From assembly GCA_004143605.1 (NCBI GenBank), contig AWVY01000062.1, positions 27,815 through 91,814 of the forward strand: DNA of 64,000 nucleotides, read 5' to 3'. This DNA is from Desulforamulus aquiferis. GTDB taxonomy: Bacteria; Bacillota; Desulfotomaculia; Desulfotomaculales; Desulfotomaculaceae. The translations under genes were made by a program, and so were the position numbers. The notes beneath the pieces were generated by a model, which saw only the letters and a list, made by a program, of their open reading frames with translations, was not told the origin of the DNA and ran no database searches. Below are positions 1 through 64,000 of the stretch, one piece after another. Position 1 is the first letter of the stretch; every line of letters begins with the position of its first letter.

Positions 1-1
1 G

Positions 2-367
2 GGTCCCGGCTATTCCCAGCGACGCGAAAACAGGGTCAGACTGAAGAATAAAATGCTTAAGGAGGTTTGGGGGGAGAAGACTTTGGAAGAAAAGGAAGCC
101 TTTGAAAGTATACAGCTAATCATCCCTGAATCAGTAAGCCAGCTTATGGAGGATCGCCTGATTCTTACTGAAGACATACAAAAGGTTATTCATTTTGCCG
201 AAAATACCGGCACAAAAATGCAAATCAAGGAAAATGGTCATTACCTGGCTTACCATAGACCAATAAGTGTAACTTATTGGGTTGAGTACCTGCCCCAGCC
301 GGAGGGATATATGATTTTTAACACCTATTCTCATCGAATGGAAATTAATGAGGATGTGAATTCATGA
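2..367 (+). CDS. C-terminal part of a DVU_1558-like oxidoreductase/dicluster-associated protein (cut by window edge)
   Basis: The frame is open from the left edge, so the ATG at 53 is internal and this is only the tail of a longer protein. The visible tail has an Arg-rich stretch, then a segment around 'PESVSQLMEDRLIL' and 'VTYWVEYLP', ending near 'YSHRME'. As I remember it, this ending belongs to pyridine nucleotide-disulfide oxidoreductase/dicluster-binding proteins of DVU_1558 type that open clusters like this one. The next gene overlaps its stop (ATGA at 364-367), so they are translationally coupled. The N-terminal catalytic part lies outside the window, so the family call rests on the tail and on gene order. 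Confidence 0.6.
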   Translation, partial: GPGYSQRRENRVRLKNKMLKEVWGEKTLEEKEAFESIQLIIPESVSQLMEDRLILTEDIQKVIHFAENTGTKMQIKENGHYLAYHRPISVTYWVEYLPQPEGYMIFNTYSHRMEINEDVNS

Positions 368-576
368 GCCAAGGACAGGACAAGAAAGAAGCTAAGTCTA
401 TAGCTTGTATGAAATGTCAAATACCTATGGAACTGGGAAAGGTTGAGGTTTTTTATTTAAATAATAAATTTCCCATTGAATTGCTCAAATGTCCTAAATG
501 CGGATTAGTGTACATTCCGGAAGAATTAGCTATCGGCAAGATGCTGGAGGTTGAGAAGGCTTTGGAAGATAAATAA
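364..576 (+). CDS. DVU_1557-type small redox protein with two CxxC knuckles
   Basis: This 70-residue protein has a CMKC motif near residue 15 and a CPKC motif near residue 43, spaced like a rubredoxin or zinc-ribbon metal site. The middle reads 'VEVFYLNNKFPIELLKC', a short beta hairpin between the two knuckles. No signal peptide is seen, so it should be cytosolic. It overlaps the upstream gene by 4 nt (ATGA) and its stop shares a base with the next ATG (TAATG at 574-578). Gene order matches the DVU_1557 position next to TrsM, the C-GCAxxG-C-C protein and TrsS. A metal-binding or electron-transfer role in cofactor maturation is inferred from this context. Confidence 0.72.
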   Translation: MSQGQDKKEAKSIACMKCQIPMELGKVEVFYLNNKFPIELLKCPKCGLVYIPEELAIGKMLEVEKALEDK

Positions 577-1307
577 TGTCTTTGACGGGTGAAAATATGT
601 CCTCAAATAAAACATGCAAATTATATGAAGGCAATGCCATCAGACAAGTAACGGGTGACAGTATCCGACCAGGGGGTTTTAGGCTGACAGATCAGGCTTT
701 AAACCTATGTGCATTGCCACAAGGGGTCAATATTCTAGATATTGGCTGTGGGACAGGAGCGACTGTCGAATACCTGATAACAAAAAATAACTATAATGCA
801 GTGGGTGTAGATCCATCTGAGATTCTATTAGCTAAGGGTCGACAAAGAACAGAGAACCTGCCTATATTACAGGCCGCGGGGGAAGCTTTACCCTTCGAAC
901 AGGGTGTTATGGATTGCATTTTTGCAGAATGTACCCTGTCGGTAATGGAAAATCCTGATTTGGCTTTACAAGAATGCCACCGGGTTTTAAAGAAAAAAGG
1001 CTGCTTGGTGGTGACTGATATTTATGTTCGGAACCAGGATTTTGTCTCTGAGCTTCATAAACTACCCCTGGCCAGCTGTCTCACCGGTGCCAGGACTCGT
1101 TTGGAATTGGAAGCTAAGCTTAGCAAGGCTGGCTTTAGGGTGAGTTATTGGCAGGATCACTCTGAACTTTTAAAGGAATTGGTTTTCAAATTAATAATGT
1201 CTTATGGTTCAATGAATAATTTTTGGCAGCAAGCCGGATCTGGTGTTTTTGATGTAAATTGGGTACAGGCTATCATCAAAGGGGCAAAGCCAGCTACTTC
1301 CTGTTAA
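576..1307 (+). CDS. trsM: SAM-dependent methyltransferase, TrsM/DVU_1556 type
   Basis: This is a class I methyltransferase of 243 residues. Motif I is visible as 'ILDIGCGTGATVEYL' (about residues 53-67), followed by the acidic 'AVGVDPSEILLAKG' that would bind the SAM ribose. The post-motif region 'ECTLSVMENPDLALQECHRVLKKKG' is typical of UbiE/Methyltransf_11 proteins. The start at 576 uses a TAATG overlap with the upstream stop; an internal ATG at 597 is a possible alternative. The substrate is unknown. In this gene order (redox protein, methyltransferase, C-GCAxxG-C-C protein, radical SAM) the family is called TrsM and is tied to maturation of a Mo/W oxidoreductase by genome context, not by biochemistry known to me. 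Confidence 0.75.
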   Translation: MSLTGENMSSNKTCKLYEGNAIRQVTGDSIRPGGFRLTDQALNLCALPQGVNILDIGCGTGATVEYLITKNNYNAVGVDPSEILLAKGRQRTENLPILQAAGEALPFEQGVMDCIFAECTLSVMENPDLALQECHRVLKKKGCLVVTDIYVRNQDFVSELHKLPLASCLTGARTRLELEAKLSKAGFRVSYWQDHSELLKELVFKLIMSYGSMNNFWQQAGSGVFDVNWVQAIIKGAKPATSC

Positions 1308-1326
1308 TAGCCCATAAGGATAAGGA

Positions 1327-1812
1327 ATGATTACAGCTTGCTGGAGAGGAGATGGCAGCTTGTCCGAGGATATGTTCCGTATGTTTGAATTGTCCCAGCA
1401 GGGATTCTCCTGCAGTCAGCTCCTATTAATAATGGGTCTCGAGGCCCAAGGAAAAAAGGATATTGAACTAATTAGAGCCATGTCGGGACTGGCCGGTGGC
1501 ATGGGGTTTTCCGGCCAAACCTGTGGGGCTTTGACGGGTGCTGCTTGCTTGCTGGGGCTATATGCAGGTAAGGGTACCCTTGAAGAACAACCCCATGAGA
1601 AATTTGATTTGATGGTTAACGAACTGGTGGATTGGTTTAAAGAACAGGTGGGAACAGAATACGGCGGCATTACCTGTGCCGATATTTTAGGTGATGATTT
1701 ACAATACAAGATAGTTTCTATGACTTGTGGCAATATAGTAGGTTCAACCTATGACAAGGTGAAAGAAATATTGGCAAACTACGGAATTGATACTACCGAG
1801 GTACGGATATGA
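1327..1812 (+). CDS. C-GCAxxG-C-C family redox protein (DVU_1555 type)
   Basis: This 161-residue protein shows the family pattern: 'FSCSQLLL' near residue 27, then 'CGALTGAACLLGLYAG' (the GCAxxG-like block with two Cys) near residues 72-87, then isolated Cys at 'ITCADILG' and 'SMTCGNIVG'. Such proteins are small redox-active or iron-sulfur candidates often next to selenium, molybdenum or tungsten maturation genes. The start follows an AAGGATAAGGA ribosome site. Its stop overlaps the TrsS start (ATGA at 1809-1812). No signal peptide is seen. Function within the cluster is inferred from conserved neighbourhood only. Confidence 0.75.
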   Translation: MITACWRGDGSLSEDMFRMFELSQQGFSCSQLLLIMGLEAQGKKDIELIRAMSGLAGGMGFSGQTCGALTGAACLLGLYAGKGTLEEQPHEKFDLMVNELVDWFKEQVGTEYGGITCADILGDDLQYKIVSMTCGNIVGSTYDKVKEILANYGIDTTEVRI

Positions 1813-3169
1813 TGAAGGAAAACTATAGGACAATAAGTAACACATCAAGCATTTGTCCAATATGTATGAAAAGGCTTCCTGCCCGCAGGGAGCTTAAGGG
1901 AAGAGATGTCTTCCTTGTTAAAGAATGTTCGGAGCATGGCTCCTTTGAAACTATTCTCTGGAAGGGATCACCAGAATCAATAGATTACCAAGGATGGGCA
2001 AGGCCTAAGATACCTTCCCGCCCCAAGCTGTCTTTTACAGAGGTGCAAAGGGGGTGTCCCTTTGATTGTGGTCTATGTTCTGAGCATAGACAGCACAGCT
2101 GTACGGTGTTATTAGAAATAACAAAGAGGTGCAATTTAGGCTGTGCCTTCTGCTTTGCCGATGCCGGAACCAAAAAGCTTCCTGACCCGGACCTTGAGGT
2201 TATCAAGGGTTGGTTTGAGAGGGTATTGCTGGCCGGTGGCCCTTATAATATTCAACTTTCAGGAGGGGAACCTAGCCTTAGGGATGACTTGCCGGAAATA
2301 ATAAAGCTTGGCAAATCCCTTGGCTTCAACTTCATTCAACTGAACACCAATGGTATTCGATTGGCAGAAGACCCGGACTTTGTAAAAAAGTGTAAAATAG
2401 CTGGATTAACTTCTATTTTCCTGCAGTTTGACGGGACTGAGGATGATATTTACAAATCATTAAGGGGTAGGCCTCTATTAAATCTGAAAAAGAAAGCCCT
2501 TGAAAGATGTGTTGAATACAATATTGGGGTAGTACTGGTACCGACCCTGGTTCCTGGGGTAAACGTGCATAATATTGGAGCCATTATTGACCTAGCCCTT
2601 AATTATTTACCAACTGTGAGGGGAGTTCATTTTCAGCCGGTAAGTTATTTCGGTCGTTATCCAGAACCGCCGGCAGATAATGACCGCATTACTATACCGG
2701 AGGTTATTAGGGAAATAGAAGTTCAAAGCAAGGGACTGATTAATAAGGAGAGCTTTAAGCCACCGGGTTGTGAGAATGCCCTTTGCTCTTTTCATGGTAA
2801 TTTTATTCTGATGCCGGAGGGGGAATTAAGACCCTGGACAAAACATGAGGGATGCTGTGGAAAGGTTGAAAAGGCCGAAGAGGGGGCGGCAAAGGCTAGA
2901 AATTTTGTAGCTAAATATTGGTCTGCACCAGAAAAGTTGGGGGTTTCCTTGGGTGCTGGTGGTGGAGCATTTTCCCTTTGGGACTCCTTTATCGAAAGGA
3001 CCCGCACCCATTCCTTCAGTATCTCCGGTATGGCCTTTCAGGATGCCTGGAACCTGGATATAGAGAGGCTGAAGGATTGCTGCATCCACGTCATGTCCCC
3101 CGAGGGAGGGCTGATACCTTCTGTGCCTACAACCTAACCAACAGCAAGGGCCAGCCCTTATATCGGTGA
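1809..3169 (+). CDS. trsS: Radical SAM protein TrsS, C-terminus shifted by one base
   Basis: The radical SAM 4Fe-4S motif is 'CNLGCAFC' near residue 108, preceded by extra cysteine groups 'CPICMKRLP' near the N-terminus and 'GCPFDCGLCSEH' near residue 79, and followed by 'LSGGEPSLRDDLPE', the GGE SAM-binding motif. A later Cys cluster ('HEGCCGK', 'KDCCIH') suggests an auxiliary cluster. The family is known as radical SAM (seleno)protein; here no in-frame TGA is needed and Cys stands in the redox sites. The frame ends at 3137, but a second frame gives 'FCAYNLTNSKGQPLYR' ending at 3169, the expected family ending, so one base seems lost near 3118-3122. It overlaps the upstream gene by 4 nt. Confidence 0.8.
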
Positions 3170-3182
3170 AGGAGGCTAGCCC

Positions 3183-4509
3183 TTGGAAAAGACACCGCTG
3201 CAAAACTGGATAGCTGGTAGACTTGGGGTTTCGGAAGCCTCCTTAACCAGGGAAAGCCTTATTGACTACCAACTTAAAAAACTTAGGGAAACACTAGATT
3301 TAGCGATTAACCGCAGCACCTATTATCGTAAAAATCTCTCGAAATACCCTAATAAGCTCAATAGGCTTGAAGACCTGCTGCAATTGCCCTTTACCACTTC
3401 AGAAGACGTCAGAAATAACCCATTACATTTCCTTTGTGTTTCACAGGATTACATTAACAGGGTAGTTACCCTTCAAAGCTCAGGAACCACCGGGAAGCCA
3501 AAAAGACTGTTCTTTACCAAGGAGGACCAAGAGCTAACCATTGATTTTTTCCACATTGGCATGTCAACCCTGGTAGGATCTGGAGACAGAGTCCTGATTC
3601 TCTTGCCAGGGCAGCTTCCTGGCAGTGTTGGAGACCTCTTGGCGAGGGCTTTAGAAAGATTTCGTGTTAAAGCTATTCCCCACGGAATTGTGCAAGATCC
3701 GGAAAAGACTCTGAAAATTATGCAGGAGGAACAGGTCAATGCCCTGGTAGGGATACCTACCCAGGTGCTATCCCTGGCAAGATACTGGGGAGGGGCTATC
3801 AATAAATATCAGCCTCAATTAAAAAGCGTTCTTTTAAGTACGGATTATGTGTCACAGGCAATCACCCGTCAGTTGAAGCTTAGCTGGGGTTGTCAGGTCT
3901 ATGGCCACTACGGCATGACAGAGATGGGGCTAGGTGGTGGAGTTGAATGTCAGGCTTGGCAGGCTATCACATGAGGGAAGCGGATCTTTACTTTGAAATA
4001 ATAAACCCGACTAATGGAGAGCCAGTTCCAGACGGTGAAGAGGGGGAGGTTGTTTTTACTACCCTAACCAGAGTTGCATGCCATTAATAAGATATCGCAC
4101 AGGAGACCTGGCCAGATTTATTCCAGACCGTTGCCATTGCGGTTCCATTTTGAGAAGGCTATCACCTGTAAAAGGCCGAGTTAGGGGTGTATATCAGCTG
4201 CCTGCTGGACCATTAACCATAGGTGAGTTAGACGAGGTTCTTTTTAGTGTTGCTGGAGTAATAAATTATCAAGCCAGCTTATCTAATGAAAATGGTAAGG
4301 ATATTCTAAACATTGGGATTTTTATGAACCACGGGGAAAATGGCAGCATATTTGATGCAATCCGAAGAAATCTAGATACCATTCCCTCAGTTTATCATTC
4401 AGAAAAAAAAGGCTGCTTAGGTATTAAGCTTTTGATTTTATCGGAACAATTAAAAAGTACCGCTGCTAAAAGAACCATTAAAGACTTAAGAAAGAGTGAG
4501 ATGTTATGA
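3183..4509 (+). CDS. DVU_1553-type AMP-dependent CoA ligase (PaaK-like), two frame changes
   Basis: A TTG start at 3183 follows GGAGG. The protein has the adenylation signature 'LQSSGTTGKPKRLFFT' near residue 97 and 'VYGHYGMTEMGLG' near residue 240, as in phenylacetate-CoA ligases. The first frame stops at 3974, while the frame reading 'LAGYHMREADLYFEI' carries on to about 4075; then 'GMPLIRYRTGDLARFI', a diagnostic ligase block, resumes in a third frame from 4078. Two one-base deletions near 3960 and 4073 restore one protein of about 440 residues. Its stop overlaps the next start (ATGTTATGA region, 4506-4509). It presumably activates a carboxylate by adenylation; the substrate is unknown. 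Its fixed place in this cluster suggests a maturation step rather than catabolism. Confidence 0.75.
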
Positions 4510-5549
4510 AAAATTTGTACCACTCAATGTTGCAGTTGTTTGATCAGGGAAATAGCTTCGTACAGGCTACAATTCTAACACAATCCGGGTCTGCCCCACG
4601 TACTGCGGGGGCGAAAATGCTAATATTAAAAGACAAAACTATCCTTGGCACCATAGGTGGAGGTCAGGTGGAGGCTATGGTACAAGAATTGGCTGCCGGA
4701 CTTTTCGAGAATAAAGGAGCTTTAATTAAAGAATATGACCTTACTGGCAGTAAGGGTGGGCAAATGGATATGATCTGTGGTGGACGATTGGAAGTGCTAA
4801 TAGAATATATGGATGCCACAAATAATACTCTCCTTAATGTCTATCGAAATATTATAAGCACTATAGAACAGAGGAAAAAGGCTGTTTTGGTAACCCCTAT
4901 CTCCAATTATTTATTGGAAAATTATCAATCCTTTTTAGTTCAAAGTGACGGATCCTTCTATGGCAGTGAATATTCTTGGCCGGATGAGTTGTTAAAGCTA
5001 TTTGCTGGTCAGGCCAAGGGCAGATACCCCCAGGTATTGACCTTTGATAATCAACGATTCCTGGTGGAACCAATCAGTACCTATGGCACGGTATATATTT
5101 TCGGAGCAGGTCATGTATCTCAAAAACTGGCTTTACTGACAGGTTTGATAGATTTTAGAACGGTTGTAATAGATGATCGAAGGGAATTTGCTAATCGCGA
5201 ACGTTTTGGTACAGCCGACGAGGTGCTGGTTGTAGAAAGCTTTGGACAGGCATTTGCTGACTTTAAATTTGACCCGGACAGCTATTTGGTAATTGTCACC
5301 AGAGGCCATGCCCATGACAAGACTGTCCTTGCCCAGGCCCTCAAGACAAATGCCTGCTACATCGGTATGATTGGTAGTGTGAGGAAGAGGGATACCCTTT
5401 ATCGTTCCCTTTTGTCGGAAGGCTTTACTGAGCAGGATCTTAAAAGGGTCTACTGCCCAATAGGCTTAGAAATTGCTGCCGAGACCCCGGAAGAAATTGC
5501 AGTAAGCATTGCAGCAGAATTAATCAAAATTCGTGCGGATCTAAGCTAA
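4506..5549 (+). CDS. XdhC family Mo-hydroxylase maturation factor
   Basis: This intact 347-residue protein has the XdhC/CoxI N-terminal segment 'SFVQATILTQSGSAPRTAGAKM', with 'GTIGGGQVEA' near residue 50, and a C-terminal XdhC Rossmann domain starting at 'VYIFGAGHVSQKLA' near residue 198. 'VIVTRGHAHDKTVL' and 'YIGMIGSVRKR' are the typical later blocks. XdhC proteins bind sulfurated molybdenum cofactor and pass it to xanthine dehydrogenase or aldehyde oxidoreductase family enzymes. The gene overlaps the CoA ligase by 4 nt, and its stop shares an A with the next ATG (TAATG at 5547-5551). Its presence is the best clue that this operon serves a molybdenum hydroxylase-type enzyme located upstream of the window. 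Confidence 0.88.
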   Translation: MKNLYHSMLQLFDQGNSFVQATILTQSGSAPRTAGAKMLILKDKTILGTIGGGQVEAMVQELAAGLFENKGALIKEYDLTGSKGGQMDMICGGRLEVLIEYMDATNNTLLNVYRNIISTIEQRKKAVLVTPISNYLLENYQSFLVQSDGSFYGSEYSWPDELLKLFAGQAKGRYPQVLTFDNQRFLVEPISTYGTVYIFGAGHVSQKLALLTGLIDFRTVVIDDRREFANRERFGTADEVLVVESFGQAFADFKFDPDSYLVIVTRGHAHDKTVLAQALKTNACYIGMIGSVRKRDTLYRSLLSEGFTEQDLKRVYCPIGLEIAAETPEEIAVSIAAELIKIRADLS

Positions 5550-6665
5550 TGAAAACACAGAAAACATTGCGGCCATCATTTTAGCAGCAGGGTTTTCTTC
5601 GCGCATGGGGTCTTTTAAGCCACTATTACCACTAGGCAATACTTCGGTAATTGAAAAGTCTGTGAGGATGTTTGAGTCAGCCGGCATAAATAACATAAAT
5701 GTAGTGGTTGGATATAAGTCCAATGAACTTCTGCCAATTCTAAAGCCGTTAAAAGTTAATATTATTGCTAATAACAATTACTCCGAAGGAATGTTCTCGT
5801 CAGTTAAGGCCGGGATAAGGATAATTGAACCGTCCATTGAAGCTTTCTTTTTTCTGCCAGGGGATATACCCCTGGTTCTACCTAAAACTATTACAGCCCT
5901 TATAACAGCTTACCGCAGCAATTCTGCCGGAATTATATACCCATGTTTAAATGGAGAGCGTGGACACCCGCCACTTATCTCAACTGCTTATAGAGACACT
6001 ATACTTTCCTGGGACAAAGAAGGGGGGCTGAGGTCTTTGCTGCAAGAATATGAGGCAGATGTGTTGGATATTGAGGTGGAAGACCAGGGGGTTCTTCAAG
6101 ATATGGATACACCTCTGGACTATCAAAGGGTTCGTGAAAGTGTCAGCGGCTATGTTATCCCGTCTGTACATGAGTGCCATAGGCTACTTGATAATTGGGA
6201 GGTTCCTGAGCAGGTACAACGCCATTGCCAAACCGTTGCCCAGGTGGCAGAAGGATAGCAAATTCTTTAGCAGGGGCAGGCTACACCCTTAATCATGGGC
6301 TAGTCTTGTCTGCTGCCCTATTACACGATCTAGCAAGGGGTGAAAAAAATCATGCCCAGGTTGGGGCAGAGCGCTTGAGGAGGTTAGGCTACCCGGAGGT
6401 TGCAGAGATTGTGGCCATTCATATGGATCTACCTGTAAATAGCGAGCAGGTCTTTAGTGAAGCTTCAATTGTATACCTAGCTGATAAATTGGTTAAAGAA
6501 GATAAAATTATATCCTTAGAGCGAAGACTTAGGGAGACTAGTCATAAGTATGCCTCAGAACCACTCGCCTTAGAAGCAGTCACAAGAAGGTTGAGCCAAG
6601 CAGAAAATATTAAGCGTGAGATAGAAAAAGCCATTTCTCTTCCATTAGAAAAAATAATTTTATAA
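5549..6665 (+). CDS. DVU_1551-type NTP transferase fused to an HD domain, two frame changes
   Basis: The N-terminal half carries the MobA/MocA-like nucleotidyltransferase signature 'IILAAGFSSRMGSFKPLLPL' and later 'FFFLPGDIPLVLP', the family's metal and nucleotide loop. This family attaches CMP or GMP to molybdopterin, so a MocA-like role is likely. The C-terminal half, in another frame from about 6250, has 'SAALLHDLARGEKNHAQ' (HD motif) and 'ADKLVKEDK', an HD phosphohydrolase domain. The ATG at 5549 runs only a few codons before the frame is lost near 5556, and a second change sits near 6250. Both are likely indel errors because the domains join in the order known for DVU_1551-like fusions. 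Confidence 0.75.
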
Positions 6666-6683
6666 GTTTTGAGGGGTTTTTAA

Positions 6684-7296
6684 ATGGAACAAAGATATAT
6701 TTATTTAATCCGACATGGTCGATAGAGTCAAAAGGCGGCAAAAGATTTATAGGTCAGATTGATTTACCTATCAGCCAAGAAGGAGTTATGCAAGCGAACC
6801 GCTTAAGGGAAGAGCTAAGCTGTATCCGTTTTAATCATATCTGTTCCAGTGATTTACGTCGCGCTCGTCAAACGGCAGAGATAATTGCTGATAAACATAA
6901 CCTTACACCTATTCTTCATCAGGAGTTGAAGGAAATATCCCTTGGTGAATGGGAAGGCTATATTTTGAAGAAATACGCCGCAAGTTTCCAAAGGAATTTA
7001 TTCAAAGGGGTAAGGATATAGCAAACTTCCGTCCTCCAGGAGGAGAGAACTTTAGACAATTATCTGAAAGGGTATTAAATAAATTTCAATATATCATGGA
7101 AAATACCGATGGTAATATCCTAATTACAGGACATGCAGGGGTTAACCGTGTAATTATATGTCACATCCTAGGTGTACCCATAGATAACATTTTTAGCATT
7201 AGCCAGGACTATGGCTGCTTAAATTTGATTGGTTGGTCGAAGGGAAAATATCGATTAAAGACCTTAAACAAGTTAACAAAGATTATTCCAGCATAG
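6684..7296 (+). CDS. Histidine phosphatase family protein (CobC/GpmB-like), two frame changes
   Basis: The start at 6684 follows GAGGGG. The catalytic 'YLIRHG' is at residues 7-12 and is followed within the expected spacing by 'GRFIGQIDLPIS'-type sequence in a second frame, then 'SSDLRRARQTAEII', and in a third frame 'ILITGHAGVNRVII', which carries the second catalytic His. The breaks are near 6720 and 6960. Fused, the length is about 203 residues, normal for alpha-ribazole phosphatase or phosphoglycerate mutase-like enzymes. It directly follows the NTP transferase-HD gene and ends the operon. Its substrate in this pathway is unknown; a nucleotide or cofactor phosphate is a reasonable guess. 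Confidence 0.72.
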
Positions 7297-7411
7297 GTAT
7301 TCAGCCTTATACTTCTTAATTGGGCAGAAATCAATAATATATCAGAAATATCAAAAGGTTACAGAGGAATTTCCGGTATGTTGTTGAATATATATTTTAA
7401 GAACTAAATTT

Positions 7412-7516
7412 AATCCTCCGAGCCACTGAACCTAAGGTAGAGAGTACCATGGTTCACTTGGCCGATAGGGTTTATCTGGAAACGGGTAAGCCTCCCGTGC
7501 GGAAAGGAGGTAGGAT
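7412..7516 (+). promoter_or_regulatory. Moco/Tuco-family riboswitch, first of a tandem pair
   Basis: The segment has the conserved flanking stem CCTCCGAGCC near 7415 and GGAAAGGAGG near 7501, with the core elements 'CTGAACCTAAGG', 'GGGTTTATCTGGAAACGGG' and 'AAGCCTCCCGT' in between. This is the layout of the molybdenum/tungsten cofactor RNA motif. The expression platform is probably the hairpin and T-rich stretch that follow. Confidence 0.88.
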
Positions 7517-7536
7517 TATTTACTATGTCCTTCTCT

Positions 7537-7562
7537 GGCCGCACTATGTGCGGCTTTATGAA
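7537..7562 (+). terminator. Terminator-like expression platform of riboswitch 1
   Basis: GGCCGCAC-TAT-GTGCGGCT forms an 8-bp hairpin followed by a short T-rich tract (TTTATGAATTTT). It lies between the two riboswitch aptamers, so aptamer 1 may control read-through into aptamer 2. Confidence 0.6.
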
Positions 7563-7570
7563 TTTTAAAT

Positions 7571-7667
7571 GTTTCTCCGAGCCTTTAAACCTAAAGCTTT
7601 AGCCAGGGTTTACCGGCCGTTTAGGGTTAGCAGGGAAACCGGCTGGCCTCCCATTGGAAAGGAGAAT
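7571..7667 (+). promoter_or_regulatory. Moco/Tuco-family riboswitch, second of a tandem pair
   Basis: The same consensus elements as the first copy are seen: TTCTCCGAGCC at the 5' side, 'AAACCTAAAG', 'GGGTTTACCGGCC', 'GGGAAACCGGCTGGCCTCCC', and the closing GGAAAGGAGAA. The inner helices differ from copy 1 in sequence and length, so this is a diverged tandem copy, not a recent duplication. Confidence 0.85.
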
Positions 7668-7687
7668 TATCTATCTGGGCATACTAG

Positions 7688-7736
7688 GCTGGATAATGCT
7701 GCTTTTCTTTAAGTGCATTATTCAGCTTTTTCTTTT
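7688..7736 (+). terminator. Terminator-like expression platform of riboswitch 2
   Basis: GCTGGATAATGC and GCATTATTCAGC can pair around a 14-base loop and are followed by TTTTTCTTTTT. It sits directly upstream of the ribosome site of the next ORF, as expected for transcriptional OFF control by the second aptamer. Confidence 0.7.
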
Positions 7737-7753
7737 TGAAAGGTGGGGTTGTT

Positions 7754-8189
7754 TTGCAGCGTAAAAAAGGAAACTTTTATGTTATTTTTGCCCTGGAGAA
7801 GTTATTGGTCGTTTTGACGGGGAAGAATGGCAGATTAAAAATATCAGCCAAGCCTAGGTGGATTTAGTGATAAGGTATTTGATACATATATGGAGCTATC
7901 AAATATGGCTGATGAAGGCTGGCTGGTGAGGGAGGAAAGGAGAACTAATTCCCGAGCAGTTATTGTTGTTTTCTATTATTTAACGGGGGAGAGTATCTTA
8001 GAAAAGCGCCAGCTTATAATAAATAGATTGCTTCGTACTTATCTTGATTCTGTGGTCTATCCTCGGGAGGAGCTATATGTGGCATGTAAACAACATGACC
8101 TTGAGTTAATAGGGCTAAAAAGACATGCTAAAAGTGCAGAAAGACAAGTTAAGCAAAACTCATTAAGGGGTTTTAAAAATAATTTATAA
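7754..8189 (+). CDS. Unknown protein controlled by the tandem Moco riboswitches, two frame changes
   Basis: I do not recognise this gene. A TTG at 7754 follows AGGTGGGG. Three frames join into one protein of about 145 residues: a start with 'KKGNFYVIFAL', then 'GEVIGRFDGEEWQIKNIS' (frame change near 7797), then 'FSDKVFDTYMELSNMADEGWLV' from about 7860. The joined N-terminus looks like a small beta domain and the C-terminus, with 'EKRQLIINRLLRTYL' and many Lys/Arg, is helical. No signal peptide or membrane segment is seen. Because two cofactor riboswitches precede it, a role in molybdenum or tungsten cofactor use or storage, or metal transport, can be inferred, but no family supports this. Confidence 0.5.
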
Positions 8190-8209
8190 ACTTGCCTGCT
8201 TGGATTTCG

Positions 8210-8235
8210 CCGGGATGTAATCCCGGAATTTTTTT
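8210..8235 (+). terminator. Rho-independent terminator
   Basis: CCGGGA-TGTAA-TCCCGG hairpin followed by AATTTTTTT; it closes the riboswitch-controlled unit on the plus strand. Confidence 0.85.
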
Positions 8236-8250
8236 CTCTAAAATAGATAA

Positions 8251-8276
8251 CCTCCCGGACTAAGTTGACCGGGAGG
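8251..8276 (-). terminator. Likely terminator of tupA
   Basis: CCTCCCGG and CCGGGAGG form a perfect 8-bp stem just past the tupA stop. On the minus strand the following tract is only moderately T-rich, so efficiency is uncertain. Confidence 0.55.
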
Positions 8277-8289
8277 TAGAATTGCATCA

Positions 8290-9159
8290 CTATTTGTCTT
8301 TACCTGCATCAGGGAAGAAAAGAGGGCTGCCAAATTTATCTACTCCAAAATTACCAATAATATCTTGAGTTTCTTTGGCTACCATGAAGTCAACAAAGGC
8401 TTTGCCGCCCTCGGCGTTAACCTTGTCAAACTTTTCAGGGTTAACATTCATTACGTGATAAATATTGAGAAGGGACTGGTCACCTTCAAGCAGGATATCC
8501 AGCTTTACATTATTCTTTTGTGCCAGATAGGTAGCCCGATCTGTAAGGGTATAGCCAAGCTTTTCTGATGCGATATTAAGGGTTTGACCCATGCCGGTGC
8601 CGGATTCCTGGTACCATTTTTGACCTTTGGGATCAAGGGAAGCTTCCTTCCATAGCCCTAATTCCTTTTTATGGGTACCTGAGTCATCACCACGGGAAAC
8701 AAAGATTGCTTCACTATCATAAATTTTCTTAATGGCCTCTGCAGTGGTATTTGTTTCTTTGATTCCTGCAGGATCATTTTCGGGGCCTACTATAATAAAG
8801 TCATTGTGCATTACCAGGGAGTAATTTATACCTACTCCACTATCTACCAATACCTTTTCGTCCTCCGGTGCATGAACCAGTAATACGTCTGCTTCACCCT
8901 TTTCACCCATCTTAAGGGCAGCGCCTGTTCCAACAGCAATGATCTTTAAGTTGTAGCCGGTTTGCTTTTCAAATTCTGGCTTCAAAACGTCCAGTAAGCC
9001 GCTGTCCTGGGTGCTGGTTGTGGTGGCCAGTATTACATCTTTTATGGCCGGCTCCTTAGCACCTTCACTATTGCCTTCCTCTTTGGGGGCCTGCTGGCAA
9101 CCTGCCATAAGCAACATAAAGGATAATAGCAGGACAATTAGGGTTGAAAAACGTTTCAT
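8290..9159 (-). CDS. tupA: Tungstate ABC transporter substrate-binding lipoprotein TupA
   Basis: This intact 289-residue protein has a lipoprotein signal peptide with lipobox 'LMAGC' near residue 20, then the TupA hallmark 'LATTTSTQDSGLLDVLKPEF' near residue 44. This TTTS segment binds the tungstate oxyanion. 'GTGAALKMGEKGEADVLLVHAPEDE' and 'SRGDDSGTHKKELGLW' are further family blocks. It acts outside the membrane and hands tungstate to a TupB/TupC transporter. No permease or ATPase gene is next to it here, which is unusual. A Moco/Tuco-type riboswitch and terminator sit between its start and the upstream regulator, so it should be turned down when cofactor is plentiful. Confidence 0.92.
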   Translation of the reverse strand: MKRFSTLIVLLLSFMLLMAGCQQAPKEEGNSEGAKEPAIKDVILATTTSTQDSGLLDVLKPEFEKQTGYNLKIIAVGTGAALKMGEKGEADVLLVHAPEDEKVLVDSGVGINYSLVMHNDFIIVGPENDPAGIKETNTTAEAIKKIYDSEAIFVSRGDDSGTHKKELGLWKEASLDPKGQKWYQESGTGMGQTLNIASEKLGYTLTDRATYLAQKNNVKLDILLEGDQSLLNIYHVMNVNPEKFDKVNAEGGKAFVDFMVAKETQDIIGNFGVDKFGSPLFFPDAGKDK

Positions 9160-9218
9160 CTTGGATCCTCCTCAAATTTTATAGATTTTTACCTTCTTTA
9201 TTAACCCAGTACAAAAAA

Positions 9219-9256
9219 CAAAAAAACCGTGTACTGTGTTTAAAGGAGTACACGGC
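9219..9256 (-). terminator. Riboswitch-linked terminator upstream of tupA
   Basis: Read on the minus strand, CCGTGTACT and AGTACACGG form a 9-bp stem around a short loop, followed by seven T. It lies between the aptamer at 9276-9376 and the tupA start, so it is the likely expression platform. Confidence 0.85.
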
Positions 9257-9275
9257 TAAATAAATGCCAAATAAT

Positions 9276-9376
9276 CTAAACCCTCCTTTCCACAATGGGA
9301 GGCATGTCCGTTTCCAGACAAACCCTATGGGTTTATAAACCATAACCGAAGTGTTAGATTTATAAACTCGGAGCTA
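9276..9376 (-). promoter_or_regulatory. Moco/Tuco-family riboswitch upstream of tupA
   Basis: On the minus strand the segment starts with TTAGCTCCGAG and ends with GGAAAGGAGGG, with 'GGGTTTGTCTGGAAACGG' and 'GCCTCCCATTG' in the core. These match the two plus-strand copies at 7412 and 7571. Its place before a tungstate-uptake gene supports a tungsten- or molybdenum-cofactor ligand. Confidence 0.88.
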
Positions 9377-9476
9377 ATATGTAGTTAAAAAGTATATTCT
9401 ACATGATAATTGTTTTTCCTTTGTATATTAAAATATTTTTGAATATCTTAAATACCAGTTTAAAGTACCTGCCCAT

Positions 9477-10491
9477 TTACTTATTGACCAAGTATTCCGA
9501 ATCCGAGAGGGAAAAGGCAATAATCTTACCAGTTTCCGTTACATCGTAATCCCCTAAACCATAGAGTTCATTTTTGAATTCCTTTGATTGTAATATTTCT
9601 ACCACAGCTTGAATATATGGTTTTTGTAAATCTTCCTTCCTTAAAACTAACTCGTAACGCTCCTTCTGCAAGGGAATAAAATCTACCCCCCTGACCTGCA
9701 TAGATACTTTTTCATTTCCCAGGCCAACATCTGCGTCTCCCCTGGCAACAGCACTGGCAATACCAAGATGAGATGGCTCTTCAATCTCATAACCTTTAAT
9801 TAAATGCCTATTGATGCCTAAGAGACGAAGCTTTTCATCTAATAGCACCCTTGTGCCGCTGCCTTTTTCGCGGTTTATAAAGCTTATCTCTCCCCGGGTT
9901 AAATCCTGCCAAGCATTAATGTTCTTTGGATTACCCTTTGCTACATAAAAACCCTGCATACGGCAAGCCAAGTGCAAGATAACGGTTTTAACACCTGGTA
10001 ACATATGACGAACATAGGGGATATTATAGACATTTGTATCCCCATCCCACAAATGAATTGCTGCAAGATCCGCTTTTTCATGGTAGAGAGCCATTAGCCC
10101 AGGAAAACTTCCAACATTATGACGGAAGGCATGAATGCCATTGGGATGTCGTTCAAGTTGACGTGACAAGACATCTAGCAGAACATCCTGCCCGCATATT
10201 ACAATCCCCTGGGGTAGAGGTGACTTATTGACTAATATATTATTACTTCTGACACCATTGCTTAAATTTAGCAGCCTTGTGTCGTCACTCAATCTACTTT
10301 TTGCCTTGACGTTTATAATTTTCTACATCCTTTAAATCAACTCGTATTTTACGTCCCACTCGGTAAGCCGGCAATTCACCACGTTTTATTAACTCATATA
10401 CAGTATTCTTGGCTATTTTAAGCTTTGCTGCTACTTCTTCAGGTGTCAAAGAGATTTCTTCCATAATTTTTACCTCCAACCCTATTGACAA
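9477..10491 (-). CDS. One-component regulator: excisionase-type HTH plus periplasmic-binding-like domain, probably one gene split by one base
   Basis: The first part (start at 10491, or better the internal ATG at 10464 after GGAGG) has a MerR/excisionase HTH, 'TPEEVAAKLKIAKNTVYELI', followed by 'LPAYRVGRKIRVD'. Its frame ends at 10294. The second part, from a TTG at 10292, is a 271-residue PBP-fold domain with 'RGEISFINREKGSGTRVLLDEKL' and 'GIASAVARGDADVGLGNEK', as in the LysR-substrate-like domain of ModE-like HTH-PBP regulators. Removing one A from the AAAAA run at the joint fuses them in frame. Such fusions are usually oxyanion-sensing regulators in anaerobes. Beside tupA, it probably senses tungstate or molybdate. 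Confidence 0.75.
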
Positions 10492-10579
10492 GTATTATAA
10501 CATAACTTGTATAGCGAACATAATACGCTATATTACGTTTAGTCATTTGTAGCATTGTTTTGTCGTTAGAGTTACTTTT

Positions 10580-11837
10580 CTAAAGACTCAAATACATTTT
10601 GCGAATCACTCTCTTTAATTCTAAAATTTCTTTGGAAGAAAATTTCTTATGACTATAGCAGTGAAGCACATAGCTTTCTGTGATTCTCTTGATAGATTCG
10701 TCATAGTGGGGGAATACCTTGCAGATCCGCTCACTAACTCATAGGGCGTTTCCCAGGCCCCTTTAGTATGGTTTCTCCGGTCAGCCCATTTCAAAAAATG
10801 TTGATAAGCCTGGGTAACACCGTATTTTCCTGGAACAAAAAAAGTCAACAATAACTTAATCTTTAACCATAGTTCCTGCAAAAAAGGCTTGATCTTTAGC
10901 CTGGGCAGTCCATATTCCTGGGGTATATTAGTTAGCCGTAGCCTTTGCCAGATGATCCTGAGCAATAATACAGCCATAATTAATAAACCAACCAGCAGTA
11001 CCACCAGTAAGACATAAAGTAGTAGTTCAGAAATGAAACCATCTCCAGTATTGCCTTCTGACAAGGGCAATTGCTCATTTGCCTGATTGGGTGGGTTGCC
11101 GCTGTCAACGGCCCCCGGCCTTTGGGGTGCCATATTGGTAAGTACTAATATAGCTTTTAAGACTATAGTTAATAGCTCTAACAAGAAATTAAACAGGGGC
11201 TGAAGTAGCTCAAATAGCTTGTTGGATAATCCATGAAGAGGACCCTTTAAAAAACTGGCCAGCACCAAAACAGGGGCCATAATGATGGCAAAGTAGGTGA
11301 AAATTACCCAGGCTTTCGCCTTCTCATGGCCTGGCCTAGTGAGGGAGAGCAGCAGTAGGTTTCCCAGCAAAAGAATAAGCATACTTGGAATAATGTTAGG
11401 TACATCCTGGTTTAAAAAATCTATTAATAGAAGTAAGGCCAAAAGGATTACTATACTTAGCTCAAAACGTTGGACCGCCTGGGGGTAGCTTATAGTTTTT
11501 TAGCTAATAGTCCAATCCTAAGCCAAATCCAGCCATAGAACACTAGGGGAACCGCAGCCTGCACATTAGCTAATAAAGCTGTTGACCTATAAAAAAACAA
11601 TACCGACACAATAAAAACAAGGCCATAAACACACCAAAGCATAAGATTAGACCAATTTCTACTTTGTAATGCTGCCATGGAGATGACAGAAAGCAAAGAA
11701 ACCCCGGCGAAGATTACCAATGAAGTCATGGCCCACGGGGGTGTTTGCAGGGCTAATGCAATTAAATAATATAGTGGGTATAGATAGGCCATTTCAACCA
11801 ATATTGCGCAAATGTTGACTTGAAGTTTTGTTGTCAT
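10580..11837 (-). CDS. DUF4129-type membrane protein of a MoxR/DUF58 operon, two frame changes
   Basis: Three frames join. The first (11490-11837) has about four hydrophobic helices starting 'MTTKLQVNICAILVEMAYLY'; the second (from about 11478) begins after 'SYPQAVQRFELSIVILLALL' and has more membrane helices, a soluble linker with Pro/Asn near 'PPNQANEQLPLSEG', another helix and the DUF4129 tail with 'GAWETPYELV'. A third frame gives the typical ending 'HKKFSSKEILELKRVIRKM', stopping at 10580. Fused, it is about 415 residues. DUF4129 domains accompany transglutaminase-like membrane proteins; here no transglutaminase domain is visible. The gene ends the minus-strand operon after MoxR and DUF58. 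Confidence 0.6.
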
Positions 11838-11840
11838 GGA

Positions 11841-12934
11841 TTACTCCACCTTATATTCATATGGGATATCGTAACAACCGGGGCAGCTCAACTGCACAAT
11901 CACCGATGCACATATAGCTTGTTCCAGGGGGATGGTTTGGCTCTCAAAATCAAGTAACATCTGCAGCTTTCCAACCGATACCAATTCCAGCCTGGCCAGT
12001 CTTTCCAAAGCTAGCATAAGGTGCTCAATGCCATTACCGACGGGCATGGTTAAGGGACCTTGGATGCCTTTTGCCGGCCATTGATCAACAGGCCAAAGGG
12101 TATATTCAGCTCCTGGGCCCAAGAGATAATGGTTGCTGCCACAGAGAGGGCCTTTTCGAATTTCTCTGACTCGTTATTTCTAGCAAAAGAAGACACATCC
12201 ATCAGGATATAGATTTTATAATCGCCGGAGGGCTCCAGTACTTTAGCATAGAGCTGATCTTTACTAAGGCTGGCCTTCCAGTGAATCAGACGGGCCGGAG
12301 TATCATAGGTATATTCCCGCAAACTCACCGGGCGTACAGGATCCGGCATATAGGGACGCTGTATTTTTTTATCCCCAAGCAGATCTGACACCTCCAAAGA
12401 CAGCTGTTCCAGGGGAATTAGGGAAGGGTAAACGATTAGCCACCGATTATCAGGGAACAGGGTGTGACGTTCAAAAAGTCCAAGTCCATCCTGGGAGGAT
12501 ACCTGCAACCCCGGTATTTGCCAATAGCCCCTCCCCAGGGCCTTAATTTCATAAACTCTTGTGGCAGACTGATATCTGGTAAGCATGTAAGCCTTTTCTT
12601 TAATATCCGGGGCCGACAAGCCTACTGGTAGTGTTTGCTGCCAGCCTATGATTGACGGCAACCTTTTGGGGTTAGTTATTTGTAGGGTAAGGGTGGTATG
12701 TTCACCGGGAAAACAGCGAAGGTGTTTTAATTGTTTGGCCACAACTAGATCTCTAAGCCCAAATTTGCTCCACCAAGCAGCACTTTCCAGGGTGAAGACT
12801 AAAAACAACAGCAGAAGGGCGGGGAGCCATAGGGCATATCTTAGAGAGACAAGTAGGAATAACAGTAGAATAATCCTTACCAGGCCAATGGAAAAATAAG
12901 AGGCAATGTCAGGATGTGTTTCTTGACGGGCCAT
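11841..12934 (-). CDS. DUF58 domain protein, one frame change near 12090
   Basis: After two N-terminal hydrophobic helices (residues about 17-55) comes a beta-rich region and the DUF58 core 'DPVRPVSLREYTYDTPARLIHWKASLSKDQLYAK', with 'IYILMDVSSFAR' forming the start of a von Willebrand A-like fold. The frame ends at 12050, and 'GAEYTLWPVDQWPAKGIQGPLTMPVGNGIEHLMLALERLARL' in another frame, ending at 11841, is the expected continuation. Its ATG shares a base with the MoxR stop (TAATG). DUF58 proteins are paired with MoxR AAA+ ATPases in systems thought to assemble or activate membrane or cell-surface complexes. The exact client is unknown. Confidence 0.75.
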
Positions 12935-13879
12935 TACTGCTCTTCCTTTGTGACCCTAGGAATGCTAACCGAATTAAGGATCTCTTGAAGAACGTCATTT
13001 TCACTAATGCCCCGCAATCTCTCTGTCCTTTTTACCTTCAACCTGTGCTGCAATACTGGTTGAAGAAGGAATTTAACATCATCAGGCAGTACATAATTTC
13101 TACCCCTTAGCAATGCCAGGGCCTGGGATGATTTAAAAAGAGCCAAAGAGGCCCTGGGACTCGCTCCTAATTCGATAGCCGGGTGCTTACGGGTTTCTTC
13201 AATTAACAAAACAATATATTCCATGATGGAAGGGTCCACTTGAACCCCGCTGCGTAATTCCTGCCAATGTAGGATATCCTCAACATTGGCCACTGCCCCT
13301 AAATTTTCTAAAGGTTTGTTATTACCATGGGTTAAAAGGATATTGACTGCTTCCTCAGTGGTTGGATAGCCCATGCTGATTTTCATAAGGAAGCGATCAA
13401 GCTGTGCTTCGGGTAATAGGAAGGTACCCTCCATTTCCACAGGGTTTTGGGTAGCTAAAACTATAAAGGGTTTAGGCAGGTGCCTGGTTTGACCATCTAG
13501 GGTAAATTGCCTTTCCTCCATGGCCTCTAATAAACTTGCCTGGGTACGGGGGACCGCCCTGTTAATTTCGTCGGCCAGCAAAATATTGGTCATCACAGGA
13601 CCTTCCCGAAAGATAAGATCATCCTTTGTTTACTATATACATAGAAACCAGTTACATCAGTAGGGGTTAAATCTGGAGTAAATTGAATTCTAGAGAATCG
13701 GCAGTTGAGGGAAATGGCAAAGGTCTTAGCCAAGATGGTTTTCCCTAAGCCTGGTACATCCTCAATCAGAACATGTCCATCAGCACTAAGGACACCATTA
13801 ATAATTCAATAACGTCTTGTTTGCCCACCATAACCTTTGAAATGTTATCTTTTAGTTGATTAAAAGCCGTATTTAACAT
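12934..13879 (-). CDS. MoxR family AAA+ ATPase, two frame changes
   Basis: The start at 13879 follows GAGG and reads 'MLNTAFNQLKDNISKVMVGKQDVI'. A frame change near 13760 leads to Walker A 'EDVPGLGKTILAK', and another near 13607 leads to Walker B 'NILLADEINRAVPRTQASLLEAMEE', the MoxR signature. 'PFIVLATQNPVEMEGT' is the sensor 1 block and 'GASPRASLALFKSSQALALLRGRNYVLPDDV' the lid. Fused length is about 315 residues, normal for the family. It is the first gene of the MoxR-DUF58-DUF4129 operon and probably acts as a chaperone-like ATPase on a metal- or surface-related client. Confidence 0.85.
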
Positions 13880-14041
13880 TGCTTAACCTCGCTTTGGTAA
13901 CGTCATACTGTTGTCATTGTAACAAAGCAAAGACCTTGGCCACAACCTTATTAATGTACGTTACAGTTCAGATGTTTTCAAATGGAGTTAGTCCATACAT
14001 GTACAGGTTTAAATACAGACCTTAGATAAATCTATTTTTGT

Positions 14042-14485
14042 TTATTTATTCTGATTATCGTCAAATGTTATGGACTCTTTCTTTTGCATACTCTTTCTTT
14101 TCCTTATAGCTCGTAATGCTACCTTTATAAATTCAATAACATCCTCTTTATCGTCATTATCCAATAGGACTCCTTCAAATGTAATGTTTTCTTCACGTAA
14201 TACCTTTTCTATTTCAAATGAAAGAGGGCTTTTACTGCTAGTATCCTCTGAATTATCCACTGGTAAATATCCCGCTAAAGACATCAAGTGTTCATATGAA
14301 ACATTTAGAAGTGGTGCAAGTTTTTCAAGGGTTTCGGGTAATGGCTTTTGGATATCCTTTTCTATTCTTGACAGAGTTGCCACCGATACGCAAGAAGCCT
14401 TTGATAACTGACCAAGACTGTTAAATCCAGCCAGTTTACGAAGTTTAGAAATATTTTTTCCAACACTTTTCGACATATAATTCAC
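14042..14485 (-). CDS. XRE-family HTH repressor, candidate tailocin regulator
   Basis: The N-terminal HTH is clear: 'ISKLRKLAGFNSLGQLSKASCVSVATLSRIEKD' (about residues 9-41), then 'LEKLAPLLNVSYEHLMSLAGYL'. The C-terminal half is acidic and then Lys-rich, possibly an oligomerisation or protease-sensing tail. It is an intact 147-residue protein transcribed away from the tail cluster that starts about 0.4 kb further right on the plus strand. In prophages and tailocins a divergent repressor of this type usually holds the lysis and structural operon off until damage or stress. This role is inferred from position. Confidence 0.8.
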   Translation of the reverse strand: MNYMSKSVGKNISKLRKLAGFNSLGQLSKASCVSVATLSRIEKDIQKPLPETLEKLAPLLNVSYEHLMSLAGYLPVDNSEDTSSKSPLSFEIEKVLREENITFEGVLLDNDDKEDVIEFIKVALRAIRKRKSMQKKESITFDDNQNK

Positions 14486-14844
14486 CCCTTAGATATTATA
14501 TCCTATATTGCATGCTCGTAACATTACGACAATGTATAAAAATCTAAAAAATTCCTTGCGGGGACGCAATGCTTATGATAATATGTCTATACTGCAGAAG
14601 GCCATTTAATTGCTGTAGAACCTGAAAATTTAATGGATACCTATTAGGCCTAAAAATTGTACTGTTAATACATATATAATAGGAATAGTTGATTGACAAC
14701 TACTAAGTTGAAATAAAGCTAAAATATTTTTGCCAGTACTGTTACGTTCCCGCAAGATATAACTACCTCCTTAATCAAAAAATTAAGTTAATTATGGCCA
14801 TTCTCAGATAAATGGCTGAATAGAAACGGAGGTGATTGTGCTTT
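14486..14844. other. Intergenic control region between the repressor and the tail cluster
   Basis: No gene is supported here. The stretch is AT-rich and should hold the divergent promoters of the XRE repressor and of the tailocin regulon. A TTGACA at 14692-14697 lacks a well-spaced -10 box. An AGATAAATGGCTGAATAGAA-type stretch before the first small ORF shows no clear operator palindrome. Confidence 0.5.
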
Positions 14845-15015
14845 TTGTTTAGGACTTCAGAACAGTTGATATCTGAAATTAAAAAAAAATCCCATATCAT
14901 AGACCAACTCCGGTATGGTGAGGTAGTTATTAAAATCCAAGACGGCAAAGCTGTTTGGGGGGAAATTAAAACAGTATGGAAGGCTGACTCGAATAAACGG
15001 GAGGCCCGAGCTTAA
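14845..15015 (+). CDS. YezD/DUF2292-like small protein
   Basis: A TTG at 14845 follows GGAGGTG with 9-base spacing and encodes about 56 residues. The core 'LRYGEVVIKIQDGKAVWGEI' matches the DUF2292/YezD pattern ('fG.v.i.iqdGkv..ie'), a short beta hairpin often found at the start of prophage-like regions in Firmicutes. The stop lies inside the left arm of a strong terminator. It is too short for general ORF calling. Its function is unknown; a regulatory peptide of the tailocin unit is possible. Confidence 0.6.
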   Translation: MFRTSEQLISEIKKKSHIIDQLRYGEVVIKIQDGKAVWGEIKTVWKADSNKREARA

Positions 15016-15034
15016 AGCTCGGGCCTCTTTTATT
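15001..15034 (+). terminator. Strong terminator overlapping the end of the YezD-like gene
   Basis: GAGGCCCGAGC-TTAAA-GCTCGGGCCTC is a perfect 11-bp hairpin followed by TTTTATTTTTATT. It separates the YezD-like gene from the sigma-like gene and may act as an attenuator. Confidence 0.9.
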
Positions 15035-15058
15035 TTTATTGAAAGAGGGATGAAATAA

Positions 15059-15520
15059 ATGAAAGAATTAATCCGAGAATATAAGAAATCTTTGAAGTCA
15101 CTCAAAAAAGTCAAGACGGACATGCTTTACCTAAATAGTATGATTTCCGATACCCAGTGGGCGATAGAATACATGGAAAAAGGGCATATGCCTGGTGCCA
15201 AGTGGAGCGTAGCCAGATGGAGCCGGGAAAAGAGAGAGATCCCGGTGGACCCCTTAGAAATGTCCCGATATGTGAAGAACAGGCTGCCCCAGGGTTGTGC
15301 CCCCCAATGGATGGTGGAATTATTGGAAAGCTTAATGTTATCCCTTAGCGTAAGGGAGAGGGAGGCCTACGAACTGGTCCGCGGACAATATTTTTCCTTT
15401 GAGCAGGCCGGTAGGTTAATGGGCTGCAAAAAAGGAAGTGTGCAAAATCTAGTTAGCCGAGCTGAGAGAAAAATTGCCCTTGTCGTACGAAAGCAAACTA
15501 TAAGTGAGAGAGATTTATAA
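15059..15520 (+). CDS. Sigma-70 region 4-like regulator of the tail cluster
   Basis: This intact 153-residue protein follows a GAGGG ribosome site. The N-terminus is a basic coiled helix ('REYKKSLKSLKKVKTDMLYLNSMI'). The C-terminus is a sigma region 4 HTH: 'LSVREREAYELVRGQYFSFEQAGRLMGCKKGSVQNLVSRAERKI'. No region 2 is seen, so it is likely an ArpU-like late activator or a partial sigma factor. Such proteins control late genes in PBSX-like prophages and diffocins. It sits right before the structural genes on the same strand, which supports a role in switching them on. Confidence 0.75.
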   Translation: MKELIREYKKSLKSLKKVKTDMLYLNSMISDTQWAIEYMEKGHMPGAKWSVARWSREKREIPVDPLEMSRYVKNRLPQGCAPQWMVELLESLMLSLSVREREAYELVRGQYFSFEQAGRLMGCKKGSVQNLVSRAERKIALVVRKQTISERDL

Positions 15521-15587
15521 GAAGCAAATATATGAAGCTTATATAGCAATGTAATAACTTTGTAATCAAAATTAGGAGGTGATTTCT

Positions 15588-15620
15588 GTGTCCGAGATTA
15601 ACTTTAGGTTATTTAAATAA
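15588..15620 (+). CDS. Very short ORF with a strong ribosome site, possible gene remnant
   Basis: GTG at 15588 after a full AGGAGGTGATTT site encodes only 'VSEINFRLFK' before TAA. The next ORF at 15633 is in the same frame, so a single stop codon separates them. It may be the start of that gene with a substituted or erroneous stop. Confidence 0.3.
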   Translation: MSEINFRLFK

Positions 15621-15632
15621 AAAGGGGGAATT

Positions 15633-15880
15633 GTGCTAGAAACAATTGATAATTTCATATACAAACAGGGGACCTGATAAATGGTGGAAACTTTGACAAA
15701 ATAAAAATTAATATTGCCTTAAACTGGTACTTGGGTTTTATTGACAATATCTCTGCAGACAAGCTTATACTAATGTAGCTATTAGTAAGAGGTAATGAAG
15801 TTACAGTTGAATTTATTCCGGCTAACAAATTGGAACAAAAAGGTATTAAATTATATGAAAATATGGAGGATTTAAAATGA
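15633..15880 (+). CDS. Unknown small phage-type protein, two frame changes
   Basis: GTG at 15633 after AAGGGGGAA reads 'LETIDNFIYKQ', then a second frame gives 'GDLINGGNFDKIKINIALNWYLGFIDNISADKLIL', and a third gives 'LLVRGNEVTVEFIPANKLEQKGIKLYENMEDLK', stopping at 15880. Joined it is about 80 residues. The stop overlaps the next ATG as ATGA at 15877-15880. I do not recognise the family. The codon-like reading through three frames suggests a real gene broken by two indels near 15675 and 15775. Confidence 0.35.
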
Positions 15881-16156
15881 GTATATCAGCGTTCGGAACC
15901 AAATTTTAAAAAAGGACAAACCGCTCATATTGCGGTTACGGAGGCAGATATGCAAAAAGCAGATTTTAGAGCCGGACTTATATGCTCCGTATTGGCTAAC
16001 ATCAATAGGGACCGTAAAGTTAGACCTCAGCCTTATTCACCTGCTGATTTTATACCAGGTAAACCAAAGCATCAAAAACCTAAAACTTGCCAGGAGCAGT
16101 TAGCAATAGTTGAGGCACTTAACAAGGCATTCGGCGGGGAAGATTTGAGAATATAA
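15877..16156 (+). CDS. Phage tail assembly protein T-like fragment
   Basis: The ATG at 15877 gives 'MSISAFGTKF' and then a stop; the frame reading 'KKGQTAHIAVTEADMQKADFRAGLICSVLANINRD' takes over near 15908. The block 'ADFRAGLICSVLANI' followed by 'YSPADFIPG' resembles the gpT-like tail assembly proteins that follow tail chaperones in siphophages. Here it lies ahead of the contractile tail genes. It may therefore be a relic of a different phage rather than part of the tailocin. The C-terminus 'CQEQLAIVEALNKAFGG' is helical. Confidence 0.45.
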
Positions 16157-16217
16157 TACTAACCCTTTTTTAAATTAATAATATGTAATATGATATAGTT
16201 TAAAGGGTTGGTAAATA

Positions 16218-16529
16218 ATGAGAAAGTTGATGACCATGATGCTGGTGTCCCTGGTTATTGTAGGTATGGTAGGGTGTGGGAGTGAAAGAGATAACGGAGG
16301 CCCTAAAGTTTCCTTGGAACAGTTTAATAGTTTAGAAAATGGTATGACATATGAACAGGTTCAGCAAATATTAGGTGGCCCAGGTGAGCTTGGGAGCGAA
16401 ACAGGCAAGTCTGGTGATTTTGGATATAACGTAATTTATAATTACAGAGGCAATACAACCGGGTCAATAGTGATGTTGCAATTTACTGATAAAGGCTTAC
16501 ACAGTAAAACACAGGCAGGATTAAAATAA
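16218..16529 (+). CDS. DUF3862/SmpA-like lipoprotein
   Basis: A lipoprotein signal peptide 'MRKLMTMMLVSLVIVGMVGC' gives a lipidated Cys20. The mature part 'LEQFNSLENGMTYEQVQQILGGPGELGSE' is the SmpA/OmlA-BLIP-like fold found in DUF3862 ('f..i..GmsyeqV..ilG.pg'). The protein is 103 residues and should sit on the outside of the cytoplasmic membrane. A strong terminator follows directly, and there is its own upstream AT-rich promoter region, so it looks like an independently transcribed cargo (moron) gene in the tail region. Function is unknown. Confidence 0.75.
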   Translation: MRKLMTMMLVSLVIVGMVGCGSERDNGGPKVSLEQFNSLENGMTYEQVQQILGGPGELGSETGKSGDFGYNVIYNYRGNTTGSIVMLQFTDKGLHSKTQAGLK

Positions 16530-16532
16530 AAT

Positions 16533-16565
16533 AAGCACTCTCGTCAATGCGAGAGTGCTTTTATT
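16533..16565 (+). terminator. Rho-independent terminator after the lipoprotein gene
   Basis: AAGCACTCTCG-TCAATG-CGAGAGTGCTT forms a perfect 11-bp stem followed by TTATT. Confidence 0.85.
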
Positions 16566-16578
16566 GTGAGGTGGTAAA

Positions 16579-17027
16579 GTGTCAGACCTCTCAAAACTTT
16601 TTGTCGTGATCGGAGAAAAAATGCATAATTTCCAAGCCGGCATTAAAAAGGTTCGGGATAACGTAGCTGAAACAGCACAAAAAACAGAGAGTGCCACTCT
16701 TGGTATGAGTATTAGTTGGGGTAAATGGATGCGGCAGAATTTGCTAGCGAAATAGCTGACCAGTTGAGTAATAGTGGTGAGGTTGAGGATTTTGTGGGTC
16801 CTTTTAGGCCACACCTGCTACCAGGTGACCTAGCTGAGATTATGGATAATGATGGCCCGAGACTATTAGGTATTATCACCACTGTTAAACATAGCTGGAG
16901 TAAAACTACAGGATTTTTAACGTCAATTACCATTGATTCCGGAGGTAAGATTGGTAGGCCACAGCTAAGGGAGCTTATTGATCAATTGGCAAGTAAGCAA
17001 AGTAGTGCTAAAAGAGTTTACAATTGA
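16579..17027 (+). CDS. Phage-type protein upstream of the tail genes, one frame change
   Basis: GTG at 16579 follows GAGGTGG. The first frame reads 'FQAGIKKVRDNVAETAQKTESATLGMSISWGK', then from about 16724 another frame gives 'MDAAEFASEIADQLS' and 'LLPGDLAEIMDNDGPRLLGIITTVKHSWSKTTGFLTSITID', stopping at 17027. Joined length is about 149 residues. The second half has a beta-rich hub-like look ('GDLAEIMDNDGPRLLGIITTVKHSW'), as in late-control or tail hub proteins. I cannot name the family. It precedes the holin and tail genes on the same strand. Confidence 0.45.
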
Positions 17028-17072
17028 TTAGAAACCTGCAACACCTAAGCAATTTTGTTAGGAGGGTTTTTC

Positions 17073-17440
17073 ATGGAAGAAAAAATATACTATTTCTCCT
17101 CAATAATAATTTTCGCTTTCATTGGTCTGTTGGCTGCATATGTAAAAATATGGCTTAACCAGTTAAAGAAAAAGGCCGAAGCACACTTCCAAGCCAGATA
17201 AGCGCTGCTCAACGGGCTACCTTAGCCATTTTGGGAAGGGAGGCCTTTGCCTTTGCTGAGACGGTCTTTCGGGAATTACCGGGTCCAGAAAAGCTGGCTG
17301 AGGCAGTAAAATATCTGGAGGACAAGGCTATAAAGCTAGGTATCCAGGTAACCCTTGATGAGGCCCGGGCTTCCATAGAGAAGGCCTGGCTGGAAGATAA
17401 GTGGAAGCAGCTTTTGGTTTTTAACACAGCGGAAATGTAA
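17073..17440 (+). CDS. LL-H family phage holin, one frame change
   Basis: ATG at 17073 after GGAGGG reads 'MEEKIYYFSSIIIFAFIGLLAAYVKIWLN', a single N-terminal membrane helix. The frame stops near 17200 and the next frame continues 'AAQRATLAILGREAFAFAETVFRELPGPEKLAEAVKYLEDKAIKLGIQVTLDEARASIEKAW'. The pattern 'A..aE..f...pg.eKl..av.yl...a...Gi.vt..e....IE.aw' is that of LLH/superfamily 6 holins. Holins of this type make membrane lesions that let the endolysin reach peptidoglycan. A second, different holin lies at 30238. Confidence 0.72.
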
Positions 17441-17496
17441 GGAGGTGGTGGATAAAAAAATATTATAGTCGCCATATTCGAAAGTGAGGTGAAAAA

Positions 17497-18470
17497 TTGG
17501 AAAACACAATAACTTCTGTAAGAAATTACATCTCTAATAACTATGCTAACTTTGGTTGGATTCTGCCGAGGACTTTAAGCTAACCGGACAATCTAACTAC
17601 ATTATGCCGGATGGCGGCATTTGGTTGATTATGCTGGCAACAACAACTTTACCTAATAACAAACCCGAGAATCTATTTGACAAAATAATAGCTACCGGCA
17701 AACAAATCGAGCGATTTCAAACAGTGGTTCAGTTTGAGGTTAAAACTAGGGCCCCTGACATTAACAATGATTTCAATTGGAATACTGCCATGCGTATAAG
17801 GGACAAGCTATATGATGCTTTAGCAGGCCCTGAACGGAACGGCTTAGTAATTCCCAGATACGATTGGGCCAATCCGGATAATCCTGTCCAGTCCGGTGAA
17901 ATCTGGTTTGAGATTAATCCATTAACCTCACCGGCAGAAGAACAGGTGGCCTATCCTGATGACCCGGCAAATAAATCAATCTTCCTTACTTATAATATGC
18001 ATTGGTGGAAACCAACAACGGTACAGGCTGTTGCCCCAAATGATCCTTGGCTTGAAGCGCTGGCCCTATGGACAGAGAAGGAGCTGGGTAAGGATTGGAC
18101 AATCATTCATAATGTCTATACGGAAGAATTTCAAAGACCGGCAATTATCTGGAACTTGGTAAATATAAATGCTAAGCAGATAACAGCATCAACCTTTGAA
18201 GTAAGTAAAAAATTCAAAGGCAAAGTGCTTGGTCACCTGCCAAATCAGCAAATATCCGGCTGCTTAGCCATTGTTGAAGGACTAACTAGGGACATAAAGA
18301 TACCCTTAGCCGGCAGCCAATATTTAACAGTAATCAATCCACAAACGTCTATCCGTAAAGATTCTTTGGTGAATGGTCAGGTAACCGTAAGCCTCAGCAG
18401 AAAGACCAATAGACTAACGGAAGAAATGCCGTTAATGATGAAAATTGACATAGAAGGGAGCTGGCAATAG
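17497..18470 (+). CDS. Phage tail-region protein before the sheath gene, one frame change
   Basis: TTG at 17497 after GTGAGGTG reads 'LENTITSVRNYISNNYANFG'; near 17545 the frame changes to 'DSAEDFKLTGQSNYIMPDGGIWLIMLAT', which stays open to 18470. Joined length is about 325 residues. Its place just before a small gene and the sheath is that of tail completion or terminator proteins in PBSX-like tails, but it is larger than usual, so the name is not assured. The sequence has many aromatic and Asn residues and no membrane segment. It overlaps the next start by a TAGTG at 18468-18472. Confidence 0.5.
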
Positions 18471-18655
18471 TGAACAAGAAGAATTCACCTGAACAAAAGT
18501 ACCTTAGGGAAGAAATCATCGAGAATGCCGAGATTTTGTTTAAGGTAAAACCGGAGGTTGTAATTGGTGCCCTGCATAATATTAAAAAACATGAACTAAC
18601 CGTCAGCGAGGTTGAGCAGGCGGTTAAATTATTTTTAGAGGAGGTAGTTAAATAA
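18470..18655 (+). CDS. Small charged protein before the tail sheath
   Basis: A 61-residue protein starts with GTG at 18470 (TAGTG overlap) and ends in TAATG with the sheath start. The reading 'EIIENAEILFKVKPEVVIGALHNIKKHELTVSEVEQAVKLFLEEVVK' is helical, like the 'YqzN/XkdN-adjacent' small proteins that sit before XkdK. It is tightly coupled on both sides, so it belongs to the tail operon. It has no visible catalytic motif; a structural or chaperone role is inferred. Confidence 0.6.
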   Translation: MNKKNSPEQKYLREEIIENAEILFKVKPEVVIGALHNIKKHELTVSEVEQAVKLFLEEVVK

Positions 18656-20105
18656 TGGCAGGAGGAACATGGAGCCCCACCGAGCAAAAAGTTAGGCCAG
18701 GATTTTATCTTAATTTTGAGGCTGCTGCCTTAGCGGCTATTAAGCCGGGTGCCCGCGGCATTGTTGCCTGCCCGGTTAAGGCTGATTGGGGTCCGGCAAG
18801 AGCATTTCAAGAAATAACCAGTGAGGCTAACCTTCTTTCGGTATATGGCCAAGATCAGGTTGAAGGAGCAACTGCTTATAAGACAATCCGTATGGCTCTG
18901 CTGGGGGGAGCTAAAACAGTTCTTGCATACCGCTTAGCCGACAGCAATGCTGCTAAAGCCAGCATTACTTTGCAAGATACATCGGGAACACCAGTAAATG
19001 TGATAAAACTTGAAACAAAATTTGAGACCGCCCGGCCATTTAAAGTAACAACCAGGATTAATATGGTTGATTCAGCAAAACAAGATCTCCAACTTTATGA
19101 CGGTACTGCTTTGCTTCATACATTCACCTTTAATTCAGGCGTAAATGGAGTAGATAATGCCATAGCTGCTATTAACCAAAATGCCGGCAATGAATGGGTA
19201 ACTGCAACAAAACTAACTTCAGGCAACGGTGTCCTTGCCTCGGTAAACAGTCAAGATTTCACAGGCGGGAATAATGGAATTGCAGGTCTGACTAATGCTG
19301 ATTATATTTCCGCCCAAGCTAAATTTGAGTCCCGGGTGTGGAATCTGTTCACCTTGGATGGCAGGTCTGAAGGTGCCCTTCAGACCTCTTTTAAATCCTG
19401 GATTGAGCGCCTGCGTAATGACGGCACCGGTGTAATCGGTGTCTTTGGCGGTTCAAACGAGTCCGATGCCGATCCGGCCCAGGTAATTTACGCTCTATTG
19501 GTTTTAATCATGAGGGTATTGTCAACGTTATTGTGGGTGCTGTACTAAACGAGGAAAACTACAACAGTGCAATGGTAGCCCCTTATGTTGCAGGTTTAAT
19601 TGCCGGTCAGAAGCTAAGTGAGACCATTACTTATGCCCTATGCCCCTTTAGTGATGTTTCCCCGCGCCTTACCAACAACCAGGTGATTGCTGCCCTTCAG
19701 GCCGGTTCACTTGTACTGGTACATGATGGGGAAAAAGTTAAGGTTGAGCAAGGCATTAATACCTTAACAGGCCTGCGTCAGGGCCAAAATAACCAGTGGA
19801 AAAAAATCAGGGCCATTCGAACTATGGATGCAATCAATAATGACTTGCTTAAAGCCGCCAGCGATAACTATATCGGCAAGGTAAATAATAACGATGACGG
19901 CAAGGTTGCCCTGCTGAATGCATTTAAACAGTATATGGACACACTGGTTCAAGGCGGCATTGTTGAAAGCGATTATTCGGTATATCTAAATCCCCATTAT
20001 CATGGGAATCCTCCTCTGGCTGCACCCGATGAGGTATATCCCAAATGGGAAGCTCGAATTACCGATGGTATGGAAAAAATCTTTGGAACCTTTATGGTGA
20101 AATAA
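18655..20105 (+). CDS. Contractile tail sheath protein (XkdK-like), one frame change
   Basis: The N-terminus 'MAGGTWSPTEQKVRPGFYLNFEAAALAAIKPGARGIVACPVKADWGPA' is the classic opening of Firmicute sheath proteins. The frame stops at 19548, while 'FNHEGIVNVIVGAVLNEENYNSAMVAPYVAGLIAGQ' continues in another frame from about 19495 to 20105 and ends with the sheath C-terminal domain ('WEARITDGMEKIFGTFMVK'). Fused length is about 483 residues, as expected. Sheath subunits stack around the tube and contract to drive it into the target cell. This gene shows that the particle is contractile (myovirus or R-type). Confidence 0.9.
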
Positions 20106-20118
20106 GGAGGCGATTGAT

Positions 20119-20529
20119 TTGGCTTTAGATGCAAGTAGAGTTATTCACGGTTCCTATGGACAGGTCTTTATTAACGGTGTATGGCAAACCCATATTAACC
20201 ATCTGGAAGCTAAGGTAGCTATGCAAAAGAAGGAATTAAACCTATCCGGTGACGATTGGGTACGTCATAAAAAAGGTCCCAAAAAAGGCAGTGGGACTAT
20301 GAGCGGTTTTAAGGTCACCAGCGCTATGCTGCAACAAGGCTTTGATAAGTTTGAAATTGTAAGTAAATTAGCAGATCCGGAAGCATATGGTTTTGAGCGG
20401 GTTAGGTTAAAAAATGTAATGGCAGATGAACTGCAACTAGCCAATTGGACAGCCGGTGAAGAAGTTACGGAAGAGGTTGCCTTCACCTTTGAGGGTTATG
20501 AGCTTCTTGACCCAATCGTTGAAGGCTAG
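20119..20529 (+). CDS. Tail tube protein (XkdM-like)
   Basis: TTG at 20119 follows GGAGGCGATTG. The protein is 136 residues, intact, and reads 'VIHGSYGQVFINGVWQTHINHLEAKVAMQKKELNLSGDDWVRHKKGPKKGSGTMSGFKVTS', the XkdM/DUF2001 tail tube pattern. It forms the inner tube inside the sheath. It follows the sheath gene directly, which is the standard order for PBSX, diffocin and related tails. The end 'ELLDPIVEG' is a typical exposed C-terminal tail. Confidence 0.88.
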   Translation: MALDASRVIHGSYGQVFINGVWQTHINHLEAKVAMQKKELNLSGDDWVRHKKGPKKGSGTMSGFKVTSAMLQQGFDKFEIVSKLADPEAYGFERVRLKNVMADELQLANWTAGEEVTEEVAFTFEGYELLDPIVEG

Positions 20530-20536
20530 GAGGTAA

Positions 20537-21114
20537 ATGATGCAATTGGAAAATATGACAGATGAGCAAATTATTCAAAGGTTGCTGGAGGCCGACAATT
20601 TACCTGAAAAAACTGTTTCCCTTCCACGACTGGGCATTCCTGTAACCCTTAAGGGGTTAACGGGCAAGCAGGTCTCCAATATTCGGGAACGCTGCACAGA
20701 GAGGAGTGAAAAGAGAGGCAAAATCTCTGAGCGGCTGGATGAAGAACAGTTTAATGCGGCACTTATTGCAGCTGCCACAGTAAAACCGAACCTTGCAGAT
20801 CCTAAATTACTGTCAAAATATAATGCCTCCGGGCCGGAGGAAGTGGTGAGACGCATCCTTTTAGCCGGAGAATTAGCCGCTGTTGGTGATGTTGTACTTG
20901 ATATCAGCGGCTTTAATGTCGACCTGGAAGAACTAAAAAACGTATAAAGTCCGGCGGACTCGTAGGCATGCTGTACTACATGTGGGTACAGCATGACCTT
21001 CGCCCCGGAGTGTTTTGGCAATTACCCAGGGGGGAGCAACTGCTATTATTAGCATTTAGTGATATTGAATTGGTGCAAAGGGAAAAAGCCAGGAGAGAGG
21101 TGGCTAATAAATGA
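20537..21114 (+). CDS. Tail assembly chaperone with programmed -1 frameshift (short form ends at 20947)
   Basis: The zero-frame product (20537-20947, 136 residues, XkdN-like) reads 'EQIIQRLLEADNLPEKTVSLPRLGIPVTLKGLTGKQVSNIRERC' and ends 'LEELKNV'. At 20935-20941 the codons present A_AAA_AAC, the canonical -1 slippery heptamer. Slipping gives 'RIKSGGLVGMLYYMWVQHDLRPGVFWQLP' and runs to the TGA at 21112-21114, producing a longer protein of about 192 residues. The tape measure ATG overlaps that stop (ATGA). Short and long forms (G and G-T in lambda) coat the tape measure before tail assembly; this is family knowledge, while the slip site and frame are seen in sequence. Confidence 0.85.
20935..20960 (+). 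promoter_or_regulatory. Programmed -1 frameshift signal
   Basis: Slippery A_AAA_AAC at 20935-20941, a 6-base spacer that contains the zero-frame TAA, then the hairpin AGTCC-GGC-GGACT at 20948-20960. A second perfect 10-bp stem, CATGCTGTAC with GTACAGCATG, lies at 20967-20995 and may add to the stimulator. Confidence 0.82.
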
Positions 21115-22552
21115 GTACAGCTGAGGCTTCTATTAAGATAAGGGAGATACCTCTCAGCTTCAGTCCGTCTTAAAACAAGCCGGTAAGGCTACCGATAAAT
21201 TTTTAGATAATTATAAAAAACGTATGGATATGCTTAACCGTTTAAAAATTAACACTCCAATAAGCATAATTGACAACACAACAGATGCACTAAAAAGAAT
21301 TGAAGTGTTGAGTAACACACTTAAAAATAGTCTGTCCAACATCTCAGTTTCAATAAATACCTCCTTATTGGAACATGAAATGTCTAAGTTTGGTGACGGC
21401 CTTGAAAATAGAATTAAGGAACCAGGCGTTAACGCTTTAAGTAATTTAGCTCCTTCTGGTTCGGTACTTCAAACTTCGGTGCAGCAGGCAGCCTCTGAAA
21501 CAGGAAGAGATATTACAAAAAAGACCCAAGAGCCTGGAAGTGGAACAAATAGTCCTTCCTTGAAAGCTGCATATGCCCTAACCGGTGTGGCTGTGGCGGC
21601 ACCCTGGGCTTTAGCAGCGGGATCTGCCCTAAAAAATAGCGGTTCTTTCCCTGCAATAAAGAAGGTTGGAAAAAGGTAGGAACAGCTGTTAGTAGTATGG
21701 GGCTTGAAAAAGGTGCAGTGGATGTACTCACAGCAGAAGATAAGACAAGTGCTGCAGCAGACCTTGGTGGGCAAGTTGGAGAGAATATTGGAGGGGTAAT
21801 AGGAGCGGCCATTGGAACTGCTATAATGCCCGGTATGGGAATGGTGACTGGGAAAGTATTAGGCAGTGTGGCAGGCCATATTGGGGGCAAATGGTTAGGA
21901 GGAAAGCTTGCGGGAGTTTTTCAAAAATGAGGATGAGAGTATAACGACAACCAGCAAGACGGCCCCTGAACAACAAGAACCTATTGCAGCTACCGGCCGG
22001 GTCTATCTTGATAGCCAAAAGAATATAGTCACATCAAACGGTTTTGTAATTAATAGTCAGAACGATCTTATGAAGGCATTCACCACTCTGGCCCAGGCAG
22101 TAGACTTTGCCAGTGCCAAGCTGATAGATTTCTCAGGAGTTCAATATATACCATCACCTCCGGCAAATCAAGGTATTGAAAGGGATAGTTACGAGCAATT
22201 TAAAATGATAAAGGGTTACTCCACCGGCGGAATTTTAAGCAGGCCACACCTGGGTATTGTGGCGGAGGCCGGACCGGAGGCCATAATCCCTCTGTCTTCA
22301 AGGATGAGAAACAGGGCCTTATCCCTTTGGCAGCAAGCGGGGGAGCATTTAGGTGTAAGACCCTATGAATTGGGAGGTTTCGCTGGTGCTCTTGCACTAT
22401 CCGCACCTGCTGCCGGAGGTGTAAATATTTCAGTGCCCGTAAATGTTAATTTACAATACGGTAATGAGAGTATTGACTATGAAGAGCTCAAGGATGAAGT
22501 AGGGTGGAGAGTTGTAAATAGTATTAGGAAGGCAATAGAGAACCGTTGTTAG
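21111..22552 (+). CDS. Short tail tape measure protein, several frame changes
   Basis: ATG at 21111 overlaps the chaperone stop. Successive frames give 'LKQAGKATDKFLDNYKKRMDMLNRL' (from about 21165), a coiled-coil and Ser/Thr-rich region, a Gly/Ala membrane-like segment 'VAVAAPWALAAGSAL', then 'DLGGQVGENIGGVIGAAIGTAIMPGMGMVTGKVLG' (from about 21680) and finally 'STGGILSRPHLGIVAEAGPEAIIPLS' with 'NRALSLWQQAGEHLG', the usual C-terminus of Firmicute tape measures. Frame changes lie near 21160, 21675 and 21905. Fused length is only about 480 residues, so the tail would be short for a myovirus; tape measure length sets tail length. Confidence 0.75.
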
Positions 22553-22590
22553 ATATATGTTAGTTAGATTTGCAAGTGAGGTGATTGCTA

Positions 22591-23228
22591 ATGGATATAT
22601 TCCTCAGGGATCCTGCTGGTGAGCAACTCCGCTTTCCTGTAAACCCGCAAGAGATTCAAATCAAATCTGAAAAACAGTTGGAGACAATAAATATTATCAA
22701 TCTAGGTGAAGTTGATTTTCCCAATGGGAGAAGGTGAAGGACATTACCTTCTCCTCCTTTTTCCCAGGGAATATGATATATCCTACTGCCGTTATACCGA
22801 CATCCCGGAGCCGCAAGCAGCCATAAATAAAATACTGTCATGGACAGAGAGTAAAAGGCCGGTTAGATTAATTATTGGCAATAGCTATAACGATTTAGTG
22901 CTGGTATCGGCCATACAAGCATAATCAAGGGCGGTGAACCGGGAGATATATATTTTGATCTGACCTGTCGAACTTGGCGGGAGGTAAAGGTAAGGCAGAG
23001 GCCAATCAAATTTCCCCGGCTGCTTCAACAACATCACAAGGCCATCGGAACGATGTTAAACCAAAGCCTTTAATGTATGATATAAAGTCTGGGGATTCCC
23101 TATGGTCTATAGCCAAACTAAATTATGGTGATGGCGGGAGATGGAAGGATATTTATGAAGCAAACCTAGATACCATCGGCAAAAACCCAAATTTAATCCT
23201 ACCAGGTACAAGGCTGGTGATGCCCTAA
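22591..23228 (+). CDS. LysM-containing tail protein (XkdP-like), two frame changes
   Basis: ATG at 22591 after GTGAGGTGA reads 'MDIFLRDPAGEQLRFPVNPQEIQIKSEKQLETINIINLGEVDFPNG', the XkdP N-terminus. The next frame carries 'REYDISYCRYTDIPEPQAAINKILSWTESKRPVRLIIG', and a third, from about 22930, ends with a LysM domain 'YDIKSGDSLWSIAKLNYGDGGRWKDIYEANLDTIGKNPNLILPGTRLVMP'. Frame changes are near 22727 and 22925. Length joined is about 212 residues, typical for XkdP. It links the tube or hub to the baseplate, with LysM contacting peptidoglycan. Its TAATG overlap with the next gene supports one operon. Confidence 0.82.
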
Positions 23229-24229
23229 TGATTAATCCCGGTTTAAGTCATTATGAGGTAATTTTGGACAACCGATATTTTCTCAGGGAACTGGTTGAAA
23301 GTATAACCTTAAGTGATACCCTCGATGAAATAGCCTACAGGGCAGAAATAAAGCTAGTTGTAACCTCAGACTTTCCCGTTATAGCTCCCGGTCAGGAGCT
23401 AAGGGTGAGCGGTATACCCTTTGGTGGAGCTGATATGGTTTATCTTTTACACCCAGGAGTAGTTTGGGAATGTCAGAGCAACAACCGGGGGCAAAAACGT
23501 CTGACAGCCACTGTTTACGATAAAACTATTTATATATCTAAGAGTGAAGATGAATACCTTTTTACCCCGGGACATACAGCCACTCAGCGCTTAAAGCAAT
23601 ACGCCGCTGACTGGGACATTCCCCTTGCTCAATTGGAAGATACCGGTATTCCCTTGGCTAAATCAGTTTACCGGGCACAGTCCGTATACAGTATGCTTCA
23701 AGATGATCTTAAAATGACCGTAGAGCAGGAGGGTGATATGTATCGCCCTCGAATGGTACCAGGGAGCGGACTAGAATTATTTAAGCTTGGCAGTAATGAA
23801 ACGGTATGGGTGTTGGAGACTACCCAAAATCTGGAAGAGGTTAACCAAAAGCGGACGCTGGAAGGAACTGTTACTCAGGTTAAAGTGATAGGCAATGCTG
23901 CAGAAGATCAACGCTCTCCGGTATTGTCCCTTGTAGTTGGAGATGTTGCTAAGTACGGTACCCTTCAGAAGGTACATAGGGACAGCAGCATTACTGACCC
24001 TGGTGCAGCCGCTAAAGCAGGAAACCACCTATTGACCGGAATACAGGAGACCTTTTCGGTAACAAGCCTTGATATAAATACAATTAGGGCCGGTGACAAA
24101 GTGCGATTAAACGGGATAGATTTAATTGTTTGTTCAGTTCGGCATGAATTGGGCAATCCCGGTCATATGAGCCTGGAGCTTGGTTCATCGGAATATGTAA
24201 GGAGAAGGTATTATGTCAAATCCCTTTAA
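23228..24229 (+). CDS. Baseplate hub protein (XkdQ/gpD late control type)
   Basis: An intact 333-residue protein. 'YEVILDNRYFLRELVESITLSDTLDEIAYRAEIKLVVT' opens the domain, followed by 'QLRVSGIPFGG'-like and 'KRLTATVYDKTIYISKSEDEYLF', as in the XkdQ/YqbQ hub. The end 'SVTSLDINTIRAGDKVRLNGIDLIVCSVRHELGNPGHMSLELG' is the typical beta-rich C-terminus of phage late control D family proteins. These form the hub under the tube and position the spike. It overlaps the LysM gene by one base and the DUF2577 gene by about 17 bases. Confidence 0.85.
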   Translation: MINPGLSHYEVILDNRYFLRELVESITLSDTLDEIAYRAEIKLVVTSDFPVIAPGQELRVSGIPFGGADMVYLLHPGVVWECQSNNRGQKRLTATVYDKTIYISKSEDEYLFTPGHTATQRLKQYAADWDIPLAQLEDTGIPLAKSVYRAQSVYSMLQDDLKMTVEQEGDMYRPRMVPGSGLELFKLGSNETVWVLETTQNLEEVNQKRTLEGTVTQVKVIGNAAEDQRSPVLSLVVGDVAKYGTLQKVHRDSSITDPGAAAKAGNHLLTGIQETFSVTSLDINTIRAGDKVRLNGIDLIVCSVRHELGNPGHMSLELGSSEYVRRRYYVKSL

Positions 24230-24584
24230 TCAACTAGCCTCCCTCCTGGATAGACGTATTTCAAAACAGTCATCACAGTTAGTTTCGGGAGTACCGTGCG
24301 AGTTGGCTACAGTAACCTCAAGCGGCATAAAGCTTGATACTTTTAAACATGAGATTCAAGATTATCTATTGGCAGATTGGTTTGCCAAACTATCTATTCC
24401 TTCGTTCGAGGCCACAGGTACCCAAACAGGCCATATAGGTACGACTAACTTTCAATTTAACCCAATAGCTGTTGAGGGTGTTCATATTGAAATAAAACCA
24501 AATCTTAAACCCGGAGATAGAGTTTTAGTAATTCCGGTAAACGGCGGACAAGATGTTGTAGTGATATGTAAGGTGGTGAGCTAA
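24213..24584 (+). CDS. DUF2577 baseplate protein (XkdR-like)
   Basis: This intact 123-residue protein starts inside the end of the hub gene. 'QLVSGVPCELATVTSSGIKLDTFKHEIQDYLLADW' and 'GVHIEIKPNLKPGDRVLVIPVNGGQDVVVICKVV' match DUF2577, a small beta-barrel protein thought to be the central spike or an OB-like baseplate piece. It is followed at once by the DUF2634 gene. This order (XkdQ-XkdR-XkdS-XkdT) is fixed in PBSX-like tails. Confidence 0.82.
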   Translation: MSNPFNQLASLLDRRISKQSSQLVSGVPCELATVTSSGIKLDTFKHEIQDYLLADWFAKLSIPSFEATGTQTGHIGTTNFQFNPIAVEGVHIEIKPNLKPGDRVLVIPVNGGQDVVVICKVVS

Positions 24585-24585
24585 T

Positions 24586-25040
24586 TTGCCAAACCTCTTT
24601 CCCACTCTACCGTAGTCCCTACCTCTGAGCTTGAACAATCAAAGGGACAGGTTAAATTTGGTAAGTCCTATGCCTTTGACTTTAATGCAGGAGATTTTGT
24701 TCAAACTCCCACTGGAAAAATTGCAGTTGTAGATGATTTGGAGTCTTATATTCAATGGTGTCGGAAAGCCTTGCTTACACCCCGCTACAGGCATCTTATC
24801 TATAGTCGAAACTACGGCAGCGAGTTTGAGGAGCTTATAGGGCGGGGACTAACTAGAGCTGCGATTGAAAGTGAAATAAAGCGAATAACAACTGAAACCC
24901 TTATGGTTGATCCCAGGACTGCATCTGTTCACAGCTTTTTCTTTGAGCATCGTGAAGATGCAGTTTATTTTAGCTGTAGTGTATCTACCGTGAGGGGAGA
25001 TATCTTTACCATTGACAGTCTGGCCAAGGGGGTGGTGTAA
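24586..25040 (+). CDS. DUF2634 baseplate wedge protein (XkdS-like), one frame change
   Basis: TTG at 24586 reads 'LPNLFPTLP' before an early stop; the frame then changes near 24615 to 'VVPTSELEQSKGQVKFGKSYAFDFNAGDFVQTPTGKIAVVDD', 'ESYIQWCRKALLTPRYRHLIYSRNYGSEFEELIG'. This is the DUF2634/GpW-gp25-like pattern of XkdS, a wedge protein that anchors the sheath start in the baseplate. Joined length is about 151 residues. The stop is 2 bases before the next TTG start. Position and sequence both support the call. Confidence 0.82.
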
Positions 25041-25041
25041 A

Positions 25042-26162
25042 TTGTCCGAGACCATATTACCTGCCTTTCTGGGAGAGGAAAACGAGCAGGCAATTTTACA
25101 GCGAATGCTCTCAAGGGTGCCTGAGGACATTGATAAAAATGAAGCTCATATATCTACGACGCTCTAGCTGCGGTAACTGCAGAACTGGCGCAGCTGAAGG
25201 CAGAAATGAGCCAATATATCAACCTTGGTTTTGCCAGTAAAACCTTTGGTAAATACCTAGATCTACGCTGCCAGGAGCATGGATTAAGCAGGCGTAATGC
25301 GGTGAAGGCCGCTGGTCAGGTCAAAATCATCGGAACACCGGGAACAATGGTTCCGACCGGAACAGTTGTGAGCACCACGGCAGACCCCCTAACCAATACA
25401 AGATCTGTTAGTTTTGCCACCACCGCCACGGCAACAATAGCTGCTGATGGAAGTGTTTATGTGGGAATAGAAGCAGTGGAGCCAGGAGTAAAAGGCAATG
25501 TTTCCGCCGGAAAAATTAATCTTATGGCCATACCTGTCTCAGGTATTTCTTCAGTAATAAATGAATCTACTACAACCGGAGGTTGTGATTTAGAAAGTGA
25601 CAGCGCTTTGTTATCCCGCTATTTAGTAAAGGTCCAAACCCCTGGAACCAGCGGCAATAAAGCGGATTATTTAAATTGGGCATTAGAGGTCAACGGAGTT
25701 GGAAATGCCCAGGTTATACCCCTATGGGACGGCCCCGGAACAGTAAAAGTTGTTTTACTTGATACGGAAAGCAAACCTGCAGGACAAGCAATAGTTGATA
25801 CAGTACAGGCTTATATAGCCCCGGAGCCGGCCCGCGGCGAAAGGAAGGCCCCGGTAGGAGCCGATGTTACGGTCGTTCCGGCTGCGGCAATTAGTTTAGA
25901 CATTTCCGCAGCCGTGGAGTATACCGGAACAAAAACACTGTCTGATATTAGGATTTCCTTTGAAAAGGCACTTCAAGAATATCTAAAAAGCATAGCTTTT
26001 AGCAGCGATCCGACTGCACGCTATGTTCGAATTGGTTCTCTTCTCTTGGATACGGAAGGGGTTAAAGATTATTCTAACCTATTAGTTAACGGTTCGGAGA
26101 GTAACGCAGTAGTAAGCGAGGGACAGGTAGCCGTTATGGGGACGGTGAATTTGAGTGTCTAA
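25042..26162 (+). CDS. Baseplate J protein, copy 1 (XkdT-like), one frame change
   Basis: TTG at 25042 reads 'LSETILPAFLGEENEQAILQRMLSRVPEDIDKNEAHI'; near 25150 the frame changes to 'YDALAAVTAELAQLKAEMSQYINLGFASKTFGKYLDLRCQEHGLSR', the family's N-terminal landmark. Later blocks are 'SGNKADYLNWALEVNGVGNAQVIPLWDGPGTVKVVLLD' and 'VGADVTVVPAAAISLDIS'. Joined length is about 373 residues. Baseplate J proteins form the outer wedge that holds the fibres. A second, diverged copy is at 30663 (roughly half of residues look identical over the shared blocks). Confidence 0.88.
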
Positions 26163-26720
26163 TATTATATCATCGCAAAGGGGTAAAGCAATGCTTGGTT
26201 ACTGTCCCCAATATTACGAAACCTCCCGGGTGTTTAAGTCGTATTTACAAGCAGTTGGTCCGGAGCTAGATATTTTTAAGCAAGGTATTGCGGAAACTTG
26301 GACCAGTTCTTTGCCCCTACTGCAACCTGGGCACTGGACATTTGGGAGCAGGAGCTGGGTTTAACCAGCTTAGCCGGTAAGCCCATTGAACAGCGGCGCA
26401 GCTTAATCATATCTAAACTGCGGGGAATCGGCACAATAACCACAGAGCTAATCAAAACCGTTTCCGAAGCATATGACGGCGGAACTGTAGAAGTTACCGA
26501 GCAGCCGGAAATTTATCAAATCTCGGTAGAATTTTTTGATACAACCGGAGTACCCCAGAACTTGTTAGATCTTAAAGGGGCCTTGGAAGAAATAAAACCG
26601 GCCCACTTAGCAATCCGGTTTATCTTTAAATACCTGCTTATCAGAGATATACACGAAACCATGACCATAAACGAACTCCAGTCAACCCCGCTACACAAAT
26701 TCGCAGGAGGTGGCTACTAG
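26155..26720 (+). CDS. DUF2313/YmfQ baseplate protein, copy 1, one frame change
   Basis: GTG at 26155 reads 'MSNIISSQRGKAMLGYCPQYYETSRVFKSYLQAVGPELDIFKQGI'; near 26300 the frame changes to 'FFAPTATWALDIWEQELGLTSLAGKPIEQRRSLIISKLRGIGTITTELIKTVSEAYDGGTVEV'. This is the DUF2313 pattern. The protein connects baseplate J to the tail fibre (as gpI does in P2). Length fused is about 188 residues. It overlaps both neighbours by a few bases. A second copy is at 31775. Confidence 0.85.
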
Positions 26721-29427
26721 TGGGAAGCAACACACCTAAGATAGGACTTTATAAGATAAACCCGGAAACAGACGGGGCTCATACTTTTAATGTTGATACT
26801 CATTTGAATGATAATTGGGATAAGATCGACCATGAAATAGGTCAGATTAAGGTAACTGATGCAGCACAGTCTGACGCTATTGCTGCGCATTTGGCCGATG
26901 GTGTTCAGGATGATGCTCATGGCCTGCAGGCCATCTTAGGGGATGCATCTCCGGTGTCGCTAACTTTACCCCACGGGTTGAGTTTAGTTAATGCTGGCAG
27001 GTCTTCGGTTTTAAAGCCTAAGTTCAAGGGTAGGCAATTGGTGAATTTGTTAGGTAGTGATGGGAATTGTGAGGATGTAAATAAATGGTCAACTTATACA
27101 GGTGCTGCGAAAGAATTGGATGCTAATAATAAAGTTTACGGGAGTAATAGCATTAAGCTAACGTTAAATGGGTATACAGCTACCGCACTATATAGCACTA
27201 TTACGCAATTGGTAAAACCTAATTCTTTTTATATTCTGTTAGGGGACTTAAAGAATGGAAACGCTGCGGATGGGTTACGTATAAGATTTAATTATGGTAG
27301 TAATTATGTGCACGGGAATAATGTAACTGATACTTCTAAATTTTCTTTATCCTATGTAAAGTTTGGAACGGGTGGTTCAGTAGGTGAATTACATGCAGAA
27401 GTAAGCTGTGCAGGTGCTTCAGGGCAGTATTGTTATATGGACGGTATACGAGTTTATGAAATAACCCAAGCTGAATACAACGAACTAGGTACCCTAACCT
27501 CAGAAGAAATAGCCGAACGCTATCCTTATGTAGATAGTTTTCAATGTGTGCAAAATCCAGCAGTAAGGGTTGAAGGGGTTAATTTACTGCCACCCTTTAG
27601 TCAATGGGATGTACATGCTAATGCTAAAGTTGTCGAGCCGTATAAGTTGGAGCTAAACGCTAGCAGTGCGTGGCAATCAACAAATCTGACCGTAAAGGTA
27701 GTAACAAATACCAAGTATACAATTTTATGTAGCCATCCAAGTAATTGTGGTTTATATGTAAAAAATGTAGCTAGTGGTGCAGAAATAGCCGTTACTATTG
27801 GTACTGGAAAGGCTACATTTACTACACCTGCTAACTGTAATGCAATTTACATAGAAGCGTCTAATACTACAACAGGTACATTTACTTTCTCTAATCCAAT
27901 GCTAGTCCTTGGCGACACCTTATCAACAGAATTCAAACCATATAATACATCCTTTCTCTATCTTCAAACCCCTCTTTATGAAGGTGAAACTTTGGAGGAA
28001 ATTGACGGCAAGTGGCTGCGAACTAAGAAGTGGGAAAAGGTTGTATTAGATGGGAGTTTGGATTTTGTAAATACTGTTATTTATACAAACTATAAGCGTG
28101 TCTCTATCCCTGTAAGTTTTTTACCAAATGCAACAGATGGGGTAAATAATAACCCTAACAGTTTTTTAATTAAATACAATGGTAATTTGGTATCTAATTT
28201 TATTCAACCTTGGGGCGATCAAGAAGAACATATTATCACTACTAACCATCTGCATATCATTATCCTTAATAGTGACTCCGGATGGGGCGAAAATTACACA
28301 CCGACAGTTGACGAGATTAAGGCGTTTTTCCTGGGTTGGCGAATGTATAACGGGGATTTGTATACCGCAAGCACGTCACTAGGAACGACATACAGTGGCG
28401 CTGGTACTAAAAAGTGGGCGTGGGTCGGTAAACCAGACGGTAGCGTTAATACGTTGCTACAACGCTAGCTCCAAATTACACACCCTACCAACTACACTAC
28501 CAACTAGCAACACCAATTGTTGAAGAAGTACAGGTAGAAGGTAAGTTGGTGGTAAATGAAGGATTAAATCAGGTGGAAGTGTTTGAAGGCGTTGTGGTTA
28601 GGGAGCTGGCTAATCCGTCTAAACATAGCAACTATGCAGCTAGTCCATATTATGCAATCAATGCTAATACCGCTGGTAGTTACCCTAGTAACCCTTTAAC
28701 CCACAAACCAAAGCAAATACTGCAAGTGTTTAAGAATAGTAAGTTAGATTCTAGCTGGGTACTAGGTGCTGACGGTACAGTAACGGGATGGATTAATGGG
28801 GTATATGCATACATTTTAGGTAGTAACTTCGACCCAACCGCCCAATACTCAGTAACCTATCTAGCATTACCAGAGGAATTTACAGCCCCGTTGATTAGTG
28901 TCGAGTGCACGGTTGATAATAATCTAAAGACTACGGTAGATACTCTGGTGGATGAATTGGCTAAAGTAACTACGGATGTTGGTGCTTTGGAGGTGGCGTT
29001 GAGGAATAGGGGATTGTTGAATAAATTACTTCATTGCTCAATACAAACAGATTATGCTCAAAGTATACCAACAGCAACAGATACAAAAGTAGGACTTAAT
29101 TACGTAAACCAAGATACTCATGGTTTAGCTAATCTGGTCTCTAGTTCAATAATTATAAAAGAACCTGGTACGTATGTGATTACAGGATATGCCACATTTG
29201 CAGGTAGTACCTCTGGAATTCGCACTTTAACTATAATGTACAATGACAACTTTTTAGTTAGACAAAATACGAACGCTGTAAGTATAGGAAATACTTTTGT
29301 TTCTGTTTTCGATATAGTTAAAATAACCACACCTAACCAACAAATAAGTTTACAGGTATACCAAAACTCAGGGAATGCAATAAATTTAACTTATGCAAGA
29401 TTAATATTACTTAAGGTAGGTGATTAA
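26720..29427 (+). CDS. Large tail fibre / receptor-binding protein, module 1, one frame change
   Basis: GTG at 26720 after GGAGGTGG reads 'NTPKIGLYKINPETDGAHTFNVDTHLNDNWDKID', the N-terminal attachment domain of XkdV/diffocin-like fibres. Helical 'AAQSDAIAAHLADGVQDDAHGLQAIL' follows, then a long beta-rich shaft with Asn/Thr/Tyr-rich carbohydrate-binding-like repeats ('GTLTSEEIAERYPYVDSFQ'). The frame stops at 28468, but 'LAPNYTPYQLHYQLATPIVEEVQVEGKLVVNEGLNQVEVFEG' continues in another frame to 29427, ending in a C1q/TNF-like tip ('YVITGYATFAG'). Fused length is about 900 residues. It should set which bacteria the particle binds. Confidence 0.75.
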
Positions 29428-29428
29428 C

Positions 29429-29913
29429 ATGAACTACTTACCCATTTGCATCCAAAAACCCGTCAACCTCAGCAAACTAGCTGACGAATTGTTAGCTCAA
29501 AACCTCATCCAACCCCTACAGCCCAATGGAACCAGTACGGTATATGGAACAGAGGAATCAGTCACCATCTATGTCTACCCTGGCATAACTCAGGAGGAAT
29601 TAGATGCTATTGGGGAGGAGGTCGAATCCCATGACCCAACCCCGGTACCGGAGCCGCCCAGCGAAATAGAAGTAGTTGGTCGCCAGTTAGTCGACAAGGA
29701 ACTACAAATACTGGAATTACAAGGTCAAAATCAACTACTTGGCCAGCAGGTTGTAGGACTAGAACTACAAAACCTAGAACTGCAAAATCAAAACACTATG
29801 TTAGGTGGCCAGGTGGTTGGACTTGAACTGAAAATCAAATGCAAGAACAACAATTGGTCGACATGGATTTAAGGCTACTAAATTTAGAAATGGGAGGGAC
29901 TGCAAGTGAGTAA
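29429..29913 (+). CDS. Fibre-associated coiled-coil protein (XkdW-like), C-terminus shifted
   Basis: ATG at 29429 follows AGGTAGGTGA. The N-terminus 'NYLPICIQKPVNLSKLADELLAQNLIQPLQ' is compact, then a linker with Pro ('DPTPVPEPPSE') leads into heptad-like repeats 'LELQGQNQLLGQQVVGLELQ' and 'NLELQNQNTMLGGQVVGLEL'. The first frame ends at 29872 with Lys/Asn-rich sequence; another frame from about 29835 continues the repeat ('ENQMQEQQLVDMDLRLLNLEMGG') to 29913, so one indel is likely. Length about 161 residues. The last repeat shows a tandem coiled coil, likely a trimeric fibre adaptor or chaperone. Confidence 0.6.
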
Positions 29914-30049
29914 TTTAGAACGGGTGAAGTATTATTTTGAGAAGGGCTGGGCTACTGTGGTCCAGGTGCAAATGTACGTTCAGTACAGCGTGATCACCGG
30001 CGAGGAATTTGAGGAGATTACCGGAGAAGCTTATAGCACAACTACATAA
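29906..30049 (+). CDS. XkdX-like small protein
   Basis: GTG at 29906 lies within the end of the previous gene and encodes 47 residues. 'RVKYYFEKGWATVVQVQMYVQYSVITGEEFEEITGEAY' is the XkdX pattern ('k.yy..G..t...l..fV..g.IT.eey.eITG'). XkdX is a small protein of unknown role between fibre and holin genes in PBSX-like clusters. It is too short for usual ORF calling, but its sequence and place are clear. Confidence 0.85.
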   Translation: MSNLERVKYYFEKGWATVVQVQMYVQYSVITGEEFEEITGEAYSTTT

Positions 30050-30237
30050 TAGACTTAAAATGCGAAGCATTGAGCAAACATATATCTTTTATTAAAAATA
30101 TAATTATAATCCAATGCTAGGGTTTGAAAAACAAAAACACAAGTATACAAAATAACATCTATGCTGTAGAGCGGACATTTTTATACCCAGAATAACAAAT
30201 TTTACCCTCTGATTGACATCGATAGGGAGGTAGGGTA

Positions 30238-30648
30238 ATGCGGGAATTCGGTATTAAGGCCACTGTTGCTTCAATTAGCACGGTGGCTACATATTTATTT
30301 GGGGGGTGGTCTCCAACGTTGGAATTGTTGGTCTTTATGGTGGTTATTGACTACATTACTGGCTTATATGCCGCTTATTCACAAGGCCAACTTTCCAGTC
30401 AGGTTGGGTTCTGCGGTATTGCCAAAAAGCTGTTTATATTTCTTTTGATAGCAGTGGCCCATAAGATGGATATGGCCTTCGATTCACCAGGATTTTTGCG
30501 GAATCTAATCACCTATTTCTATATAGCCAATGAAGGCCTATCCATGCTGGAAAATATGGCTAGGGCAGGAATGGCAATACCGGAACCACTAAAAGCAGCA
30601 CTTATTCAAATCAAAAACGAAGCGGAAAAATACAAATCGAAGGAATAA
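30238..30648 (+). CDS. Holin, toxin-secretion/phage-lysis type (holin 4 family)
   Basis: ATG at 30238 follows GGGAGGTAGGG. The 136-residue protein has three or four hydrophobic helices; 'WSPTLELLVFMVVIDYITGLYAAYSQGQLSSQVGFCGIAKKLFIFLLIAVAHKMD' is the signature of the phage_holin_4 family, followed by 'TYFYIANEGLSMLENMARAGMAIPEPLKAALIQIKNE'. It makes membrane pores for amidase release. It sits between the two baseplate/fibre modules, with a TAATG-like overlap to the next gene. Confidence 0.88.
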   Translation: MREFGIKATVASISTVATYLFGGWSPTLELLVFMVVIDYITGLYAAYSQGQLSSQVGFCGIAKKLFIFLLIAVAHKMDMAFDSPGFLRNLITYFYIANEGLSMLENMARAGMAIPEPLKAALIQIKNEAEKYKSKE

Positions 30649-30662
30649 TGGGAGGTGATTCA

Positions 30663-31797
30663 TTGACAACCTTACCCGAATATTTAACTAGCCAGACAGA
30701 AGAAGCTATAAGGCAGAAAATGTTTAATAGCTTGCCCTCGAATTTAGATAAATCCGAGGGCAGTTTTATTTGGGACTCATTGTCTCCTGCAGCCATAGAG
30801 TTAGCCCTTGCAGCATTGTGGCTCAGGATGTTTTAAAAATGAGTTTTGCCGGTTCTACCTTTGGCCCATATCTAGATTTGAGGTGTGATGAGCACGGAGT
30901 TACCAGGCTGCCTGCCGTAAAGGCTGTTGGTCAGGTTATGTTTTCAGGTGCCGCAGGTACGGTAATTCCTGCAGGAACAACAGTGGCAACACCGTCCGAT
31001 CCGGCTACCAACAACCCATCAGTAAAATTTGTTACTAATACAGATGCTATCCTTGATGGTTCAGGGGTTTGCTATGTTGAAGTAGAAGCCATTGAAGCAG
31101 GCAAGGCAGGGAATGTGGGAGCCCAAAGTATTAGTGTTATGGTAACTCCTGTAACCGGCATAGCCGGCGTCACAAACCCGAACGAAACAAGTGGCGGCAG
31201 TGACCAAGAAAGTGACGAAGACTCTTAATCAGGTATTATTCTAAAGTACGCTCACCAGGAACCAGCGGTAATAAAGCAGACTATATTAACTGGGCACGTG
31301 AAGTGCCTGGAGTTGGCGGAGTTCACGTTATTCCTCTTTGGGATGGTCCTGGTAGTGTCAAAGTCGTATTAATTGGTACGGATAAATATCCTGCAAATGA
31401 AAATTTAGTCAATGATGTTCAGAACTATATAGCACCTACATTGGGGACCGGCGAAGGGAAAGCCCCCATTGGAGCAAATGTAACAGTGGCAGCTGCAGAG
31501 GCGATTGACATAGAAATATCCGCCACTGTGGAATTAACCGGTACTAGGACACTAATGGAGGTAAAAACAGCCTTTGAGACTGCCTTGACGGAATACCTTG
31601 GAAGCATTGCCTTTACAGCTAATCCAAATGTTAAGTATACAAAGATAGGATCTATGTTGCTAGTTACTGACGGAGTTGAAGACTTCACAGATTTAAAGGT
31701 AAACAACAGTACAGAGAGAGTCTTAATAGATGCAAGTAAGGGTGAAGTGGCTGTTAAAGGAACGGTGACATTGAATGAGCAGCTATCAAATGATTAG
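30663..31797 (+). CDS. Baseplate J protein, copy 2, two frame changes
   Basis: TTG at 30663 after GGGAGGTG reads 'LTTLPEYLTSQTEEAIRQKMFNSLPSNLDKSEGSFIWDSLSPAAIELALAAL'; a change near 30830 leads to 'VLKMSFAGSTFGPYLDLRCDEHGVTRLPAVKAVGQV', and another near 31222 to 'SPGTSGNKADYINWAREVPGVGGVHVIPLWDGPGSVKVVLIG'. The same landmark blocks occur in copy 1 but with many substitutions. Joined length is about 378 residues. Placed after a holin, not in the normal baseplate position, it looks like the head of an alternative fibre module. Confidence 0.85.
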
Positions 31798-32362
31798 TAA
31801 AAGAGGGCAGGAAATGTTGTCATACCTGCCTCGTTATTATCAGACATCAAAGATAGTCAAGTCAGTAATAGCTGCTCAAGGTACAGAGGTTGATAAGTTA
31901 AGAAATGCTTTAAATGAAATACTTGAGCAAAATTATGTTAACACTGCAACCTGGGGTCTTGATAACTGGGAAAAAGAACTTGCAATCAAATCTAATGCAG
32001 GCAAGCCTGATGACCAACGCAGGGCTGTTATTAAATCTAAAATTAGAGGTGTCGGGACAGTCACCATCAACTTAATAAAGAATGTCGCTGAAGCCTATGA
32101 TGGTGGCAGAGTTGAAATCACAAAGGGGCCACTAATATATCAGTTTACAGTTAAGTTCATCGATACACGTGGCATACCTCCAAACATAAACGATCTTAAA
32201 GCCCTCATTGAAGAAATTAAGCCTGCACATCTTTCAGTTGTATATGAATACAGATATCTCTTATGGAATGAGCTGGATGCTAAGAAATTAACTTGGAACC
32301 AGTTGGACACTAAAAACTTAACCTGGGATGACTATGAAACAGGGGGGTGGCTGAATGCCTAA
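31775..32362 (+). CDS. DUF2313/YmfQ baseplate protein, copy 2
   Basis: An intact 195-residue protein starts inside the baseplate J end. It reads 'MISKRGQEMLSYLPRYYQTSKIVKSVIAAQGTEVDKLRNALNEIL', 'ATWGLDNWEKELAIKSNAGKPDDQRRAVIKSKIRGVGTVTINLIKNVAEAYDGGRVEIT', aligned block by block with copy 1. The C-terminus has two repeats of 'WN(E/Q)LD(A/T)K(K/N)LTWN/D', each about 12 residues, which copy 1 lacks. It overlaps the following fibre gene. Confidence 0.87.
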   Translation: MSSYQMISKRGQEMLSYLPRYYQTSKIVKSVIAAQGTEVDKLRNALNEILEQNYVNTATWGLDNWEKELAIKSNAGKPDDQRRAVIKSKIRGVGTVTINLIKNVAEAYDGGRVEITKGPLIYQFTVKFIDTRGIPPNINDLKALIEEIKPAHLSVVYEYRYLLWNELDAKKLTWNQLDTKNLTWDDYETGGWLNA

Positions 32363-32656
32363 TATTACTCCGAACTTAGGGTTGAAAAACCACTAGGTAA
32401 TGAGACCGTTAATCGGCAGGCATATAACGAGAATTTGGATCTGATTGATCAAAACGCTGCCAAGAAATCTGAGCTTAATGCCCATTTAAGTGGACATTTG
32501 AGGGTAATAGTGTCACAAACACCTCCTGAATCCAATGCAAGCACCTACTGGTTTGAAGATTTAGGAGAGTCTATTGAGTTGGCTGGTGGTGGCTTAATAA
32601 TAGGAAACGCCAGTATGGATAACGATAAAGAAATTTGGTTTGATAGAAATATTTAG
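32355..32656 (+). CDS. Small fibre protein, module 2, one frame change
   Basis: ATG at 32355 reads 'MPNITPNLGLK' before a stop; the next frame from about 32397 continues 'KPLGNETVNRQAYNENLDLIDQNAAKKSELNAHLSGHLRVIVSQTPP'. 'NRQAYNENLDLIDQNAA' is the fibre attachment motif seen in many Firmicute tail fibres. Joined length is about 100 residues. It is probably the N-terminal adaptor of a multi-gene fibre in this second module. Confidence 0.55.
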
Positions 32657-32668
32657 GAGGCGAGAGTA

Positions 32669-33433
32669 TTGGCAGATAAAAAAGTTCAGATAAAAATTAA
32701 AAATGGACAAAACTGGGATAATATTTTTCCTAAAACTAACGTGGAAGTAGTTGAAGGGCTAGATACAGCTCTAAATAATAAGGTAGATAAGGTTACTGGT
32801 AAGGGACTATCCACAGAAGATTATACGTCCGCTGAAAAAACAAAGCTGGAAGGAATTGAGGCTGCGGCTCAGGTAAACTCAGTCACCAGTGTAGCAAATA
32901 AAACAGGTGCAGTAGCACTGACTAAAAGCGATGTAGGCTTAGGTAATGTAGAAAATTACTCTATCGCTACACAGGCTGAGTCTGAGGCTGGAACCGTGAC
33001 TAACAAGTATATGACCCCTCAGAGAACTAAACAAGCAATTGCGGCACAGACTGCCAATCTTGGCGGAGGGGATATGCTTAAGTCTGTATATGATTTAAAC
33101 AATAATGGGAAAGTGGATACAGCTGAACAGGCTGACAGTGTTCCTTGGGCAGGTATTATTGGCAAACCTTCTGAATTCACACCTGAATCACACCTTCATT
33201 CAGGTGAAAGCATCACAAGCGGTACAATATCTGCTACAAGACTTCCTAACTCAAGCACCACTGCAAAGGGAGCAGTGCAGTTAAACAATACAACAAACAG
33301 TACAAGCACTTCACTGGCAGCCACAGCTAACGCTGTTAAGGTAACCTATGACCTCGCATCGGAAAAATCTAAAATTGTTGTAAGTGCAACGGAGCCTACG
33401 GGAGCAGATATTTGGATTGAAGAATTAGTGTAA
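32669..33433 (+). CDS. Tail fibre protein, module 2
   Basis: TTG at 32669 follows AGGAGGCG. The 254-residue protein has the common fibre repeats 'KVDKVTGKGLSTEDYTSAEKTKLEGIEAAAQVNSVTSV' and 'GAVALTKSDVGLGNVEN', then the His-rich 'HLHSGESITSGTISATRLPNSSTTAKGAVQLNN', a metal-coordinating shaft turn seen in phage fibres. It has no enzymatic motif. It should form an elongated trimer. The fibre sequence is quite different from the module 1 fibre, consistent with a different receptor. Confidence 0.75.
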   Translation: MADKKVQIKIKNGQNWDNIFPKTNVEVVEGLDTALNNKVDKVTGKGLSTEDYTSAEKTKLEGIEAAAQVNSVTSVANKTGAVALTKSDVGLGNVENYSIATQAESEAGTVTNKYMTPQRTKQAIAAQTANLGGGDMLKSVYDLNNNGKVDTAEQADSVPWAGIIGKPSEFTPESHLHSGESITSGTISATRLPNSSTTAKGAVQLNNTTNSTSTSLAATANAVKVTYDLASEKSKIVVSATEPTGADIWIEELV

Positions 33434-33447
33434 AGGTGGGATAAGTG

Positions 33448-33678
33448 ATGCCAGCAAAAAATGTCCTTCAAAAGTATTGGAACGGAACAGATTGGGTTGA
33501 GTTACACCCGGTAACCAAAGCCTCAAATGTGATTATGAGTGATCATATTTCAGTTCAAGATAAATTAGATACGCATTTGGCCGATGGAGTGCAACATAAG
33601 ATTGTTGATTCAAGTAATGGTTCTAAATATATGTGGAAAATTGAAAATGGCCAACTTTTCATAGAGGAGGTAGGTTAA
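33448..33678 (+). CDS. Small fibre-associated protein, module 2
   Basis: ATG at 33448 (a GTG at 33445 is possible) encodes about 76 residues. 'NVLQKYWNGTDWVELHPVTKASNVIMSDHISVQDKLDTHLADGVQHKIVDSSNGSKYMWKIENGQLFIEEV' repeats the 'DKL..HLADGVQ' element found in the module 1 fibre near residue 55, which is an attachment helix. The rest looks like a small beta domain. It lies between two fibre genes with short spacing. The product may be a linker or a fibre tip cap. Confidence 0.5.
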   Translation: MPAKNVLQKYWNGTDWVELHPVTKASNVIMSDHISVQDKLDTHLADGVQHKIVDSSNGSKYMWKIENGQLFIEEVG

Positions 33679-33681
33679 TAT

Positions 33682-34572
33682 ATGGCGATAGGTGATAAAC
33701 TCTATGTCGCAGACAAACCAACAATTGATGCTACCAAAGGTGTAGTTGATAATATTAATACAAACATAGGCTCAAATGCTGACTTAAGTTCTTCCAGTGG
33801 TTCTGTACACGCTAAACTTAAAGAATCTAGAAGTGCAATAACTACTGTAAATAATACAGCAAATACCATTAACACTAATGTTAGTACAGCTAATACAAAT
33901 ATAAATATTGCTAACACCAACATCAATACCATCAGTACTAACATAGGTTCCAACGCAGATGCTAGTTCTGCCACAGGTTCTGTCCATGCCAAGATAAAAG
34001 ATGTCAAGACATTGCTTTCTACAGTTAACACTAATGTAGGTTCTAATGCTGATGCTAGTTCTGCTACTGGTAGCGTGCATGGTAAATTGAAGGATATTAA
34101 GAGTGCTATAAGTGGCGTAGGTACGCCTAGGAATGATTTGTTTAGTTATCAAGGAAGTACTAATAATACAAATGGGCTTGTGACAGTTCTTGATGTTGTT
34201 GGTTCTGGTACCCTTAGTCATGCGTGCGCAAGAACATATTCATCTAGTGGATTTACAAGTAGCATTAGAGTAACTATTGATAGTCAAATAGTTTTATATG
34301 TGAGTGGTAGTTATAGTGGCCCATATTTGGTTGGATTAATAAACCCTGCAATGTTATATGTTTCTGATAACAATACTTTTGTGCATAATGTTGGTTTAGT
34401 TGTGTCTAGTATAATATATGATGGATTATTCCCACATAGTGCTGAGCAATCTAATAAATTGTTTATACTTCATTCTCCGTTAGTATTTAAGAGTAATTTA
34501 AAAATTGAAATTAACTATAATAGTAGTACAGTTCATTGTAGGTACGCATATGGTGGAACTATAAACAGATAA
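33682..34572 (+). CDS. Repeat-bearing fibre/tip protein, module 2
   Basis: This intact 296-residue protein has three tandem repeats with the pattern 'N.N(I/V)GSNAD.SS..GSVH.K(L/I)K' (residues about 28-50, 90-113 and 115-138), separated by Asn/Thr-rich helices. The C-terminal half is beta-rich with 'GLVTVLDVVGSGTLSHACARTYSSSGFTSSIRVTIDSQIVLYVSG', like a phage tip or TNF-like fold. The DNA repeats are visible near 33765, 33945 and 34035. Such repeat counts can vary between strains and change fibre length. Confidence 0.6.
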   Translation: MAIGDKLYVADKPTIDATKGVVDNINTNIGSNADLSSSSGSVHAKLKESRSAITTVNNTANTINTNVSTANTNINIANTNINTISTNIGSNADASSATGSVHAKIKDVKTLLSTVNTNVGSNADASSATGSVHGKLKDIKSAISGVGTPRNDLFSYQGSTNNTNGLVTVLDVVGSGTLSHACARTYSSSGFTSSIRVTIDSQIVLYVSGSYSGPYLVGLINPAMLYVSDNNTFVHNVGLVVSSIIYDGLFPHSAEQSNKLFILHSPLVFKSNLKIEINYNSSTVHCRYAYGGTINR

Positions 34573-34584
34573 GGAGTGTGTCTT

Positions 34585-34953
34585 ATGAATATTGAATATC
34601 GTATAGAGAATGGCGACAAACTATATATAGTAAAAGAATTAGAAGAATACACTATGAAACAGTTTGTAGGATTGTCGAAATGTATTATTGTAGAATGTAA
34701 TAATAGTACAATTTCTGTAGGAGAAATTACTAATATTGTTTTTAAACATTCTATTTTTAATACAGACACAGGAGATTATGTTGTTGATAATGATAACATT
34801 GATATCGTCCATGTTGATATTGGAGGGAATCAACTAGATGTGGAACCAGGAGAAGCAATTGAATTTTCTAGTCTCGAACCTGGAAAATATACAATTACTT
34901 CTACAAACACAGGTGTTCAAAATGCAGAATTAGAGGTGATTGTACATGGTTAA
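34585..34953 (+). CDS. Small unknown protein in fibre module 2
   Basis: ATG at 34585 follows AAGGAGTG. The 122-residue protein is rich in Ile, Asn, Thr and Glu with a beta pattern ('ISVGEITNIVFKHSIFNTDTGDYVVDNDNIDIVHVDIGG') and ends 'EPGKYTITSTNTGVQNAELEVIVHG', like an immunoglobulin-type end strand. This suggests a surface or fibre-associated domain. I do not recognise a family. It overlaps the next gene by 8 bases. Confidence 0.4.
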   Translation: MNIEYRIENGDKLYIVKELEEYTMKQFVGLSKCIIVECNNSTISVGEITNIVFKHSIFNTDTGDYVVDNDNIDIVHVDIGGNQLDVEPGEAIEFSSLEPGKYTITSTNTGVQNAELEVIVHG

Positions 34954-35134
34954 AAAGATTGTTATTGATGCATCAGAAAAGTATTTAGCAAAAAAGGAAA
35001 GGGAGGTTCGTATTAGGGGTCGTTTTGATAGTCCTAAAAGTAATCCAACCAATAAAGATATATATGCGTTTTTAAGTGATACAAATTTAAGACTTTCTGA
35101 GATTTATGATTTAATAAAATCAAAAAAGGGATGA
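34946..35134 (+). CDS. Small basic protein at the end of fibre module 2
   Basis: A 62-residue protein, ATG at 34946, reading 'VKKIVIDASEKYLAKKEREVRIRGRFDSPKSNPTNKDIYAFLSDTNLRLSEIYDLIKSKKG'. It is basic and partly helical. It has no membrane helix or known motif. It closes the module and may correspond to the XkdX position of the first module, but no sequence similarity is evident. Confidence 0.35.
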   Translation: MVKKIVIDASEKYLAKKEREVRIRGRFDSPKSNPTNKDIYAFLSDTNLRLSEIYDLIKSKKG

Positions 35135-35454
35135 CTTAATTGAATTGTGAATATACTCTACTAACTAAAAACCAATATTGTAGAACCTAACCAGTATAAT
35201 TGCCAATCATACAACCAATCAAAGAGAGCACTAAACAAGTAGTATAATTTGATAAATAATAGTAAAAGACATTAGACTTAAAATATGCATCAAATTAAAT
35301 AGAATGACCTTCAAGGGATATCTCTAAACCCAACATGAAATAAACAACAGAACAATTCGGTTGAGAAAAAGAGGTGTCCACTCATTGTGGACATCCTCTT
35401 TTTCTCAGTTTAAGAATTATGCAGTAATTAGTAGGGTAAGAGAAGGTGAATTTA
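35135..35454 (+). other. Noncoding stretch before the amidase
   Basis: No gene is supported. The region is AT-rich, with a strong terminator near its right end (35362-35407), then the ribosome site of the amidase. The amidase is therefore probably transcribed from its own promoter or by limited read-through. Confidence 0.5.
35362..35407 (+). terminator. Terminator between fibre module 2 and the amidase
   Basis: TGAGAAAAAGAGG(T)GTCCAC and GTGGAC(AT)CCTCTTTTTCTCA form a nearly perfect 19-bp stem with a 5-base loop; the right arm carries the T-run. Confidence 0.85.
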
Positions 35455-36074
35455 TTGAAAATAAATGCAACGAACCTCCAATTCAAGAACTTGGAGAAAA
35501 GAGCAAAGACTGACCGGGTTGTTATCCATCATACGGCAGGAAATAGAAATGCAACAGTAGCTGATGTTCATCAGATGCACCTAAATAATGGGTGGGTCGC
35601 TGTGGATATCACTTCTTTATACGCCATGACGGAACAATCGAAAGGGGGAGGCCGGAGTGGGCCGTTGGAGCACACAGCCTAACGGTAAACGCGCGGTCTA
35701 TTGGTATATGCTTAGCTGGGGATTTTACCATATACCAACCGTCGGAAATACAGTTGGTCAGTCTTGAATGGTTGATCAATAGCTACCTATTACATAAATA
35801 CCCATTAATTAACATTGTTGGACACAGTGACACTGATTCCACCCAATGTCCTGGAATTCTTTTCCCATTAGATAAGTTTAAGAACATAACTAGTCAGCTG
35901 GTTAAACTTATTGTTAACGGTAGGCTAGTAAATGTGCCGCTGCGTATTATGGACGGTCGGACAGAGGCTCTATTAAGCGATAATTGGGTTCAGTTAAGGG
36001 AACTTGCAAATATGCTAGGTGCTGATATTAGTTGGGACGAATTAACTCGGACGGTTAATATGTCAATAAAATAA
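35455..36074 (+). CDS. N-acetylmuramoyl-L-alanine amidase with a stalk-type domain, one frame change
   Basis: TTG at 35455 follows AGAAGG. 'DRVVIHHTAGNRNATVADVHQMHLNNGW' is the Amidase_2 start with the first zinc His; a frame change near 35605 leads to 'CGYHFFIRHDGTIERGRPEWAVGAHS' and 'IVGHSDTDSTQCPG' (second zinc His and Cys). The C-terminal 'VKLIVNGRLVNVPLRIMDGRTEALLSDNWVQLRELANMLGADISWDELTRTVNM' matches the copper amine oxidase-like/stalk domain of anaerobic Firmicutes. Joined length is about 206 residues. It cuts peptidoglycan for particle release, working with the holins. Confidence 0.85.
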
Positions 36075-36115
36075 CTCTATAACATCAGAAAACAAATAAG
36101 TGACAAACATAAATA

Positions 36116-36180
36116 TTGACGGTACCATGAATTAAGTGTAAAATATTAATTTTGATGCGTTAGCATATCTGTGGTATAAT
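36116..36180 (+). promoter_or_regulatory. Two overlapping promoters for carD
   Basis: TTGACG at 36116 with TAAAAT at 36139 (17-base spacer), and TTGATG at 36152 with TATAAT at 36175 (17-base spacer). Both are sigma-A type in the right place before the ribosome site. Confidence 0.75.
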
Positions 36181-36209
36181 AGCTAGTAGACAAAATGGAG
36201 GTGTGCTTA

Positions 36210-36677
36210 ATGTATCATATTGGTGATAAAGTTCTATACCCAATGCACGGGGCTGGAATAATTGATGCAATTGAGGAAAAGGAGATACTTGGTAATAAGC
36301 AACTTTACTATGTGATGAATATCAGAAACATGCAGGTAATGTTTCCCATGGAGTCTGATATGCGAATAAGACCTCTTGTGGATTCCAATATATTGGACGA
36401 CGTATTTATGACTTTTAATGATGGGGAGTCTGATTTAAGCCTTAAGCCAAACCAAAGATACCGCAGTAATATGAATAAAATGAGGTCCGGCGACATTTAT
36501 CAGGGGGCTGAAGTAATCCGTGACCTAATTCTAATGAGTAAAAAAAGGAATCTTTCCACAGGTGACAAAACAATGCTGGAAAATGCTATACAAATATTAA
36601 TAAGCGAACTAGTATTAGTAAAAGGAATTGAAGAAGAACAAGCTGTTGATTTATTAAATCAGGTTATTAATAATTAG
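36210..36677 (+). CDS. CarD-like transcriptional regulator
   Basis: ATG at 36210 follows GGAGGTG; the upstream ATG at 36195 would overlap that site. The N-terminal Tudor-like RNA polymerase interaction domain 'YHIGDKVLYPMHGAGIIDAIEEKEILGNKQLYYVMNI' is typical, and the C-terminal helices 'GDIYQGAEVIRDLILMSKKRNLSTGDKTMLENAIQILISELVLVKGI' are the DNA-binding part. CarD/CdnL proteins bind RNA polymerase beta and help open complex formation. The gene is intact (155 residues). It directly follows the amidase of the tailocin and may be host chromosome. Confidence 0.9.
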   Translation: MYHIGDKVLYPMHGAGIIDAIEEKEILGNKQLYYVMNIRNMQVMFPMESDMRIRPLVDSNILDDVFMTFNDGESDLSLKPNQRYRSNMNKMRSGDIYQGAEVIRDLILMSKKRNLSTGDKTMLENAIQILISELVLVKGIEEEQAVDLLNQVINN

Positions 36678-36679
36678 AA

Positions 36680-36708
36680 GGGACCACTTTTATATAAAAA
36701 GTGGTCCC
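36680..36708. terminator. Bidirectional terminator between carD and csp
   Basis: GGGACCACTTTT-ATATA-AAAAGTGGTCCC is a perfect 12-bp stem between convergent genes, with T-rich ends on both strands. Confidence 0.85.
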
Positions 36709-36738
36709 TAATGCTTTATATTGCAGCAATTATTTTTA

Positions 36739-36936
36739 TTATAATTTTACAATATTTTCTGCCTGTGGTCCGCGATTACCTTGAACAACATTGAACTCGA
36801 CACGCTGACCTTCTTCTAATGATTTGTAGCCATCACCAGTGATTGCACTGAAATGGGCAAATACATCTTTTTCTCCTTCTACCTCGATAAAGCCAAAGCC
36901 CTTTTCTGAATTAAACCATTTTACGATACCTTGCAT
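36739..36936 (-). CDS. Cold shock protein (CspA/CspB family)
   Basis: The 65-residue single CSD protein has RNP1 '[10 protein letters not shown]' and RNP2 'DVFAHFSAI' motifs, and the opening '[17 protein letters not shown]'. It binds single-stranded RNA and DNA as a chaperone. The gene is intact with GGAGG before ATG. A long AT-rich upstream stretch (36937 onward) is a likely cold-shock 5' leader, though no structure is evident. Confidence 0.95.
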
Positions 36937-37260
36937 TGTATAACCTCCATAATAGTATTAATATGCATTTTTATTTTCACCAAAAAATAAAAAATCACAC
37001 ATTGTAAAAGATTCCATTGCGCAAATGAAAATCCTTTAGAATATGTGAATCAAGGATTTGATTTAGCTTTTATATATTACCATAATATAACTCAAGGTGC
37101 AAGTTGTACAAATTTGCGGTGGCTATTATTTTTTTAAATCCGGACTTAGTGTGATGTATATCACAGTAGGAACTATAAAACTAATGTATGATAAATTAAC
37201 TGAAAATTGCGATATAAGCAATGCCAATTGGTCAACGATTTTGGAAGAGGGGGTTTTACG
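36937..37260. other. Divergent regulatory region between csp and hcp
   Basis: No gene is supported. It holds the csp leader on the minus strand and, on the plus strand, a CRP/FNR-type palindrome (37150-37165) about 95 bases before hcp. Confidence 0.6.
37150..37165 (+). promoter_or_regulatory. CRP/FNR-family operator before hcp
   Basis: TGTGATGTATATCACA is a palindrome TGTGAT-N4-ATCACA, the site shape for CRP/FNR/HcpR regulators. HcpR-type nitrosative stress control of hcp is known in anaerobes; the regulator gene is not in this window. Confidence 0.7.
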
Positions 37261-38888
37261 ATGTTCTGTAATCAATGTGAACAAACAGCAAAGGGCACTG
37301 GGTGTACAGTAGTGGGTGTCTGTGGTAAAAAACCGGAGGTTGCAGCTTTGCAGGATTTATTGCTGCATGCTCTAAAGGGATTGTCCTTTTATGCCTGGGA
37401 GGGAATAAAGGTAGGTGTTCATGACAGAGAGATTGATCGTTTTACTATTCAGGGATTATTTAGTACCCTTACCAACGTAAACTTTGATCCAGCCAGATTT
37501 CAGCAACTGATTAATCAAACTGTTACATATAGAGAAATGCTAAAACAAAAGGTAGCAGCCGCCGGGGGAAATATAACTTCTACCGATAAATCAATCACCT
37601 TTAGCCCTGCAGCTGATTTACCAGAACTTGTTAAACAGGGTGAAGAGGTTGGCTTGGTTAATGACCATGAAGCACTGCCAGACATACAGTCACTTCAGCA
37701 AATTTTGGTTTATGGCATAAAGGGCATTGCCGCCTACGCCGACCATGCCCGAATCCTTGGTCAAGAAGATGAAGTGGTATACAACTTTATATATGAGGGA
37801 CTTCAAGCTTTAACAAACAAGGAGCTAGGCTTAAACGAGTGGGTAGGCCTTGTACTTAAGTGTGGAGAAGTCAACCTTAGAACAATGGAACTGCTCGATG
37901 CCGGTAACACAGGAAAATTTGGTCACCCAGTTCCAACAGAGGTACCCCTGGGGCAAAGGAAAGGTAAATGCATTCTGATATCTGGGCATGACCTGGAAGA
38001 CCTCAGCTACCTATTGCAGCAGACAGAGGGTAAGGGAATTTATGTATATACCCACGGGGAAATGCTGCCAACCCATGGTTATCCTGAATTGAAAAAATAC
38101 AAGCATTTTTATGGTCATTACGGGACAGCCTGGCAAAATCAGAAAAAAGAGTTTGCTGCTTTCCCGGGTGCTATTCTGATGACTACAAATTGTATTCAAG
38201 ACCCCCAGGCTTACCTGAATAACATCTTTACCACCGGCTTGGTGGGTTGGCCCGGAGTAAAACATGTTGATAAGGGAGACTTTAGTGCCGTAATTGAACA
38301 GGCCCTGGCTTTACCTGGTTTTGAGGAGGACATAGATAAGGGCAGTGTATTGGTTGGCTTTGCTAGAAATACTGTTATGAGTGTGGCAGGAAAGGTTATC
38401 GAGGCAGTAAAGGGTGGAGATATTAAACATTTCTTCTTGGTGGCAGGCTGCGACGGAGCTAAGGTCGGACGCAACTACTATACCGAGTTTGTGGAAAAGG
38501 CACCTCAGGATACTGTAATCTTGACCTTAGCCTGCGGTAAATTCCGTTTCTTTGATAAGAAGCTAGGTGATATCGGTGGCATACCGCGCTTGCTGGATGT
38601 TGGCCAGTGCAACGATGCTATTCAGCTATCCAAATCGCTGTAGCCTTAGCCAACGCCTTTGAATGTGAAGTAAATGAACTACCCTTATCCCTGGTATTAT
38701 CCTGGTATGAACAAAAAGCAGTGGCGATCCTGCTGACTCTGCTGCATCTTGGCATTAAAAACATTCGCTTGGGCCCAAGTTTACCGGCCTTTGTTTCACC
38801 AAACGTACTGGATGTTTTAGTCAAAAACTTTGACATTAAACCAATCACCACTGCTGAAGAAGATTTGGCAGCAATACTAAACAAATAA
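37261..38888 (+). CDS. hcp: Hybrid-cluster protein (hydroxylamine reductase), one frame change
   Basis: ATG at 37261 after GGAAGAGGGGG gives '[23 protein letters not shown]', with the Cys spacing of strict-anaerobe Hcp. Downstream cluster ligand blocks are '[17 protein letters not shown]', '[10 protein letters not shown]', '[17 protein letters not shown]' and '[18 protein letters not shown]'. The frame stops at 38643; another frame from about 38615 continues '[56 protein letters not shown]', the normal C-terminus, to 38888. Hcp reduces NO or hydroxylamine under nitrosative stress. A CRP/FNR-like site lies upstream. Fused length is about 542 residues, typical. Confidence 0.93.
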
Positions 38889-38948
38889 TAGTTCAGTAAT
38901 CCAAAACTACTTGGGCCAATGGTTCAGGTAGTTTTGATTACTGAACTA
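38889..38948. repeat. Large imperfect palindrome after hcp
   Basis: TAGTTCAGTAATC(C)AAAACTAC and GTAGTTTTGATTACTGAACTA pair over 21 bp with one bulge and an 18-base loop. No T-run follows, so a terminator or a MITE-like remnant are both possible. Confidence 0.6.
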
Positions 38949-39086
38949 TACTTTAAGGTGTAAAGTCAGGGTCAGGAATGGTAATACTAGCTATATTCTC
39001 TTAAAATAGTTAATTATAAATGGAAGGAATGCAGACGATAAATCGCCAATTATTAAAGATGAATTCTATTATAAGGAAGGTATCTA

Positions 39087-40252
39087 ATGTCGGAGCAAAA
39101 CATCACCAGAATATACCAGGGCGACAAGGAAATTATTATTATTGGTACCGCCCACGTCTCTAAGCATAGTGCTGAGCAGGTAAAAGAAGTTATAGAATTA
39201 GAAAGGCCGGATACGGTTTGTATTGAATTGGATGAGCAGAGATATCAATCAATCATGGCGGATGACCAGTGGAAGAAGATGGATATCTTTAAGGTTATTA
39301 AAGATAAGAGAGCTACTTTTCTTTTGATCAACCTTTTTATATCCTCCTATCAAAAACGACTGGCCAAGCAAATGGGTATTAAACCTGGGCAAGAAATGAT
39401 TCAAGGAATAGAATCAGCAAAAGAGATCGGCTCTAGGCTGGTTCTGGCAGATAGGAATATTCAGATTACCTTTTCACGTATATGGCATGGCTAGGGTTTT
39501 GGGGAAAGATTAAATTACTCTCCCAAATATCCCTGGGTATTTTCAGTAAAGATGACATTTCTGAAGAAGAGCTTGAGCAGCTAAAAACCCAGGATATGCT
39601 GGATGCCATGCTGAATGAGTTTTCCCATTCCTTTCCTGATTTAAAAACACCTTTAATTGATGAGCGAGATCAATATTTATCCCAAAAAATTAAAGAGGCT
39701 CCGGGTAATAAGGTTGTTGCTGTTGTAGGGGCTGCACATGTACCAGGGATAAAAAAGGAAATCGACAAAGAACATGATTTAAAAAAATTAAATCGTATTC
39801 CTCCCAAATCCAAAGCCCCTAAGATTATTGCCTGGTCAATTCCCCTAATAATCCTGGGGATAATTGGATATACCTTTTATTTAAACCCCATTGCCGGGTA
39901 CAATCAAGCTATGAGTTGGCTGTTGTGGAATGGTTTATTTGCAGCAATAGGCGCAGCCATTGCCTGTGGACATCCATTAGCCATTATGACAGCATTTCTG
40001 GTAGCTCCCTTTAGCTCATTAAATCCGCTCCTGGCGGCCGGCTGGTTTTCCGGTCTTGTACAAGCCTATATACGTAGGCCCAAGGTGGAGGATTTTGAAA
40101 GCCTAGCGGATGACGTAATATCAATTAAAGGGTTTTGGACAAATAAGGTGACTCGTATTTTACTTATAGTTGTCTTTACAAATTTGGGAAGTACCTTGGG
40201 AACCTTTGTTGCCGGCGCCAATATATTTAGTCTATTCATCAAAAATATGTAG
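39087..40252 (+). CDS. TraB/PrgY family membrane protein, one frame change
   Basis: ATG at 39087 after AAGGAAGG gives 'KEIIIIGTAHVSKHSAEQVKEVIELERPDTVCIELDEQRYQ', the TraB GTAHVS/E motif block. The frame ends at 39494, and from about 39485 the next frame continues 'GLGFWGKIKLLSQISLGIFSKD' and 'KVVAVVGAAHVPGIKKEI', the second conserved His block. The C-terminus has several membrane helices ('IIAWSIPLIILGIIGYTFYL'). Fused length about 388. TraB-family proteins are putative peptidases or pheromone-processing proteins; the metal-binding GTAHVS pattern is a shared family feature. Confidence 0.85.
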
Positions 40253-40270
40253 TGATTTAGGGGAGACATC

Positions 40271-40996
40271 ATGAAAAAAATATTGCTATTGATACTATTT
40301 GCTGTTTTAGTTACCGCTTCTGGTTGTGGTGCTGCTGACAATAATGTAACAAAGCAGGAAAAGGTGACTATCACTGAAAAAACTGAAAATATCGAGACCG
40401 AAACCATCAACATACAGTTGCAAATACCTCAGATTACTGACATGCAGAATACGGAGGCCCAGGCAGAATTCAACAAAAAGTTTGATTCAGTCTATGAGTT
40501 GAAGGAAACCCTGGAGAGGGAGGCTGAGGAAGCTGCCATTTATTCAGAACAACAGGGCTTCCCTTTTTGGCCCTATGAATTGTTCTCTAAATACAATGTT
40601 TCTTACAATCAGCGGGGCTATTTAAGCCTGACTACAACTGTCTATTCCTTTACAGGTGGAGCCCATGGCTTAACTGGAAAAACAACCTACAATATAGATA
40701 TTAATTCGGGAAATATAATTCAGCTTCAAGCAATGTTTAATGAAGGTGTAGACTATAAAAAAATAATTAATAAGGAGATTAGGAATCAAATAGCTCAACA
40801 GCCGGAGATTTATTTTGATGGAGAGATGGGCTTTAATACAATCTCTGATGAACAAAACTTTTACCTAAAGGAAGGGAAGATTGTATCTATTTTTCACTCT
40901 ATGAAATCGCCCCATATTCTTCAGGCATACCTGAATTTGAAATACCCCTGAGCCTGATTAAAGATGACCTTAAACCTGAATATCAAGTATTATAAA
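40271..40996 (+). CDS. RsiV-like lipoprotein (DUF4163/DUF3298), one frame change
   Basis: A lipoprotein signal 'MKKILLLILFAVLVTASGC' opens the protein. 'TETINIQLQIPQITDMQNTEAQAEFNKKFD' is DUF4163, and 'LSLTTTVYSFTGGAHGLTGKTTYNIDINSGNIIQL' is DUF3298 (lysozyme-binding region in RsiV). The frame ends at 40951; another frame from about 40885 gives 'YFSLYEIAPYSSGIPEFEIPLSLIKDDLKPEYQVL', the standard C-terminus, ending at 40996. Length fused is about 241. No sigma factor gene is next to it, so it is not a full RsiV system. Likely a cell-surface lipoprotein with lysozyme- or peptidoglycan-binding ability. Confidence 0.8.
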
Positions 40997-41040
40997 GCGG
41001 GAATGCCGGGAGCTGGACTGTAAGTTTGTCCAGCTTCATT

Positions 41041-41097
41041 TTTTGACCAAATTTAGTTTACATAATAAAATTATTGGTAAACTAAATTTGGTCAAAA
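41041..41097. repeat. Long perfect inverted repeat
   Basis: TTTTGACCAAATTTAGTTTAC at 41041-41061 and its exact complement at 41077-41097 form a 21-bp stem; AATAA/TTATT inside the loop can extend it. A smaller hairpin (AGCTGGAC/GTCCAGCT) lies just left. It may be a bidirectional terminator or a MITE remnant. Confidence 0.7.
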
Positions 41098-41192
41098 TAA
41101 AAATATATATGGCAAAGGGGTAATTTTTCTTAAATCGGATAATACTGATATTTACCTTATTGGGTAAATATTTTTAAGGAGAAGGCTTTATT

Positions 41193-42151
41193 ATGGCATA
41201 TGTATTACTGTTAATAGGCCTTATATTATTAATAAAGAGTGCGGACTATTTTATCACAGGTGCATCTGGTATTGCTAAGCTTTTAAGAATTCCACCTATG
41301 CTGATAGGACTTACTATCGTGGCCTTTGGTACTAGCTCTCCGGAAGCTGCAGTTAGTATAAATGCATCACTTAAGGGTGTAACAGGTATTACCCTAGGCA
41401 ACGTAATAGGAAGCAATATTATTAATATAGCCTTTATTATCGGACTGACAGCCATAATCTCACCACTTAGAGTTGAAAGAGAAACCATAAAAAAGAGATT
41501 CCCTTTACTCTCCTGGCCAGCATTGCAGTATATATATTGATTGCTGACAAAAGCTTACAAGAACTAAATGAAAATATAGTTTCCCGGGCCGATGGACTGA
41601 TCTTATTTTTATTCTTTTTAATATTCCTTTACTATTTATTTGAAATTGCCTTAAACAGCCGGGAAAATTTATCAGGTGAAAATGAATTGACACCTGACTC
41701 GAAGCCTATGGGTCTAAATGTCTTCTATGCAGTGGGCGGTATGGTTGGAATTATTTTGGGTGCTAACCTGGTGGTAAAGGGAAGTACCAGCATTGCCCTG
41801 CAGCTAGGAATGTCTGAAACCCTGGTAGGCCTGACAATTATAGCCTTTGGTACTTCTTTGCCAGAATTAATCACCTCTATTACGGCTGCTCTGAAAAAGG
41901 AAAGCGAAATCGCCATAGGAAATATTGTTGGCAGTAATATATTCAACATATTGTTTATCTTAAGTATCTCATCCGTAATTACTCCCTTAACAGTTGAGGA
42001 CAAGTACCTGTTTGATGCAATTATTATGATAATCTATACCCTTATCCTCTTTTTCTTTTCCTTGACACACCATAGGGTCAATAGGGTAGAAGGGATTATT
42101 TTATCTGCATCGTATATAGGTTATGTTGGCTATATCATATTAAGAAACTAA
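41193..42151 (+). CDS. Calcium/sodium antiporter family protein (YrbG/CaCA), one frame change
   Basis: ATG at 41193 after AAGGAGAAGG. Two alpha-repeats mark the CaCA fold: 'VAFGTSSPEAAVSINASLKGVTGITLGNVIGSNIINIAFIIG' (first half) and 'IAFGTSLPELITSITAALKKESEIAIGNIVGSNIFNILFILS' (second). The G(T)S(S/L)PE motifs hold the cation-binding acidic residue. The frame breaks at about 41535 between the halves. Fused length is about 319, with ten predicted membrane helices. It exports Ca2+ (or K+/Na+) with counter-ion flow. It is transcribed alone and ends at a bidirectional terminator shared with a convergent small gene. Confidence 0.9.
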
Positions 42152-42178
42152 AAACATAGAGTGCCTAATGGCTAAATA

Positions 42179-42219
42179 AAAAATAGCTAGCTAACCACGA
42201 GGATTAGCTAGCTATTTTT
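42179..42219. terminator. Bidirectional terminator after the antiporter
   Basis: AAAAATAGCTAGCTAA and TTAGCTAGCTATTTTT form a 16-bp perfect stem around a 9-base loop. Confidence 0.9.
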
Positions 42220-42224
42220 CAATA

Positions 42225-42347
42225 TTATTCGCTTCTTACAAAGGGGCCACAGGGAGTGCTAAGCAGAAGCAAAATAAGGATTAAAAAGATCAGGAATGCA
42301 GGATCATAAAAACCACCGTATCCTGTTCCACCAACTCCGTATCCCAT
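42225..42347 (-). CDS. YjcZ-like small membrane peptide
   Basis: This 40-residue ORF, too short for usual calling, starts with ATG at 42347 after AGGAGG on the minus strand. Its N-terminus 'MGYGVGGTGYGGFYDPAFL' is Gly/Tyr-rich and is followed by one hydrophobic helix 'IFLILILLLLST', ending 'PCGPFVRSE'. This is the pattern of YjcZ/sporulation-associated small membrane proteins of Firmicutes. Clear ribosome site and convergent terminator support a real gene. Confidence 0.75.
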   Translation of the reverse strand: MGYGVGGTGYGGFYDPAFLIFLILILLLLSTPCGPFVRSE

Positions 42348-42504
42348 GTGTTAATCCTCCTTTACCTTGGAATAATACATTATATGGTAATTACTTTGTT
42401 TTGTTACATTTACAATCACCAATTCTACTAGATGCTGAGTGTGTTGAGTTTTCCTAAACAGTATGATATAGTTATTTTTAATTAGAGTGATTGGAGTTGA
42501 AAAG

Positions 42505-42525
42505 ATGATTAATCTTTCTTGCTAA
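42505..42525 (+). CDS. Leader peptide MINLSC controlling the Lsa/CplR-type ABC-F gene
   Basis: ATG at 42505 after GGAG encodes six residues, MINLSC. Its codons 3-6 contain CTTTCTTGC (42514-42522), which repeats at 42685-42693 inside the terminator arm. A complementary GCAAGAAAG at 42589-42597 can pair with either. Stalling here would block the first pairing. Confidence 0.65.
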   Translation: MINLSC

Positions 42526-42588
42526 TTTTTTTCCAAGCATAATAAAGTAACATAGCGGACAAAACCGCTTGCTTTTTATTGTGCTAAT

Positions 42589-42705
42589 GCAAGAAAGATA
42601 CTAATTCTTTTCGTTCAGAAAATAAACCTCGTCACACCCAATATGGGTATGGCTTTGCCGTATTTGATGAGCTGCAAGGATTAACTTTCTTGCAGCTCAT
42701 TTTTT
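42589..42705 (+). promoter_or_regulatory. Transcription attenuator of the ABC-F gene
   Basis: The terminator is ATGAGCTGCAAG (42667-42678) with CTTGCAGCTCAT (42689-42700) and a T-run to 42705. GCAAGAAAG at 42589-42597 is the anti-terminator arm. The ABC-F gene starts 22 bases after the T-run. Confidence 0.82.
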
Positions 42706-42726
42706 CGACAACAGGAGGTTTAATTT

Positions 42727-44205
42727 ATGTCACTAATAAGGGTTTCAAACCTGACCTTTGGCTATGAGGGCAGTTACGATAATATATTTGAGAATGTAAG
42801 CTTTCAAATAGATACTGATTGGAAGCTGGGCTTTACCGGGAGAAATGGAAGGGGAAAGACTACCTTTCTCAATTTATTGCTTGGTAAATATGAATACAGC
42901 GGAAAAATTTCTGCAAATGTCTGTTTTGAATATTTTCCATACAAGGTCGACGACAAGGAATGCCATACCATTGATATAGTCGGCGACATTTACCCGGAAT
43001 ATCTTCACTGGGAATTAATGCGGGAGCTTTCATTTCTGGAGGTTTCAGAAGATACCCTATATCGCCCCTTTGATACATTATCCCATGGAGAGCAAACCAA
43101 GGTATTGCTTGCCACCCTGTTTCTTAAGGAAAATAGTTTTCTGCTAATAGATGAGCCAACCAATCACCTTGATATGAAGGCTAGAAGGCTTGTCAGTGAT
43201 TATCTCAATAGCAAGAGTGGTTTTATACTTGTATCCCACGACAGGTCCTTTCTGGACAACTGCGTTGATCATATTATAGCAATCAATAAAACCAATATAG
43301 AAATCCAAAAAGGAAACTTTTCTTCCTGGTGGGAAAATAAAAAGCGGCAGGATTATTTTGAGCTTACGGAAAACGAAAAACTCAAAAGAGATATAAAACG
43401 CCTATCGGATTCTGCCAAAAGAACCAACAAATGGTCACAGGAAGTGGAAAAAACAAAATTTGGAACAAAAAACTCCGGCATTAAGCCGGATAAAGGTTAT
43501 ATTGGACACAAGTCAGCCAAAATGATGAAGCGATCTAAATCAATTGAAAAAAGACAGCAGTCCGCCATTGATGAAAAGTCCAACCTCCTTAAAAACCTCG
43601 AACGCTCCGAGAGCCTGAAGATTTCACAACTTGACTATCACAATACCAAGCTTGCTGAACTTGAAGGTGTTTCAATATTTTATGGAGAAAAGATGGTCTG
43701 TAAGGATATAGGCCTTACCCTTGAGCAGGGTGATCGTATTGCCCTTTTAGGTAAGAATGGTTCCGGAAAATCAAGTATTATCAAGCTAATATGTGGTGAA
43801 GCCCTAGAGTACACAGGCAATTTCAGAAAGGCAAGTCAACTGAAAATTTCCTATGTGTCACAGGATACATCCCATATACAGGGCAATTTAACAGACTATG
43901 CTGCCAATAGCGGGATTGATCAAAGCCTGTTTAAGGCTATCTTAAGGAAACTTGATTTTTCCAGAATCCAATTTGAAAAGGATATAGCTTCTTTTAGCAG
44001 CGGGCAAAAAAAGAAAGTTCTAATTGCCAAAAGTCTTAGTGAAAAGGTGCATTTGCATATCTGGGACGAACCCCTAAACTATATTGATATTATCTCCCGC
44101 ATGCAAATCGAAGAGTTATTGCTTGAATACTCACCAACCCTACTTTTTGTAGAGCATGACCGTGAGTTCTGCAATAATATTGCTACAAAAATCATTGAAC
44201 TCTAA
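42727..44205 (+). CDS. ABC-F ribosomal protection protein, Lsa/CplR type
   Basis: The intact 492-residue protein has two ABC domains. Walker A sites are 'GRNGRGKTT' near residue 38 and 'GKNGSGKSS' near residue 344; signature motifs are 'LSHGEQTKVLL' near 119 and 'FSSGQKKKVLIAKSL' near 419. The first Walker B reads 'LIDEPTNHLDM'; the second has 'HIWDEPLNYID'. The inter-domain linker is long and charged, as in antibiotic-resistance ABC-Fs that reach toward the ribosomal peptidyl transferase centre. The N-terminus 'NIFENVSFQIDTDWKLGF.GRNGRGKTTF' matches Lsa/CplR-type proteins, which protect against lincosamides, pleuromutilins and streptogramin A. An attenuator upstream implies drug induction. 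Confidence 0.88.
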   Translation: MSLIRVSNLTFGYEGSYDNIFENVSFQIDTDWKLGFTGRNGRGKTTFLNLLLGKYEYSGKISANVCFEYFPYKVDDKECHTIDIVGDIYPEYLHWELMRELSFLEVSEDTLYRPFDTLSHGEQTKVLLATLFLKENSFLLIDEPTNHLDMKARRLVSDYLNSKSGFILVSHDRSFLDNCVDHIIAINKTNIEIQKGNFSSWWENKKRQDYFELTENEKLKRDIKRLSDSAKRTNKWSQEVEKTKFGTKNSGIKPDKGYIGHKSAKMMKRSKSIEKRQQSAIDEKSNLLKNLERSESLKISQLDYHNTKLAELEGVSIFYGEKMVCKDIGLTLEQGDRIALLGKNGSGKSSIIKLICGEALEYTGNFRKASQLKISYVSQDTSHIQGNLTDYAANSGIDQSLFKAILRKLDFSRIQFEKDIASFSSGQKKKVLIAKSLSEKVHLHIWDEPLNYIDIISRMQIEELLLEYSPTLLFVEHDREFCNNIATKIIEL

Positions 44206-44293
44206 GTGAGATTCATATATTTTTATTATCATAATAAAGGGGCAAGCTGAAGTTGAGACGTAGGAAAAGAAGTTTAAGGTAAGAAAGCTAAGG

Positions 44294-44881
44294 TTGTTTT
44301 TTATAACCATTATATTTTCCTTACCAATCATTGGCATTCTGTTGTATGGACATTGGTTTAAGTCCATTAACCTGAATTTTGAAAGCATGTCTAGGCTGAT
44401 ACCTGTTATAAGTGGAAGCTTGGAACAGCCCAAAATATCTGCCCTTGAAAAGATTTTAACTGACAATCAGTGGGAATTTGTTGAAAAAGATGTACATCCC
44501 TCAAAAGAAGATAAATATTTAACAAATTATAAGATTACGAAAAAGGGGCTAGAGTATGGTGCCATTGAAGGGGGCCTAGTTATTTACAAGGACCGTGAAT
44601 CTGCCAGGGCAGAATTCGAAGAAATGGGTAGTAATTTCTGGGCAAAGAAGGGTGAACATATCAATGGGTATAGGTACTATCTAACTTCAATGAGAAGGGA
44701 GCCCAATGGTAGCGATCCTTTTGGAGGTAGTACATTAAAGGGGGAAGCTGCTATTTATAACGGTGCAGATGTAGTACTCTACATCCATGTTAAAACGATT
44801 GATGACAATTTAACAGCTGTAACAAAGGATATCCAGATGTTGATTGACAAAGTATCAGACACCCTTTACAGCTTCTTATAA
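44294..44881 (+). CDS. Unknown membrane-anchored protein
   Basis: I do not recognise this gene. The N-terminus 'MFFITIIFSLPIIGILLYGHWF' is one membrane segment, and a basic stretch in the same or a shifted frame from about 44252 ('LRRRKRSL') may be the true start, so a frame change near 44280 is possible. The extracellular part (about 170 residues) contains 'EKDVHPSKEDKYLTNYKITKKGLEYGAIEGGLVIYKDRESARAEFEEMG' and 'DKVSDTLYSFL', with an alpha/beta look. It has no Cys-rich or catalytic motif. The gene stands alone between the ABC-F gene and a terminator. Confidence 0.5.
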   Translation: MFFITIIFSLPIIGILLYGHWFKSINLNFESMSRLIPVISGSLEQPKISALEKILTDNQWEFVEKDVHPSKEDKYLTNYKITKKGLEYGAIEGGLVIYKDRESARAEFEEMGSNFWAKKGEHINGYRYYLTSMRREPNGSDPFGGSTLKGEAAIYNGADVVLYIHVKTIDDNLTAVTKDIQMLIDKVSDTLYSFL

Positions 44882-44908
44882 AATTTAACCCTGGAGAAGG
44901 ATTAAAAA

Positions 44909-44950
44909 CAAAAGCCTTCACTTATTTTTGAATAGGTGAAGGCTTTTGTT
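44909..44950 (+). terminator. Rho-independent terminator
   Basis: CAAAAGCCTTCACTTATT and AATAGGTGAAGGCTTTTG form an 18-bp stem (one G-T pair) with a 4-base loop and T-rich tail. Confidence 0.9.
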
Positions 44951-45045
44951 CTTGCTTTTATAAATATTTCATTGACGAAATAATAACTGAAGTTTACTAT
45001 TATAACTACTAGTCAGAATAATAATTAGGATTTGGAGATGGTGAG

Positions 45046-45643
45046 ATGAGAGCCAGGCAGGAGCGAGAACGGAATATAGACGGGAAATAATAATTGAAGC
45101 TACCGAGCAACTTCTAAATGAGAAGACCTTTGACTCAATTACTATGGACGATATAGCCCTACGCTCTGATTTTTCTAAAGCGTCCATTTATCAGTATTTT
45201 AAAAACAAGGAACAATTAATGAATGAAGTCTTTTCTCAGAATTTAAAGGAAAAATGCCAATTAATCGAAGATAAATGTTTGTCTCAGGCTGATCCTATCC
45301 AGGGGCTTAGGAGCTATATAATGCTTGAATTCGAATTTATTCAGCAGCATCCATGGATTCCCAAGGTAGTAGCAACCTTTCCCTTTAGAGATTACCGTGT
45401 AGATAAGAACATACTTGATTTATACCATCAGAAAAAAATCTAATATCAAGAATACTCCAGCGAGGCCAACAGGAAGGAGCATTTAATATTGACAATTTGG
45501 ACGTCATGACCAACATGATCCTTTCTGCCTCAGAAGGAGTTAGTAAATATTTTTATAGTCGTAAATCCTCTAATATTCAAAGCCCGGAAATCGAGCTGTT
45601 TATCTCTACCATAATTAAAGGGATATCTAAGGGGGAGCAATAA
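45046..45643 (+). CDS. TetR family regulator of the efflux operon, two frame changes
   Basis: ATG at 45046 gives 'MRARQERERNI', then the next frame from about 45095 continues 'EIIIEATEQLLNEKTFDSITMDDIALRSDFSKASIYQYFKNKEQLMNEVF', a textbook TetR HTH. A second change near 45440 leads to 'RILQRGQQEGAFNIDNLDVMTNMILSASEGVSKYF', the ligand-binding C-terminus, ending at 45643. Fused length is about 199 residues. It precedes the HlyD and MFS genes with a 4-base gap and is most likely their repressor, released by a drug. Confidence 0.82.
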
Positions 45644-45647
45644 CTAA

Positions 45648-46759
45648 ATGACCAAGCCAAGTACTCAAGCAAATAATTCGGTGGATAATTCAAAGAAAAA
45701 ATCCCTATCCAAGGGAGTACGTATGGCTCTTTTGGCATTGGTGGTAATCGCCTTAGCCGTATTTTGTATTCGCTGGTATATTCAGCTGAAAACTACTGTG
45801 TCAACGGATAATGCAAAAGTGTCTGCAGATCTAGTTAGCATCAGTGCGGAGGTTTCCGGTAGGCTTACCCATGTCTATGCTCAGGAGGGAAACACTGTGG
45901 AAACAGGGCAGGTGTTAGCCCAGTTGGAGGATACCCAATATCTTATTAATACCTCCCAGGCAGAGGCAGCATGGGAGCTTAGCAAAATAGCCGTTACCAA
46001 GCTGGCCAATGATATTACCTCTGCCCAGTTGGCAGTTACCAAAGCAGAAAGTGCATTATCTGCAGCCATAGCACAGGCTGATATTAGTAAGCTAGCTATG
46101 GAAGATGCCAAGCGCGTATTGGACAATAACACTGCTTTATACGAGCAGGGAGCGGTTCCTAAGGAAACCTTGGACAGCTATACAATTAAATACGAGACAG
46201 CGGTAAAGTCCTTGGAAGCTGCCAATGCTAATGTGAATGCTGCTCAGGATTCCGTGGCAGCTGCTCAAACCCAATTGGATACCTTAAATAAAACAGGCAG
46301 TGCACCTATGCTGCCCAGGAAAAACAAGCCAAGGCGACTTATGATAATTCTCAACTGTCTCTGTCACGTACAACCATTAAATCACCTATTAGCGGAAACG
46401 TGGTAAAGGTTGCTGCTTTAGAAGGACAAAATGTAAATTCAGGAACCTCCTTGTTTACCCTTGTAAATCCTGAACGGGTTTGGATATTAGCCAATATTGA
46501 AGAGAAAAAGGTAGCACGGATACATATAGGGGATAAGGTTAATATTGTGGTGGATGCATACCCCAATATCATTTTTGACGGACAGGTTGAAGAGATTGCC
46601 GGAGCCACCCAATCAAGTTTTTCCATATTACCGACTGAGAACGCATCGGGTAATTTCACCAAAGTAGCCCAGCGATTACCGATAAAAATAAGCGTGGTTC
46701 AGCAAGATAATAAGTTAAAGCCGGGTATGTCCGCCGTAGTGACGATTAAGACTCAATAA
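45648..46759 (+). CDS. HlyD/EmrA family efflux adaptor, one frame change
   Basis: The N-terminal anchor helix is 'RMALLALVVIALAVFCIRWYI', then 'VSTDNAKVSADLVSISAEVSGRLTHVYAQEGNTVETGQVLAQLED', the EmrA lipoyl half. A long Ala-rich coiled-coil hairpin follows. Near 46305 the frame changes and continues 'AAYAAQEKQAKATYDNSQLSLSRTTIKSPISGNVVKVAALEGQNVNSGTSLFTLV'. The second half of the lipoyl motif is therefore intact. Fused length is about 371 residues. It links the MFS pump to the outside and works with the next gene, as in EmrAB. Confidence 0.87.
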
Positions 46760-46770
46760 GTGAGGATTTA

Positions 46771-48337
46771 ATGATGAAACCGGTGAATTACAGGATAAGG
46801 TTAACTGGGCTGCCACTTCGGTGATCATAATGGGTACCTTTTTGCAAGGCCTTACCGGAAGTATCGTTAATGTTGCAATTCCAAAGCTAATGGCTGTCTT
46901 TGGTACCAATGCCAATGATATTCAATGGGTGCTTACCGCTTACATGCTGACCCAGGGTATCATAATAGCCCTGGCTGGCTATTTGGGGGACAAATATGGC
47001 TATAAGAAAACCTTTGTTGTTGCGCTAATACTATTTACGCTAGGCTCATTCCTATGTGGTGCAGCAGTTAATCTTAATATGATGATTATCAGCAGAGTCA
47101 TTCAGGGTATCGGGGCCGGGATTATCATCCTTTGGGTATGGCAATGTGTTCAGGATCAATCCCATATCCAAAATTGGCATGGTGCTTGGCGTTTGGGGTA
47201 TTGCCGGAATGGCAACTATGGCTATAGGACCATCCCTGGGTGGATATCTAATTGAGGCTGCCAATTGGCGAATGCTTTTTTACATAAATGTTCCAATTGG
47301 CCTGCTAGCTATATTTATGGGCATTACTTTATTGTCGGAAACAGAGAAAAAGACAACTTCAGCACTGGATTCTGTAGGCATTGCAACCATCTGCATTGGA
47401 TTGTTTTGTTTAATATTTGCATTAAGCAAAGGCAATCAGATGGGCTGGGGAGATCCGCTAATTGTCGCCCTGTTGTTTTTTGGAATTATAAACCTGTTTA
47501 TATTAGTAGTTCATGAACTACGATGCCCAGAGCCGGTTCTAGATATGAGGTTATTTAAAAACAAGCTTTTCACTTTGTCCACTATTATTTCTTCATTTGT
47601 TCAAGTGGCTATGATAGTGGCTGTTTACCTTTTTCCACTATTAATGCAGAATGTGCTGGGGCAGTCTGCCATGCAGACCGGACTAATTTTACTGCCCCCT
47701 GCAGTAGTTACAGCTATAATGATGCCCATCAGTGGAAAGCTGTTTGATAAATATGGTGCCCGGACTCTGGTCCTTGTCGGTATGCTAATTATGACCGTTT
47801 CATCTTACGCCATGAAGGATTTTAATGCCTTAACATCTTTTGACACCATGATGTTTTGGTTATCCATCCGGGGAATAGGAATTGGCTTAGCACTAGCACC
47901 GGCTATCAATGTGGGATGGTAGGAATTCCTAAGGAGTCTACCGGTACAGCCTCTTCCCTGGGGAATGTCATTAGGAGCGTAACAACCACATTTGGAATCG
48001 CCCTCATGACCAATCTGATGCAATCACGCAGTACCTATCACTCTGCTAATTTAGCTCAGAGTGTGGTTTTGGATAATCCCGAAGGTTTGAATATGATTTC
48101 CGTCTTTCAGGGAATAGGGTTAAATGCGGGTCTGGGGAACAAGGAGGACAGATCCTTAGTATGTCTGTACTATACAAGTATTTAGCCCAGCAATCCATGG
48201 TGATGGCTATCTCAGACTGTTTCATTATAGGTGCTGTTTTGTGTTTTATAGCATTTGTTCTAACTCTATTCTTACACGATAGGAAGAAAGAGAAAATTAG
48301 CATTAGCATTCCCAGCACAGAAATGAAAAGAGCTTAA
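46771..48337 (+). CDS. DHA2-type MFS drug transporter (EmrB/QacA-like), four frame changes
   Basis: ATG at 46771 (after TGAGGATTTA) loses frame near 46805 and goes on as 'NWAATSVIIMGTFLQGLTGSIVNVAIPKLMAVFGTNANDIQWVLTAYMLTQGIIIALAGYLGDKYGYKK', the DHA2 motif A start. Further frames run 'MVLGVWGIAGMATMAIGPSLGGYLIEAANWRMLFYINVPIGLLAI' (motif C, from about 47135), 'GMVGIPKESTGTASSLGNVIRSV' (from about 47920) and 'SVLYKYLAQQSMVMAISDCFIIG' (from about 48150) to 48337. Fourteen membrane helices are expected. It pumps hydrophobic drugs out by proton antiport and is the partner of the HlyD protein. Confidence 0.87.
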
Positions 48338-48438
48338 TGCTAAGTAAATAGAGACCTTAACTATAAAGCTGTAGCTTTGGAAATAATATGAGAAGGCATT
48401 TTATTGGGTTGATTTATAGAAGAAGGAGGGTTTTCAAA

Positions 48439-48867
48439 ATGATCGGGGTAGAAATTGACATGGTTGTTACAGACAGCTTGAAAGCATTGGAATTATACGA
48501 AAGAGTATTTGATATCGAACGTGTTGAGGTTACAGCTTTTCCCAAAGGTGAAAATGAAGTCATTTTTACATTATACGGGGTACGTTTTCACATGTTGGAT
48601 GAGAACCCGAAATTTTATTTGAAAGCACCAAAACCGGATGAACCCAAAGCGATTTGGTTTAACATCCTTGTCCCTGACATCAAGGACACATATTCAAAGG
48701 CAATCAGCTTGGGCTGTACAGAGCTGCAACCGGTGACCGAACTGCCTGATTACGGAGTTTCCAACGCTATATTTATAGATTCCTTCGGCTATCAATGGAT
48801 GCTTCATCAATTGCACAAAGAAGTAAGCTTTGAAGAACGCACACGACTTTGGGAGGAAAAAAGATAA
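48439..48867 (+). CDS. VOC/glyoxalase-fold protein (PhnB-like)
   Basis: ATG at 48439 after AGGAGGGTT; an upstream ATG at 48388 gives extra basic residues without a ribosome site. The intact 142-residue protein reads 'VEIDMVVTDSLKALELYERVFDIERVEVTAFPKGENEVIFTLYGVRFHMLDENP', then 'NILVPDIKDTYSKAISLGCTELQPVTELPDYGVSNAIFIDSFGYQWMLHQ', a paired beta-alpha-beta fold of the VOC superfamily. Several members bind drugs or metabolise them. The final 'FGYQWMLHQLHKE' includes a possible metal ligand. In this region it may belong to the resistance set, but the substrate is unknown. Confidence 0.8.
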   Translation: MIGVEIDMVVTDSLKALELYERVFDIERVEVTAFPKGENEVIFTLYGVRFHMLDENPKFYLKAPKPDEPKAIWFNILVPDIKDTYSKAISLGCTELQPVTELPDYGVSNAIFIDSFGYQWMLHQLHKEVSFEERTRLWEEKR

Positions 48868-49013
48868 TTTAAAGCCTCCCTAAAATTTGTGCTTATTAAA
48901 ATCTGAAATAGCGGGCTTTTCTATCCAGCCTTTAGCAGGGAAAATCAGGAACCATGTTGAAGAACGCTTAAAGACAAGGTATCTACCCTATGATCAAATA
49001 GGAGTAAATTAAT

Positions 49014-49516
49014 ATGAAAGAAATAAGGATAGATAAAATTAAAAGCACAAATGAATTATCCTGTTTTGTTGACATTATAAGGAAATCCTTCGCAACTGAG
49101 GCAGAAAATTTTGGCCTTAATGAAAAAATGCACCAACAAATGGAGCATTTATCAATGAAACTACCTTATTTAATATTTTCAAAGATGCAAAAACCTTTGG
49201 GGTTTATTTAGGCACAGTTCCTATTGGCTTCTTTGCATTGAAGCATGCCAAGCTTGGAACATATTATCTAGAGAAACTATGTATATTACCAAACTATAGA
49301 CATAATGGATATGGAAAAGATATTTTAAACTATTGTGAACAATATGTGTTGAAAAATAGAGGTGTTAGGATATCCATAGGAATAATCAATGAGAATAGTA
49401 TTTTGAAGGAATGGTATATAAATAATGGTTATTATGAAATAGAAATAAAGAAAATTGGTCATTTACCTTTTACCGTATGCTTAATGAACAAAGAACTAAC
49501 TTCCGAATCTGAGTGA
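49014..49516 (+). CDS. GNAT family N-acetyltransferase, one frame change
   Basis: ATG at 49014 after AGGAG gives 'MKEIRIDKIKSTNELSCFVDIIRKSFATEAENFGLNEKM'; near 49200 the frame changes to 'GTVPIGFFALKHAKLGTYYLEKLCILPNYRHNGYGKDILNYCEQYVLKNRGVRISIGIINENSILKEWYINNGY'. 'YRHNGYGKDIL' is the acetyl-CoA-binding loop (R/Q-x-x-G-x-G/A). Fused length is about 167. The acceptor is unknown; some relatives acetylate antibiotics or proteins. It is followed by the macrolide-type leader. Confidence 0.85.
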
Positions 49517-49591
49517 TTGTCATACTGAATTGACAATTAAGATAGTCAATGTTATGATCCAATATATTAAATATTAGGAGGCTCGTTATCT

Positions 49592-49618
49592 ATGTTACAC
49601 TCCATGCGTATTAAATAA
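49592..49618 (+). CDS. Macrolide-stalling leader peptide MLHSMRIK for the Msr-type gene
   Basis: ATG at 49592 after AGGAGG encodes eight residues MLHSMRIK. The last three, R-I-K, fit the +X+ ribosome-arrest motif, and the start is close to the ErmD leader (MTHSMRLR...). A terminator follows at 49628-49659. Confidence 0.78.
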   Translation: MLHSMRIK

Positions 49619-49627
49619 GCTGGTAAT

Positions 49628-49659
49628 AAAAAGCCTTATCCACGATTGTGGGCTTTTTT
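49628..49659 (+). terminator. First attenuator terminator of the Msr-type gene
   Basis: AAAAAGCC and GGCTTTTT (with CCAC/GTGG inside) form the hairpin, followed by a T-run. It lies 10 bases after the leader stop. Confidence 0.75.
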
Positions 49660-49753
49660 GAGATGCTTATTATTACGTATGTAGACATAGATCGCGATTA
49701 GGATAGCTTTTTTGTTATACCTTGTATCGCCGTGTTCTCTCTCGTAATAAATG

Positions 49754-49791
49754 CAGATCTAAGCCCGCATTGTGGACTAGATCTGTTTTTT
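49754..49791 (+). terminator. Second attenuator terminator of the Msr-type gene
   Basis: CAGATCTA and TAGATCTG pair perfectly around a 16-base loop, then six T. It lies between the leader and the ATG-rich start region at 49835. Confidence 0.85.
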
Positions 49792-49936
49792 ATTTCCAAA
49801 ATATCAGTTTTTAACATTAGAAAGGAGCTAAACTATGCGATACACGCATTGGTACTTCTTTTTATATAGTCCTTGCTTCTTAAATCGCAGGCTATCCTGC
49901 GAACAGAAAACTGCGATTTTGAAGGAGGCAACAATG

Positions 49937-51383
49937 ATGGAATTATTGATAAAAGCAAAAGATATTTATGTGGAATATATGGGCCGGGATATTTTAGACA
50001 TTGATGACTTGGAGCTTTATGGTTATGATAGGATAGGTCTTGTTGGTGGGAACGGAGTAGGAAAGAGCACGTTGATAAAATTGCTGCTAGGTAAACACCC
50101 TATAGCACATGGCAAAATTGTTCGGAAGGGCAATTTCACCTATATCCCACAGTTGGATGATGTAGCTATACAACAGGCGAAGGACTACGCTTTAATGGGC
50201 AAGCTAGGAATTGACCATTTAAAAGAAAAATATATGAGCGGTGGCGAAGAGACTCGGCTTAAAATTGCACAGGCTCTGTCTGGAGAAGTACATGGTATCT
50301 TTGCCGACGAACCGACGTGTCACCTGGATCAGAATGGCATTGACATTTTGATCAATCAGCTTAAATATTACTCTGGCGCTTTGCTTGTTATAAGTCATGA
50401 CCGTTATTTCCTTGATCAAGTTGTCGACAAGATTTGGGAGTTGAAAGAGGGAAAGATTACCGAGTATTGGGGCGGATATTCCGAATACTTGGCCCAAAAG
50501 GAAGAAGAACGACAAAACCTAGCTGTACAATATAAGCAGTTTACCGCTGAACGAGACCGTTTAGAGAAAGCAATTACCGAAAAAAAGAGTCAGGCTCGGA
50601 GTATTGACAAAAAGGCGAAGGGAGCTTCAAGAAAAAATAACTCTGAAGGCGGCGGACGACTTGGCCATCAAAAGACGATGGGCAGCAAGCAAAAGAAGCT
50701 CCATAATGCCGCTAAAAATATGGAGCATAGAATCGAATGCTTGGTGATTTGAAGCCTCCCGAAGTCATTCGTTCCGTTCGATTCCGGCAGAGTAATTCCT
50801 TGGAACTTCACAATCCGTTCCCAATCACGGGTAAAGAGATTTCTAAACAGTTTAGAGAGAAGGTCATTTTTGATAAAGCATCTTTCCAATTTCCGTTGGG
50901 TGCTAAGATTGCAGTAACAGGTGCAAATGGAGCAGGTAAAACGACACTTTTTAAAATGATATTAGATCGCGAAGATGGCATTTCCTTATCGCCTAAAGCG
51001 GAAATCGGCTACTTCGCCCAAAACGGGTATAAGTTTGACCGTAATCAAGGTGTTATGGAGTTCATGTTGGAAAACTGTGATTACCAGGCATCTGAAATTC
51101 GCGCTGTACTGGCATCTATGGGATTTTCTTCTAATGATGTACGCAAAGAGTTGTCTGTTTTAAGTGGTGGCGAAATCATTAAATTGCAGCTTGCTAAAAT
51201 GTTGCTGGGACAATATAACATTTTACTAATGGATGAGCCTAGCAATTTCTCGATCTTCCTACAGTGGAAGCACTAGAAAATTTAATGAAAAACTATGCTG
51301 GTACAATCATTTTCATATCCCATGATGTCCGTTTGTTGGAGAATGTGGCTGATTTAGTTTATGAAATTAAGGATAAAAAATAA
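49937..51383 (+). CDS. Msr-type ABC-F protein (macrolide/streptogramin protection), two frame changes
   Basis: ATG at 49937 follows GAAGGAGGCAAC; an in-frame ATG at 49835 after AAGGAG ('MRYTHWYFF') may be a second leader. ABC1 has Walker A 'GGNGVGKST', signature '[15 protein letters not shown]' and '[10 protein letters not shown]'. After a basic linker the frame changes near 50745, giving ABC2 '[14 protein letters not shown]', '[20 protein letters not shown]' and 'LLMDEPSN', and again near 51250, giving '[38 protein letters not shown]'. Sequence blocks match MsrD-type proteins closely, including 'IKAKDI.VE..GRD'. Msr proteins eject macrolides from the ribosome. The attenuator upstream implies macrolide induction. 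Confidence 0.85.
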
Positions 51384-51448
51384 TTCTGAAGGCTTAATTT
51401 GTTTTGAGATATCGTTTCTGAATGGATGATAATCAAAACACTCTCACA

Positions 51449-51485
51449 ACACCAGGGATACTGCTCAAAGTAGTATCTCTGGTGT
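51449..51485 (+). terminator. Possible terminator after the Msr-type gene
   Basis: ACACCAGGGATACT and AGTATCTCTGGTGT form a 14-bp stem (one G-T pair) with a 9-base loop; only a weak T-tract follows. Confidence 0.5.
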
Positions 51486-51636
51486 CGGTTATTACTTAGT
51501 TACAATAAACCCTTAACAAAAAAGTTGCTTTATACATTTCTAACCTATAAATAGATGGGATATAATAACATATTGACTTAGAGTTATTTCCTAGTAAGAA
51601 AGTAGATCCCCCAAAAATAGTACAGGAGAATCGACG

Positions 51637-52887
51637 ATGAAGGTATTATATTATGATTGCTTTTGCGGCATTAGTGGTGACATGAATTTAGGTGCATTGC
51701 TGGATTTAGGAGTTGATGAGGACTATTTAAGGCAGGAGATATCTAAACTAAATCTGGATACTGACTATGAGCTGCATATAAAAAAGGATAACAAAAGAGG
51801 AATAAGTGGAACCAGAGTGGATGTAGTCTGCCACCATAATCATGAACACCACCATCATAATCACCACCATAATGAAGCACAGACCTCACATAAATCACAA
51901 AATAGCCATAACAACCATGAACATAGAAATTTAAAGGATATTGAAAATATAATCATAAACAGCAACCTGAATGATAAAGTAAAAAACTTAAGCCTAGCTA
52001 TTTTTAATAGGGTGGCAGAGGCCGAGGCAAAGGTTCACGGAAAGCCTTTATATGAAGTGCATTTTCATGAGGTAGGGGCTGTTGACTCTATTATTGACAT
52101 TGTTGGAGCGGCTGTGTGCATAGAATTCCTAAAAGTAGATAAAATAATGGCCTCTTCCGTCCAAGTGGGAGGAGGTTTCGTAAAGTGTGCCCATGGAATT
52201 ATACCGGTTCCTGCTCCGGCAACCGTTGAAATTTTAAAGAATGCTCCTGTGAAATTCGGTATAGTGCCTTTTGAGACCACTACTCCTACCGGTGCAGCAA
52301 TATTGGCAGCTAACGTAGGTACCTTTACAGATCATATGACCCTTTCAATAGAAAAGGTCGGTTACGGGATAGGTCATAGAGAGCTTGAGATTCCAAACGT
52401 TTTAAGAATATATCTTGGCTACCAGGATAGAGATGAAGCTAGAGAAGAGCAATATATATTGGAGACTAATATTGATGATATGAACCCGGAACTCTACGGT
52501 TATATTGAAGAAAAGCTTTTCGCTCAAGGGGCTTTGGATGTATTTAAATCGGCAATTACTATGAAAAAGGGCCGGGCCGCCACTAAACTTAGTGTATTGG
52601 TCAAGGAGATACATGAAAAAAGCGTAGTTGATGTAATTTTTAGAGAGACGACTTCCATAGGTGTTAGAAAATACAAGGTTGAAAAAATTATGCTGCCCAG
52701 AGACTTCATAAAGATAAACACCAAATATGGAAGTGTAAATGTGAAAAACGCATATTATCAAGGCGAAAAGGTGAAGTATAAACCAGAGTTTGAGGACTGC
52801 AAAAGGATTGCTATTGAAAGAAACATCCCCATTGCCAAGGTCTACCAAGAAGTTCACAAAATTATGGAAGCTGACAATAATTGCTAA
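51637..52887 (+). CDS. larC: LarC, nickel-pincer cofactor nickel chelatase
   Basis: An intact 416-residue protein: 'MKVLYYDCFCGISGDMNLGALLDLGVD' is the LarC opening with the 'CGISGDM' block. A His-rich region ('CHHNHEHHHHNHHHNE') around residues 63-95 would hold nickel, and 'YEVHFHEVGAVDSIIDIVGAAVCIEFL' and 'TNIDDMNPELYGYIEEKLFAQGALDV' are further LarC blocks. In some species LarC is split into C1 and C2; here it is fused. LarC inserts Ni into the pincer precursor in a CTP-dependent way, giving the cofactor of lactate racemase-type enzymes. LarB follows; LarE and LarA are not in this window. Confidence 0.93.
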   Translation: MKVLYYDCFCGISGDMNLGALLDLGVDEDYLRQEISKLNLDTDYELHIKKDNKRGISGTRVDVVCHHNHEHHHHNHHHNEAQTSHKSQNSHNNHEHRNLKDIENIIINSNLNDKVKNLSLAIFNRVAEAEAKVHGKPLYEVHFHEVGAVDSIIDIVGAAVCIEFLKVDKIMASSVQVGGGFVKCAHGIIPVPAPATVEILKNAPVKFGIVPFETTTPTGAAILAANVGTFTDHMTLSIEKVGYGIGHRELEIPNVLRIYLGYQDRDEAREEQYILETNIDDMNPELYGYIEEKLFAQGALDVFKSAITMKKGRAATKLSVLVKEIHEKSVVDVIFRETTSIGVRKYKVEKIMLPRDFIKINTKYGSVNVKNAYYQGEKVKYKPEFEDCKRIAIERNIPIAKVYQEVHKIMEADNNC

Positions 52888-52939
52888 ATAATGAAACTCT
52901 GGCAATATCTCTGAGTGGAAAGAGGGAGGGAGGAAATTG

Positions 52940-53674
52940 ATGAATAAAGCCGAGATAAGAAAACTGCTGCTAGAGGTAAAGAATAATGAAATAGAAGTCG
53001 AAGCAGCCTTGGGGGTGATTGAAGACTTACCTTATAAGGAATTTGGATTTGCTAAGATTGATAATCACCGTGAATTACGGTTAGGATATCCAGAGGTTAT
53101 CTATTGTGAAGGAAAAACTGTAGAACAAGTGACAAGCATCATCCAATTCATGCTTACTAAGGATAATAATATATTAGCAACCCGAGCTAACGAAAAGATG
53201 TACGAATCAGTAAAATATATCTGTGCAGAAGCCAAATATAACCCCCTGGGAAGAACTATCACTATTCGAAAAAAAGAAGAACAGCTCACAGACAGCTATA
53301 TTGCCATTGTTGCAGCGGGAACTTCCGATATGCCGGTAGTGGAGGAAGCAGCAGAAACAGCAACCATTTTGGGCAATCGCGTGGAAAAGATAATGGATGT
53401 GGGAGTTGCAGGTATACATAGACTTTTTTCAAAAATAGACACCATACGGGGAGCAAGGGTAGTTATCGTAGTTGCAGGCATGGAAGGAGCACTTGCCAGT
53501 GTTTTAGGAGGACTTGTTGATAAACCCATTATTGCAGTTCCAACCAGTGTAGGTTATGGGGCAAACTTTGGTGGTCTTGCGGCATTGTTAACTATGCTGA
53601 ACAGTTGTGCTAGCGGTGTGAGTGTAGTTAATATTGATAATGGTTTCGGCGCAGCTATTGCGCAGCATAATTAA
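52940..53674 (+). CDS. larB: LarB, nickel-pincer cofactor carboxylase
   Basis: ATG at 52940 follows GAGGGAGGAAATTG. The C-terminal PurE-like domain reads 'VAAGTSDMPVVEEAAETATILGNRVEKIMDVGVAGIHRLFSKIDTIRGARVVIVVAGMEGALASVLGGLVDKPIIAVPTSVGYG', with the AIR carboxylase-like 'GTSDMP' and 'VPTSVGYG' motifs. LarB carboxylates nicotinic acid adenine dinucleotide and releases AMP in the first pincer step. It sits about 50 bases after larC on the same strand. A complete LarE/LarA set would be expected elsewhere. Confidence 0.93.
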   Translation: MNKAEIRKLLLEVKNNEIEVEAALGVIEDLPYKEFGFAKIDNHRELRLGYPEVIYCEGKTVEQVTSIIQFMLTKDNNILATRANEKMYESVKYICAEAKYNPLGRTITIRKKEEQLTDSYIAIVAAGTSDMPVVEEAAETATILGNRVEKIMDVGVAGIHRLFSKIDTIRGARVVIVVAGMEGALASVLGGLVDKPIIAVPTSVGYGANFGGLAALLTMLNSCASGVSVVNIDNGFGAAIAQHN

Positions 53675-53708
53675 TAAATTATAGGAAAAACGAGAATTCA
53701 ATATGCTG

Positions 53709-54233
53709 CTATTCCTGGGGACCAATACCAATTAAGAACCAATTAAATAAAGCTTCTATTGAAAAACCAATAATCGCCCCTATTCCACCACCTACTAAGC
53801 CATTAATAATCGGGTTGCCCATGAAAGTCCACCATATTGTTCCCAAGGTCATACCTACCACCAAACCAATATAAACACCCGCATTTTTTATTGAAGCCCT
53901 TTTGGTGTTTTCATCAATAGGTAAATTTGTATTATTATCTATGGCATATCTATAGGCCTGCCATATTGAGAAGCCATAAATACAGGGGTAAAAGAGTAAC
54001 CATTGAAAATCAAGAACACTGAGGGATTTACCATAATCACCGTTAAAGGCATGATAAATCCCTATATTTAGATTGGCCATAACATTAATAAGAAACTCGC
54101 TAACGAGAAATAACACAGCAGGTAAATAGTCTCTGTTATATATTTGGCCAAATCCTGGAAATAGTGTAGACCAGGCCATAGCTATCCAAGGGTTACGATA
54201 TTTTATTTGATGATTAGATAAAGTCTTATGCAT
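53709..54233 (-). CDS. TM2-like multi-pass membrane protein
   Basis: A 174-residue intact protein with five or so hydrophobic segments. The N-terminus 'KYRNPWIAMAWSTLFPGFGQIYNRDYLPAVLFLVSEFLINV' is the TM2-like pattern ('a..lS..lPG.GQ.Yng....g'). The C-terminus 'GVYIGLVVGMTLGTIWWTFMGNPIINGLVGGGIGAIIGFSIEALF' has glycine zippers. No catalytic residue is seen. It is convergent with larB and followed upstream by the AraC regulator on the same strand. Function is unknown. Confidence 0.6.
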   Translation of the reverse strand: MHKTLSNHQIKYRNPWIAMAWSTLFPGFGQIYNRDYLPAVLFLVSEFLINVMANLNIGIYHAFNGDYGKSLSVLDFQWLLFYPCIYGFSIWQAYRYAIDNNTNLPIDENTKRASIKNAGVYIGLVVGMTLGTIWWTFMGNPIINGLVGGGIGAIIGFSIEALFNWFLIGIGPQE

Positions 54234-54336
54234 GAAATTATTTTAGCCAATTTTAATCAAAGTAACCTATAAGAAATCTAAAAAATTAAACCGAAATATA
54301 TTAATAATACAGAATGGTATCGGTCATAAATTAACG

Positions 54337-55133
54337 CTATTCTTTTAATTGCTTAATATATGTTACGGGAGTAATACCATACATCTTTTTAAATTCGTGA
54401 ATCAAATGGGCCTGGTCGTAAAATCTTAATTCCTCACAAATCTCAAACACGTCCACGCCTTTACTTAACAATCTTTTTGCTTCAGCTACTCGATATTGTA
54501 GGTGGTATGCAGCAGGTGTAGTTACATATAATTTCTTAAATTTTCTTATTATAGTAAATTTATTTAATCCGGTAATTTGCTGGAGTTTATCTAAGGTTAT
54601 TACATCATTGACGTGACTTATTATATATTCATGGATTGTTTTGGCTATATCCCTTGCATTTGTAGCACTGGTTTCCGAAATATCTTTTTCTCCAAACTCT
54701 AACAATAATTCAATAAGTATGTTTTCCAACGTGTCTGGAATCTTTTCTGTTAGTAATTGTTCAATAAAGCCAATCAATTTCTGGACTTGATTCCCAGTTA
54801 ACTTTTTTGCTTGATTAAAGCTTACTAAATCGCCATAGTAAGATGGATCAACAAATAACATTACATATGCCCAGTGATTGATATCGTTTGGTGCACATCT
54901 GTGAGTCATCAGAGGTGGTATAATTATTCCATCCCCTGATCCATAAAGGATATTCCTGTCGTTTAAGGTTAATTCTGTAGATCCTTCAACTATATACCTA
55001 TAGAAAGTTCATTATGCACATGGGATTTATATGCATGGGGGATGTTTCTACACTTCTTAATCTCCACGCCTTTAATAATGCTTCTGCTAAATTCAATATA
55101 TCTGTCTTGTTCAATACTGCTCATATGTTCCAT
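54337..55133 (-). CDS. AraC family regulator, one frame change
   Basis: ATG at 55133 starts 'MEHMSSIEQDRYIEFSRSIIKGVEIKKCRNIPHAYKSHVHNELSIG'; an extra two-base change near 55000 moves on to 'VEGSTELTLNDRNILYGSGDGIIIPPLMTHRC', the cupin sensing half. The C-terminal 'LDKLQQITGLNKFTIIRKFKKLYVTTPAAYHLQYRVAEAKRLLSKGVDVFEICEELRFYDQAHLIHEFKKMYGITPVTYIKQ' is the double HTH. Fused length is about 265. It may regulate the divergent rph gene at 55433 or a distant target. Confidence 0.85.
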
Positions 55134-55420
55134 GTCTGATGTATTCAAATTTAATGCACTTTCCTTCCGAATTCATTGTCTCAAATGAAAGAGCATGATA
55201 TTTTTGGGTAAAATGAAATGATTAATTGAAAAAAAGTTAATTATAACTATATCCATGGTAGGGCTAACAAGGTAGCTGCTTTCGAAGGCTGAACCGGGGT
55301 ATCGAAAAAATTGAACCCTTCCTAGTTTAATTATAGCAGATAAAAAATGGTCAATATAGACTATTCATTCTCATTTACTACTGCTAAAATGCAATAGAAC
55401 TTATATACCAAGATGGTTAG

Positions 55421-58040
<2,620 letters not shown>

Positions 58041-58472
58041 TTGCTGAATACATCCAGCTTTAATTAGCAGCACCGCTCAGTTATGCTTTATGTATGAGCC
58101 AAGGGGCATGTCTATACTCTCTTGACTGTCGTGACCCAAAAGACATAATGTACGAAGATAAACAGGCTTACTGAACCTGCACATTAGTGTGGGTTTTTTG
58201 CATTATATACATCCTATATGTGCACCGGAAAATACTTCGTCGCATTTTCTTTGCTTTCGACACATTTCTCAATCTTTCTCTAATTTTGAATGATAAAATA
58301 TTTTAACTACAAAATTTTTATGACTTTTTTAGTCAATGGCAATAGTCATAGGGGAGTGCCATTGTGTCTATAATTGGCAGTTCTTGAAGTTTAACATCAT
58401 GGCTAATAATAGAATTTTTTTAAACGTTAAAATAATATAGTGCTTTGTATGGGTAACGAGGGAGGAATGAAT
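58041..58472. other. Noncoding stretch between rph and the STAND system
   Basis: No gene is supported. A weak terminator hairpin (CACATTAGTGTG then TTTTTT) lies near 58186-58203. The base composition becomes clearly more AT-rich toward the right, marking the border of the inserted defence region. Confidence 0.5.
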
Positions 58473-61400
58473 ATGTCAGTTGAAATATCTGGACCTAAGG
58501 GATATGACTTTCAGTACCTGAATTCACTTTTATTTGCGTTAGAATACTTGGATAAAGACGAAGTAGAAATATATGTAGAAAAGAAAAATGGAGAAGATTC
58601 CCAAATCGTTTTCAGTCAAGACGGAATAAAATATATAATTGATATTCAAGTGAAGAATAGAAGTGAGGAGATAGATCTACAAAGTTTTGCCGATTGGATA
58701 AGCCATTTTGAAAACAGAAGCGTAAATTCCAGCCTATTGAATAAGTTGGATAAAGATAATAATAGGTATGCTGTATTTATTTCTGACGCGAGAAGTAAAG
58801 ATGATGTTAGCCTATTTGTTGATGAAGGAATAATTCATACAGAATTAAGTATTGGATTTAATAACGAATACTTAAATAAGATAAAGGGATGCATAAAGAA
58901 TTGCTATTCAGATAATAGCTCTACAAGTATATCTAGAAAAAACTTTTTAGAAAAATTTATAGATAGTATAACAAATAATCATTTTCGAAATATATTGAGA
59001 AAAATAAAATTGAGAGAAAGATACACGGAATCCTACTCGACAGAAAGAATAAAATCCTTATTAAATAAAAAATTCTACATATCTCAAGGTAAAACTGATG
59101 ATGTAATAATTGAGTTGATAGATAAGATAAGACATAGTAGAGGTACTGATATTTCCATTACTACTGAACTAATACATATAATTGATAAACATAGTGGAGA
59201 AATTCTTTTAAATAGAAATGAAAACTATATTAAAAGGATAGAGAGTGAATCATGTGAAAGAATTTTAAGCGCTAATAATATTTTATTACTCACAGGTATA
59301 TCTTTTTGTGGAAAGAGTTACTTAGCAAAAGATATTGCTCAAGAATATCTTGAAAATGGTTATAAAGTTGAGCGAGTGGGTGAACTTTATGGTGATGGGG
59401 GAGCTATTTCATTTATTAGACACAGAGGTATTGAAGATAGATTATTGATTTTAGAAGACCCTTTTGGACAGGTTGAAACGAAAAAAGATGCAATAAACAT
59501 CTTGAATGAAATAAGAAATTTAATACGAGATTCAAGATCAAATAGGAAAATTATTATAACTTCAAGAAAAGATATTCTCCTTGATACAACATCCAAAAAA
59601 ATATAGGTGAATGTTCTATTGATTCACATCGCTGGGTTGATTTAACACTGGGTAGTTCAGAAAAAATGATAGAACTATGGGAAAGCTACTACGGGGATTC
59701 TGTAGAATCAAGAAAACTATGCAATGATGTAACAAAGTGGCTTCAAGAAACTGAGAAAACCTCATCACTTCAACTAGGACATATAGCAAATATTTATAGT
59801 GCTAAGAAAAAGTTGAACGATTTAATAGTATTAGAGCCAGAAGATATAATACGCACTGCCAGGATAGATTCAAATGATTTGGCCGGGATTATTGAGAGAA
59901 GAGGAAGTGCAGCAAGTAAGGTTTTTGTAGCATTAGGATTAAGTTGTAACACATATAAAACTGTTACCTTGAATGATTTAGCTTTTATTTTAAGTAATTG
60001 TGAAGAAAAACCAGGGATATGCAAAGGTGAAAAAGATTATTCGGAATTTACTTTAGGTCAGGACTTAGAAGATATTAAGCATGATAATTACCCTAAATAC
60101 GATTTAGATTATAAATTAAATAGTGAATACAAGAATGAACTTAAGTATTTACAGCAGCATGGATATATACAAATTGATAATGTTAAAAGAATTATGTTTG
60201 TGCATCCAATCTATCATTTTGCTACGCAACTATTATTTAAAAAACAATTTATAGATATTCTAGAACAGCAGGAAGTTATAGAGTTAATTCGAAAGAGTTT
60301 AAGCTCACTCTCGATTAATGCTAACTTGTGTACCCTGACAATGCTTGAAAACTTATATAAAGAAAATCCTGGTAGTGAGTTAAAACAACTAATGTTAATT
60401 GGAATGGAATCTATTTTCCCTTCTGTTAGGGACAAAATTATAATGTTTTTTGACCGAAGAATAAATGATTTAAATGAATCAGAACAAAAAAAGGTTTATT
60501 GAAGTATTAATGTATGGTCCGAGTATTAAAAATGATGGTATTAGTTGGTATGACGGTATGCCTTACTTTAAGGTTTCAGAAAGAAGAAGATTTTCTTATT
60601 TTGATTGGTTACATGATGAAATAAGTAGTGGTGAAATTGACTCATTAGCAAAAAAAATAGCTGATGGGATTGATGTTTCCCCTGAAAAAATGTGGAAGTT
60701 TTTAAAATCTAGAAATAGTAAAGTTTTATCACTAAGTATTTTAGAGAAAGCGTTATCATATGATGAAAGTTTTATACGTGGAAAAGCAATTAGGTTAATC
60801 TTTGAAAATTATGCTTATAAGTTTGAAAAAGTGGATGAATATTTAAATAGTCATGAACACCCTGAAGTTATATATAGTCTATTTAGGGGAGCGCTTAGTT
60901 CATGGCGAAGATATAGTAGTGAATCTAGAAGGCTTATATTAAATTATTTTAAAAATTGCTTAAATATCATGTCTGTGGCTATAAGAACAAAAAAATTCTT
61001 AGAAAACTTTGAAGATGAATATTCTAGAGAAAGTATCAATTGGAGTAAAGTTGAGGAGAAAGATAAAATTGAATTATGGAATGTATGGCACGAGATTTTC
61101 GTAGAATTTCTAAATGAATTTCCTTCTAGATATGTTAGAATGGATGAGCCCCATATGGTAAGAGTCACAGAGCATTCTTTAGAGTATATAAAAAATGAAG
61201 AAAAAGTCATCGATTTGTCTAGGGCATGGTTTAACTGGCTAGATAGATATTTACAGTATAATTTACCACATGATTATGGGATGAGTGTAGCTCAGTATCT
61301 GATGGATGGGACTGGAAATAAAACTGATTCTAGGGAAAATATTTTTCAATTATTGCTTTCAACTAAAAAAACAAGTTTTATTACAACCAACATTAAGGTT

Positions 61401-62207
61401 TTCATTGATTGTTGGAATAATTTGTCTGATAAAGAGAAAAGAATGGTATTAGACTTATATAAATCAACCAGAAAGGATGTAAACTGGGTAAAAGCTGTTT
61501 CTTTAAACACGAAGACCATTCCATATGAAATCCAAGTTGAAATATTAGGTGAAAGTATTGATAATAAGGCTATATCTGATGTGGTTGATATATTAACTAA
61601 AAAAGGTCTTCTGGAACAATGTCTTAATATTCACTGTGGATATCCGCAGCCCTTGTGGTGGAATGGGTATCATCATAACAATTATATATTGTGGGATGCT
61701 GTTATAGTAGAAGTCTTGAGGAGGAATGAATTAAACAAAACATTTTATATTGCTTTACGAGAAGTAATTGATTTGTTGTACAATTATGACGATAGAAGGA
61801 TTGCTAATATTAATGATATATATGAAGAAGATTTATTAAAGAGTCCAGAAAAAAGGAAGTTGGCATTTGAAACTTTGCTAAATGTAACAGTTAATCAAAA
61901 TCAATGTAATAAAGAATTATGGGATTTATTATTTCAATATAGTTCCCAAGAAGAAATAGAATTCTATTTTGATAAGATAGCTAAAGATATTGAGCTAGTT
62001 CAATATTACCAAATTGGCGAAGGAGATATATTTGCACTATTTGATAAGTCAATGATTTTTAAAAAAATTTATCCACGACTAGAAGTTGACAATCTTATAA
62101 AAAGCCTTGTAGAAAGTATGTTCACTTTATATAAAGTGATAAACGATAGTAAGAATACCTTAGAAGGTTTTAAGGATAAAGAACTCAGCTCATCTATCAA
62201 AAAGTGA
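58473..62207 (+). CDS. Candidate defence protein: DUF4297-like nuclease + nSTAND3-type NTPase + long helical domain, two frame changes
   Basis: ATG at 58473 follows GAGGGAGGA with 6-base spacing; a GTG at 58440 is also open. The N-terminus has 'GPKGYDFQYLNSLLFALEYL' and 'KYIIDIQVKNR' (residues about 53-63), the QxK motif of PD-(D/E)XK DUF4297/Cap4-like nucleases. Walker A 'GISFCGKS' (residues about 275-282), Walker B 'RLLILEDPFG' (about 323-332) and sensor 'IIITSRKD' (about 360-367) mark an nSTAND3-type NTPase. The C-terminal 800 or so residues are helical repeats. Frame changes at 59600 (needs one more A in A7) and 60490 (one A fewer) restore about 1245 residues. It overlaps the next gene as ATGA. 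Confidence 0.75.
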
Positions 62208-62473
62208 ATGAAGAAGAAATTTTAAAGAGAAATGATGAGTTGGAAAAGCTTAAGACTAGTTTTATAGTGAGTGCAACCAAGATATATAAGGATAATCCCC
62301 CAAGACTGTTTTTTAGTAACAAATTAGTGGAAGGTGTTATGAAGAAAATGGAGATTACTTCTTTTGAACTAGAAGAATTGATTGAGAAAAATCGCGTCAG
62401 ACTAATAGAAATTACAAGAGATTTAAGACAAAAGTATGATGACCATTATGACTTAATAGATTGGATTAATTAA
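62204..62473 (+). CDS. Small partner gene coupled to the STAND nuclease
   Basis: ATG at 62204 overlaps the previous stop (ATGA), so it should be made in step with the STAND protein. The 89-residue protein is charged and helical: 'EEEILKRNDELEKLKTSFIVSATKIYKDNPPRLFFSNKLVEGVMKKMEITSFELEELIEKNRVRLIEITRDLRQKYDDHYDLIDWIN'. It has no membrane segment or metal motif. I do not recognise a family. An inhibitor, sensor adaptor or assembly factor for the large protein is the natural guess from coupling. Confidence 0.6.
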   Translation: MNEEEILKRNDELEKLKTSFIVSATKIYKDNPPRLFFSNKLVEGVMKKMEITSFELEELIEKNRVRLIEITRDLRQKYDDHYDLIDWIN

Positions 62474-62925
62474 TGCATAGGGATACTTATAAGAATGCTA
62501 TATCGAGCACACCATATAAAAAAACAACAACTTCGGATTATCCATATACCTAGGCTAATTAATTATTGGAATATTTACAGTAAGTTCATAATTTAAGGCG
62601 AAATATTATGGGAGAATATACAAGAGAAGAATTATAAGGAGATCTACAAATTGTTTCTTCAGTTATCAGTATTTGTGGAGGGTACCTCTCAGCAAACACC
62701 GTACCTTTTGTAAGGAATAATTTTGAAACAGGCAGGAATTGTCTTGGAGGTAGATGAGATTGGGTAATTCTGAGCTTATACTATCTAGTATTAAAATATA
62801 GATAGACTGGTAAAATCACATATAAAAAGCCTATCAAAGCCCATGGATTCATGGCTTGAAGAGAGATTGCTTGAGTCTGTTAAATCCTCCTGGTGAACTG
62901 GTTTGAGGAGAAAGGGGCGAGGGCT
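62474..62925 (+). other. Stretch without a clear gene before the methyltransferase
   Basis: Several short broken frames are present but no ORF with a good start and family. One AT-rich segment near 62537-62580 ('TCCATATACCTAGGCTAAT') has an imperfect copy near 63858-63900. Confidence 0.4.
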
Positions 62926-63686
62926 ATGTCAAATATAGAAGAAAACCTTGCAAAGTCACTAACTGCCAAAACAACAGAATTGATTCCGTTCTTGCCATAT
63001 TTATTGCAAGATTTATGGGAGCTTGGTTCAAGTCCAAGAGATATTAAGGAGCTTATAGCAAAACATATTCCAGTATGTGAGGAAACAAAGGTTCTAGACC
63101 TCGCTTGCGGAAAAGGGGCAGTAAGCATTCAATTAACCAGAACATTTGGCTGTAAAGTTAAGGGAATAGATATTTTTAAAGAGTTTATAGCTTACGCAAA
63201 GAGTAAGGCTGAAGAATACTCTGTAGAGAAGATATGCGAGTTTATTGTTGAAGACATTAATCAATCTGTAAGGGTTGAAAGAGATTATGACATTGTTATT
63301 CTTGGTGCTGTGGGAGATGTGCTAGGAAATTCAATTGAAACAATACTAAAACTTAAAAGTACAATTAAAAAGAGAGGATACATAATTATTGATGATGCCT
63401 ATAGTGGTGAGGGTTCTGAAGAAAGGTACCCTTCAAAGAAGCAATGGCATCAAGTCTTTCAGCAGACAGGAGTTAAGCTATTGCTGAGAAGGCAATTAAT
63501 GATTTTGAACTGGTTAAAATTAATAGAATAAATCAAGCCCATATTGTTAGGCGAGCCAATGAATTAAAGATACTTTATCCTGAGCAAATGAACATTTTTG
63601 AAGGATACATAAGAAGTCAACAGGCTGAATGTGAAGAGTTGGAAAGTGAAATTACAGGAGTCACTTGGCTCTTGCAGGTTATTTAG
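62926..63686 (+). CDS. Class I SAM-dependent methyltransferase, one frame change
   Basis: ATG at 62926 follows AGGGGCGAGG; the GTG at 62893 has no good ribosome site. The protein reads 'VLDLACGKGAVSIQLTRTFGCKVKGIDIFKEFIAYAKSKA' (motif I with DLACGKG), 'DIVILGAVGDVLGN' and 'IKKRGYIIIDDAYSG'. The frame stops at 63531, but from about 63477 the next frame continues 'AIAEKAINDFELVKINRINQAHIVRRANELKILYPEQMNIFEGYIRSQQAECEELESEITGVTWLLQVI' to 63686. Fused length is about 253. The substrate is unknown. Confidence 0.8.
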
Positions 63687-64000
63687 GCGTGTCAAGGGGA
63701 CGGAGTTATTGGCAACACAGTAAACTACCCGCTGATTCTTGGAACAGGAGATCAATCTGATATGCACCAAAATGAGAACCTTACTTAGCTTTACCAACTA
63801 AGGTTTTATTTGCAGATACGGTGAACGTACCATAAGTGGGTTTATAATAACTTTACATAATCCATATACCTATTAGGCTAATAATGGGAAGTATAGAATA
63901 GGATTTTGTAGATATAGCAATAATGCTGAGCTAGGGTAACAACAGATTTGGCGAACAGTACGCAGTTCAGTCAAATGCTCATTATTAGCGGTAACATATA
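63687..64000 (+). other. Right-edge noncoding stretch
   Basis: No gene is supported. It contains the second, diverged copy of the 'ATCCATATACCTA(TTA)GGCTAAT' segment near 63858. Confidence 0.4.

Follow-up and report, generated by a model that had tools for sequence, protein, structure and literature searches.

Within the window (i.e., the whole stretch of DNA analyzed here, 64,000 nucleotides), our data indicate that positions 58473-62473 hold one large gene of approximately 1334 residues, encoding a putative phage-sensing, DNA-cutting protein of a known kind. We consider it probable, by analogy with characterized defence proteins, that the locus encodes a single-protein Avs-like immune sensor-nuclease, in which DNA cutting would be triggered by phage. 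An earlier note on this DNA had proposed an undescribed system of two genes, a nuclease-STAND protein of about 1245 residues and an 89-residue partner. A profile match, conserved motifs, the predicted fold and the defence genes near relatives all support the order of domains that it gave for the large protein (i.e., nuclease, nSTAND3 and repeats, as in Avs proteins). The proposed partner, judged by alignment, is the C-terminus of the large protein: in intact relatives the single protein ends with the 89-aa segment, and a separate partner gene is not seen repeatedly.

Gene layout and the identity of the 89-residue segment

The ORFs at 58473-62473 (+) form four overlapping pieces in two frames, and joining the four pieces gives a 1334-residue protein. 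Its features are as follows:

58473..59204 (+): predicted PD-(D/E)XK nuclease domain, N-terminal, Cap4/DUF4297/HamA/LmuA-like, aa 1-244 (AlphaFold, Foldseek, motif conservation)
59205..59606 (+): nSTAND3 NTPase, first part, with Walker A GISFCGKS, Walker B LILEDPFG and sensor-like RKIIITSR (PF20720)
59597..60502 (+): remainder of the STAND module and first part of the helical region, read in the second frame (79% identity to the relative at locus L025, collinear with its intact 1334-aa ORF)
60474..62207 (+): predicted alpha-solenoid (HEAT-like) C-terminal region, probable sensor (Clostridium ragsdalei alignment, structure model)
62204..62473 (+): C-terminal end of the same protein, previously read as an 89-residue partner gene (84% identity to the last L025 residues)

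The first piece in the window (58473-59606) ends at TAG 59604-59606, which is produced by a frame break in an A-run near 59600, and a second A-run near 60490 breaks the frame again; both breaks had been recognized in the earlier note. A third frame break near 62200 leads to TGA 62205-62207 and splits the 89 residues from the rest of the protein. In the joined frame every stop is produced by frame shifts. The junction that had been described as an ATGA overlap is in fact GTGA, made up of GTG 62204-62206 and TGA 62205-62207. The start codon is likely ATG 58473, preceded by GGAGG, rather than position 58440, which is merely the first GTG of that frame; the N-termini of intact relatives (MSVEISGP or MSMSVEISGP) agree with this choice.

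Compared alone with rhizobial relatives, the 89-aa piece reached only E ~1e-3 in a tiny set, so close relatives were needed to settle the identity of the C-terminus. When 84,980 species genomes were scanned, 17 related loci emerged. Nearest to the window protein are Clostridium ragsdalei P11 (L025:9001-13005), with 81% identity across residues 1-1334 in one uninterrupted ORF of 1334 aa, and, at 78% identity, Firmicutes bacterium UBA6113 (L024), with one ORF of 1324 aa. Pieces 1-4 of the window are collinear end to end with the C. ragsdalei protein (84, 79, 78 and 84% identity), with the 89-aa piece aligning to its last residues. Remoter full-length relatives (20-29% identity) are also single ORFs of 1265-1322 aa, which gives a range of 1265-1334 aa, always in a single ORF, for the full-length ones of the 17 loci. 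Furthermore, P1278 and W1332, both within the 89-aa segment, are invariant in 20/20 aligned sequences.

These data bear directly on the two-gene reading, in which a 1245-aa nuclease-STAND protein would be translationally coupled to an 89-aa regulatory or sensor partner. The GTG-started ORF of the window does overlap the upstream stop by GTGA, but in the intact ORFs of 1334 and 1324 aa (L025 and L024) these residues form the in-frame end of the one protein, and the remoter relatives likewise hold the conserved end segment within a single ORF. No recurrent small downstream gene was found among unrelated loci, the 89-aa piece had no separate match on plasmids, and the large gene had no conserved separate partner beside it in homologous loci. 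We regard a two-gene system as scarcely credible and ruled out by the intact single-ORF relatives. The earlier note had itself laid down that its pair would fall if no partner gene were conserved, and so the pair falls, while its nuclease-STAND part stands. A false two-gene system is thus corrected ahead of database entry or bench work.

With three frame breaks in it, the window copy may or may not be functional. We consider sequence or assembly errors the likeliest cause of the breaks. Frame breaks are spread across the window, which makes sequence error the simplest reading: two frame changes interrupt the PPS-like gene next to it (55433-58040), which is intact in the same-genus genomes G006 and G005 (85 and 79% DNA identity), a 483-aa gene is split at 19476/19482 compared to intact same-genus copies, and more conserved genes are split near 22998, 26295 and 31216 compared to intact relatives. 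A real pseudogene, i.e., a window copy undergoing decay in its host, with true mutations as its frame breaks, would fit with three breaks within 4 kb, with the broken flanking PPS gene, and with the Lysinibacillus plasmid copy, which also seems split between frames. However, this kind of splitting also affects conserved genes at other places in the window, several of them still 75-90% protein-identical to intact copies, which points to assembly indels and not to decay of a single gene, and the stops of the joined frame are all due to frame shifts. We judge a pseudogene improbable, and sequence or assembly error remains our preferred reading. Since the window is indel-rich, all its ORF boundaries are suspect; the regions with split conserved genes are 18655-20105, 22591-23225, 26167-26717 and 30755-31773.

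Nuclease domain, STAND module and helical C-terminus

Residues 1-244 had no significant Pfam match, and Cap4_nuclease (PF14130) was not matched by hmmscan. A PF14130 search of the organism's own genome gave no match anywhere, controls included, and is weak evidence. The GYDFQ and QVK motifs pointed out earlier in the N-terminus are present. An AlphaFold model of aa 1-244 (17 sequences; pLDDT 89.8, pTM 0.86) predicts the order helix-strand-strand-strand-helix-helix-strand (H9-25, E29-35, E43-49, E52-61, H69-76 and E98-104 among the predicted elements), with D42 and Q59-x-K61 in place. Model and alignment together give an alpha-beta-beta-beta-alpha-beta core with a D...(D/E/Q)xK motif, and F13, Q14, E36, E41, D42, Q59 and K61 are invariant in 20/20 aligned sequences. 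Foldseek matched the domain to PDB entries 8zue, 9ux7, 9hr5, 7yib, 9c1m and 8dgc, with values of 5.9e-7 for Hachiman, 1.8e-6 for Lamassu LmuA, 7.7e-5 for both Cap4 and HerA-DUF4297, and 3.0e-4 for Avs3 (8dgc); MspJI was also among the best matches to the fold. The best solved matches are thus defence or restriction nucleases, with modest whole-domain TM-scores of approximately 0.5. On the basis of the model, we confidently assign the N-terminal 244 residues to a predicted PD-(D/E)XK fold that is Cap4/DUF4297-like.

The nSTAND3 profile (PF20720) matched residues 255-373 of the window copy by hmmscan (2.8e-12; 47 bits vs a gathering score of 27.2) and residues 260-407 of an intact relative (4.4e-15). 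All five relatives tested scored above the cut-off (44.6-56.1 bits). The P-loop GISFCGKS and the LEDPFG and IIITSRKD motifs were correctly noted before, and G280, K281, D329, P330 and G332 are invariant in 20/20 sequences.

The remaining 1090 residues were modelled on the C. ragsdalei protein (mean pLDDT 78.8). Past the ATPase the model is nearly all helical, in agreement with the long helical C-terminus that had been described. Structural matches of the C-terminal model were importins, CAND1, cohesin HEAT proteins, EfAvs5 (9jap) and another STAND protein, with low TM-scores (0.1-0.2); we take the region to be a predicted alpha-solenoid, with no specific relationship implied. Hints of EAD6, RinA, GcvH and MscL were below the cut-off and attributed to chance. 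Matches to PADLOC PDC-S73 and mad8 and to NCBIfam Avs2 covered the P-loop stretch only or were far under the cut-off, and indicate no membership. A PDB sequence search returned chance or P-loop matches only and no Avs protein.

Distribution, transfer and neighbouring genes

Across 398 genomes of the phylum, a near full-length match was found only in the organism's own genome and in one other, and the rest of the matches lay mainly around the STAND domain. The N-terminal half had no other copy in the eight same-genus genomes searched, and the C-terminal half had none in the class sample. The block is AT-rich, as had been observed, with a GC content of 0.295 compared to 0.40 +/- 0.03 in the remainder of the window, taken in 4-kb stretches (0.38 directly upstream, 0.36 downstream). 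Its nearest relatives, in low-GC clostridia, have 84-86% DNA identity and a gene GC content of 0.28. The low GC content, the lack of copies in eight same-genus genomes and the clostridial relatives make the transfer suggested earlier plausible, and from these sequence comparisons the gene was likely acquired from a low-GC clostridial source. Downstream lies a SAM-dependent methyltransferase (62893-63531; PF13847, 5.3e-17) with 77% DNA identity to a same-genus genome, which is outside the system.

Plasmid carriers of relatives include Klebsiella, Agrobacterium, Bradyrhizobium, Ensifer, Lysinibacillus and Serratia. The DNA of the Klebsiella copy had no near match in 5,426 E. coli genomes, and phage records gave no match. 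On plasmid pMHQ of Lysinibacillus sp. MHQ-1 (L004:5600-10300), several short hypothetical proteins are annotated in place of the relative, which seems frame-split as well. A full-length relative of 1277 aa in one ORF sits in a prophage-like tail module (L041:6001-9834; IMGVR_UViG_3300031251_000127); by our reading of the genes, small tail genes lie on one side of it and, on the other, a tape-measure-like gene (10079-12799).

Relatives follow a type I restriction subunit, from which a single gene separates them (L040), an Mrr-type endonuclease (Mrr_cat; L039), type III R-M genes as read from the ORFs (L026), multiubiquitin, ThiF and DUF6527 genes (L002), and a SIR2_2 and HerA pair (L027, L028). 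Only SIR2 and HerA genes recur as neighbours among clearly unrelated loci (L027/L028 and L037), which makes SIR2-HerA a possible recurring defence-island association. These genes flank the relatives in Acinetobacter and rhizobia, and their orientation differs. On the Bradyrhizobium sp. 187 plasmid (L002:5718-9788), the annotated relative is longer at its N-terminus by approximately 85 residues, and these match the beginning of a phospholipase effector (PADLOC 9.9e-8), which probably marks a recombination joint in a defence island.

Proposed mechanism and comparison with known systems

The proposed mechanism builds on the three-domain order, the catalytic and Walker motifs, the nuclease fold, the solenoid prediction, the single ORF and the defence neighbours, which were observed or predicted here; phage-protein sensing, oligomerization, the DNA substrate and an abortive outcome we infer by analogy. 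At rest, the ATPase would be kept inactive by the long alpha-solenoid at the C-terminus. Binding of the solenoid to a phage protein made during infection would allow the nSTAND3 domain to bind or exchange ATP and the protein to oligomerize, which may cluster the Cap4/DUF4297-type nuclease domains of the N-termini. These would then cut double-stranded DNA (phage, host or both), and phage production would stop.

A nuclease-STAND protein might instead have a target other than phage, for example in anti-plasmid defence or in competition between elements carried by plasmids and prophages. Many copies are indeed on plasmids, next to the replication gene repC (L031, L032), flanked by insertion sequences (L007) or within a prophage (L041). 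However, defence genes of every kind travel on mobile elements, and characterized proteins of the same domain order act on phages. We therefore consider a non-phage target unlikely and favour the phage-triggered sensor-nuclease. The intact single-ORF relatives are directly testable, and if they protect, they would represent a further family of antiviral STAND sensors, and the phage ligand of their long conserved solenoid could be searched for.

Avs1-4 sense the phage terminase or portal and cut DNA as tetramers. The protein described here resembles Avs1-Avs4, and in particular Avs3, in joining a nuclease, a STAND module and a long helical sensor in one polypeptide, and its nuclease fold matches that of Avs3 (8dgc); the Avs3 chain, in contrast, has 2028 residues compared to 1334 aa here. 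More generally, an N-terminal effector, a STAND module and C-terminal helical repeats are found in one polypeptide, as in Avs1-Avs5. The NCBIfam Avs2 model (NF041813) scored 19.7 bits against a cut-off of 1000, the PADLOC Avs models gave no match, and the intact relatives had no Avs match in NCBIfam or PADLOC. Given that the curated Avs models do not recognize it, we call the protein Avs-like and keep it apart from Avs1-5. Neither NCBIfam (2026) nor PADLOC (2023) has a named model for it; it may have a name elsewhere, for example in DefenseFinder.

Avs5 (AVAST type 5) belongs to the nSTAND3 clade by Pfam and shares the order of N-terminal effector, STAND and helical-repeat sensor (PMC12931631). 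It is a tested anti-phage sensor for which an early phage protein is the trigger and both the ATPase and the C-terminal repeats are required (PMC12931631). The effector is SIR2 in Avs5 and a predicted PD-(D/E)XK nuclease here, and the repeats here look HEAT-like, not TPR/Sel1. PMC8195603 makes general mention of REase effectors of related conflict systems. In the open literature on nSTAND3 we found one relevant paper only.

Tentatively, and with somewhat more doubt than confidence, we suggest that proteins of approximately 1265-1335 aa with a Cap4-type nuclease, nSTAND3 and a HEAT-like solenoid may form a separate unnamed Avs type, sparse in Bacillota and Proteobacteria. Their conserved C-terminal region might recognize a phage protein outside the range of Avs1-5, and prophages might carry the gene, even in a tail module, to exclude other phages. 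In its N-terminal nuclease fold and D...QxK style motif, the protein is like Cap4, DUF4297, HamA and LmuA of CBASS, HerA-DUF4297, Hachiman and Lamassu. The nuclease of those systems carries a fused SAVED domain or acts together with a helicase, ATPase or SMC partner that is separate from it, whereas the one described here has its own STAND sensor in the same chain.
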